Origin: an uncultured Bacilli bacterium
Lineage (GTDB): Bacteria > Bacillota_I > Bacilli_A > RF39 > UBA660
Length of the DNA: 45,587 bases
Assembly: GCA_905235045.1 (NCBI GenBank)
Contig: CAJOJO010000002.1
Location: forward strand, 1-45,587
Direction: 5' to 3'
In this document: positions 1-45,587 of the stretch, one piece after another
Layout of the letters: each line of letters opens with the position of its first letter
Numbering within the stretch: the stretch's first letter is position 1
Position numbers and translations under genes: made by a program
Notes under the pieces: generated by a model
What the model was told of the DNA's origin: nothing
The model's input: the letters and a program-made list of their open reading frames with translations, nothing else
Databases searched by the model: none

Positions 1-25
1 ATTATAAACAGAGAGTAGGGTTATA

Positions 26-517
26 ATGAAAAGAGTATTTAATAAGAGTAATGTGTTTAGTTTCTTAATAGGTATATTATTATGCGGTAGTATTGTGTCT
101 GCAGCAACATTAATAGATTCAAAAGATGTAACATATACTTCAAGTGATAGTAGCTTTGATGCTAATAATGTAGAAACAGCTTTAAATGAATTATATAGTA
201 AGATTGAAAATAGTAATAATTTTGTTGGTTATACTTATGGATATAACACAATAACATATTCTAATTTACAACCTGGTCATTACAAAGTGTATTGCACAGC
301 TGCAACAGTAGCAAGTTCATATTATGATGTTACTTATGCATATTATGATTATTCCTTTAATGTAACTGGAGGAACTTATACTATTATTGATAGTGATTCA
401 GGAATTAAAGTCTATGATGTTAATATAACAGATTCTAATGGTAACTGTTCATTTACAACAACAAAATGGAGTGGACGATTAAATTCAAACGGATTAATGT
501 TAGTATTTAAAAAATAG
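26..517 (+). CDS. small secreted protein with conserved N-terminal module (TLIDSKDVTYTxSxxxFxxxxVExALNELY) and unique C-terminus
   Basis: 163 aa ORF; hydrophobic signal-like N-terminus; same N-terminal module as ORFs 44083-44574 and 44681-45214; leader ATTATAAACAGAGAGTAGGGTTATAATG matches those copies. Confidence 0.85.
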   Translation: MKRVFNKSNVFSFLIGILLCGSIVSAATLIDSKDVTYTSSDSSFDANNVETALNELYSKIENSNNFVGYTYGYNTITYSNLQPGHYKVYCTAATVASSYYDVTYAYYDYSFNVTGGTYTIIDSDSGIKVYDVNITDSNGNCSFTTTKWSGRLNSNGLMLVFKK

Positions 518-539
518 AGAACTTAAAAAGTTCTTTTTT
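518..539 (+). terminator. Rho-independent terminator
   Basis: GAACTT-AAA-AAGTTC followed by a T run, just after the stop codon. Confidence 0.75.
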
Positions 540-577
540 ATTTAAAAATATGTTATAATTTTTTAGGAGTTGGTCTT

Positions 578-1993
578 ATGAATTTACCAGATTTAAATAA
601 AGCAAAATTAAGAAGTCATAATATAGTTAAAATAAAAGAATATATTAATGACAATAATTTAAATAAATTAGGTTTAAATAAAAAATACTTTATTAGAACT
701 TATGGTTGTCAAATGAATGAGCATGATTCAGAAAATATAAAAGCATTGTTAGAAAATATGTCTTTTAGAGAAACAGAAACTATGGAAGAAGCTGATTTAA
801 TATTACTAAATACCTGTGCGATAAGAGAAAATGCTCATAATAAAGTATTTGGTTATTTAGGTCGTATAAAACATTTAAAGGAAGAAAAACCTGATGTTGT
901 TACTGCTATATGTGGATGTATGGCTCAAGAAGAAAGTGTTGTAAAAGAAATAAGAGAAAAATATAACTTTGTTGATCTTATATTTGGAACTCATAATATT
1001 GATGCTTTACCAAGTATGCTAAATGACGTTATAACAAACAAAACACAAGAAATAGAAGTATATAGTATTGAAGGAGATATTACCGAAAATATCCCTGTTA
1101 AAAGAGATTCTAAGTATAAAGCATGGATAAACATCCAATTTGGTTGTGATAAATTTTGTACATATTGTATAGTTCCTTATACTAGAGGTAAACAAAGAAG
1201 TAGAACTAAAGAATATATCTTAGAAGAAGTAAAAGAACTAATTAAAAACGGTTATAAAGAAGTAACTTTATTAGGGCAAAACGTTAATGCCTATGGTAAA
1301 GATATATATGATGATTATGGAATGGCTAATTTGTTAGAAGATGTTGCTTTAACAGGTATTGAAAGAGTAAGATTTGTAACTTCTCATCCTTGGGATTTTA
1401 GTGATGAAATGATTAATGTAATCGCTAAATATGATAATATTATGCCTTATATTCATTTACCTCTACAATCAGGTTCTAATAAAATATTAAAATTAATGGG
1501 TAGAAGATATACTAAAGAAGAATATATAACTTTATTTAATAAATTAAAAAAAGCAATGCCTAATTGTTCTATTACAACTGATATTATAGTTGGTTTTCCT
1601 AATGAATCAGAAGAAGATTTTAATGATACACTAGATGTTGTAAATGAATGCAAATTTGATTCAGCATTTACTTTTATCTTTTCGCCTAGAATTGGTACAC
1701 CAGCAGCTCGTATGGAAGATAGTATATCAGCCTTAGAAAAAGAAAAAAGATTACAAACTTTAAATGAATTAATAAATAAATATTCCAAAGAAGCTAACTT
1801 AAAATATTTAGAAAAGCAAGTACCTGTTTTACTAGAAAATATAAGTGAAAAAGATGATACTATGTTAGCTGGTTATACTGATACCATGAAACTTGTAAAT
1901 GTAAAAGCACCTATAGAGAAGTTAGGACAAATAGTTAATGTAAAAATTACTGATGTAAAAACTTGGAGTATGGATGGAGAAATTATTGACTAA
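578..1993 (+). CDS. miaB: tRNA-2-methylthio-N6-dimethylallyladenosine synthase
   Basis: RTYGCQMNEHDSE N-terminal motif, radical SAM CDKFCTYCIVPYTRGKQRSR, C-terminal TRAM-like region. Confidence 0.95.
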   Translation: MNLPDLNKAKLRSHNIVKIKEYINDNNLNKLGLNKKYFIRTYGCQMNEHDSENIKALLENMSFRETETMEEADLILLNTCAIRENAHNKVFGYLGRIKHLKEEKPDVVTAICGCMAQEESVVKEIREKYNFVDLIFGTHNIDALPSMLNDVITNKTQEIEVYSIEGDITENIPVKRDSKYKAWINIQFGCDKFCTYCIVPYTRGKQRSRTKEYILEEVKELIKNGYKEVTLLGQNVNAYGKDIYDDYGMANLLEDVALTGIERVRFVTSHPWDFSDEMINVIAKYDNIMPYIHLPLQSGSNKILKLMGRRYTKEEYITLFNKLKKAMPNCSITTDIIVGFPNESEEDFNDTLDVVNECKFDSAFTFIFSPRIGTPAARMEDSISALEKEKRLQTLNELINKYSKEANLKYLEKQVPVLLENISEKDDTMLAGYTDTMKLVNVKAPIEKLGQIVNVKITDVKTWSMDGEIID

Positions 1994-2039
1994 TTTCTTC
2001 TTTTTATATATAATAATTCACTAACAAGAGGGATTTATT

Positions 2040-3065
2040 ATGGAAGAAATTAAAAAAACTATTTTTAAAGACATTTATATAGTTATAAATAAAATTAAAA
2101 AATGTAATTCAAAATCAACTTATAGTATATTAATAAACGAATTATATACCTTATATAAATTATGTGAAGACTTTGATATAACTGATTATCCGAAATTAGA
2201 AAATTATTCCTTTAAAAGTATTGAATATATCAATAAAGAAAATAATATAGTATATGAAATATTAAAAAATAAGGATTATCATTTAGAATTTGCTGAAACT
2301 AATCAAGTCCTTGATGATTTAAGATACAATAATTTAAGTTCTTATGCTATTCGTAATTTTTTCAATAGTTATGATTATTTAGATATAATTTATGATTTTT
2401 TAAATCAATATGATGAAAATTTACTAAAACTTTTTAAAGAAATGATATTTGAAGGAAGAATCATTATTTCAGATATAAAGGAAGAAAATAATGGACATAT
2501 CCATACACCAGCTTATACGGTTTGTTCTTATGGTAGTTATAAACCTTATATTGTTGTTGAACAAGAAAATTGTATTGCTGACTTAGTACATCTTGTTCAT
2601 GAACTTGCCCATGTAAAAGAATATATAAATTCAAATAATATTTCAAATAAAATTCAATTCCAAAAAGAACATAATTGTTTAGAAGAAGTATACTCTTACT
2701 TTTTACAAAATCTATTTATTTTATACTTAGATAAAATTAAATTTAAAAAAGAAGATATTAAAACAATAAAACTTGGCTATGATTATACATTTTATAAATA
2801 TATTGAACAATTATGGCAAGCAATACTTGATATTGAAGATAAACAAATATTAAATGCTGATATAATTGAATATCTAAATTATACCTATGGTATAGCTATT
2901 GGATACCATTTTATTGATAGATATTTATCTGATCCAATAAATACTAAAAAAGAAATTGATAGTTTTATTATTTTAAATGGTCAATATGATATGATAAATT
3001 TATTAGAAAAATTTAATTTAAAAGATGAATTAATTGATTCAAAAATATTAAAAAAGTATCTTTAA
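2040..3065 (+). CDS. putative zinc metallopeptidase (HELAH motif, M3-like)
   Basis: LVHELAHVKEY followed by LEEVYSYFLQ, a HExxH...E arrangement. Confidence 0.5.
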   Translation: MEEIKKTIFKDIYIVINKIKKCNSKSTYSILINELYTLYKLCEDFDITDYPKLENYSFKSIEYINKENNIVYEILKNKDYHLEFAETNQVLDDLRYNNLSSYAIRNFFNSYDYLDIIYDFLNQYDENLLKLFKEMIFEGRIIISDIKEENNGHIHTPAYTVCSYGSYKPYIVVEQENCIADLVHLVHELAHVKEYINSNNISNKIQFQKEHNCLEEVYSYFLQNLFILYLDKIKFKKEDIKTIKLGYDYTFYKYIEQLWQAILDIEDKQILNADIIEYLNYTYGIAIGYHFIDRYLSDPINTKKEIDSFIILNGQYDMINLLEKFNLKDELIDSKILKKYL

Positions 3066-3100
3066 ATACTTTTTTTTGATATAATAAATATGGTGATAGT

Positions 3101-4891
3101 ATGTCAGTTATAAAACAAATGGATGAATTACTCGCTAATAAAATAGCCGCTGGTGAAGTAGTTGAAAGATGTGCATCAGTTGTTAAAGAATTAGTTGAAA
3201 ATAGTATTGATGCTTTAGCTAAAGAAATTAAAATCATCTTAAAAGATGCTGGTACAAAAGAAATAAAAGTGATTGATGATGGTATTGGTATGGATAAAGA
3301 TGACGCGGTAATGGCTTTTAATCGCCATGCGACAAGCAAAATTATAACCGAAGATGATTTGTATAATATTAACACTTTAGGCTTTAGAGGTGAAGCATTA
3401 GCCTCTATCGCATCAGTATCAGAAGTCACTTTAAAAACATGTCAAGAAAAACAAGGAACTTTAGTTAAAATAAATGGTGGTAAGTTATTAAGTGTTGAAA
3501 ATAGTGATGGTAGAATTGGAACTGAAGTTACGGTTGCTAATCTATTTTATAATACACCAGCTCGTTTAAAACATTTAAAAAGTTTATATACCGAACTTGC
3601 TAGTATTACTGATTATGTAAACAAAATAGCTTTATCACATCCTGAAATTAGATTTACCTTAATAAATAATGATTCTATTTTATTAAAAACTGATGGTAGT
3701 AATAATTTACTAAAAACAATTAAAGCTATATATGGAACTGATGTTGCTAAAAAAATGCTGGAAATAGAAGCTAATGATGAAGATTATAAAATATCTGGAT
3801 TTATTTCTTTACCAGAAATTCATCGTTCTAATCGTAATGGTATTGTAACACTAGTAAATAGCCGTGTTGTAAGAAATAGTGAATTGAATAAAGCAATAAA
3901 TGATAGCTATCATTCATATAAACCAGACACAAGATACCCAATTGTTGTTATTAATATTGAACTTGATCCTTCACTAGTGGATGTTAATATTCATCCAACT
4001 AAAATGGATATTAAGTTTTCTAAATTAGAAGAATTAATTAGTTTAATTAGTACTACAATTAAAGAAAGAATTAAAAATATTAATTTAATTCCCCATATTG
4101 AAGAAAAATATGAAATTAATGATGAAATTATATCTAATAACATAATTGATTTAACACCATTAAAAGAAGAATATCAAGAACAAACTTTAGTGTTTGATTT
4201 ACCTAAAAAAGAAACAATTAAAGAAGAAAATAAAGAATATATAAAAGAAGAAGAAACGACATTTGATGAAATAAAAGAAGAAGAAACCGAATATTTAGAA
4301 AAAAAATTTCCAGAATTATCAATTGTTGGTGTAGTTAATGGTACATATATTGTTTGTCAAAATGAAGAAGGAATGTATTTAATTGATCAACATGCCGCTA
4401 AAGAAAGAGTTAATTATGAATTTTACTTAAAAAAATTAGGTGAACCCAATTTAGAAGTAACACCAATGTTATTTCCATTAACTTTAGAATACCCAGTAAA
4501 TGAATACATAGTGATAAGAGAACATTTTGATACATTAACTGATATAGGATTTAATATTGAAGAATTTGGTATAAATTCTGTTATTATCAAAGCTCATCCT
4601 ACATGGCTACCTAAAGGATATGAAAATGACGCAATAAAACATATTTTAGAAGCAATAGTAACCTTTGAAAATAAATTTAGTATTGAAAAATTTAATGAAA
4701 GTGTCGCAACAATGATGAGTTGTAAATTAGCTATTAAAGCTAACCAATATGTATCAACAGAAGAATTAGAAAAGCTAATTTTAGATTTAAAAAATTGTGA
4801 TAATCCATTCAATTGCCCTCATGGTAGACCAACAATTGTATTTCATTCAAATTATGATTTAGAAAAAATGTTCAAAAGAAGTGGTTTTTAG
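3101..4891 (+). CDS. mutL: DNA mismatch repair protein MutL
   Basis: NKIAAGEVVERCASVVKELVENSIDA, GFRGEALASIASV; C-terminal DQHAAKERVNYE and CPHGRP endonuclease motifs. Confidence 0.96.
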   Translation: MSVIKQMDELLANKIAAGEVVERCASVVKELVENSIDALAKEIKIILKDAGTKEIKVIDDGIGMDKDDAVMAFNRHATSKIITEDDLYNINTLGFRGEALASIASVSEVTLKTCQEKQGTLVKINGGKLLSVENSDGRIGTEVTVANLFYNTPARLKHLKSLYTELASITDYVNKIALSHPEIRFTLINNDSILLKTDGSNNLLKTIKAIYGTDVAKKMLEIEANDEDYKISGFISLPEIHRSNRNGIVTLVNSRVVRNSELNKAINDSYHSYKPDTRYPIVVINIELDPSLVDVNIHPTKMDIKFSKLEELISLISTTIKERIKNINLIPHIEEKYEINDEIISNNIIDLTPLKEEYQEQTLVFDLPKKETIKEENKEYIKEEETTFDEIKEEETEYLEKKFPELSIVGVVNGTYIVCQNEEGMYLIDQHAAKERVNYEFYLKKLGEPNLEVTPMLFPLTLEYPVNEYIVIREHFDTLTDIGFNIEEFGINSVIIKAHPTWLPKGYENDAIKHILEAIVTFENKFSIEKFNESVATMMSCKLAIKANQYVSTEELEKLILDLKNCDNPFNCPHGRPTIVFHSNYDLEKMFKRSGF

Positions 4892-4933
4892 CCACTTTTT
4901 TGTATATTTTTCTTGTTTTTTCATAGAATATTA

Positions 4934-5006
4934 TGCTATAATACATATGGCTTTTTCAAAATATCACATTATGGATTCTTATATCGGTGCCAAATGGTGG
5001 TATAAG
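4934..5006 (+). promoter_or_regulatory. rpsB promoter (TGCTATAAT) and candidate structured 5' leader
   Basis: TGCTATAAT at 4934-4942; CTTATA(4978-4983)/TATAAG(5001-5006) outer stem and TGCC-AAAT-GGTG inner hairpin; about 95 nt leader, unusually long for this window. Confidence 0.45.
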
Positions 5007-5045
5007 TTCGAAATAATGGAAGTAAAAACAAAAGGAGGATGAGAT

Positions 5046-6074
5046 ATGACAGTTGTGTCAATGAGTTATTTATTAGAAGCAGGTGTTCACTTTGGTCATC
5101 AAACTAAAAGATGGAACCCAAAAATGAAAGAGTATATTTTTACATCTAGAGACGACATTTATATAATCGATTTACAAAAAACAGCTAAACTAATTGAAGA
5201 AGCTTATAGTGCTTTAAAAGATATCGCTAGTAATGGTGGTAAAGTATTATTTGTTGGAACTAGAAAAAATGCTAGTGAAGCAATTAAAGAAGAAGCATTA
5301 AGAAGTGAATCATATTATGTAAATGAAAGATGGTTAGGTGGTACCTTAACTAACTTTAGAACAATTCGTAAAAGAGTTAAAAGACTAGAAGAAATTGAAA
5401 GAATGGAAAAAGATGGTACTTTTGATAAATTACCTAAAAAAGAAGTAGTTGGTTTAAGAAAAGAATATGCTAAATTAGATAAATTATTATGTGGAATTAG
5501 AGATATGGTTAAATTGCCACAAGCTCTATTTATAATTGATCCATCAAAAGAAGAAATCGCAATAAGAGAAGCTAGAAAACTAAATATTCCAGTATTTGGT
5601 TTAGTAGATACTAACTGTGATCCAGATATGGTAGATTATGTAATTCCAGGTAATGATGATGCTATTAGAGCAGTTAAATTAATTACTGGTGTTATGGCTA
5701 ACGCTGTTGTTGAAGCAAATGGTGGTAAAACAGTTGATTATGTTAAAGATGGTGATAATAAATCAGCTGAAAACATTATGGAACAAGCTTTAGAAACAGT
5801 AAAAAGAAAAGAACCTAAAAAAGAATTCAAAAAACCAATTTCTGATAAAAAAGTAGTTAAAAAAGATGTAAAAGAAGAACCTAAAAAAGAAGAAAAAGCA
5901 ACTAAAAAAGAAGAAAAAGCAACTAAAAAAGAAACAGTTAAAGAGTCTAAAAAAGAAGAAAAAGCTGACTTAAGTAAATTAACTGTAGCTGAACTTCGTG
6001 ATTTAGCTAAAGCTAAAGAAGTAAAAGGTTATTCAACAATGAAAAAAGCAGAATTAATCGATGCTTTAAAATAA
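5046..6074 (+). CDS. rpsB: 30S ribosomal protein S2 with Lys/Glu-rich linker and C-terminal SAP/HeH-like domain
   Basis: [51 protein letters not shown]-terminal [34 protein letters not shown]. Confidence 0.97.
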
Positions 6075-6126
6075 AAAAATAGATGATTATAATAATCATC
6101 TTTAAATTTTAAAAAGGAGTGTTAAA

Positions 6127-7002
6127 ATGATAAGTGCTAGTTTAGTAAAAGAATTACGTGAAAAAACAGGTGCTGGAATGCTTGATTGTAAAAAAGCATT
6201 AGAAGCAACCGATGCTAATATTGATGCTGCAATTGATTGGTTAAGAGAAAAAGGCATCTCAAAAGCCGCTAAAAAAGCTGATCGTATTGCTGCTGAAGGT
6301 GTAGCTGCTATTCTTATAGATGGCAATAATGCAGCTATCGTTGAAGTTAATTCAGAAACTGATTTTGTTGCTAAAAATGATGAATTTAAAACAATGGTTG
6401 ATACTATTTTAAAAACAATCATTAATAGTAATGCAGATACTGTCGAAGAATTATTGAATGTTAATGATGGTAGTGAAACAATTAACGAATTAATCGTTTC
6501 TAAAACAGCTACAATTGGTGAAAAATTATCTTTAAGAAGATTTGCTAAAATTACTAAAAGTGAAACTGAATCTTTTGGTGAATACATTCATATGGGTGGT
6601 AAAATAGCGGTATTAACATTATTAGATAATACAAATAGTGAAGTAGCAAAAGAAGTAGCTATGCATGCAGCAGCTATGCGTCCACTATATGTAAAAGCTG
6701 AAAATGTACCAACAGATGTATTAGAAAAAGAAAAAGCAATAATGAAAGAACAATTATTAAACGAAGGAAAACCTGAAGATAAAATAGAAGGTATCTTAAT
6801 TGGTAAAGTTAAAAAATACTATGAAGAAGTATGTTTAGAAAACCAAATCTTCGTTAAAGCAGAAAATAAAGAATCAGTTGGACAATATGTGGCTAATAAT
6901 GGTGGATCTATTGTTAATATGATTAGATTTGAAGTTGGCGAAGGAATGGAAAAAAGAGAAGAAAACTTTGCCGAAGAAGTTGCAAAACAAATAAATGGAT
7001 AA
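6127..7002 (+). CDS. tsf: elongation factor Ts
   Basis: LVKELREKTGAGMLDCKKALEATD...; follows rpsB. Confidence 0.97.
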   Translation: MISASLVKELREKTGAGMLDCKKALEATDANIDAAIDWLREKGISKAAKKADRIAAEGVAAILIDGNNAAIVEVNSETDFVAKNDEFKTMVDTILKTIINSNADTVEELLNVNDGSETINELIVSKTATIGEKLSLRRFAKITKSETESFGEYIHMGGKIAVLTLLDNTNSEVAKEVAMHAAAMRPLYVKAENVPTDVLEKEKAIMKEQLLNEGKPEDKIEGILIGKVKKYYEEVCLENQIFVKAENKESVGQYVANNGGSIVNMIRFEVGEGMEKREENFAEEVAKQING

Positions 7003-7003
7003 A

Positions 7004-7025
7004 AGAACGAAAGTTCTTTTTTTTC
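7004..7025 (+). terminator. Rho-independent terminator after tsf
   Basis: AGAAC-GAAA-GTTCT followed by T8. Confidence 0.75.
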
Positions 7026-7042
7026 TTTGAATATATTTTAAT

Positions 7043-7699
7043 ATGAAATATATAAAACAAGTAAAAAACAAAAAAAAGTATCGGATAGGAAGCGAAAGTA
7101 TTATTTATGAATGTGATAATGGATTATATAAGAAAATAACTAATAAAAAAGTTATTCAAAACAAAATAAATAAACTATTATTATTAGATAAAATAAATGA
7201 TATAAAAAAATATTATAACGAAGTATTAGGAATTGTTAATAATAAAGGATATATAATTAAAAAAGTAGAAGGTATTCAATTATTCCAATATAATGGTAAT
7301 AATAGAATAAATGTTCTAAAAGAATTAAAAAAAATATTAGAAATATTTAAAACATATAACATCTATTATTTAGACATAAATTTAAGTAATGTTTTTATAA
7401 CTTACGATAATTTAAAACTAATTGATATTGATAATATAAAAATTGCTGATTATAATATTGATTTATTACCAGATTTATATTATAGGTATTATTCATTAGG
7501 TGGTACTGATATAAATAAAGCAATGATATTTGTATTTAATATTATGTCAGTATTATTTTTAGAAAATAAAAGTAGTTTTTATAATATAAAACAAATCAAA
7601 AACTACGAATATTTAGATTATGATATTATTAATGATTTAGCATATTCAAACATTGATAGTACTTGTGATAATACGTATTTAATTGATAAATTAAGGTAA
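7043..7699 (+). CDS. divergent protein-kinase-like (phosphotransferase fold) protein
   Basis: YYLDINLSNVFI resembles the catalytic loop HxDxxxxN; LKLIDIDNIK resembles the metal-binding DFG position. Confidence 0.5.
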   Translation: MKYIKQVKNKKKYRIGSESIIYECDNGLYKKITNKKVIQNKINKLLLLDKINDIKKYYNEVLGIVNNKGYIIKKVEGIQLFQYNGNNRINVLKELKKILEIFKTYNIYYLDINLSNVFITYDNLKLIDIDNIKIADYNIDLLPDLYYRYYSLGGTDINKAMIFVFNIMSVLFLENKSSFYNIKQIKNYEYLDYDIINDLAYSNIDSTCDNTYLIDKLR

Positions 7700-7727
7700 A
7701 TAATATATAATATAAATGGTGATTTAT

Positions 7728-9488
7728 ATGGATTACATTAAGCAAAAATTAGCTTTACTTCCTGATAAACCAGGATGCTATCTAATGAAAAATAAAGATG
7801 GGGTAATTATTTATGTTGGTAAAGCAAAAAAACTAAAAAGAAGAGTATCTTCATACTTTAATAGAACTCATACTGGTAAAACCGCAAAATTAGTAAGTGA
7901 AATAACTGATTTTGAATTTATTGAAGTAGAATCAGAAATTGAATCATTAATATTAGAACAAAACTTAATAAAAGAAAATAATCCAAAATATAATATCTTA
8001 CTTAGAGATGATAAAAGTTATCCATATATTGAACTTACTAACGAAGAAATACCTAGATTACTTATTGTAAGACATATTCATAAAAAGAAAAATGCTAAAT
8101 TATTTGGGCCTTATCCAAACGTATTAGCTGCCCGTAAAACAGTTGATTTATTAAATCGACTATATCCTTTAAGAAAATGTAAAAATATGCCTAAAAAACC
8201 ATGTTTATACTATCATATAGGAGAATGTTTAGGATACTGTACAAAAGAAGTTGATAAATCATTACTAGATAATATGCTAAAAGATATAAAAGAATTTTTG
8301 AAAGGTAATTATGATGAAGTAGTAAAAAAATTAAATTACGAAATGGAAAAACAAAGCAGTTTAATGAATTATGAAAAAGCTAATGAATACAAACAATTAC
8401 TGGATTATATCAAAGTTACTTTAACCAAACAAAAAGTAGAAATAAATGCCAAAGAAGATATTGATGTATTTGGAATTTCTGAATATAAAGGATATTTATC
8501 AATTCAAGTATTTTTTATTAGAAGTGGGAAAATATTAGAAAGACACTCTAAAATAACACCAATAATTGGTGAAATAAATGAAATGTTAAGTAACTATATC
8601 GCCACATTTTATGATAATTTTGTTTTACCTCACGAAATATATGTACCAATCAATTTAGACGATGGTTTAGAAAATTATCTTAATATAAAAATAAATGTAC
8701 CAATTAAAGGTACAAAAAAGAAACTAGTTGAAATGGCTAATCAAAATGCATTAATTAATATTAAAAATGAATTTGAGTTAATTAGTAGAGACGAGAATAG
8801 AACTACTAAAGCTAATGATGAATTAATGAGTATTCTAAAACTAGACAAATTAGATCGAATTGAATTATTTGATAACTCGCATCTTTTTGGTACATATAGT
8901 GTTAGTGGAATGGTTGTTTTTAAAGATGGTAAACCATCTAAAAATGACTATCGTAAATTTAAAATAAAAATCGATACTAATGATGAATATAGTATGATGA
9001 AAGAAGTAATATATAGAAGATATTTTAGGGTAGTTATGGATAATTTAGAAAAACCAGACTTAATTATTGTTGATGGGGGAATTGGTCAAATAAATATTGC
9101 TAGAGAAGTTTTAAAAGAATTAAATTTAAATATTATGGTTGTTGGTTTAAAAAAGAATGATAAACATAATACATCAAGTTTATTAGCATTTAATCCTATA
9201 GAAGAATTAGAAATAGATAAAAAAAGTAATTTGTTTTATTATCTAGAAAGAATGCAAAATGAAGTTCATAACTTTACTATTTCATATCATAAAAAAATAA
9301 GAAGTAAAGGTTCTTTAGAAAGCGTTTTAGATAACATTAAAGGAATCGGAAAAAGCAGAAAACAAGAACTAATTTTAAGATACAAAACAATTAATAATAT
9401 TAAAAAAGCTAGTATTGAAGATTTATCAAAAACATTACCAAATAATGTCGCTAATAACTTATATAATTATTTAAAACAAGAAAAATAA
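7728..9488 (+). CDS. uvrC: excinuclease ABC subunit C
   Basis: LPDKPGCYLMKNKDGVIIYVGKAKKLKRRVSSYF; FDNSHLFG; IVDGGIGQIN; start chosen after GGTGAT RBS inside the 7716 ORF. Confidence 0.95.
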   Translation: MDYIKQKLALLPDKPGCYLMKNKDGVIIYVGKAKKLKRRVSSYFNRTHTGKTAKLVSEITDFEFIEVESEIESLILEQNLIKENNPKYNILLRDDKSYPYIELTNEEIPRLLIVRHIHKKKNAKLFGPYPNVLAARKTVDLLNRLYPLRKCKNMPKKPCLYYHIGECLGYCTKEVDKSLLDNMLKDIKEFLKGNYDEVVKKLNYEMEKQSSLMNYEKANEYKQLLDYIKVTLTKQKVEINAKEDIDVFGISEYKGYLSIQVFFIRSGKILERHSKITPIIGEINEMLSNYIATFYDNFVLPHEIYVPINLDDGLENYLNIKINVPIKGTKKKLVEMANQNALINIKNEFELISRDENRTTKANDELMSILKLDKLDRIELFDNSHLFGTYSVSGMVVFKDGKPSKNDYRKFKIKIDTNDEYSMMKEVIYRRYFRVVMDNLEKPDLIIVDGGIGQINIAREVLKELNLNIMVVGLKKNDKHNTSSLLAFNPIEELEIDKKSNLFYYLERMQNEVHNFTISYHKKIRSKGSLESVLDNIKGIGKSRKQELILRYKTINNIKKASIEDLSKTLPNNVANNLYNYLKQEK

Positions 9489-9540
9489 AAAAAGTATTGT
9501 CAAAATCAAGTAAATTTGTTATAATTAACTTGTTTGACAT

Positions 9541-9617
9541 GGCGCTGTAGCTCAGTTGGCTAGAGCAACTGGTTCATACCCAGTAGGTCGAGAGTTCGAA
9601 TCTCCCCGGCGCTACCA
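9541..9617 (+). tRNA. tRNA-Met (CAT anticodon), CCA encoded
   Basis: Cloverleaf by eye: GGCGCTG acceptor, GCTC/GAGC D stem, ACTGG-TTCATAC-CCAGT anticodon arm, TTCGAAT T loop, terminal CCA; upstream TTGTCA-N17-TATAAT. Confidence 0.93.
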
Positions 9618-9629
9618 TTAAGATTTATT

Positions 9630-9657
9630 CTCGAACTTAATTGTTCGAGTTTTAATT
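9630..9657 (+). terminator. Rho-independent terminator after tRNA
   Basis: CTCGAAC-TTAATT-GTTCGAG followed by T-rich tract. Confidence 0.65.
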
Positions 9658-9738
9658 TTATTTTGAGAGATAAATTAAACTATAATGAACACAAGGACAA
9701 ATAATTATGATATAATATTTATTAATGGAGGTTTGAAT

Positions 9739-10395
9739 ATGCTTTATTTTAGAAAAAATGACGAAGTAATTGAAAAATATCAAGTTGATTTTGATAAAGA
9801 AGAAATTGAAAAATTAAAAAAGGAAATTATAAATAATTGCAGTTTTATAAAACATGAAGAGTATGAAAGCGATTATTCACCAAGATTTACTGATGAAATT
9901 ATTAGAAATTTAACATATACTCCGACTGGAAAAGAAAAAGAATATTTTGAAGAAACAAGAGATATTTATCGATATAGTTATGATGAATATAAACCACCAT
10001 ATTTAGTTGAATTAATAAATCAACTTTTAAATGGTAATTCAAAAGCTATAGATAAAATATTAAATTATGATATTTCTATTAAATCAACTATAGATGATAG
10101 AATTGATTTAGCTAATCAAGAATTTAATAGAATAGATCCAGAAAATATAGCCAAAAGAAAAGCAAAGCTTGAAGAAATTGAAGAATTATTAAAAACAAAA
10201 GAACTAAATAAGAACCAACAAAGTATAGATTTATATTATAATCAATTAATAGGGTTAATAAAATTTAATTTAATTGATTTACTTCCAATAAGTGAATTAG
10301 ATAGAATACAATCTTTCTTAGAAATTAATTTGTCTAGTCAAGTAGAAATTAGTAACTCTAAAGAAAATCCTTTTGTAAAATCATTGAAAAAATAG
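9739..10395 (+). CDS. hypothetical protein
   Basis: ORF with GGAGG RBS upstream of the MLYFRKND start; C-terminus is related to the fragment at 10561-10653. Confidence 0.65.
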   Translation: MLYFRKNDEVIEKYQVDFDKEEIEKLKKEIINNCSFIKHEEYESDYSPRFTDEIIRNLTYTPTGKEKEYFEETRDIYRYSYDEYKPPYLVELINQLLNGNSKAIDKILNYDISIKSTIDDRIDLANQEFNRIDPENIAKRKAKLEEIEELLKTKELNKNQQSIDLYYNQLIGLIKFNLIDLLPISELDRIQSFLEINLSSQVEISNSKENPFVKSLKK

Positions 10396-10404
10396 ATTAA
10401 TCTA

Positions 10405-10518
10405 CTAAAGTAGCAAATAATTATTGCTACTTTCTCTTTTATTTGGTAAAATGTATTTAGTAATTAGTTGTTTATGGGCTATTCCTAAGGTTTCGGATAT
10501 ACTATTTGTCCGTACCAT
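10405..10518 (-). other. short ORF MVRTNSISETLGIAHKQLITKYILPNKRESSNNYLLL, possibly a remnant of an antirepressor-like gene
   Basis: Hand translation of the minus strand; motif SISETLGIAHKQLI weakly resembles Rha-type antirepressor N-termini; overlaps hairpin sequences. Confidence 0.2.
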
Positions 10519-10560
10519 AAGAATTTGACTAACTAGAAATAGTTAGTTTTTTAATATATA

Positions 10561-10653
10561 CATGAATTAAATAAAATAGATGACTTTTTTGAAATTGATT
10601 TATTTAGTGAAATAATGAGTAATAATCAAAAACAAAAAATTCTCAAAAAATAA
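10561..10653 (+). pseudogene. truncated C-terminal paralogue of the 9739-10395 ORF
   Basis: In-frame IHELNKIDDFFEIDLFSEIMSNNQKQKILKK* aligns with ISELDRIQSFLEINLSSQ...SLKK* of the upstream gene; no start or 5' portion. Confidence 0.6.
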
Positions 10654-10665
10654 AAATACTAAAAT

Positions 10666-10884
10666 TTAGTATTTTTTTTTAAATTTTACAAAACCATCTG
10701 GTTCTTGTTTATAATTAATTATTTTGTTTCCTAAAATAGTTTCGAAAAACTTTTTCAATTCTTGAAAATAATACATTTCTGCTTCAGGGTGATTAATAAA
10801 ATATCCATTAGTTTCTAACTTGTCTCTTTTTATAATTCCGTTATTTGTTTCATCAATTAAAATTTTTATTCTATTATTTTTCAT
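10666..10884 (-). CDS. small hypothetical protein
   Basis: About 72 aa ORF with AGGTGG RBS-like sequence upstream of the start. Confidence 0.5.
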   Translation of the reverse strand: MKNNRIKILIDETNNGIIKRDKLETNGYFINHPEAEMYYFQELKKFFETILGNKIINYKQEPDGFVKFKKKY

Positions 10885-10970
10885 AAGTACCACCTAAATT
10901 TATTCTACCACAATTAAAAACATATTTAAACATTAATTTTTTATGATATAATTATTTATAGGAGGTTTAT

Positions 10971-11648
10971 ATGGGAATATTAATTGTAATAGAAGGAACA
11001 GATTGTTCTGGCAAAGAAACACAATCAAACTTATTATATGAACGTTTAGAAGGACCAAAATATAAAACATCTTTTCCAATGTATGATACACCAACAGGAA
11101 AAATAATTGCGGGCCCATATTTAGGAAAAGAAGGGTATAGTGAAAGCTATTTTGAAGAAGGAGCAGCTAATGTTGATCCAGAAGTCGCAATGCTATATTA
11201 TGCTGCTGATCGTGCTTATAATATTGATAAAGTAGAAGAACGATTAAAAAATGATGAAATAGTTATATTAGATCGTTATGTTGAATCAAACATGGCTCAT
11301 CAAGGCGGTAAAATAACTGATGCAAACAAAAGAAAAGAAATTTATGATCAAATTGAAAAACTAGAATATCATGCACTTTGTATGCCTAGACCAGATTTAA
11401 CCATTTTTCTATATATGCCATATGAATATGCTTGTATTTTAAAGCAAAATAGAAATGAAAGACCAGATGGTCACGAAAGTAGTAAAGAACACCTAATGAA
11501 CGCTGAAAAAGCATACTTAGAACTAGCTGAAAGATATAATTACAAAATAGTTAATTGCGTTAAAGATGGTTTAATTCGTTCTAAAGAAGAAATTGCTGAT
11601 GAAGTATATGAAATTGTAAATGAATTTGTAAAAAAGAAAATAAAATAA
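10971..11648 (+). CDS. tmk: thymidylate kinase
   Basis: ILIVIEGTDCSGKETQSNLLYERL; VILDRYVESNMAHQGGK; TGATATAAT promoter and AGGAGG RBS. Confidence 0.85.
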   Translation: MGILIVIEGTDCSGKETQSNLLYERLEGPKYKTSFPMYDTPTGKIIAGPYLGKEGYSESYFEEGAANVDPEVAMLYYAADRAYNIDKVEERLKNDEIVILDRYVESNMAHQGGKITDANKRKEIYDQIEKLEYHALCMPRPDLTIFLYMPYEYACILKQNRNERPDGHESSKEHLMNAEKAYLELAERYNYKIVNCVKDGLIRSKEEIADEVYEIVNEFVKKKIK

Positions 11649-11711
11649 AACAAATGTTCGAAAAACATTGAATATTTGTTTTTTTCTTGCTATAATGAAT
11701 ATGGTGATATT

Positions 11712-12257
11712 ATGTATAACTATATTAAAGGAATCATAACAGAAATAAACAGTAACTATATTAGTTTAGAAAACAATGGTATTGGCTATTTAGTATATAG
11801 TGCAAATCCATATTCTTACCAATTAAATAATGAGTATAAAGTATATATTTATCAAAATGTACGAGAAGATGAAATATCTCTATATGGATTTAAAACTTTA
11901 GAAGAAAAAGAATTGTTTTTAAAATTAATTGCGGTTAAGGGATTAGGTCCTAAAATGGCTTTACCAATGTTAGCAACTGGATCAATTAATGGTATAACCG
12001 ATGCAATTGAAAGAGAAAACATTTTATATTTAAAAAAATTTCCTAAAATAGGTGATAAAGTAGCTCGACAAATAATTCTTGACTTAAAAGGTAAATTGGT
12101 AAGTAATTCAATAGAAACTATTCAAAACGAAGAATTAGTTGAAGCTTTACAAGCATTAGGCTATAAAACAGCTGATATTAAAAAAGTATTACCTAATATA
12201 ACTGAAGAAAAAATTGAAGATCAAATAAAAGAAGCTTTAAAACTATTATTAAAATAA
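11712..12257 (+). CDS. ruvA: Holliday junction branch migration protein RuvA
   Basis: [12 protein letters not shown]...; [33 protein letters not shown]; start at 11712 preceded by GGTGAT. Confidence 0.94.
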
Positions 12258-12271
12258 AAGGAGATGTAATA

Positions 12272-13258
12272 ATGGATAGAATAATCGATTCAACGGAAGC
12301 AGTTATTGATAAAGATGAAGAATTAAGACCTCAATATTTAGATGAATATGTAGGTCAAACAGCTATTAAAGAAAATTTAAGTATTTTTATTGAAGCTGCA
12401 AAAAAAAGAAATGAATCATTAGATCATGTTTTATTATATGGTCCACCTGGATTAGGTAAAACAACTTTAGCTTATATAATTGCTAATGAAATGGGAAGTA
12501 ATATCCGAATTATTTCTGGACCAGCTATTGAAAAAACTGGTGATTTAGCAGCTGTTTTATCTAGTTTAGAACCAGGCGATGTTTTATTCATTGATGAAAT
12601 ACATCGTATCCCAAGATTTATTGAAGAAACTTTATATTCAGCAATGGAAGATTATGTTTTAGATATTGTCGTTGGAAATGAAGGATCATCACGTAATTTA
12701 CGCATCGATTTACCACCATTTACTTTAGTTGGAGCAACTACAAGAGCTGGTGATTTATCAAGCCCTTTAAGAGATAGATTTGGTATTGTTGCAAAACTAG
12801 ATTTTTATACTGAAGAAGAATTAACAGCAATTGCTAAAAGAACAAGTAGAGTATTAGATACCCCAATTGATGATATAGCCGCTTTAGAATTAGCAAAACG
12901 TAGTCGTGGTACACCAAGAATTGTTAATAGATTATTCCGTCGTGTAAGAGATTTTGCAACTGTAAAAGGAAATGGAATCATTGATGAAAAAATAGTTGAT
13001 ATGGCTTTAGATAAATTAAAAGTTGACAAAAATGGCCTTGATGAAACCGATTATAACTTATTAAAAGCCATTATTGATAAATTTAATGGTGGACCGGTAG
13101 GTATTGATGCTATTGCAGCTTCAATTGGTGAAGAACAAACAACTATTGAAGATGTTTATGAACCATATTTACTACAATCAGGTTTTCTAAAAAGAACTAA
13201 TCGTGGTCGTGTAGTAACCGATAAAGCATATGCTTATTTAAAAATAGATAAAGAGTGA
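12272..13258 (+). CDS. ruvB: Holliday junction branch migration helicase RuvB
   Basis: [51 protein letters not shown]. Confidence 0.97.
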
Positions 13259-13262
13259 TTAT

Positions 13263-14288
13263 ATGAAAACAGAAGACTTTAATTATGAATTACCGGAAGA
13301 ATTAATTGCGCAAACCCCAATTAAAGACCGTGATCAATCAAAACTATTAGTTTTAGATAAAAATACAGGTAATATTGAACATAAACATTTTAATAATATA
13401 ATTGACTATTTAGATGAGGATGATGTTTTAGTATTAAACGATACAAAAGTAATTCCTGCTCGTTTATATGGAATAAAAGAAGATACTAATGCTCATATTG
13501 AAGTACTATTATTAAAAGAAGAAAACAATAATACTTGGCAATGTTTAACTAAACCAGCCAAAAGAATTAAAATTGGCACAATTATATCATTTGGTGATGG
13601 TTTATTAAAAGCTGAATGTATAGAAACAAAAGAAGAAGGTATAAGAGTCTTTAAATTACATTATAAAGGCATTTTATACGAGATTTTAGATAAACTAGGG
13701 GAAATGCCTTTACCACCTTATATTCATGAAAAATTAGACGATAAAAACAGATATCAAACAGTATATGCAAAAAACATTGGCAGTGCTGCTGCTCCTACTG
13801 CTGGATTACATTTTACCAAAGAACTATTAGAAAAAGTAAAACAAAAAAACATAACCATTTGTTATGTTACTCTACATGTTGGTTTAGGAACTTTTAGACC
13901 GGTTAATGTAGAAGATGTAACTAAACATAAAATGCATAGTGAATTTTATATGATGTCTAAAGAAACAGCTAATATATTAAATAATGCTAAAAAGAATAAT
14001 AAAAGAATTATTAGTGTTGGTACAACATCAACTAGAACTTTAGAAACAATTATTAATAAATATAACGAATTTAAAGAATGTAGTGGCTGGACAGATATAT
14101 TTATTTATCCCGGTTATGAATTTAAAGCAATAAATGCCTTAATAACTAACTTCCATTTACCAAAAAGTACTTTACTTATGTTAGTTAGTGCTTTAGCGGG
14201 AAAAGAAAATATATTAAATGCTTATAATGAAGCTATTAAAAATAACTATCGTTTTTTTTCATTTGGCGATGCAATGTTTATAAAATGA
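13263..14288 (+). CDS. queA: S-adenosylmethionine:tRNA ribosyltransferase-isomerase
   Basis: [52 protein letters not shown]. Confidence 0.97.
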
Positions 14289-14310
14289 CTATTAAAATAG
14301 TCTTTTTTTT
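14286..14310 (+). terminator. Rho-independent terminator after queA, abutting the miaA -10
   Basis: GACTATT-AA-AATAGTC-T8 immediately followed by GTTATAAT. Confidence 0.75.
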
Positions 14311-14334
14311 GTTATAATTTAATTAGGTGGTTTT

Positions 14335-15210
14335 ATGATAATTGTAATTGCTGGTCCTACTGGTAGTGGTAAAACAAAACTAAGTATTGAACTTGCTAAA
14401 AAATTTAATGGTGAAATAATAAATGCTGATTCAACTCAAGTATATAAAGGGTTAGATATTGCTACTGCTAAAGTAACTGAAGAAGAAAAAGAAAACATAG
14501 TTCATCATTTAATCGACATAAAAGAAATAACCGAAGATTATTCAGTATACGACTATCAAAAAGATTGTCGTAACGCAATTGAAATAATCAAAAATAAAAA
14601 TAAAACGCCTATTATTGTTGGAGGTACTGGATTATATATTAAAGCTGCTTTATTTAATTATCAATTCAAAGAAGAAATAAAATATGATTATTCTAATTAT
14701 AATTTAGATGATTTATATAATAAATTATTAAAATATGAACCAAATACTTCAATTCATAAAAATAATCGCCAAAGAATTGAAAGAAGATTAAATTTTTATG
14801 AAAATAATAACGAAATAACCACTAACAAAGATGAATTATTATATAAAGATACAATTTTTATTGGTTTAAATGTTAAAAGAGATGTATTATATGATAAAAT
14901 AAATAAAAGAGTAGATGAAATGGTAAATAATGGTCTACTTGATGAAGCGAAAAAAATTTATTTATCAAATATTAGAACTAAAGCAATAAATACTCCAATC
15001 GGATATAAAGAGTTATTTCCATATTTTGAAAACAAATGCACTTTAGATACTGCTTTAGATAATATTAAACAACAAAGTAGAAGATATGCTAAAAGACAAT
15101 TTACCTGGTTTAATCATCAACTTAACTTAAAATGGTTTGATGTTAATTATGATAATTTTGATGAAACAATAGACAGTGTTATCAAATATATAAGAGAGGT
15201 GGTTTTATGA
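14335..15210 (+). CDS. miaA: tRNA dimethylallyltransferase
   Basis: IVIAGPTGSGKTKLSIELAKKFNGEIINADSTQVYKGLDIATAK. Confidence 0.96.
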   Translation: MIIVIAGPTGSGKTKLSIELAKKFNGEIINADSTQVYKGLDIATAKVTEEEKENIVHHLIDIKEITEDYSVYDYQKDCRNAIEIIKNKNKTPIIVGGTGLYIKAALFNYQFKEEIKYDYSNYNLDDLYNKLLKYEPNTSIHKNNRQRIERRLNFYENNNEITTNKDELLYKDTIFIGLNVKRDVLYDKINKRVDEMVNNGLLDEAKKIYLSNIRTKAINTPIGYKELFPYFENKCTLDTALDNIKQQSRRYAKRQFTWFNHQLNLKWFDVNYDNFDETIDSVIKYIREVVL

Positions 15211-15683
15211 AAAGAAAAGACTATATTAATTGGGATGAATACTTTATGGGAATTGCTGTGTTAGCATCTTATCGTAGTAAAGACCCTAATACAGCGGTTG
15301 GAGCTTGTATTGTAAATAATGATAATATAATATTATCAATCGGTTATAATGGTGCACCAAGAGGCTTGCACGATGATAATATGCCTTGGGATAGAGAAGG
15401 TGACTTTTTAAATACTAAATATGCATATGTATGTCATAGTGAATTAAATGCCATACTAAATTACCGAGGAAATGTTGAAAACACTAAAATGTATGTAACA
15501 CTATTTCCTTGCAATGAATGTGCTAAAGCAATTGTTCAATCAGGAATTAAAGAAGTAATCTATTTATCTGATAAATATGATGGTACTGATGGGAATATTG
15601 TTAGTAAAAAAATATTTGATGAAGTTGGAATTAAATATACAAAATATGAACCAACTAATCGTAAAATTGAGATAAATTTATAA
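15207..15683 (+). CDS. dCMP/cytidine deaminase family protein
   Basis: CHSELNAILN and PCNECAKAIVQSGIKEVIYL zinc motifs; VGACIVNNDNIILSIGYNGAPRG. Confidence 0.92.
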   Translation: MKRKDYINWDEYFMGIAVLASYRSKDPNTAVGACIVNNDNIILSIGYNGAPRGLHDDNMPWDREGDFLNTKYAYVCHSELNAILNYRGNVENTKMYVTLFPCNECAKAIVQSGIKEVIYLSDKYDGTDGNIVSKKIFDEVGIKYTKYEPTNRKIEINL

Positions 15684-15699
15684 TGAAAGTAGTGATAAA

Positions 15700-16833
15700 A
15701 TGTTTAAACGTAAAAATAATGAAAAACTAGATATTGAATTAGTAAATGATTCTGTAAACTTACTTAACAAAATATTACATATTATGTTTATTTTAATAGG
15801 TATTGTTGGAATTTACTTAATTATTAAACTATGTCAAGAATTACAAATTAAAAATATTGTTTTAACAACATTAAAAACAATCGCCCCAGTATTTATTGGC
15901 TTATTCTTTGCTTGGTTATTTGATCCAATTGTCAAAAAATTAAAAGAAAAAGGTATTAGAAGAGTAATTGGTGCTTTAATTGTTTATATTGTATTTATAT
16001 TATTATTAGTTCTTATAATTGCTACTATATTACCAATATTAACTAACCAAATAAATGATTTTGTCAAAATAATTCCAGAAATATATAATTCAATAAAAAA
16101 TTGGATTGAAAATTTATTTAGTAATATTAACATTGAAGGATTAGATATAAGTGTTTATCAAACTAATATATTAGCAAAAATTCAAGAATGGGGAACTAAT
16201 TTAGCAAGTTCATTACCTAATTTAACGGTAAACATATTAAGAAGTTTCTTCTCTGGTTTCTTAGCCTTTGTAATTGGTTTAATTATTGGTTTTTATTTCT
16301 TAGTAAGCTTTGATAACGCTGGTGATTTATTAATAACTTTATTACCTAAAAAAATAAGAAAAGAAGCTAAAGAATTAACTAGCGAAATAAATTCAACATT
16401 TAGAAGATTTATTAATGGCGCATTAATTGATTCTACCTTTGTATTTATTATTACGACAATTACCTTTATGATTATTGGTTTAAAAGCACCGGTATTATTT
16501 GGTTTGTTCTGTGGTCTAACTAATATTATTCCATATGCTGGTCCATATATTGGTGGAGCTCCAGCAGTAATTGTCGGATTTAGTCAAAGCCCATTAACTG
16601 GTATATTTACTTTAGTAGCTATTGCGATTATTCAATTCATAGAAGGTAACTTTTTACAACCAATGATAATGAGTAAAACAACAAAACTCCATCCAGTTAC
16701 AATTATTACAGGACTATTGATATTTGGTCACTTCTTTGGTATAATTGGTATGGCTATTTCAACACCACTTATTGGTGCTTGTAAAGCAATATTTATTTTC
16801 TTAAATGAAAAACATAATTTTATAAATCTATGA
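15700..16833 (+). CDS. AI-2E family transporter
   Basis: Multiple TM segments; GLTNIIPYAGPYIGGAPAVIVG and IEGNFLQPMIMSKTTKLHPVTII. Confidence 0.88.
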   Translation: MFKRKNNEKLDIELVNDSVNLLNKILHIMFILIGIVGIYLIIKLCQELQIKNIVLTTLKTIAPVFIGLFFAWLFDPIVKKLKEKGIRRVIGALIVYIVFILLLVLIIATILPILTNQINDFVKIIPEIYNSIKNWIENLFSNINIEGLDISVYQTNILAKIQEWGTNLASSLPNLTVNILRSFFSGFLAFVIGLIIGFYFLVSFDNAGDLLITLLPKKIRKEAKELTSEINSTFRRFINGALIDSTFVFIITTITFMIIGLKAPVLFGLFCGLTNIIPYAGPYIGGAPAVIVGFSQSPLTGIFTLVAIAIIQFIEGNFLQPMIMSKTTKLHPVTIITGLLIFGHFFGIIGMAISTPLIGACKAIFIFLNEKHNFINL

Positions 16834-16840
16834 TAAAGAA

Positions 16841-17016
16841 AAAGTAAAATATTTATTTTAAATAGAGAATTAGTGGTTGGTGAAAACTAATTAAAATAAT
16901 ATTTGAAAGCTATCTTTTAGAACCATAAAATGGTCGGTTAAAACCGTTATCTAAATTAAGAATCAAATAGGATGGTACCACGACTAATTCGTTCCTAAAT
17001 TTAGTTGTGGTTTTTT
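16841..17016 (+). promoter_or_regulatory. T-box leader, alanine specifier (GCT)
   Basis: AGAG...GGTTGGTGAAAA stem I features; specifier region TTTGAAAGCTATCTTTT; T-box AGGATGGTACCACG; terminator ACCACGACTAA...TTAGTTGTGGTTTTTT. Confidence 0.88.
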
Positions 17017-17036
17017 ATTGGAAAGAAGGGATTATT

Positions 17037-17582
17037 ATGGACGAAAAACAAACAAAAATAATTATTATTGCTGGTAAAGCAAGAGCTGGTAAAGATACAT
17101 CAGCTAATTTCTTAAAAGAAATATATGAAAACCAAGGAAAAAAAGTATTAAATATACAATATTCATCTTATATAAAAGAATATGCTAAAAAAATAAGTGA
17201 TTGGGATGGTAGTGAAGAAACAAAACCTAGAGCTTTATTACAACAACTAGGAACTGATATTATCCGTAATAGAATTGATGAACTATTCTTTACAAAAAAA
17301 ATAATTGATGATTTAAAAGTATATTCATTTTTCTTTGATGTAATTACTATTAGTGATGCTCGTTTTAAAATTGAAATTGATGAACCAAGAAAAATATTTG
17401 ATAACATTGTAGCTCTTCATATTGTTAGACCTAATTTTGATAATGGATTAACTGAAGAACAAAAACATCATCCTTCAGAAATTGATTTGGATGATTATCA
17501 AGGATTTAATCATGAAATTATTAATGATGGTACATTAGAAGATTTAAAAGTAAAACTAGAAAAATTAACGGAGGTGATTTAA
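17037..17582 (+). CDS. P-loop nucleotide/nucleoside monophosphate kinase-like protein
   Basis: IIIIAGKARAGKDTSANFL; co-directional with and overlapping the alaS start. Confidence 0.65.
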   Translation: MDEKQTKIIIIAGKARAGKDTSANFLKEIYENQGKKVLNIQYSSYIKEYAKKISDWDGSEETKPRALLQQLGTDIIRNRIDELFFTKKIIDDLKVYSFFFDVITISDARFKIEIDEPRKIFDNIVALHIVRPNFDNGLTEEQKHHPSEIDLDDYQGFNHEIINDGTLEDLKVKLEKLTEVI

Positions 17583-19321
17583 TGAACTTAAAAGATTTAT
17601 ATATAAACTTTTTTGTAAATAAAAATCATAAACAAATCCCAAGCGCACCAGTTGTACCTGAAAATGATCCATCAGTCTTATTTAATACTGCTGGTATGCA
17701 ACCTTTAATTCCATATTTAATGGGACAACCTCATCCATATGGAACAAAACTATGTGACTATCAAAAATGTATTAGAACTAATGATTTAGATAACATTGGT
17801 GATACATATCATCATACTTTCTTTGAAATGTTAGGAAATTGGTCATTAGGAGATTATTTTAAAAAAGAAGCTATTGAATGGTCAGCAGAATTTTTAACTA
17901 AAGAATTAAATATACCAAAAGAAAGATTAGCTGTAACTATATTTGCGGGTAATGATTTAATTCCATTTGATCAAGAAGCCCATGATTTATGGATTCAACA
18001 AGGTATACCTGAAGAAAGAATTTGTCCGACAAGCGATGATAATTTTTGGATAGCAGGTGATACAGGGCCATGTGGACCTGACACTGAAATGTTTTATTGG
18101 CGTAGTAATGATCCAATTCCTGATAAATTTGATAATGAGGATGAAAGATGGGTTGAAATATGGAATGATGTATTTATGCAATATGAAAAACATCAAGATG
18201 GAACAATAACGGAATTACCAAAGAAAAATGTTGATACCGGAATGGGTGTTGAAAGAACAACTGCTATCTTAGAAGGTAAAATGGATAATTATGAATCATC
18301 AATTTGGGTACCAATTATCAATTTAATTGAAGAAATATCTAATTTACCATACAAAGGCAATGAAGAATCAATGCGAATTATTGCTGATCATTTAAGAACT
18401 GCGGTATTTATTTTAGCAGATCCAGCTGGTATAAAACCATCCAATACTGATCAAGGATATATTTTAAGAAGACTAATAAGAAGAGCAATTAGACATGCTA
18501 AAAAATTAAATATTGATATTAATTCGGATTGGGAACAAAAAATAGCTATTAAACTAATAGAACAATATAATAAATATTATTCTGAATTAAATGACAATTA
18601 TAATGTTATACTAGAGGGACTAAAAAATGAAAAAATTAAATTTAACCGTACTTTAGAAAAAGGATTAAGAGAATTTGAAAAAGTATCTAATAAAGATATT
18701 GATGGTATAACAGCTTTCCATTTATTTGATACATATGGTTTTCCTATTGAATTAACCATTGAATTAGCTAATGAAAAAAATCTAAAAGTAGATATTGAAG
18801 GGTATAATACAAAATTTAAGGAGCACCAAGAATTGTCAAGAACCGCTTCCCAAGGTAAATTTAAAGGTGGTTTAGCTGGTAATTCAGAAATAGAAACAAG
18901 ATATCATACCGCAACCCATTTATTAAATGCTGCTTTAAAAGTAGTAATTGGACCAGATGTTCATCAAAAAGGTTCAAACATTACTGAAGAAAGAATGCGT
19001 TTTGACTTCTCTTGCGATCATAAATTAAGTGATGATGAAAAACAAAAAACTGAAGAATTAGTAAATAAATGGATAAACGAAAGCTTAGATGTTAGATGTG
19101 ATGAAATGAGTAAAGAAGAAGCAATTAATAGTGGGGCAGAATGTATGTTCATTGAAAAATATCCTGATATAGTTACCGTTTATACAATTGGTGATAATGT
19201 ATCAAAAGAATTATGTGGTGGACCACACGTTAAAAATACTAGTGAATTAGGTCACTTTAGAATCAAAAAAGAAGAAGCTTCATCAGCTGGAGTAAGAAGA
19301 ATTAAGGCGGTATTAGAATGA
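17582..19321 (+). CDS. alaS: alanine--tRNA ligase, short form
   Basis: FNTAGMQPLIPYLMG, GDTYHHTFFEMLGNWSLGDYFKKEA, HTATHLLNAAL, CGGPHV; ends at 579 aa just after the editing domain. Confidence 0.94.
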   Translation: MNLKDLYINFFVNKNHKQIPSAPVVPENDPSVLFNTAGMQPLIPYLMGQPHPYGTKLCDYQKCIRTNDLDNIGDTYHHTFFEMLGNWSLGDYFKKEAIEWSAEFLTKELNIPKERLAVTIFAGNDLIPFDQEAHDLWIQQGIPEERICPTSDDNFWIAGDTGPCGPDTEMFYWRSNDPIPDKFDNEDERWVEIWNDVFMQYEKHQDGTITELPKKNVDTGMGVERTTAILEGKMDNYESSIWVPIINLIEEISNLPYKGNEESMRIIADHLRTAVFILADPAGIKPSNTDQGYILRRLIRRAIRHAKKLNIDINSDWEQKIAIKLIEQYNKYYSELNDNYNVILEGLKNEKIKFNRTLEKGLREFEKVSNKDIDGITAFHLFDTYGFPIELTIELANEKNLKVDIEGYNTKFKEHQELSRTASQGKFKGGLAGNSEIETRYHTATHLLNAALKVVIGPDVHQKGSNITEERMRFDFSCDHKLSDDEKQKTEELVNKWINESLDVRCDEMSKEEAINSGAECMFIEKYPDIVTVYTIGDNVSKELCGGPHVKNTSELGHFRIKKEEASSAGVRRIKAVLE

Positions 19322-20427
19322 ATTTAAGAGAGGAAATGTTAAAACATGAGAAAACATTAAAAGATTATGCTTGTTTTGATAAAGATGCCGTTTATTTAGA
19401 ACCAATTGAACCAGATATGCGTCCTGCATATTTTCGCGATATTGATAGAATTCTTCATTCATCTTCATACACTAGGTATTTAAATAAAACCCAAGTATTT
19501 AGCTTTGCTGATAATGATAATATTACTAAAAGAATTGTTCATGTCTCTTTAGTATCTAAATTAGCGCGAACTATTGGTAGAGCTTTATCCGTTAATGAAG
19601 ACTTAATTGAAGCAATGGCTTTAGGTCATGATTTAGGGCATGTTCCTTTTGGACATTTAGGAGAAAGTATTTTAAATAACTTAAGTTTAAAATATAACCA
19701 TACATATTTTAATCATAATGTTCAAAGTGTTAGATTACTAATGAATGTTGAAAATAATGGTAAAGGTTTAAATATAACTGTTCAAACATTAGATGGAATT
19801 TTATGTCATAATGGAGAACTTGTTTTAAATGAATATCGACCAGTAAAAAAAGATAAAGAAACATTCTTAAAAGAATATGAAATGTGCTACACCGATAAAG
19901 AACAAATAAAAAAATTAAAACCAATGACAATTGAAGGATGTATCGTTAGAATAAGTGATGTTATTGCTTACATTGGAAGAGATATTGAAGATGCTGTTAA
20001 AATGGGAATTATTAAAAAAGAAGATATTCCAGATAATATAGCTAATACCTTAGGAACAACTAATAGTTCAATTATTAATACAATATTATTAGATGTTATT
20101 AATAATAGTAAAGATAAAGAATATATTAAAATGTCGAATGAAGTATTCACTGCTTTAACAGAATTAATGACATTTAATTATAATAATATTTATAACAAAG
20201 CATATACTGAAGAAGAAAAAGAAAATTATACTAATATGTTTAATTATTTATTTACTTTTTACTTAGAAAATATAAATAATCCAGAAAATGATATAAATAA
20301 AGTATATTTAAACGGAATGGATGAAAATTATATAAAAAATACTAATAATAACGAAAAAGTAATTGACTATATAGCTGGTATGACTGATGATTTTTTTATA
20401 AAACAATATAATAAATATAAAAAATAG
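19318..20427 (+). CDS. HD-domain phosphohydrolase, dGTPase-like
   Basis: SSYTRYLNKTQVF; GHDLGHVPFGHLGE. Confidence 0.85.
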   Translation: MNLREEMLKHEKTLKDYACFDKDAVYLEPIEPDMRPAYFRDIDRILHSSSYTRYLNKTQVFSFADNDNITKRIVHVSLVSKLARTIGRALSVNEDLIEAMALGHDLGHVPFGHLGESILNNLSLKYNHTYFNHNVQSVRLLMNVENNGKGLNITVQTLDGILCHNGELVLNEYRPVKKDKETFLKEYEMCYTDKEQIKKLKPMTIEGCIVRISDVIAYIGRDIEDAVKMGIIKKEDIPDNIANTLGTTNSSIINTILLDVINNSKDKEYIKMSNEVFTALTELMTFNYNNIYNKAYTEEEKENYTNMFNYLFTFYLENINNPENDINKVYLNGMDENYIKNTNNNEKVIDYIAGMTDDFFIKQYNKYKK

Positions 20428-20483
20428 TGATTTTATTCGCTATTTTTTTATAAAATGTGATAAAATTATAGTAGGTGATAATT

Positions 20484-21509
20484 ATGGATTTTGACTTAAA
20501 AAAAAGTGATTTTGAAGAATTTACCGAAGATACCGAACAAGATCTAAATATTGAAGATGTTAATGTTGAAAAAGAATTAAAAATTGTTTTTTTTGGAACA
20601 CCTGATTTTGCCGTTCCAGTATTACAAGGTTTAATTGATAATTATAATGTAAAAGCAGTTGTAACGCAACCAGATAAACCAGTTGGAAGAGATGGTGCTT
20701 TAAAACCATCGCCAATAAAACAATTAGCTAATGATAATACTATTTTAGTATTACAACCAAACAACATTAAAGAAGAATGGCAATTAGTAACTGATTTGCA
20801 CCCAAATTTAATTGTTACCTGTGCCTATGGACAAATTATTCCAAGAGAATTACTAGTTTATCCTGAATTTGGTTGTATTAATGTTCATGCATCACTTCTT
20901 CCTAAATTAAGGGGAGGGGCACCAATTCATCGAGCAATTATTAATGGATATACAGAAACTGGTATTACTATCATGCATATGGCGCCTTCTTTAGATAGTG
21001 GTGATATAATAACCCAAAAAAGTATTCCAATTACGGAAACTGATACTGCTAGTACACTTCATGATAAATTAAGTATTTTAGGACGTGATTTATTGTTGGA
21101 AACAATTCCAATGCTAAAAGATAAAACCGCACCACGTATTAAACAAGATGAATCTTTATCTACATATGCTGCTAATATAAGCATTGAAGATGAAAAAATT
21201 GACTTTAGTAAAACAACTAAACAAATATATAATCAAGTTCGTGGTTTAAATAGCTGGCCTGGCGCATATACAGTATTAAATGGCAAAAGAATAAAAGTGT
21301 GGGAATGTACTCGTAGCGATAATAATTATTCTAATTTATTAGATGGTAAAATAACTAATATATATCCTGATGGAATTGGTGTTAAATGCACTAATGGTGA
21401 AATAATTTTAACCGTTATTCAACCAGAAGGAAAAGGAAAAATGAAGGTAGCCGATTATTTGAACGGAATCCAAGACAAAAATAGTTTATTAGGAAAAATG
21501 TTTGAATGA
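20484..21509 (+). CDS. fmt: methionyl-tRNA formyltransferase (with acidic N-terminal extension)
   Basis: LKIVFFGTPDFAVPVLQGL; HASLLPKLRGGAPIHRAIINGYTETGITIM. Confidence 0.95.
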   Translation: MDFDLKKSDFEEFTEDTEQDLNIEDVNVEKELKIVFFGTPDFAVPVLQGLIDNYNVKAVVTQPDKPVGRDGALKPSPIKQLANDNTILVLQPNNIKEEWQLVTDLHPNLIVTCAYGQIIPRELLVYPEFGCINVHASLLPKLRGGAPIHRAIINGYTETGITIMHMAPSLDSGDIITQKSIPITETDTASTLHDKLSILGRDLLLETIPMLKDKTAPRIKQDESLSTYAANISIEDEKIDFSKTTKQIYNQVRGLNSWPGAYTVLNGKRIKVWECTRSDNNYSNLLDGKITNIYPDGIGVKCTNGEIILTVIQPEGKGKMKVADYLNGIQDKNSLLGKMFE

Positions 21510-22156
21510 AAGAAAAAATCGAAACTTTTAAAAAACTTTGGGCAATACCTAGATATAAAGCTATTATTCAACTAATTTTATGGATTTCCTTTTTTCTACT
21601 TTTATATATCATAATATCAGTTATTGCTATTTTTAGTAAACCATACAAAAAAAAGCAAACTGAGCCAATCATCAAAACAGCAATCGAAAACTATACCGAA
21701 ATGACTAATTATGAATATAAATATAATTTTACTTATATAATAAATAAAGAAAATAAAACCAGTTTAATTGAAGGAACAAAATATAATAATCAAAATACAT
21801 TTAAATTATTAGGTACTAAATATAAATTAGAAAATAATGTTATTTATGATGTAAATGATAATATTGTAACTAATTTAACTGATTATGATATTACATTATT
21901 AGAACCAAGTAATATAATTAATTTACTTAATACAGCAATTAATAAAGAAATAACTAAATATAATGATGGTAATATAAAAACAGAATATACTTTTGAAGAT
22001 ATGTTAATAACAACATATGAAGAAAATAATTATATAATAAAAATAGATTTAGATTTAACAAATTATATGGTTAAACTAAATCCAAAAATAACTTATTATA
22101 CAATCAATATTACATATGAAAACATCAATAATATTGACAGTTTTAACGAATTATGA
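21506..22156 (+). CDS. hypothetical membrane-anchored protein
   Basis: 216 aa ORF with one N-terminal TM; overlaps the fmt stop. Confidence 0.7.
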   Translation: MKEKIETFKKLWAIPRYKAIIQLILWISFFLLLYIIISVIAIFSKPYKKKQTEPIIKTAIENYTEMTNYEYKYNFTYIINKENKTSLIEGTKYNNQNTFKLLGTKYKLENNVIYDVNDNIVTNLTDYDITLLEPSNIINLLNTAINKEITKYNDGNIKTEYTFEDMLITTYEENNYIIKIDLDLTNYMVKLNPKITYYTINITYENINNIDSFNEL

Positions 22157-22179
22157 TAAATTTATATAGGTGATTTAAT

Positions 22180-22392
22180 ATGATGACAATTTTAATGATT
22201 ATATCAGTTTTATTAATATTAGTAGTATTATTACAAGCAGGTAAAGCAGAAAGTGTTATGGGAGCTTTATCTGGTAGTAATGATTCATTATTTAAAAATC
22301 GTAAAGAAAGAGGCGGTGAGTTATTTATAACCCGTTTAACATTTTGCTTAGGTGTAGCATTCTTTCTAATTTGTTTATATATTGGTTTTTAA
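22180..22392 (+). CDS. secG: preprotein translocase subunit SecG
   Basis: 70 aa, two TM segments; VLLQAGKAESVMGALSG...ITRLTFCLGVAFFLICLYI. Confidence 0.88.
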   Translation: MMTILMIISVLLILVVLLQAGKAESVMGALSGSNDSLFKNRKERGGELFITRLTFCLGVAFFLICLYIGF

Positions 22393-22466
22393 GAGTATTT
22401 ATACTCTTTTTTTGTGCAAAATATTAAAAATATATGTTATAATAATGCCAAAAGGAAGTAATATGC

Positions 22467-23891
22467 ATGAAAGAGGACATTAACTTTTTAAAAAAACTAT
22501 ATAAAAGACAAAGAAAATGGATTTTGAGTTTATCTTTTTTAGTTGTAATTTTAATTCTATTTTTTTGGTATTTTTTTATCCCCCAAATTGAATTAAAAGG
22601 GGATGTAATAATTCGCATGGAAGTAAATAGTGAATATAAAGAATTAGGTGCCGAAGCAAGAGTTAATTTTGAAAAAATAAAAGATATTAAAATAACTGGT
22701 AAAGTTAATACTAAAAAAACAGGAAAATACACAGTATATTACAAAGTTAAATATCGTGGTAAAACTTATACTAGAACAAGAACTATTATTGTAGAAGATA
22801 CAACCCCACCAGTTTTAACTTTAAATGGGGAATCAAAAACTAATGTCTGTGCTTCTTTAGAATATAATGATGAAGGAGCAACCGCAATCGATAACTATGA
22901 TGGGGATATTACTGATAAAATTAAAGTTACAAAAAAAGGTAAAACAGTTACCTATTTTGTTACTGATAAAAAAGGAAATACTGCTAGTTTAGAACGTGAA
23001 TTAATTGTTAATGATGATAAAGCTCCAGAATTAACTTTAAATGGGGATGCTTATATTTATCTTTATACTGGTTCTACATATGAAGAACCAGGAGCTAGTG
23101 CTTTTGATAATTGTGATGGGGATATAACTGATAAAATCAACATTTTAGGGGAAGTAAATACTAATCAGGTTGGCGAATATGAAGTTAGTTATCAAGTAAC
23201 CGATAATAATGGTAATACTAATGAAATAAAAAGGATTGTTAAAGTTGTAACTAAACCAGATAGTGATAAAGTTATTTATTTAACATTTGATGATGGCCCA
23301 AGTTATACTGTAACATCAGATATATTAGATATTTTAAAAGAAGAAAATGTTAAAGCAACATTCTTTGTAATTAATCATAGTGATGATTTAAATTATTTAA
23401 TTAAACGGGAATTTGATGAAGGTCATACAGTTGCTCTTCATTCATTCACTCACAATTATGGTCAAATATATACTAGTGTAGATGCTTATTTTGAAGATTT
23501 AGAAGCAATTAAAAATAAAGTTAAAAATATAACTGGTGCTGATGCTAATATAATAAGATTTCCAGGCGGTAGTTCTAATACTGTAAGTAAATTTAATCCT
23601 GGTATTATGACTACTTTAGCAACTGAAGTAAGTAATAGAGGATATATCTATTTTGATTGGAATGTATCATGTGGTGATGCAAGTGGGTCATATACAGCTA
23701 GTGATGTATATTATAATACAATAAATAATTTGAACGATAAAACTAATATAGTTTTAATGCATGATTTTGAATCAAATTATAAAACATTAAACGCTTTAAG
23801 AGATATAATTACTTATGGTAAAAATAATGGTTATACATTTGCTCGTATTACTGAAGCTACACCAAAAATAAGACATGGGATAAATAATTAA
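22467..23891 (+). CDS. membrane-anchored polysaccharide deacetylase with tandem Ig-like repeats
   Basis: N-terminal TM; repeats LTLNG...YxEGATAIDNYDGDITDKI; NodB motifs YLTFDDGPS and ALHSFTHNY. Confidence 0.9.
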   Translation: MKEDINFLKKLYKRQRKWILSLSFLVVILILFFWYFFIPQIELKGDVIIRMEVNSEYKELGAEARVNFEKIKDIKITGKVNTKKTGKYTVYYKVKYRGKTYTRTRTIIVEDTTPPVLTLNGESKTNVCASLEYNDEGATAIDNYDGDITDKIKVTKKGKTVTYFVTDKKGNTASLERELIVNDDKAPELTLNGDAYIYLYTGSTYEEPGASAFDNCDGDITDKINILGEVNTNQVGEYEVSYQVTDNNGNTNEIKRIVKVVTKPDSDKVIYLTFDDGPSYTVTSDILDILKEENVKATFFVINHSDDLNYLIKREFDEGHTVALHSFTHNYGQIYTSVDAYFEDLEAIKNKVKNITGADANIIRFPGGSSNTVSKFNPGIMTTLATEVSNRGYIYFDWNVSCGDASGSYTASDVYYNTINNLNDKTNIVLMHDFESNYKTLNALRDIITYGKNNGYTFARITEATPKIRHGINN

Positions 23892-23914
23892 GGTAGTAAA
23901 AACTACCTTTTTTT
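23891..23914 (+). terminator. Rho-independent terminator
   Basis: AGGTAGT-AAAA-ACTACCT-T run. Confidence 0.75.
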
Positions 23915-23973
23915 ATGTATTTTTACACATTTAAAAGATTTTATATGTTATAATAATTCTAGGAGATGATTAT

Positions 23974-24654
23974 ATGACACCACATATTGAAGCAAAATTA
24001 GGTGAAATTGCCGAAACTGTTCTTATGCCAGGAGATCCATTACGAGCTGAATATATTGCTAAAAAATATCTAACTGATTATAAATTAGTAAATAAAATTA
24101 GAAATGTTTATGCATTTACTGGATATTATAATGGGAAAAAAGTTACCATTATGGCTAGCGGTATGGGATTAGGTAGTATTGGCATTTATTCATATGAATT
24201 ATTTAAATTTTATGGTGTTGAAAACATTATTCGAATTGGCAGTGCTGGAGCTTATGATCCTAGTTTAAAAGTAGGAGATGTAATTTTGGCTACTGAAGTA
24301 TATACCGATTCTAATTTTAGTTATGTTCAAGATGGAATTGAAAATAATTTATTAAAAACATCCGATAATTTAAATAATTTATTAAAAAATGAGAATATTA
24401 AATATGGACGTATATTATCTAGTGATGTTTTTTATAAAGATACTGATAATTTTGAAGAAATGTTTAATAAAAACAATTGTATAGCTGTGGAAATGGAATC
24501 ATACGCTTTAATGCATAATGCTAATAAATTTAATAAAAATGCTACTTGTTTATTAACGATTTCTGATAGTTTAGTTACTAAAGAAGAAATGAGTGCTTAT
24601 GATAGACAAAATACGCTTGATAAAATGATTGAATTAGCTTTAAAAATGATATAA
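23974..24654 (+). CDS. deoD: purine-nucleoside phosphorylase
   Basis: TPHIEAKLGEIAETVLMPGDPLRAEYIA; GMGLGSIGIYSYEL; VEMESYAL. Confidence 0.95.
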   Translation: MTPHIEAKLGEIAETVLMPGDPLRAEYIAKKYLTDYKLVNKIRNVYAFTGYYNGKKVTIMASGMGLGSIGIYSYELFKFYGVENIIRIGSAGAYDPSLKVGDVILATEVYTDSNFSYVQDGIENNLLKTSDNLNNLLKNENIKYGRILSSDVFYKDTDNFEEMFNKNNCIAVEMESYALMHNANKFNKNATCLLTISDSLVTKEEMSAYDRQNTLDKMIELALKMI

Positions 24655-24664
24655 GGAGGGTTTT

Positions 24665-25915
24665 ATGAATTATAAAATAGAACAATTACCAAGTTATAAT
24701 CTACATATAATTAAAACTAATAAATTTAAAAATGTTGAAGTAACTATTTGTTTTCGTAGGCCAATTACTAAAAATGAACGAACAATTCGTTCTGTTTTAG
24801 TAAATACATTATTGGACACTAGCAAAAAATATAAAACTGGTCGAGAAATTGAGATTGAAACCGAAGAATTATATGGCTCATATATAAACATATATAGTAT
24901 GAACTCAGGAAAATGTAGTATTTTAGGAGCAACAACTACATTTTTAAATGAAAAATATACTGAAAGTGGTCAATTTAATCGCGCAATTGATTTACTATAT
25001 GAATTATTATTAAATCCAAATGTTTCTAATAATAAATTTAATGAAAAATCTTTTTTACTTGCGAAAGATATAGTTAAAGATGCAATTAAATCAAGAAAAG
25101 ATAATCCAGTTGAGTATGCTACTAATAGATTATTTGAAGAAATAAATCCAAAAAATCCAATCACTTTTAAAACAAATTTAAAAGACTTAAATAAAATAAA
25201 TGAAGAAAATTTATATAAATATTATTTAGATGTTATCAATAACGATACCATTGACATATTTGTAGTTGGTGATGTAACGGATAAAATGATAAAAGATTTA
25301 AAGAAAAAATTTGTCTTTAAAAAAAGAGCTTATCAAGAATTAGATCATTACACTATTGAACATAATATATGCAAAGAAGTAATTACTAAGGAAAGTTTAC
25401 CCGTTAAACAATCAACTATTTGTTTAGGATATGTATTTGATGAACTAAGCGATTTTGAAAGTAGATATGTTATGAAAATATTAAATTATATTTTAGGTGG
25501 TAGTAGTGATTCTCTATTATTTAAAACCGTTAGAGAAAAAGAATCATTATGCTATGGAATTAGTTCATCATATGGCTTATTAAGTGGTGGATTATTAATA
25601 AGAGCTGGTATTGATAAAAATAATTTTAATAAAACTAAAAAACTAATTTTACAAGAAGTTGAAAATTTAAAAAATGGACAATTTAGCCTAGATGAAATAA
25701 AAAAAGGTCAAACATGTTACGAAAATAGCTGTATTAATATGCAAGACTCAATAGGAGAAATATCTAGTTTATATCGTTCAATCTGTTTTATAAAATCCGA
25801 TACACCGGAAAATAGAATCAAAAACATTAAAAAAGTAAAGAAAGATGATGTTATTAAACTTGCTAATAAAATGCATTTAAGTAAAATATTTTTCTTAGAA
25901 GGGAGTATAAAATGA
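24665..25915 (+). CDS. M16 family protein, apparently non-catalytic (YmfF-like)
   Basis: M16 architecture; RPITKNERTIRSVLVNTLLDTS lacks HxxEH; paired with the downstream M16. Confidence 0.8.
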   Translation: MNYKIEQLPSYNLHIIKTNKFKNVEVTICFRRPITKNERTIRSVLVNTLLDTSKKYKTGREIEIETEELYGSYINIYSMNSGKCSILGATTTFLNEKYTESGQFNRAIDLLYELLLNPNVSNNKFNEKSFLLAKDIVKDAIKSRKDNPVEYATNRLFEEINPKNPITFKTNLKDLNKINEENLYKYYLDVINNDTIDIFVVGDVTDKMIKDLKKKFVFKKRAYQELDHYTIEHNICKEVITKESLPVKQSTICLGYVFDELSDFESRYVMKILNYILGGSSDSLLFKTVREKESLCYGISSSYGLLSGGLLIRAGIDKNNFNKTKKLILQEVENLKNGQFSLDEIKKGQTCYENSCINMQDSIGEISSLYRSICFIKSDTPENRIKNIKKVKKDDVIKLANKMHLSKIFFLEGSIK

Positions 25916-27180
25916 AAAAAACAAATATTACTCACCTTGACTTAGAATTATATACCGAAAAACTAGCTAATGGATTAGAAATATATATTGTGCCAAACAC
26001 AAAAATAAATGATGTTTATGTGACTTATACAACTAAATATGGTTCTAACATTATTGATTTTAAAAATAATGGTAAAGAATATAACGTACCTTATGGAATT
26101 GCTCACTTTTTGGAGCACAAAATGTTTGAACAAAAAGATGGCTCATCACCATTTGAAGAATTTGATAAATTAGGGGCTTCTGCTAATGCATATACTAATA
26201 ATATTCAAACAACTTATCTTTGGTCTTGCCCTGATAATTTTGAAAAAAACATGAAAATCTTACTTGATTATGTAAATAATCCTTATTTCACCGATAAAAA
26301 CGTTGAAAAAGAAAAAGGGATTATTATTGAAGAATTAAAAATGTATGAAGATTCGCCATTCAGAAATGGAATTCAAAAAATTAAAGAAAATGCATTAGTA
26401 AATCATCCATCAAGAATAGATGTTGGTGGTACAATTAAAAGCGTTAAAAATATTACTAAAGAAAATTTATATGATTGCTATAATGCATTCTATAATCCAG
26501 ATAATATGTTTATTGTTGTAACAGGAAATGTTGAACCAAATAATGTTATAAAAATTATTCAAAAACATTTTCATAAAAAAAATATTAAAAATAAAATTGA
26601 AATTAAAAAATATAATGAACCATTAAGAGTAAATTGTAAAAAACAAACAATTAATATGAATGTAACTATTCCTAAATTTCTAATGGGAATTAAGATTGAT
26701 ATGAATAGTTATCCATTAGGTAAAAAAGAGTGGTATCAATATTTATCTATTTATTTAGATTCTTTAATTGGTCCAACATCTAAATTTAATGATGAACTAA
26801 AAAACAAAAAAATTATTACCGAAAATTTTAGTTTCTATTTAGATGAAGCAGATAATTATATATTAATTACCATTGCTGTTGAAAGTAAATGTCCAACTAA
26901 ATTAGAAAAAATATTAAAAGAAGAATTCAAGAAAAAAATCAACGAGGAAACTTTTAACCGTAAAAAGAAATGTTATCTTAGTTCAACAATTAAATTAACT
27001 GACAATATATATGGTATAAATAGTTTAATAATGGGTGAAATTATTCGTTATAATAAATTTAATAAAGATATGTATAACCAAATTAAAAACCTTAATTATA
27101 ACAATTTTACTAAGCTAATTAAACATATTGATTTTAATAACACAACGATATTATATATAAAACCATTAAAAGAGAAATAA
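25912..27180 (+). CDS. M16 family zinc peptidase (YmfH-like)
   Basis: YGIAHFLEHKMFEQKDGSSPFEEFDKLGASANAYTN contains HFLEH. Confidence 0.88.
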   Translation: MKKTNITHLDLELYTEKLANGLEIYIVPNTKINDVYVTYTTKYGSNIIDFKNNGKEYNVPYGIAHFLEHKMFEQKDGSSPFEEFDKLGASANAYTNNIQTTYLWSCPDNFEKNMKILLDYVNNPYFTDKNVEKEKGIIIEELKMYEDSPFRNGIQKIKENALVNHPSRIDVGGTIKSVKNITKENLYDCYNAFYNPDNMFIVVTGNVEPNNVIKIIQKHFHKKNIKNKIEIKKYNEPLRVNCKKQTINMNVTIPKFLMGIKIDMNSYPLGKKEWYQYLSIYLDSLIGPTSKFNDELKNKKIITENFSFYLDEADNYILITIAVESKCPTKLEKILKEEFKKKINEETFNRKKKCYLSSTIKLTDNIYGINSLIMGEIIRYNKFNKDMYNQIKNLNYNNFTKLIKHIDFNNTTILYIKPLKEK

Positions 27181-27218
27181 TTATTCTCTTTTTTTTATAT
27201 ATTTAAATAGGTGATATT

Positions 27219-27434
27219 ATGCATTTATCAGATTTACAAGCAAAAGATATTGTTAGCTTAAATGGAACAAATATTGGGAGAATTATTGATGTAATAATTG
27301 ATGAAAATGGTAATATGAAAACATTAGTTATTCAAAAAAATAAAATAATAAATTTCTTTCATAGTAGTGAAGTAGAAATAAAGTGGGAGCAAATCAAAAA
27401 GATCGGAGATGATGTAATTTTAGTTAATTTATGA
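27219..27434 (+). CDS. YlmC/YmxH-type PRC-barrel protein
   Basis: LQAKDIVSLNGTNIGRIIDVIIDENG. Confidence 0.75.
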   Translation: MHLSDLQAKDIVSLNGTNIGRIIDVIIDENGNMKTLVIQKNKIINFFHSSEVEIKWEQIKKIGDDVILVNL

Positions 27435-27456
27435 TATAATTATAGTGGTGATTATA

Positions 27457-28461
27457 ATGAAAGTATTATTATATACAGAAGGATTAAAAAAAATTGGTAA
27501 CTCTGGTTTAGGCAAAGCTGTTAAGCATCAAATGAAAGCAATGGAAGATAATAATGTTGAATACACAACTGATCCTAAATGTAATGATTATGATATTGCG
27601 CATATTAATTTTTATGGTCCAAAATCATATCGTTTAGCAAAAAAAGCTCATAAAATGGGTAAAAAAGTAGTTTATCATGCCCATAGTACAAAAGAAGATT
27701 TTAAAAATTCATTTATTTTTTCAAATCAAATCGCACCTTTATTTAAATGGTGGATTAGTAAATGCTATCGCTTAGGTGATGTAATTATTGCTCCAACGCC
27801 ATATACTAAAAGATTATTAGAAGACTATAAACTAAATCGACCAATATATGCTATATCAAACGGTATTGATTTAAAATTATTTGAAAAAAAAGAAGAATTA
27901 GGTAAAAAATTCCGTGATTATTTTAATTTTAAAGATACCGATAAAGTAGTTATAAGTTGTGGTATCTATATTGAAAGAAAAGGAATTCTTGATTTTGTTG
28001 AATTAGCAAAAAGAATGCCAGAATATAAATTTGTTTGGTTTGGATCAAGTCCATTAAAATATTCTACAAAAGCGATTAAAAAAGCTATTAATACTAAACT
28101 TGATAACTTATATTTTCCTGGATATGTTGAATTAGATATCTTAAAAGGAGGCTATAGTGGAGCAGATTTATTTTTATTCCCAACATATGAAGAAAATGAA
28201 GGTATTCCAGTTATGGAAGCTGCTACTAGTCGAATTAATATCTTAGTCCGTGATATACCAGTATTTGAAGGATGGTTAAAAGATAAAGAAAATGTTTATA
28301 TGGCTTCAGCAATCGATGAATTTGAAGATTTAACTAAGAAAATACTAAATAATGAATTACCTAGTTTATTAGATCAAGCATATGAAATGGCAAAAACTCG
28401 TGAACTAACTCATGTAGGTAAAGAATTAATAAGTGTTTATGAAAATGTATTAAAAGACTAA
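27457..28461 (+). CDS. glycosyltransferase family 4 protein
   Basis: VIIAPTPYTKRLL, YAISNGIDLKLF, FLFPTYEENEGIPVMEAA. Confidence 0.88.
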   Translation: MKVLLYTEGLKKIGNSGLGKAVKHQMKAMEDNNVEYTTDPKCNDYDIAHINFYGPKSYRLAKKAHKMGKKVVYHAHSTKEDFKNSFIFSNQIAPLFKWWISKCYRLGDVIIAPTPYTKRLLEDYKLNRPIYAISNGIDLKLFEKKEELGKKFRDYFNFKDTDKVVISCGIYIERKGILDFVELAKRMPEYKFVWFGSSPLKYSTKAIKKAINTKLDNLYFPGYVELDILKGGYSGADLFLFPTYEENEGIPVMEAATSRINILVRDIPVFEGWLKDKENVYMASAIDEFEDLTKKILNNELPSLLDQAYEMAKTRELTHVGKELISVYENVLKD

Positions 28462-28501
28462 AATAGTCTTTTTTTATGATATAATCTTAATAGGTGATTT
28501 T

Positions 28502-29497
28502 ATGAAAAGAATTTGGATTTTTTTAGTACTAATTATTTTAATCATATTTGGTTTTATAATATATAATAAATATAGTATTAAATGTTATGAAAAAGATTTT
28601 TATTATTTTGATACTTATATAAATATTAAAATATACTCTAATAATAGTAAAAAAGTAGATAAAGCTTTTAATTATATCGATGAATTATTTAAATCTTATC
28701 ATGAACTAACTGATCGATATAATAGTTATAATAATTTAATCAATCTTTATACAATAAATAATAATGTTTTAAAAGATGAATATTTAAAAATAGATAAAAA
28801 ACTAACTAAGTTAATTAAATACGGTATATCTTTATATGATAAATCAAATGGTAAAATTGATATCAGCATGGGTAATATTATTGATATATGGAAAGGGTAT
28901 AGAGAAAGTGGCTATGGTATACCTAGTTTAGAAGAATTAAATTATGTTAATTATAATAAAATAAGTGATATTAAATTAAAAAATAATCAAATAAAAAATA
29001 ATAATTTAAACATTGATTTAGGATGTATTGTTAAAGGATACGTTACTAAAGAAGTAGGTGAGTATTTAGAAAAAAACAATCTAGATAAATTTATTATTAA
29101 TGCAGGTGGTAATGTTTTAACCGGAAAAAAATATAAAAAAGATAAATATAAAATTGGATTAGAAAAACCAACTAATACAGCTGATATATATAAAATAATA
29201 AAAGTAGAAAATAAAGCTGTAGTAACTAGTGGAGGATATTTAAGATATTATGAATATAATGGTAATAAATATCACCATATTATTGATCCAGAAACATTAT
29301 TTCCAACTAATTATATGGAAAGTGTTACGGTAATTACTAGTGATTCAGCTTATGCCGATTTTATGTCAACATACTTATTTTTACTACCAGTAGATGAAGG
29401 CTTAGAAATAGTAAATAATACCGAAGATTTAGAAGCTATATGGTATATAAGTGATGATAAAATAGTTACTTCTGAAGGAATAAATAAATATGAATAA
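28502..29497 (+). CDS. apbE: FAD:protein FMN transferase (ApbE family)
   Basis: DLGCIVKGYVTKEV, INAGGNVLTGK, HHIIDPETLFPTNYMESVTV. Confidence 0.92.
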   Translation: MKRIWIFLVLIILIIFGFIIYNKYSIKCYEKDFYYFDTYINIKIYSNNSKKVDKAFNYIDELFKSYHELTDRYNSYNNLINLYTINNNVLKDEYLKIDKKLTKLIKYGISLYDKSNGKIDISMGNIIDIWKGYRESGYGIPSLEELNYVNYNKISDIKLKNNQIKNNNLNIDLGCIVKGYVTKEVGEYLEKNNLDKFIINAGGNVLTGKKYKKDKYKIGLEKPTNTADIYKIIKVENKAVVTSGGYLRYYEYNGNKYHHIIDPETLFPTNYMESVTVITSDSAYADFMSTYLFLLPVDEGLEIVNNTEDLEAIWYISDDKIVTSEGINKYE

Positions 29498-29837
29498 AAA
29501 AGATGTAATTTTAATTATTACACTATTAGTTATAGCTTGCGTATTATTACTATTTATTAATCAAGAAAAAGGAAATACTGCTAATGTATACTATGATAAT
29601 AATTTAGTATTAAAAATTAATTTAAATAAAAATAATGACTATGATGTAAAAGGATATAATGGTAATATTCATATCAATGTAAAAGATAGTTACTTATCAG
29701 TAACTGATGAAATAAGTCCTTATCATATATGTCAAAAGAAAAAAATTCATAATGTTGGTGAAAGTCTTATTTGCTTACCAAATAAAGTAGTTATTAAAAT
29801 AGAAAATAATGAATTGGATGCAATAGTAGGTGATTAA
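29490..29837 (+). CDS. NusG domain II-like protein
   Basis: N-terminal TM then YDVKGYNGNIHINVKDSYLSVTDEISPYHICQKKKIHNVGESLICLPNKVVIKI. Confidence 0.75.
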   Translation: MNKKDVILIITLLVIACVLLLFINQEKGNTANVYYDNNLVLKINLNKNNDYDVKGYNGNIHINVKDSYLSVTDEISPYHICQKKKIHNVGESLICLPNKVVIKIENNELDAIVGD

Positions 29838-29838
29838 A

Positions 29839-30315
29839 ATGCAAAAAATAACTCGTTTATCTAGCTTAATAGCGTTATCTATTGTATTAGGTATTTTAGA
29901 AAGTTTTATTCCTTTATTTAGTATTCCTGGTATTAAATTAGGATTAGCAAATATCGTTATAGTTACTACTTTATACATTTATGGACTAAAAGAAGCAGTA
30001 TTAGTATCAATCCTAAGAATTCTATTTATAAGCGTTTTAAGAACTGGTTTTGGACTTAACCTATATTTTAGTTTAGGTGGATCTATTTTAAGCTTATTTG
30101 GCATGTTTATAGCTAAAAAAATTAATTTTTCAATTATTGGTGTAAGTATAATTGGTTCTACTTGTCATATTTTAGGACAAATTACTATTGCTATTATTCT
30201 ATTAAATACTAATTTAACTTATTATTTACCTTTAATGATTGTTTTAAGCATTATCACTGGAACAATAATCGGTTATATAAGCCAAGAAAATATTAAATTT
30301 TTAAAAAATAAATAA
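29839..30315 (+). CDS. Gx transporter / heptaprenyl diphosphate synthase component I-type membrane protein
   Basis: ESFIPLFSIPGIKLGLANIVIVTTLYIYG; downstream of apbE and NusG_II. Confidence 0.82.
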   Translation: MQKITRLSSLIALSIVLGILESFIPLFSIPGIKLGLANIVIVTTLYIYGLKEAVLVSILRILFISVLRTGFGLNLYFSLGGSILSLFGMFIAKKINFSIIGVSIIGSTCHILGQITIAIILLNTNLTYYLPLMIVLSIITGTIIGYISQENIKFLKNK

Positions 30316-30339
30316 GACTATTAAAATAGTCTTTTTTTT
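30316..30339 (+). terminator. Rho-independent terminator, same hairpin as after queA
   Basis: GACTATT-AA-AATAGTC-T8 followed by GATATAAT. Confidence 0.75.
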
Positions 30340-30366
30340 GATATAATCTTAATAGGTGATTTTAGT

Positions 30367-31320
30367 ATGCTATATCTTTTATATGGAAAAGAATTCATCC
30401 TAATGAATGAATTTATTGATAATATTAAGAAAAAAAATAATATTGATAAATATAATACTGAATACTTTGATTTAGAAAACAATAGGGTAAAAGAGATTAT
30501 TGATGCAGCTAATACAATATCATTATTTGATGAAAAAAAACTAATTATTGTTGATAATAGTTATATATTTACAAGTAATAATAAAAAAGTAGATGAAGAA
30601 GATTTAAAATACTTAGATGATTACTTAAAATTACCAAACGAAAAAACAATTATAATATTTAAAACAAATAATGAAGCAATTGATTCTCGTAAAAAAATAG
30701 TTAGTTTATTTAAAAAAATCGGTGAAGTAAAAGAATTTAATAAAGTAGTTAATTTAAATGAAAAAATAATTGAATATTTAAATCCATATAAAATAGATCA
30801 AAAAACAATTTCTTATTTTATTAACCGAGTTGGTGAAAACATAGATACTATTTATCAAGAATGTGAAAAAATAAAATTATATAAAGATAAAGATACTAAC
30901 ATTACAATCGAGGATATTGAAAGTTTGACAACTAAAAGTATAAATACCGATATATTTTATCTAATAGATAATATTTTAAGTAATAATAAAGAAATAGCTT
31001 TAGAATGTTACTATGAAATGATTAAAAAAGGTGAAGAACCTATTAAAATTATTATAATGATAGCTAATCAATACCGCTTAATTTTACAAGTAAAAGAATT
31101 AGTAAAAAAAGGATATCGTGAACACGATATTGTTGATATTCTAGAACAAAAACCTTATTCAATTAGAAAAGCTATGGAAAGAATGAATAAATATACTAAA
31201 GATGAATTATACTTATACTTAAATAATTTAGCCGAATTAGATATAAATATTAAAAGTGGATTAGTAGATAAAAATATTGGTTTTGAAATGTTTTTATTAA
31301 ATATAAAAAAGGAACAGTAA
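30367..31320 (+). CDS. holA: DNA polymerase III delta subunit
   Basis: YLLYGKEFILMNEFIDNIKK; IDNILSNNKEIAL; just upstream of convergent gspE-like gene. Confidence 0.85.
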   Translation: MLYLLYGKEFILMNEFIDNIKKKNNIDKYNTEYFDLENNRVKEIIDAANTISLFDEKKLIIVDNSYIFTSNNKKVDEEDLKYLDDYLKLPNEKTIIIFKTNNEAIDSRKKIVSLFKKIGEVKEFNKVVNLNEKIIEYLNPYKIDQKTISYFINRVGENIDTIYQECEKIKLYKDKDTNITIEDIESLTTKSINTDIFYLIDNILSNNKEIALECYYEMIKKGEEPIKIIIMIANQYRLILQVKELVKKGYREHDIVDILEQKPYSIRKAMERMNKYTKDELYLYLNNLAELDINIKSGLVDKNIGFEMFLLNIKKEQ

Positions 31321-31328
31321 TGTTCCTT

Positions 31329-32804
31329 TTAAAATTCCATATTCATTAAGTCATCCTCATCTTCTTCAACAGGTTCAGATTTTGGAGTTTCCTTAACTTC
31401 AGGTTCTTCTTTTGGTTCTTCTTTAACTGGTTCAGGTTCTTCTTTTGGTTCTTCTTTCTTAATTTCAGGTTCTACTTTAGGCTCTTCTTTAACTTCAACT
31501 TTTTCTTCAAAAGTAGGCATTTCAAATTGTGGAGCACTTTCAGTTGTACTACTAGCTTCTTGAGAAATCTTAGTAACTTTTAATGCTTCATTTAAATCAT
31601 ATGTACTTTCTTTTGAATCATCATTATCAAGTTCAATAAGTTTTAATACTTCTTCTAGAGTAGTTTCACCTTGAACAACTTTTTCTAAACCATCTTGAAG
31701 TAGGGTAGTAACATCTGAAGAATAAACCAAGTGTCTTAATTTATCTTTTGGCATATTACTACTAATAGCATCTTTTATTTCTTGATTTACTAACAATACT
31801 TCATGTAAGGCAATACGACCAACATATCCATTAGAACATTCATCGCATCCTTCAGTAGTGTATATTTCATCAATATCACGATGAAGAACTTTTTTAAATA
31901 TTTCTTTTTCGTAATCATTAGTTTTCTTTTTCTTTTTACATTTAGGACATAATTTACGAGCTAACTTTTGAGAAACAATTCCTGTTAAAGCAGAAGCAAG
32001 TAAGTATCTTTCAACTTCCATATCTAATAAACGTTCAATTGTATTTAATGAGTTATTAGTGTGGATAGTAGATAATACTATATGACCTGTAATTGATGCT
32101 CTAACAGCTATTTTGGCAGTTTCTGTATCACGAATTTCTCCGACCATAATAACGTTAGGGTCTTGACGTAAAATAGATCTTAAAGCACTAGCAAACGTTA
32201 AACCAATTTCACTATTTGTTTGAACTTGGTTAACACCTTCAATGTTCATTTCTATTGGGTCTTCAACAGTAATAATATTAGTATCTTCTCTGTTTAATTT
32301 TTGTAAAACAGCATAAACTGTGGTTGATTTACCAGTACCAGTAGCACCAGTTACTAGAATAATACCATTTGGTAAACTAATCATTTTCATTATCTTTTCA
32401 AAATTGCTTTCACTAAAGCCTAAGGCTTCAAGACCACTAGTACTCATAGAGTAGTCTAAGATACGAATAACGATTTTTTCACCATTTAGTGTTGGTAAAC
32501 AAGAAACACGCAAATCTAAGTTTAATCCTTGAATAGTAGCTTTAATCGCACCATCTTGTGGTAATCTTGTTTCGGTAATGTTCATTCCAGCCAAGATTTT
32601 AACACGTGTTACTAAATTTTTCTTTATTGAATTTGGAACTTCTGAATAATCACTCAATGATCCATCAACTCTTATACGAATCTTCATAAAATCTTCATGT
32701 GGATCAAAGTGAATATCACTGGCTCCTTTTTTACTAGCATCAACCAATATTTCGTTTACAACCTCAACAACAGGCATTTTTTCAAAATCAAATTTTTTTA
32801 ACAT
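31329..32804 (-). CDS. GspE/PilB-type secretion ATPase with Glu/Pro/Lys-rich C-terminal tail
   Basis: ILVTGATGTGKSTTVYAVL, ITVEDPIEMNIEGVNQVQ, CPKCKKKKK...CDECSNGYVGR zinc motif; start chosen after GGGGATGAAGAA. Confidence 0.93.
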   Translation of the reverse strand: MLKKFDFEKMPVVEVVNEILVDASKKGASDIHFDPHEDFMKIRIRVDGSLSDYSEVPNSIKKNLVTRVKILAGMNITETRLPQDGAIKATIQGLNLDLRVSCLPTLNGEKIVIRILDYSMSTSGLEALGFSESNFEKIMKMISLPNGIILVTGATGTGKSTTVYAVLQKLNREDTNIITVEDPIEMNIEGVNQVQTNSEIGLTFASALRSILRQDPNVIMVGEIRDTETAKIAVRASITGHIVLSTIHTNNSLNTIERLLDMEVERYLLASALTGIVSQKLARKLCPKCKKKKKTNDYEKEIFKKVLHRDIDEIYTTEGCDECSNGYVGRIALHEVLLVNQEIKDAISSNMPKDKLRHLVYSSDVTTLLQDGLEKVVQGETTLEEVLKLIELDNDDSKESTYDLNEALKVTKISQEASSTTESAPQFEMPTFEEKVEVKEEPKVEPEIKKEEPKEEPEPVKEEPKEEPEVKETPKSEPVEEDEDDLMNMEF

Positions 32805-32908
32805 TTCTTCATCCCCTTTAGTCATAAATTTCAATTTTTGACTAGCTTTTATTCTGAATATATTATATAATAGATTTGAAAGAATTACAATAAAAAGGAG
32901 TAAACTTT

Positions 32909-33451
32909 ATGAAAAAAAATAAAAATGCTTTAAATAATAGCGGATTTATGCTTTTAGAAACGCTAATTGTATCAACTGTTATCCTAGGAACATTAGTTTT
33001 TCTTTACGTTCAATTTGTTAATGTAAAATCAAGTTATGAAGTTAGTTTTACATATAATACTATTCCTGGTATTTTTATGAGTAAAGAACTAAGTCAATTT
33101 ATTGTTACACTAGATAATAATGGATATTCTAATTTACAAAACAAATTAAACAATAGTTCAGATGGATATGTAAGTATTGATCCTGAAATTGATTTTATAA
33201 ACCCAAACGACACTGAATTATATAAGGAAATGATAAGAACTATGAATATTAGTTATGTATTATTTGTTAATGATGATTTAACTAATTTAAAAACATACTT
33301 ATCAAATAACAATAATGTTTCTGAAATCTTTCAGCCACAATTTAAAAAATATATTTTGAATTTAGATACTGATAAAACAAATAAAAATCGTTTAATTGTA
33401 GCATTTGCGGATAAAACATTTGCTTCCGTTTTAATAGGAGGTGAAAACTAA
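32909..33451 (+). CDS. type IV prepilin-like protein
   Basis: NNSGFMLLETLIVSTVILGTLVFL N-methylation-like signal. Confidence 0.7.
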   Translation: MKKNKNALNNSGFMLLETLIVSTVILGTLVFLYVQFVNVKSSYEVSFTYNTIPGIFMSKELSQFIVTLDNNGYSNLQNKLNNSSDGYVSIDPEIDFINPNDTELYKEMIRTMNISYVLFVNDDLTNLKTYLSNNNNVSEIFQPQFKKYILNLDTDKTNKNRLIVAFADKTFASVLIGGEN

Positions 33452-34665
33452 TGAAGAAAAAAGGATTTACTGTTGTTGAATTAACTGTATCATTTTCATT
33501 AGTATCAATTATCGCAATTATGTTATTTAACTTGATATTTTCTTTAAAAGAACTATATGTTAGTGGTGATATTAAAACCTCATTACTAAATAAACAAGCA
33601 ATAATGGATAAAAAAATCTATGATGATTTAAATACAAGAGACTTAAGAAGTATTACAGCTTGTGGTATATCATGTTTAACATTTGAATATACTGATGGAA
33701 ATGCAAAATTATTAATTGATGTAGGTGCCAATACAATTACATATGATAATTACACAATGAAACTAAATAAAGGTACCCAAATTGAGCAAGTAAGCTTTGA
33801 TACCTATTTTTATATATCAACAAATATTAAAAATAATGCCGTATTTCATTTAGATATACCAATTAAAACAACTTTATTAGATGATGACTTTGGTATTCAT
33901 ATTGTTAAAACATACAATACCGAAGATGTTAACATTAATAAACAATTAGATTTTAATGAAGCAACAATAATTGCTAATGGCGTTACAATGCCACTAACAT
34001 TAATTGATCAAGGTGAAGATTGGACTATTGCCTTAGATGAAGATAATAATCCTAATTTCTTAACTCAAAACACTGAAAACAAAGTTATATTTGCGCATAT
34101 TTTTCATCAAGAACAAGGAACTTATTATGATGATTATAAATCATTTTTAAAATCTAAAGATGCTAATAAAATGAGTACTTTAAAATCACTAGAAATATTT
34201 AGAAACAAAAAAAGAGTTAGTGAAATAACAAGTATTCTAAAAGAGGTAGAAGATACTGAAAAAGTTAAAAACGCAATCGATGAAGATTTTTCTAATGGTT
34301 ACTTTGAACTAATCATTGATTATCCAAGTTTGAATAATGCTGGGGCATTTAAAAACTATAATAGATGGATGCAAACAAGTAACTTTACCAACAATAAAAA
34401 AATCGAAGAAGGCTTATTCATTGATACTATGAATAGTGGAGATCAAACATGGCAAAATGGTTTACGTTATGTAAATAGTGATGAAAACTATGTTACAGGT
34501 AGTAATAATAATCAATTATTCGCTATCGGAATGAAAAAAGATATTGCTAACGATACTGGATATACCATTAAAAATCCTGATGGAACAAATGCTACTAATG
34601 TAGATATTTGGGTTAGAGTAAATGAATATATTGAAAACTATAGCTTAGTTACATTAGTTTACTAA
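33451..34665 (+). CDS. type IV prepilin-like protein
   Basis: KKKGFTVVELTVSFSLVSIIAIMLFNLIF class III signal peptide. Confidence 0.78.
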   Translation: MKKKGFTVVELTVSFSLVSIIAIMLFNLIFSLKELYVSGDIKTSLLNKQAIMDKKIYDDLNTRDLRSITACGISCLTFEYTDGNAKLLIDVGANTITYDNYTMKLNKGTQIEQVSFDTYFYISTNIKNNAVFHLDIPIKTTLLDDDFGIHIVKTYNTEDVNINKQLDFNEATIIANGVTMPLTLIDQGEDWTIALDEDNNPNFLTQNTENKVIFAHIFHQEQGTYYDDYKSFLKSKDANKMSTLKSLEIFRNKKRVSEITSILKEVEDTEKVKNAIDEDFSNGYFELIIDYPSLNNAGAFKNYNRWMQTSNFTNNKKIEEGLFIDTMNSGDQTWQNGLRYVNSDENYVTGSNNNQLFAIGMKKDIANDTGYTIKNPDGTNATNVDIWVRVNEYIENYSLVTLVY

Positions 34666-35536
34666 TAATAAATACCAACATACCAGAAATAAAGGCATGT
34701 AATAAACGTGCTAATAGGTAAGGTTGGTATTTTATTTTGCCATCAATTATACTTAATACTTGAAAATGAACACATAATCCACCAAAAGAAAGAATCATTA
34801 CAATTAAAATCGGATTATTTTTTACATAATTTATTCCGTTTGTCATTTCCAAAAATATATTAGTAAAATATTTAAAAATAAAAGGTAAATTAGAATTATT
34901 AATAATTGTATTTATAATCATAAAAAAAATAATTGTTCCTAAAATAAGTAATAAAGTATCAATACTATTTTTAATACTATTTTTTAAAATAGTTCCAAAA
35001 GGTTTTACATTATATACCATTTTTTTATTATCGGATTCACTAATATTTCTAAATAATAAACCAATAATAATATTAGTACTATAATGAACTATAAGAATAA
35101 TAATTGCCGTATTAAAACCAACAATACTTTTTATAAAACCCAAAATAAATAAGGGACTAGAAAAATGCGTAAAAGCTAATAATTTAGTTGCTTCTTCTTT
35201 ACTAATTAAATTTTCATCATATACTTCCTTAATATATTTCGCACTACTAGGAAATCCAGATAACATACTCATAAAAAATATATATACACCAATTCCATTT
35301 ATTTTAAATAAATAATAAAATGGTTTTTCAAATATAATAGCTAAAAAGTGAGCAAATCCATAATTAAGTAAAAAACTATTAATCATAAACATTGGCAATA
35401 AATTTGGTAATACTTGATAATACCAAATATTTATTGCTTCAAAAAAGCAAAATTTAATATTATCATTATTAATAAAAATTTGTATAGTTATGTAAATAAA
35501 AAAGAAAAGTAGTAAAAAATTAACTATTTTTTTCAT
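34649..35536 (-). CDS. YlbJ-like (nucleoside recognition domain) membrane protein
   Basis: VLPNLLPMFMINSFLLNYG; MLSGFPSSAKYIKEVYDENLISKEEATKLLAFTHFSSPLFILG. Confidence 0.75.
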   Translation of the reverse strand: MKKIVNFLLLFFFIYITIQIFINNDNIKFCFFEAINIWYYQVLPNLLPMFMINSFLLNYGFAHFLAIIFEKPFYYLFKINGIGVYIFFMSMLSGFPSSAKYIKEVYDENLISKEEATKLLAFTHFSSPLFILGFIKSIVGFNTAIIILIVHYSTNIIIGLLFRNISESDNKKMVYNVKPFGTILKNSIKNSIDTLLLILGTIIFFMIINTIINNSNLPFIFKYFTNIFLEMTNGINYVKNNPILIVMILSFGGLCVHFQVLSIIDGKIKYQPYLLARLLHAFISGMLVFIISKLM

Positions 35537-35588
35537 AAAATCACCATTTTATATTATAATTGTATTATAAGAAATGGGGGAAAAGACC

Positions 35589-36539
35589 ATGATTAAAAGA
35601 ATATTAAAAGAATATTGGTATTGTTTTTTTGTATTCATCTTATCCTTTTTACTAGTATTTATTAAATTACCATATACTATTGAAAGAACTGGTGGTTTAA
35701 TTAATTTAAATGATCGAATAGAAGGATATGAAACAAATGGGTCATTTAATATGGCTTATGTAGCTTCTTCCGATGCGAATGTATTAACTTATTTATATAG
35801 TTTAATTGATCGTAATTGGGATGCAATTCCGGTAAATAAAAATACTACGCAAAAAGAAACTGATTATCTTGGTAAAAGATATTTTCAAACATCTAATCAA
35901 GTAGCTGAATTAGTTGCCTATAAACTTGCTAACAAAGATATTAAAATTGATAAAACTCATTTTTATGTAACATATGTTGATGAAAACAGCAAATCAGATA
36001 TTGAAATAGGTGATGAAATAATTGCGATTAATGGTACTAATATAACTAATGAAAATGATATTAGTGAATTAATTAATCAAAGTAAAAAAACAGTTAAATT
36101 AACCGTTTTAAATAATGATAAAAAATTAACTCGCACCGCCAAAAAATATACATTAGATGGTAAAGAAGTAATTGGTATTCTAATTTTACCATCATTTGAA
36201 TTTAAAAGTAATTTAAAATTTAAATCTGATAATACTGAATATGGCCCATCTGGTGGATTTATGATGGCTCTTACTATCTATGATCATATAACTAATTCTA
36301 ACCTAGCAAAAGGGCGTATTATTGCCGGAACAGGCACTATTGCCTTAGACGGTACTGTAGGTGAAATAGGTGGTGTTAAACATAAAATAAAAGGAGCTGT
36401 TAATAATGGAGCAGAAATATTCTTTGTCCCAAAAGAAAACTATAAAGAAGCAATAAATTTAAAAAAGAAATATAACTATAACATCGATGTAGTTAAAATT
36501 ACCAACATTCAAGAAGCAATAGATTATTTAAAAAAATAA
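35589..36539 (+). CDS. PDZ-Lon (S16) protease, YlbL-like
   Basis: PDZ-like region; GPSGGFMMALTIYDHITNSNLAKGRIIAGTGTIALDGTVGEIGGVKHKIKGA. Confidence 0.88.
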   Translation: MIKRILKEYWYCFFVFILSFLLVFIKLPYTIERTGGLINLNDRIEGYETNGSFNMAYVASSDANVLTYLYSLIDRNWDAIPVNKNTTQKETDYLGKRYFQTSNQVAELVAYKLANKDIKIDKTHFYVTYVDENSKSDIEIGDEIIAINGTNITNENDISELINQSKKTVKLTVLNNDKKLTRTAKKYTLDGKEVIGILILPSFEFKSNLKFKSDNTEYGPSGGFMMALTIYDHITNSNLAKGRIIAGTGTIALDGTVGEIGGVKHKIKGAVNNGAEIFFVPKENYKEAINLKKKYNYNIDVVKITNIQEAIDYLKK

Positions 36540-36551
36540 AAGCTATTGCTT

Positions 36552-37478
36552 TTATTTTGCTTCAACAAATATTTTATCATTAAATTTATGTTGAATTGGT
36601 TCTGTTGTAAGTAAAGTATTTGCATCAATTAAGAAATAAGTATCAATCAACATATTTGCTCCAGTATTAACTACCGGATCATCCCATGTTAAATCTAGAT
36701 GTTTCCATTTACCATCAATATTTACTAAATTCCAAATATGTTTTTCACTAGAAACTTTATAATTTTCTAAACCTAACTTATCTAAGAATAAAGCCATCGC
36801 ATCTGTATAACCACCACATATAGCTTTACCAGTGAATAAAGGGCCATAAGCTGTATTAGAAGGGTGTTTCAAACTTGTTATTGCATTACTTTTTATTTCG
36901 TTAGATCTTTCTTCATCATATGAAGTATTATTTATTATATAATCATGAAATGCTTTTATTTTTTGTTCAATAGTCATATCATCAGTTATTATTTCATTAT
37001 ATATTTCATCTATTTTTTCGTTTATAACTTTTATATCTTCATCTCCATATAATTTATCAACTGATATATTAACTCTTCCGTAACTATTCATATTAACAAC
37101 TATTTTATTATAACTATTATATGTACTAACAAAGTTATTGATATTTGAAATTAAAGTAGCATCATTAGTAATATTTTCTACATCTTCCAAACATTTTTTA
37201 TATTCCTTACGTGGACAAAAGAAAGTAAAATTACTCCAGCCATTATTTAATGAAGTATAAATAATATTTAAAATATCTTGTCTTTTTTTTGGAGTAAAAT
37301 CATCTGTAAGTTGAACAAATTCAAAATTATAATCACGAGCATACTCGTTTTTTTCATCATACTCAAAATCTTCTTTATAAACAAAATTATACATTACATA
37401 TTCAACTATATCATCGTAGTAATAATATATTCCGTAAATCATTCCAATTAAAATTAACGTTGTTATAAGTTTTTTCAT
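36552..37478 (-). CDS. transglutaminase-like protein, membrane-anchored
   Basis: GKAICGGYTDAMALFLDKLGL ... HIWNLVNIDGKWKHLDLTWDDP Cys-His-Asp triad. Confidence 0.85.
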   Translation of the reverse strand: MKKLITTLILIGMIYGIYYYYDDIVEYVMYNFVYKEDFEYDEKNEYARDYNFEFVQLTDDFTPKKRQDILNIIYTSLNNGWSNFTFFCPRKEYKKCLEDVENITNDATLISNINNFVSTYNSYNKIVVNMNSYGRVNISVDKLYGDEDIKVINEKIDEIYNEIITDDMTIEQKIKAFHDYIINNTSYDEERSNEIKSNAITSLKHPSNTAYGPLFTGKAICGGYTDAMALFLDKLGLENYKVSSEKHIWNLVNIDGKWKHLDLTWDDPVVNTGANMLIDTYFLIDANTLLTTEPIQHKFNDKIFVEAK

Positions 37479-37529
37479 ATTATCACCTACAATAATTATA
37501 ACATAAATGTAAAAAAAAAGAAGTAAAAA

Positions 37530-37796
37530 TTACTTCATAGCGTTAACTTTAAGTGTTAAACGTGATTTATTACGAGCTACATAATTTGGTTTAACAATTC
37601 CAGCAGCAGCTGCTTTATCTAATCTTTTAATAGCAATAGCTAATTCTTCAGTAGCTTTAGCTTTATCTTTAGCTAATATTGCTTTTTCAGTATTCTTAAT
37701 AGCATTCTTTAAACTTGCTTTATATACATTATTATTATTTACTTTTCTTTTTAATGAAGTTTTAACTGCTTTTTTAGCATTTTTCATATTTGGCAT
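37530..37796 (-). CDS. rpsT: 30S ribosomal protein S20
   Basis: MPNMKNAKKAVKTSLKRKVNNNNVYKASLKNAIK; C-terminal KSRLTLKVNAMK. Confidence 0.94.
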   Translation of the reverse strand: MPNMKNAKKAVKTSLKRKVNNNNVYKASLKNAIKNTEKAILAKDKAKATEELAIAIKRLDKAAAAGIVKPNYVARNKSRLTLKVNAMK

Positions 37797-37907
37797 ATTT
37801 TCACCTCCAAGTCAAATAGTTCTAATATATTTTAACAAACTTCTAAGAAAAAATCAACAATTACTTATAAAAAGTAAGAAAAAGTCCAAAATATTTGTGG
37901 TGATACT

Positions 37908-38816
37908 ATGAAACACGAAATAGATTTAAAAAATTTTAATATTCATACTGATTTAGTTATTGAAGATCAAAGTATCAAAACAAAATATAATATTGAGGAA
38001 TATAAAGATATAACAGTTACAAAGGTAATTGTAAATAAAGAAAACAAAAATATTTTAAATAGAAAAGAAGGAACATATATCACAATTGAATTTAACGATG
38101 TGACTGATATTGATAATCAAAATAATTTAGAAAAAGTATTTATTAAGTATTTAGAAAAACTAATGAAGAATATTGATAAGAGTAGGGGACTTATTATTGG
38201 TTTAGGTAATAGTAATTCAACTCCTGATTCATTAGGGCCAAACGTTATAAGAGATATTGTTGTTACTACTCACTTAGCTAATATAACAAAATTAGATAAT
38301 GGATTCAATGAAATTGCTGCTTTTTCGCCTGGTGTAACAGGGGATACAGGTATTGAAACAGCTGATATAATTACTAATATTATTAATACTATTAAACCTA
38401 ACTATGTAATTATCGTTGATGCTTTAGCTAGTAAATCAATCGAAAGAGTTAATAAAACTATTCAAATGAGTGACGCTGGAATATCTCCTGGAAGTGGAAT
38501 AGGAAATAATCGTAAGGAATTAAGTAAAGATACTTTAAATATACCAGTTATATCAATTGGCATTCCCACTGTAGTTGATGCAGTATCAATTGTAGCTGAC
38601 ACAATAAATTATATGTACAATGATAAAATAAAACTAATAAACTTAAAAAAATATAATGATAATGAGATTAGAGAAATATTATTTTCAGTTCTAACACCAC
38701 TAGGATATAATTTAATTGTAACACCAAAAGAAATAGATTTTATAATAAAAAAACTTAGCAATATACTAAGTAATGGAATTAATAAGGTAATTCATCCTAA
38801 ACTAAAAATAAAGTAA
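37908..38816 (+). CDS. gpr: spore germination protease GPR
   Basis: LIIGLGNSNSTPDSLGPNVI; FSPGVTGDTGIET; GSGIGNNRKELS; SIGIPTVVDA. Confidence 0.93.
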   Translation: MKHEIDLKNFNIHTDLVIEDQSIKTKYNIEEYKDITVTKVIVNKENKNILNRKEGTYITIEFNDVTDIDNQNNLEKVFIKYLEKLMKNIDKSRGLIIGLGNSNSTPDSLGPNVIRDIVVTTHLANITKLDNGFNEIAAFSPGVTGDTGIETADIITNIINTIKPNYVIIVDALASKSIERVNKTIQMSDAGISPGSGIGNNRKELSKDTLNIPVISIGIPTVVDAVSIVADTINYMYNDKIKLINLKKYNDNEIREILFSVLTPLGYNLIVTPKEIDFIIKKLSNILSNGINKVIHPKLKIK

Positions 38817-38909
38817 ACAGCTTGCTACAAAAGAAGCAATCATTGCAACCAATAAGATAATAGCAGCTATTCTTACTATTAAACTTCTATTGTGTTTTTT
38901 CTTCTTCAT
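38802..38909 (-). CDS. 35-aa single-pass membrane microprotein
   Basis: MKKKKHNRSLIVRIAAIILLVAMIASFVASCLLYF*; GGTGAT RBS and TGTTATAAT promoter upstream; not in ORF track. Confidence 0.6.
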   Translation of the reverse strand: MKKKKHNRSLIVRIAAIILLVAMIASFVASCLLYF

Positions 38910-38985
38910 TATAATCACCTAAATCAATTATAACATATTTATGCATAAAATTAAAACAATTTCATATATTTAACTGGGTGAAAAA

Positions 38986-39594
38986 ATGAAATTAGACAAA
39001 CTAAAAAAAATTAAAACATTATATTTTCTAATTGGTATATCAATTATCGCATTTATTTTTGGCATATTTTTTATTACAATTTTATCTAATAAAGATATCA
39101 GTATTGTTAAAGATTATATAACCACATTTATAACTAATATTCATGATAAACAAATTAATTTTTTAAGCATCCTAAAAGATACCTTCTTTTCTCACTTAAT
39201 TATTTTAATTATTATTTGGTTACTTGGTATATCAATAATTGGCATACCAATTATAATATTTTTCTATTTTTTTAAAATATTTAGTCTTGGTTTTGCATTA
39301 AGTTCTTTTGTTTTAACTTATAAAATAAAAGGGCTTATTTTTAGTTTTTTATATTTATTTCCAAACGAAATTATTAAATATTTTGTTTATACTTTAATAG
39401 TAACTAATTCAATAAAAATATCCAAAAAAATTATTAAATCAATCATGAAAAAGGAAACAATAGATTTTCATGTTTTACTTAAAAAATATACTAAAATTCT
39501 TATTATTTCGATTATAATTATCTTTATTTCCGTAATATATGAAACATTTGCGATACCATATATATTTGACAAATTATATTTTTTGGTAAAATAG
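38986..39594 (+). CDS. spoIIM: stage II sporulation protein M
   Basis: 202 aa polytopic protein; FKIFSLGFALSSFVLTYKIKGLIFSFLYLFPNEIIKY. Confidence 0.82.
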   Translation: MKLDKLKKIKTLYFLIGISIIAFIFGIFFITILSNKDISIVKDYITTFITNIHDKQINFLSILKDTFFSHLIILIIIWLLGISIIGIPIIIFFYFFKIFSLGFALSSFVLTYKIKGLIFSFLYLFPNEIIKYFVYTLIVTNSIKISKKIIKSIMKKETIDFHVLLKKYTKILIISIIIIFISVIYETFAIPYIFDKLYFLVK

Positions 39595-39676
39595 AGGCAA
39601 AAAATGCACTTTACCTTTCGTTTACACCTTGACTTTTAATAGTTATGTGATAAAATTATATTAGGAGGTTTAAGAT

Positions 39677-40471
39677 ATGGAAAGGTTAAATGAAATTTTA
39701 CATGAACTAGGAATATCAAAAGTTAAACTTGCTAAATTTTTAGGTGTATCTAGACAAATGATTTATAATTATTTAGAATTGGATGATTTAAACAAATGGC
39801 CAAAAGATAAAAAAGTATTATTACTAAATTTATTAGGCATTAAATCAGCTGATGAAATTGATAAAATTAAGGTAGATACAGATTATATTTTAAATGTCGA
39901 ATCAAGAATTAATAGCTTATTTGAAACAGCAAACAAAATTGATGGAAGTAATACAAGTTTAAATGGGTTAGATGAAAAACACAAAGATTTACTAAATAAT
40001 ATTATTGCTATTGCAAGAGAAGATTTAGATGATCCTAATGATGAGGAAACATATAAAACTTATGACTATTTATTCCATTTTATTCAAGCAATGAGTTCTT
40101 CAAAAGAAACAAAATATATGTTAGCATATATGGCTAAAGCAACAGGGTATGAAAAACCATTAGATTTTGCTTATAATGAAGAAGAACAATTTGTATTTGA
40201 AAGTGTTATTTATACAGCTTTTGTTTTATATAACAATACAATCTCATATAGTGGGAATGGGGGAGTATCAAAAAGTAAATTAGCTGAAGCTCATAAACGT
40301 TTTGTTAATCAAATAGAACATAAAATGGAAGAAAAAATGAGTCGTACTTTAGAATTAAATACATTAAAAGTACAAGCTTTAAAAGAACTTGGATATACAG
40401 CTATTACTAACGATAATGCTAGTGAAGTTTTAGCAAAAATTGCTGAAATAGAATCAAGAGTAGTAAATTAA
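39677..40471 (+). CDS. XRE/Cro-like HTH DNA-binding protein
   Basis: ILHELGISKVKLAKFLGVSRQMIYNYLE helix-turn-helix. Confidence 0.75.
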   Translation: MERLNEILHELGISKVKLAKFLGVSRQMIYNYLELDDLNKWPKDKKVLLLNLLGIKSADEIDKIKVDTDYILNVESRINSLFETANKIDGSNTSLNGLDEKHKDLLNNIIAIAREDLDDPNDEETYKTYDYLFHFIQAMSSSKETKYMLAYMAKATGYEKPLDFAYNEEEQFVFESVIYTAFVLYNNTISYSGNGGVSKSKLAEAHKRFVNQIEHKMEEKMSRTLELNTLKVQALKELGYTAITNDNASEVLAKIAEIESRVVN

Positions 40472-40497
40472 ATCCTTAAAAAAGGATTTTTCTTTTT
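40470..40497 (+). terminator. Rho-independent terminator
   Basis: AAATCCTT-AAA-AAGGATTT then T-rich tract. Confidence 0.7.
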
Positions 40498-40726
40498 AAT
40501 CCCCCTCTTTCTTTTATTTAAAAAAAGAAGGGTAATAAAAAATATTAAAAATGGAGATTTTTTAAAATAATATATTTATAAATAATTCAAAATAGAGTAA
40601 AATATATATTAGCTAATATAAAATATTAAGAGTATTATTTATTATAAGTAATTAATGTTAAAATTAAATTAAGCCTTATATTATAATAGAAAACAAGCTT
40701 AACAACTATATTGATTTTGGTATAAT

Positions 40727-40759
<33 letters not shown>

Positions 40760-41032
40760 TTATATTTTTTTAAAAATAATATCATTTTAATAATTATATA
40801 AATATATAATTTTATTTTAAATTTAATTTATAAATCTAAAAAAATTTATAACTACTCTTCTTTTGAGAAAAAATAATATTTTACTGATTTATAAATATTT
40901 CATATAATTAAAATATTATTTTTCATAAAAAAAACAATATGTCTAGCTTACCCTATTAAAAGTAAAAATAGGGAGTAAAAAAGGGTGTATATTTTTAATA
41001 TTATTACCCATACTATAATTGGGTGATGAAAG

Positions 41033-41194
41033 ATGAAAAAAAGCAAAAAAAGCGTAAAAAATACGCAATCAGTTAAGAATTGCAACAAATCAAATGCAAG
41101 AAATAGCAAAAGCAATTCAAGCAAGAAGATCACTGGGTTTGAAGAATCTAAATCTTCTGAAATGAACAACAACAAAAATTCATTTGATGAATAA
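41033..41194 (+). CDS. 53-aa Lys/Ser/Asn-rich small protein
   Basis: MKKSKKSVKNTQSVKNCNKSNARNSKSNSSKKITGFEESKSSEMNNNKNSFDE*; GGGTGATG RBS-like region; terminator follows; not in ORF track. Confidence 0.6.
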   Translation: MKKSKKSVKNTQSVKNCNKSNARNSKSNSSKKITGFEESKSSEMNNNKNSFDE

Positions 41195-41213
41195 GTAGAT
41201 TAATCATCCACTT

Positions 41214-41239
41214 GAGAGATATTTTCTCTCTCTTTTTTT
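41214..41239 (+). terminator. Rho-independent terminator
   Basis: GAGAGAT-ATTTTCTCTC then T run. Confidence 0.65.
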
Positions 41240-41945
41240 ATTTAAAAATATAAATAAATATAGAACCAATAACAAGCCATAAAATTGTTATAAATTTATT
41301 CTTGTATTTAAGTGATAATGGTAATAATTCATAAACAGCTATATAAAGCATAATTCCTGCAGTTATGCTAAATAGCATTCCTAAGTTAAAATTATTAATA
41401 TAATTTTTTAAAAATAAAAATGCAAGTATTGCTCCAACAAATTCTGATATACCTGATATAAAAGTATATATAATAGCCTTCCCTTTTCTATTTGTAGCAT
41501 AGTAAATTGGTAATGCTATTGTTATACCCTCTGGAATATTATGGGCTGCTATCGCAATTGTAACACTAATTCCTAGTTTTAAATTACTATTACTTGTTAA
41601 AAAGGTAATAATTCCTTCAGGAATATTGTGTAAAATAAGAGCAATCATACTAACTATACCTACCCTATACAAACCATTGTCATTTTCTAGTCTTTTATTT
41701 ATTAACATTGATATAATTATGCCAATGTTAATAAATAGTAAAACAATTAAAAAAGTTATATTTTTAAAATATAAATTAATTAACTTAAATGATTCCGGAA
41801 TTAAATCAATAATTGAAATTGTAATCATTACTCCAGCAGCAAATCCCAAAGAACCAATAATTATTTTTTTATTTTTAGGTATAAATATTAAAATTGTTCC
41901 AATTAATGTTGAAATGCTTGCTAAAAAAGTCAATAAAAAAGGCAT
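41238..41945 (-). CDS. ZIP family metal transporter
   Basis: ALILHNIPEGIITFLTSNSNLKLGISVTIAIAAHNIPEGITIALPIYYATNRKGKAI. Confidence 0.9.
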   Translation of the reverse strand: MPFLLTFLASISTLIGTILIFIPKNKKIIIGSLGFAAGVMITISIIDLIPESFKLINLYFKNITFLIVLLFINIGIIISMLINKRLENDNGLYRVGIVSMIALILHNIPEGIITFLTSNSNLKLGISVTIAIAAHNIPEGITIALPIYYATNRKGKAIIYTFISGISEFVGAILAFLFLKNYINNFNLGMLFSITAGIMLYIAVYELLPLSLKYKNKFITILWLVIGSIFIYIFK

Positions 41946-41968
41946 TATATCACCATTTAAATATATGC

Positions 41969-43123
41969 CTAATTTAATTTATCTAATACACTTTTACCAT
42001 TAACTTTATCAACGTTAAAATTATCTGCTATAGTAGCTCCTATATTTGAAAAAGTATCAAATTCGTCTAGTTTTTTAGGATTAAGAAATCTTTTAGAATA
42101 AAATATTGCTGGAACATTTTCTCTTGTATGATCTGTTCCTTTATATGTAGGATCATTTCCATGATCAGCGGTAATTATCAATAAATCGTCGTATTTTAAA
42201 TAATTCATTATATCGGGTAATTTATCATTAAATTCCTTTAATGCTTTAAAATAGCCCTCTTTATCTCTTCTGTGACCATATTTTGAATCATAATCATTTA
42301 AATTAGCAAAACATAATCCTTCAAAATCTCTTTTAGTTATTTCAATTATTTTATTTATGCCATCAGCATTATCTTTTGTTCTAATACTTTCAGTAATACC
42401 ACAGTTATTGAATATATCAACTATTTTACCAATACTTATAACATCATAATCATTATGTTTTAGTTTATCCAAAACAGTTTCGTTAACTGGATTTAATGCA
42501 TAATCATGTCTATTTGGTGTTCTAGTGAAATCATCTTTATTTGTACCTATGTAAGGCCTAGCAATAATACGCCCTACTTTCCATTCGTCTTTTAAAGTTA
42601 ACTCCCTTACTTTAGAACATATATCATATAGTTCTTCTAAAGGTATTATTTCTTCATGAGCAGCAATTTGTAATACTGAATCAGCAGAAGTATAGACAAT
42701 TAACTCACCAGTTTTCATTTGCCTTTCCCCTAATTCCTTAATTATTTCAGTACCACTAGCAGCACAATTACCTATTACTTTTCGATTACTTATTTTTTCT
42801 ATTTCTTTAATTAATTCATCAGGAAAACCATTTAAGAATGTTTTAAAAGGTTTAACTGTTATAATTCCCATCATTTCTAAATGGCCTGTTAAAGTATCTT
42901 TACCATTACTGATTTCTTTAGCTTTTGTATAATATGATATTGTTTTTTTATGAGTACTGTTTAAAATATTATAATAACCTAATTTTTTAAAGTTTCCTAA
43001 TTCTTCATGACCTTCTACAGCGTGTAGAAAAGTATTTGTTCCTTCATCATCAAAGTTTTTAGCATCTTTAGCAGCACCTATACCAACAGAGTCTAAAACA
43101 ATTAAAAATATACGTTTAAACAT
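41969..43123 (-). CDS. deoB: phosphopentomutase
   Basis: [53 protein letters not shown]. Confidence 0.95.
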
Positions 43124-43124
43124 T

Positions 43125-44003
43125 TTATATTCCTCCTTCATGTGGATGATTTTTATATGTTTCTTTTTTTATATTATTAGAAACATGAGTATATATTTGT
43201 GTTGTTGAAATATTAGAGTGACCTAATAAAGTTTGAATACTACGTAAATCAGCTCCATTTTCTAACATATGAGTAGCAAATGAATGTCTTAATGTATGAG
43301 GTGAAAAATTAACATTTATACCTTTTATTTTAGCTAGTTCTTTAATTGTTTTAAAGAATGCTTGTCTTGATATTTGTTCTCCTCTATTATTTAAAAATAA
43401 ATAATCACTTATTTTATTATGAAGTAATTTATTTCTTGCTTCTTTTATATATAAATCAACATAGTAAATAGCATAATCACCAATCGGAATAATTCTTTCT
43501 TTAGAGCCTTTTCCATTTACTAATACAGTAGCATTAACTAAATCAATATCACTCATTTTAATATTTAATAATTCACTTATTCTTAAACCTGATGCATACA
43601 TTAATTCTAACATCGCTTTATCACGATAGTTTTTACTAGTTTTTAAATCAATATCCAATAGATTATCAATATCATTTGTATTTAAAACAGTTGGTAATGT
43701 TTTTCTAAGTTTTGGTAATTCTATTTTATCAGTAGGATTTTCATCTATAATGTTTTGTTGTTCTAAATAATTATAAAAACTTCTTAATACAGTTAAAGCA
43801 TGAGCAACTGATCTAGTATTCATTTTATTAGTATAATCTTCTAAAAATTTTAATACATCTTTTTTCTTTACTTTTTTTAAATCTTTTTTTATAAATTTTA
43901 AAAAATTATGAAGATCATTTTCATAAGAAAGCATAGTATTAGAACTATATTTTTTATCAATTAATAAATAGTTTTTAAATTGTTCTATATAATTCATACT
44001 CAT
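43125..44003 (-). CDS. xerD: site-specific tyrosine recombinase XerD
   Basis: [58 protein letters not shown]; xerD-deoB order. Confidence 0.92.
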
Positions 44004-44082
44004 CTACCTTCATTATTATTATACTATAATTTTAAAAAAATAAATAAAAAAAGTTATTGATTAAACAATAACTTTACATTTT

Positions 44083-44574
44083 TTAATTAAATACAATATT
44101 ATTAAAATGCGCAACTGATACATAATTTAATTGACCATTTCCACTTCCAAATCTAATATACTTATATTCATTTATATTAACTGTATATGTTTTTGAAAAA
44201 GTAGTAGTAGTTGCCCATTTATAATCAAATAATTGAGTCCAATCAGTTAAATTATTACTACCAGCAATATACCACTGAGTTGGATAAGTTACAGCATTGC
44301 CATTTGCATCACCATTAGCAGTAAATGTAATTTCATCTGCATTTACCTCTATAATTGTTTTACTACCACGATAAATGTCTATTGATATTGGATTATTCGA
44401 TTTAGCATTTATTTTATCATATAGTTCATTCAATGCACTTTCTACATCACTAACATCAAATTCATTATCACTTGGAGTATATGTTACATCCTTTGAATCT
44501 ATCAATGTTGTAGCATACACAACTCCGCTACTTATTAGTAATCCAATGAAAACGCCTAAAACTATTTTTTTCAT
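44083..44574 (-). CDS. small secreted protein of the same family as 26-517, unique C-terminus
   Basis: MKKIVLGVFIGLLISSGVVYATTLIDSKDVTYTPSDNEFDVSDVESALNELYDK. Confidence 0.87.
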   Translation of the reverse strand: MKKIVLGVFIGLLISSGVVYATTLIDSKDVTYTPSDNEFDVSDVESALNELYDKINAKSNNPISIDIYRGSKTIIEVNADEITFTANGDANGNAVTYPTQWYIAGSNNLTDWTQLFDYKWATTTTFSKTYTVNINEYKYIRFGSGNGQLNYVSVAHFNNIVFN

Positions 44575-44597
44575 TTAATCCCTACTCTCTATTTATA

Positions 44598-44628
44598 ATT
44601 ATACCCCCCCCCCAACAGCAAAAGTCAA
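44598..44628 (-). promoter_or_regulatory. G10-tract promoter (TTGACT-N9-G10-TATAAT), predicted phase-variable
   Basis: -35 at 44628-44623, C10 (plus strand) at 44604-44613, -10 at 44603-44598; 19-nt spacer. Confidence 0.85.
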
Positions 44629-44680
44629 TAAAAAAATGCCTTACAAATTTGCATTTTTTATGTAGAATATTATTTTTGTA

Positions 44681-45214
44681 TTAATCAATTCCGTAGTAAA
44701 TACTAGCAACTGTATCCATACTATTTCCACCATATGATGTATTAATAGTTATTGTTCTGTTAGTAATTCCAACTACTGGAGAATAAGGAGAAGCCGAAGG
44801 AGTTGACGTATATTGAATATTTTGCGTAGTAATCCCATTTCCCATAACGGATACGGTTGTTGCATTAGCATTATGTCTAATAAGCCATACAATACTACTT
44901 TTATTCTCAGGTACTACCAGTATTGTCCAGTTTTTTGATATATCTACATTAGATGTACCCAAATCAATATCAATGTATTGTTGTGAAGATGTAGTGTTTG
45001 AAAAACTGCCATGAGAAGTATAAATATTAAATAATGTTGGAGTATTAGATGATTTTTCATATAATTTATCCAATGCATCTTCTACATTATTAGCATTAAA
45101 TTCATTATTACTTGGTGTATATGTTACATCCTTTGAATCTATCAATGTTGTAGCATACACAACTCCTCCACTTACTAATACGCCTATTATAAATCCAAAT
45201 ACTATTTTTTTCAT
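44681..45214 (-). CDS. small secreted protein of the same family, unique C-terminus
   Basis: MKKIVFGFIIGVLVSGGVVYATTLIDSKDVTYTPSNNEFNANNVEDALDKLYEK. Confidence 0.87.
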   Translation of the reverse strand: MKKIVFGFIIGVLVSGGVVYATTLIDSKDVTYTPSNNEFNANNVEDALDKLYEKSSNTPTLFNIYTSHGSFSNTTSSQQYIDIDLGTSNVDISKNWTILVVPENKSSIVWLIRHNANATTVSVMGNGITTQNIQYTSTPSASPYSPVVGITNRTITINTSYGGNSMDTVASIYYGID

Positions 45215-45237
45215 TATAACCCTACTCTCTATTTATA

Positions 45238-45268
45238 ATTATACCCCCCCCCCGAACACACTTGTCAA
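45238..45268 (-). promoter_or_regulatory. G10-tract promoter (TTGACA-N9-G10-TATAAT), predicted phase-variable
   Basis: -35 at 45268-45263, C10 (plus strand) at 45244-45253, -10 at 45243-45238; 19-nt spacer. Confidence 0.87.
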
Positions 45269-45335
45269 TACAAACAAATGTTTTATTTTGCTTGATTATA
45301 TATTATTTATTTGCTATAATGATAATGGTGATAAT

Positions 45336-45587
45336 ATGAATGAACCATTAGCTATTAAATTAAGACCAGACAATATTAATGACATTATTGGTCAAAAGCA
45401 TTTATTAGGTAAAGATAAAATACTATATAATTTAATTAAAAACAAAAAAATATACTCAATGATTTTATATGGTAAACCTGGTGTTGGTAAAACAACTATT
45501 GCTTTAGCAATCGTTAAAACATTAAATTTAAAATATCGTTTATTAAATGCCGTTATAAATAATAAAAAAGATTTTGACATTGTTGTT
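45336..45587 (+). CDS. rarA: AAA+ ATPase RarA/MgsA, N-terminal part (runs off window end)
   Basis: Hand translation MNEPLAIKLRPDNINDIIGQKHLLGKDKILYNLIKNKKIYSMILYGKPGVGKTTIALAIVKTL; TGCTATAAT promoter and GGTGAT RBS. Confidence 0.88.
   Translation, partial: MNEPLAIKLRPDNINDIIGQKHLLGKDKILYNLIKNKKIYSMILYGKPGVGKTTIALAIVKTLNLKYRLLNAVINNKKDFDIVV

Follow-up and report, generated by a model that had tools for sequence, protein, structure and literature searches.

A perfect -35 hexamer and a perfect -10 hexamer, separated by a spacer that ends in ten uninterrupted Gs, precede a gene for a putative secreted protein in an uncultured Bacilli bacterium. They lie close to one end of the window, i.e. the whole stretch of 45,587 nucleotides analysed. 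Does the tract control the gene by changing its length, as proposed in a preliminary description of the locus, or is it a fixed, or incidental, component of the promoter? The data reported below make it highly probable that the G10 tract is the slippage-prone spacer of a sigma-70-type promoter, which switches, or grades, the expression of the downstream surface-protein gene.

Two poly-G promoters and a modular gene family in the window

The relevant features of the window are the following; the promoter elements were read directly from the sequence.

45268..45238, minus strand: promoter 1, entire (TTGACAAGTGTGTTCGGGGGGGGGGTATAAT)
45263..45268, minus strand: -35 hexamer of promoter 1, TTGACA
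45244..45253, minus strand: G10 tract of promoter 1, inside the 19-nt spacer
45238..45243, minus strand: -10 hexamer of promoter 1, TATAAT
44681..45214, minus strand: gene 1 (P0001, 177 aa), start ATG at 45214, hydrophobic N-terminus
44623..44628, minus strand: -35 hexamer of promoter 2, TTGACT
44604..44613, minus strand: G10 tract of promoter 2, 19-nt spacer
44598..44603, minus strand: -10 hexamer of promoter 2, TATAAT
44083..44574, minus strand: gene 2 (P0002, 163 aa), P0001 paralogue preceded by promoter 2
44413..44634, minus strand: 222-nt direct repeat, copy 1 (promoter and N-terminal module)
45053..45274, minus strand: 222-nt direct repeat, copy 2 (promoter and N-terminal module)
43125-44003, minus strand: xerD, immediately following genes 1 and 2
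1..25, plus strand: leader of a third promoter of the family (ATTATAAACAGAGAGTAGGG..), the contig starting within its -10 region
26..517, plus strand: third paralogue (163 aa), start ATG at 26

Promoter 1 reads TTGACA-AGTGTGTTC-GGGGGGGGGG-TATAAT, hence TTGACA-N9-G10-TATAAT, and the perfect hexamers and the 19-nt spacer with G10 previously described are matched exactly on the minus strand at 45268..45238. The accompanying statement that the region has no other run of more than five Gs has to be corrected, as a second G10 tract is found 640 nt downstream (44613..44604); besides these two tracts, no run of more than five Gs or Cs occurs in the window. The second tract belongs to promoter 2 (44628-44598, minus strand), which was missing from the preliminary description and has the organization TTGACT-TTTGCTGTT-G10-TATAAT, again with N9 before the tract. 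The G+C content of the window is 24.9%, and base composition predicts 0.00014 G10 or C10 tracts versus the two present. Similarly, G7 matches were 8, versus 0.18 in dinucleotide shuffles.

The two promoters precede related genes. P0002 shares 72% identity with P0001 across the first 54 aa, and the C-terminal halves are unlike. At the DNA level, the copies of the 222-nt direct repeat are 84% identical and span the promoter and approximately the first 54 codons, beyond which the proteins diverge. The third paralogue, at the left window end, is 62% identical over residues 2-54; its tract was not assembled because the contig begins inside the -10 region. As judged from its sequence, P0001 is predicted to be a secreted or membrane-anchored protein, made of a conserved N-terminal module and a C-terminal domain of its own. 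Searches of Pfam, NCBIfam and PHROGs with P0001 and P0002, and a sequence search of PDB with P0002, gave nothing above cut-off or convincing. AlphaFold single-sequence models (mean pLDDT 36 for P0001, 50 for P0002) were too poor for use, and the resemblance of the C-terminal domain of P0002 to carbohydrate-binding domains, a by-eye impression, is not claimed.

Poly-G tracts in the host genome and in the family

The host assembly (G000; 884 kb, 44 contigs, 78% complete) contains 11 tracts of at least eight Gs. Ten of them reside a short distance upstream of genes for secreted or prepilin-like proteins, and eight of these ten abut TATAAT directly, TTGAC or TTGAT being located 18 or 19 nt upstream. 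The tracts C4:35169 and C33:230 are placed three bases past TTGACA/TTGACT, and are followed by TATATATTACAATATAAT or TATATATTATACTATAAT; in both cases inspection showed a plausible -10 (TACAAT/TATACT) at a distance of 20 nt from the -35. The targets of the ten tracts have either signal/anchor-like N-termini (P0001 family) or prepilin-like N-termini, and Pfam N_methyl (PF07963) was recognized in the two prepilin-like proteins tested. Eight P0001 paralogues were found; the tract is present in all five for which upstream DNA is assembled, the other three being cut by contig ends.

The eleventh tract (C1:1666; L041:1666-1675) is of another kind. It is a C10 on the other strand, and lies in a long leader after an ordinary-looking promoter of the 17-nt type. 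A comparison of this leader with Rfam gave no match.

The same architecture recurs among relatives. A scan of 389 genomes of the same GTDB family with the pattern TTGA-N-G7+-TANNNT revealed 682 poly-G spacer sites in 110 genomes, 38 of which host at least five sites, up to a maximum of 47; the reversed pattern, used as a control for composition, yielded 9 sites in the same 389 genomes. The occurrence of this organization at ten surface-gene promoters of the host and throughout the family supports the notion of a slippage-controlled promoter spacer put forward in the preliminary description. The preference for G is marked, as the poly-C counterpart was found at 3 sites versus 327 poly-G sites in the same 172 family genomes. 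Slippage of the spacer alone does not explain this near-absence of poly-C on the coding strand. Many contigs of the host MAG and of related MAGs end at or near poly-G tracts, and poly-G promoter sites are therefore probably under-counted.

Genes downstream of poly-G promoters

A strongly hydrophobic N-terminus is encoded by 65 of the 80 genes (81%) found downstream of poly-G promoters at the named loci, versus 21% of the background, made of other ORFs of at least 100 aa (Fisher p ~6e-26). By eye, the targets at the named loci include lipoproteins, proteins with signal peptides, prepilins and TasA-like secreted proteins.

The relative G026 (L053, L055-L057, L059, L062-L064) encodes a group of secreted proteins, some of them in tandem, in which the N-terminus is constant and the C-terminal part variable. 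The corresponding promoters have the sequence TTGACCGAAAGGTC-G7/G8-TATAAT, or close variants of it, and a dyad GACC-GAAA-GGTC in the -35 region. A poly-G spacer pattern was also found at L089, before a gene resembling UDP-galactopyranose mutase; genes for polysaccharides may thus be under poly-G promoters, too.

Tract length and spacer length

Promoters of the same genome which share an identical flank from the -35 to the tract were grouped, and the number of Gs was found to differ in 27 of 37 groups. In one genome the flank TTGACAAATATGC is followed by G9, 10, 11, 13, 14 and 14 (spacers of 16 to 21 nt); the flank TTGAGAATAAAAAT is followed by G7, 8, 9 and 9, and tracts after TTGACT range from G9 to G11 among promoters. 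Tracts of G13-G16 occur elsewhere. Length differences at constant flanks are what strand slippage produces, the sequences compared being paralogues and not alleles of one locus. A search for allele pairs, i.e. identical upstream sequences with unlike tract lengths, gave no clear pair; it retrieved two weaker pairs and one duplicated locus, where approximately 300 nt of upstream DNA are closely similar and the promoters differ by a 4-G indel (G13 vs G9). The slippage reading of the preliminary description gains from these comparisons, since the G count differs between otherwise identical promoters of the same genome, and the tract moves while the total spacing stays near 15-20 nt.

Several points weigh on the other side, the strand preference for G noted above among them. 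Database G tracts may carry wrong lengths, as cautioned in a study on Bifidobacterium (PMC9187656), and consensus lengths of G tracts in MAGs can be wrong. The lengths of paralogous tracts could have diverged slowly, and not through frequent slippage. Finally, MutS is intact in the host genome, and should lower slippage rates. MutS is present in all the family members tested, split across two contigs in some; its integrity in the host rules out the loss of mismatch repair as a cause of slippage.

Most tracts adjoin the -10. In another group the tract adjoins the -35, as in TTGAC-G10-TATTATAG-TATAAT, and a good -10 was recognized by inspection some 16-20 nt from the -35, though -10-like hexamers are easily found in AT-rich DNA. 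Since the tract may adjoin either hexamer, total spacing, and not tract position, seems to matter. The idea of a fixed site bound by a poly-G-specific factor was set aside, as both tract length and distance from the -35 vary.

Spacer lengths were compared with those of ordinary promoters, defined as promoter-like pairs of near-consensus hexamers lacking poly-G in the same DNA. Ordinary promoters peak sharply at 17 nt (30, versus 8 at 16 and 10 at 18 nt). Spacers of poly-G promoters number 14 at 15, 20 at 16, 11 at 17, 37 at 18, 47 at 19 and 25 at 20 nt. The 17-nt class is under-represented among them (Fisher test of 17 nt against the rest of 15-20, p ~2e-12, sites of the same genome not being independent). 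In the named set, weighting by genome still leaves 17 nt below both 16 and 18 nt; the dip is less clear in per-genome means of the family set. The pattern may be accounted for in either of two ways: most loci are weak in the dominant population, or the optimum is longer for a poly-G spacer. The optimum reported for the Treponema pallidum tp0126 spacer, 17 nt (PMC7864442), tentatively favors the weak state, though a longer optimum may apply here.

Alternative readings

The poly-G spacer might be a fixed structural element with a working optimum of 18-20 nt, serving constitutive or tuned promoters whose tracts drift slowly in length, without phase switching. G tracts are thought to be A-like and under-wound. 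A fixed element would fit the main spacer mode at 18-20 nt seen in many genomes, and a coding-strand tract which is nearly always G, not C. Yet it leaves aside the second mode at 15-16 nt, and the range covered by promoters with identical flanks, up to 5 nt (G9-G14), with still longer tracts elsewhere, seems too wide for a fixed optimum. For tp0126, a poly-G spacer is reported to work best at 17 nt (PMC7864442), which also argues against an optimum of 18-20 nt. On balance, we regard the fixed element as unlikely. A different role for the same length, 19 nt in both window promoters, would be that of an operator for a MerR-type activator, which untwists an over-long spacer in response to a signal, slippage having no part in regulation. 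Dyads consistent with this were noticed in two host copies, where GACA-N5-TGTC overlaps the -35 (C8:19725, C21:5768), and in the relative G026 (GACC-N4-GGTC). Most copies, the two in the window included, lack a dyad, the 9 nt preceding the tract are unlike between copies, and spacers vary from 15 to 21 nt within the set. By inspection, dyads are thus confined to a minority of copies and do not form the conserved operator in the spacer typical of MerR-type promoters, which makes such regulation very improbable.

In some mycoplasmas, inversions are driven by Xer genes that neighbour surface-gene loci, and the repeats of the window might similarly be recombination sites in the first place, the 222-nt unit exchanging ectodomains or inverting promoters with the involvement of the neighbouring XerD, and the G tract being incidental. 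The direct repeat does join the two window genes, and the xerD-type gene adjoins them. Invertible promoters of the mycoplasma type have inverted repeats around the promoter or the gene. The copies found here are direct, no strong inverted repeats flank the window promoters (the inverted pairs detected are weak and mostly AT-rich), and the window XerD scores as an ordinary housekeeping equivalog. Moreover, neutral repeats are not expected to retain spacer tracts of G7-14 in 110 genomes. We deem recombination as the main function of the repeats extremely improbable; it could act in addition to slippage.

A model for switching and its relation to known systems

The architecture, its recurrence, the surface-type targets and the differences in tract length are observed; slippage as the cause of these differences, switching at single loci, its rate and reversibility, its consequences for expression and its biological role are inferred. 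The slippage model may be outlined as follows. Single Gs would be gained or lost at replication, shifting the distance between -35 and -10 in steps of 1 nt; each step would change promoter strength, and transcription would be switched, or graded, in a heritable and reversible manner. The host genome would contain at least ten such promoters, two of them in the window, each driving either a conserved signal/N-terminal module joined to a differing outer domain, or a prepilin-like protein. Each surface gene would flip on its own, and many combinations of surface proteins would coexist in a clonal population, plausibly for immune, phage or niche diversification. Both window promoters, at 19 nt, are probably in a weak state, and G8 (17 nt) would be strong. 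This prediction, made for promoter 1 in the preliminary description, agrees with the 17-nt optimum reported for tp0126 (PMC7864442). Across the host genome, interchangeable surface proteins are probably served by a family of promoters which slippage controls and which are mostly weak or off. Whether this extends to a contingency system of the whole family, with up to dozens of surface genes per cell, each requiring one or two slippage steps to reach the 17-nt optimum, most off and few on, and hence to combinatorial switching in commensals and not in pathogens, seems to us evenly poised.

In Mycoplasma hyorhinis, poly-A tracts lie in the promoter spacers of the vlp multigene family of surface proteins. 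The homopolymeric spacer and the surface multigene family are alike; the tract is poly-A and not poly-G, and the proteins are unrelated. In porA of Neisseria meningitidis, the spacer hosts a tract of 9-11 Gs, and expression is 2-fold lower with 10G and 13-fold lower with 9G than with 11G (PMC3639595). Both systems have a G tract in the promoter spacer of a gene for a surface protein, and in porA the length of the tract sets expression. In contrast to porA, one gene of a Gram-negative pathogen, some ten promoters are involved here in a single G+C-poor genome of uncultured Bacilli, the leader being shared and the proteins modular. In Treponema pallidum, poly-G tracts are found in the promoters of tprE/G/J/L, those of tprL ranging from 7 to 11 in vivo; the portion of the report accessible places the tract between -35 and -10 for tp0126 only (PMC7864442). 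The presence of poly-G in the promoters of several genes for surface proteins is a common trait, but the treponemal set includes few genes of one species, and no relationship among the proteins is claimed. In the gut commensal Bifidobacterium breve, slippage of G tracts controls surface pili, and G tracts in promoter spacers are mentioned as well (PMC9187656); unlike the host promoters, the tracts studied reside in coding sequences and act by frameshift.

As in the homopolymer-spacer class of the porA/tp0126 type, a homopolymer is thus enclosed by recognisable -35 and -10 hexamers, tracts of unequal length occur between constant flanks (here in paralogous promoters of the same genome), and the targets are surface or secreted proteins, as predicted from their N-termini. 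In the literature covered, which is incomplete, no account was found of poly-G promoters forming a set of genome-wide and family-wide extent in gut Bacilli. The mechanism is a known one, of the porA and tp0126 kind; scale and lineage appear new. If the model is correct, surface switching of a type known until now chiefly from a handful of pathogen genes is at work in a large group of uncultured gut bacteria, and involves tens of promoters per genome in some of them. As tract length gives the switch state, on and off could be deduced locus by locus from deep or long-read metagenomes, and surface variation in uncultured symbionts would be measurable without culture. Tract-length variation would in turn be hidden by consensus MAGs, in which contigs frequently break off at or close to a tract.

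Poly-G promoters outside the family

Among 151 genomes sampled from the same phylum, most of them highly complete, a stricter pattern matched in only a single genome outside the family. Viral contigs scanned for the poly-G promoter gave no match. A scan of public genomes, in which single matches can be due to chance, retrieved the same architecture in MAGs of uncultured Bacilli, Tenericutes, Clostridia and Saccharibacteria, and in isolates. Saccharibacteria MAGs from ruminant guts (L093, L099, L112, L131, L149) exhibit poly-G spacer patterns, several each in G412, G417 and G427. Among the isolates, four sites were found in Treponema bryantii, for example, and 23 in Streptobacillus notomytis (G428), which is culturable; two of the latter (L113 and L154) precede short proteins with signal peptides.
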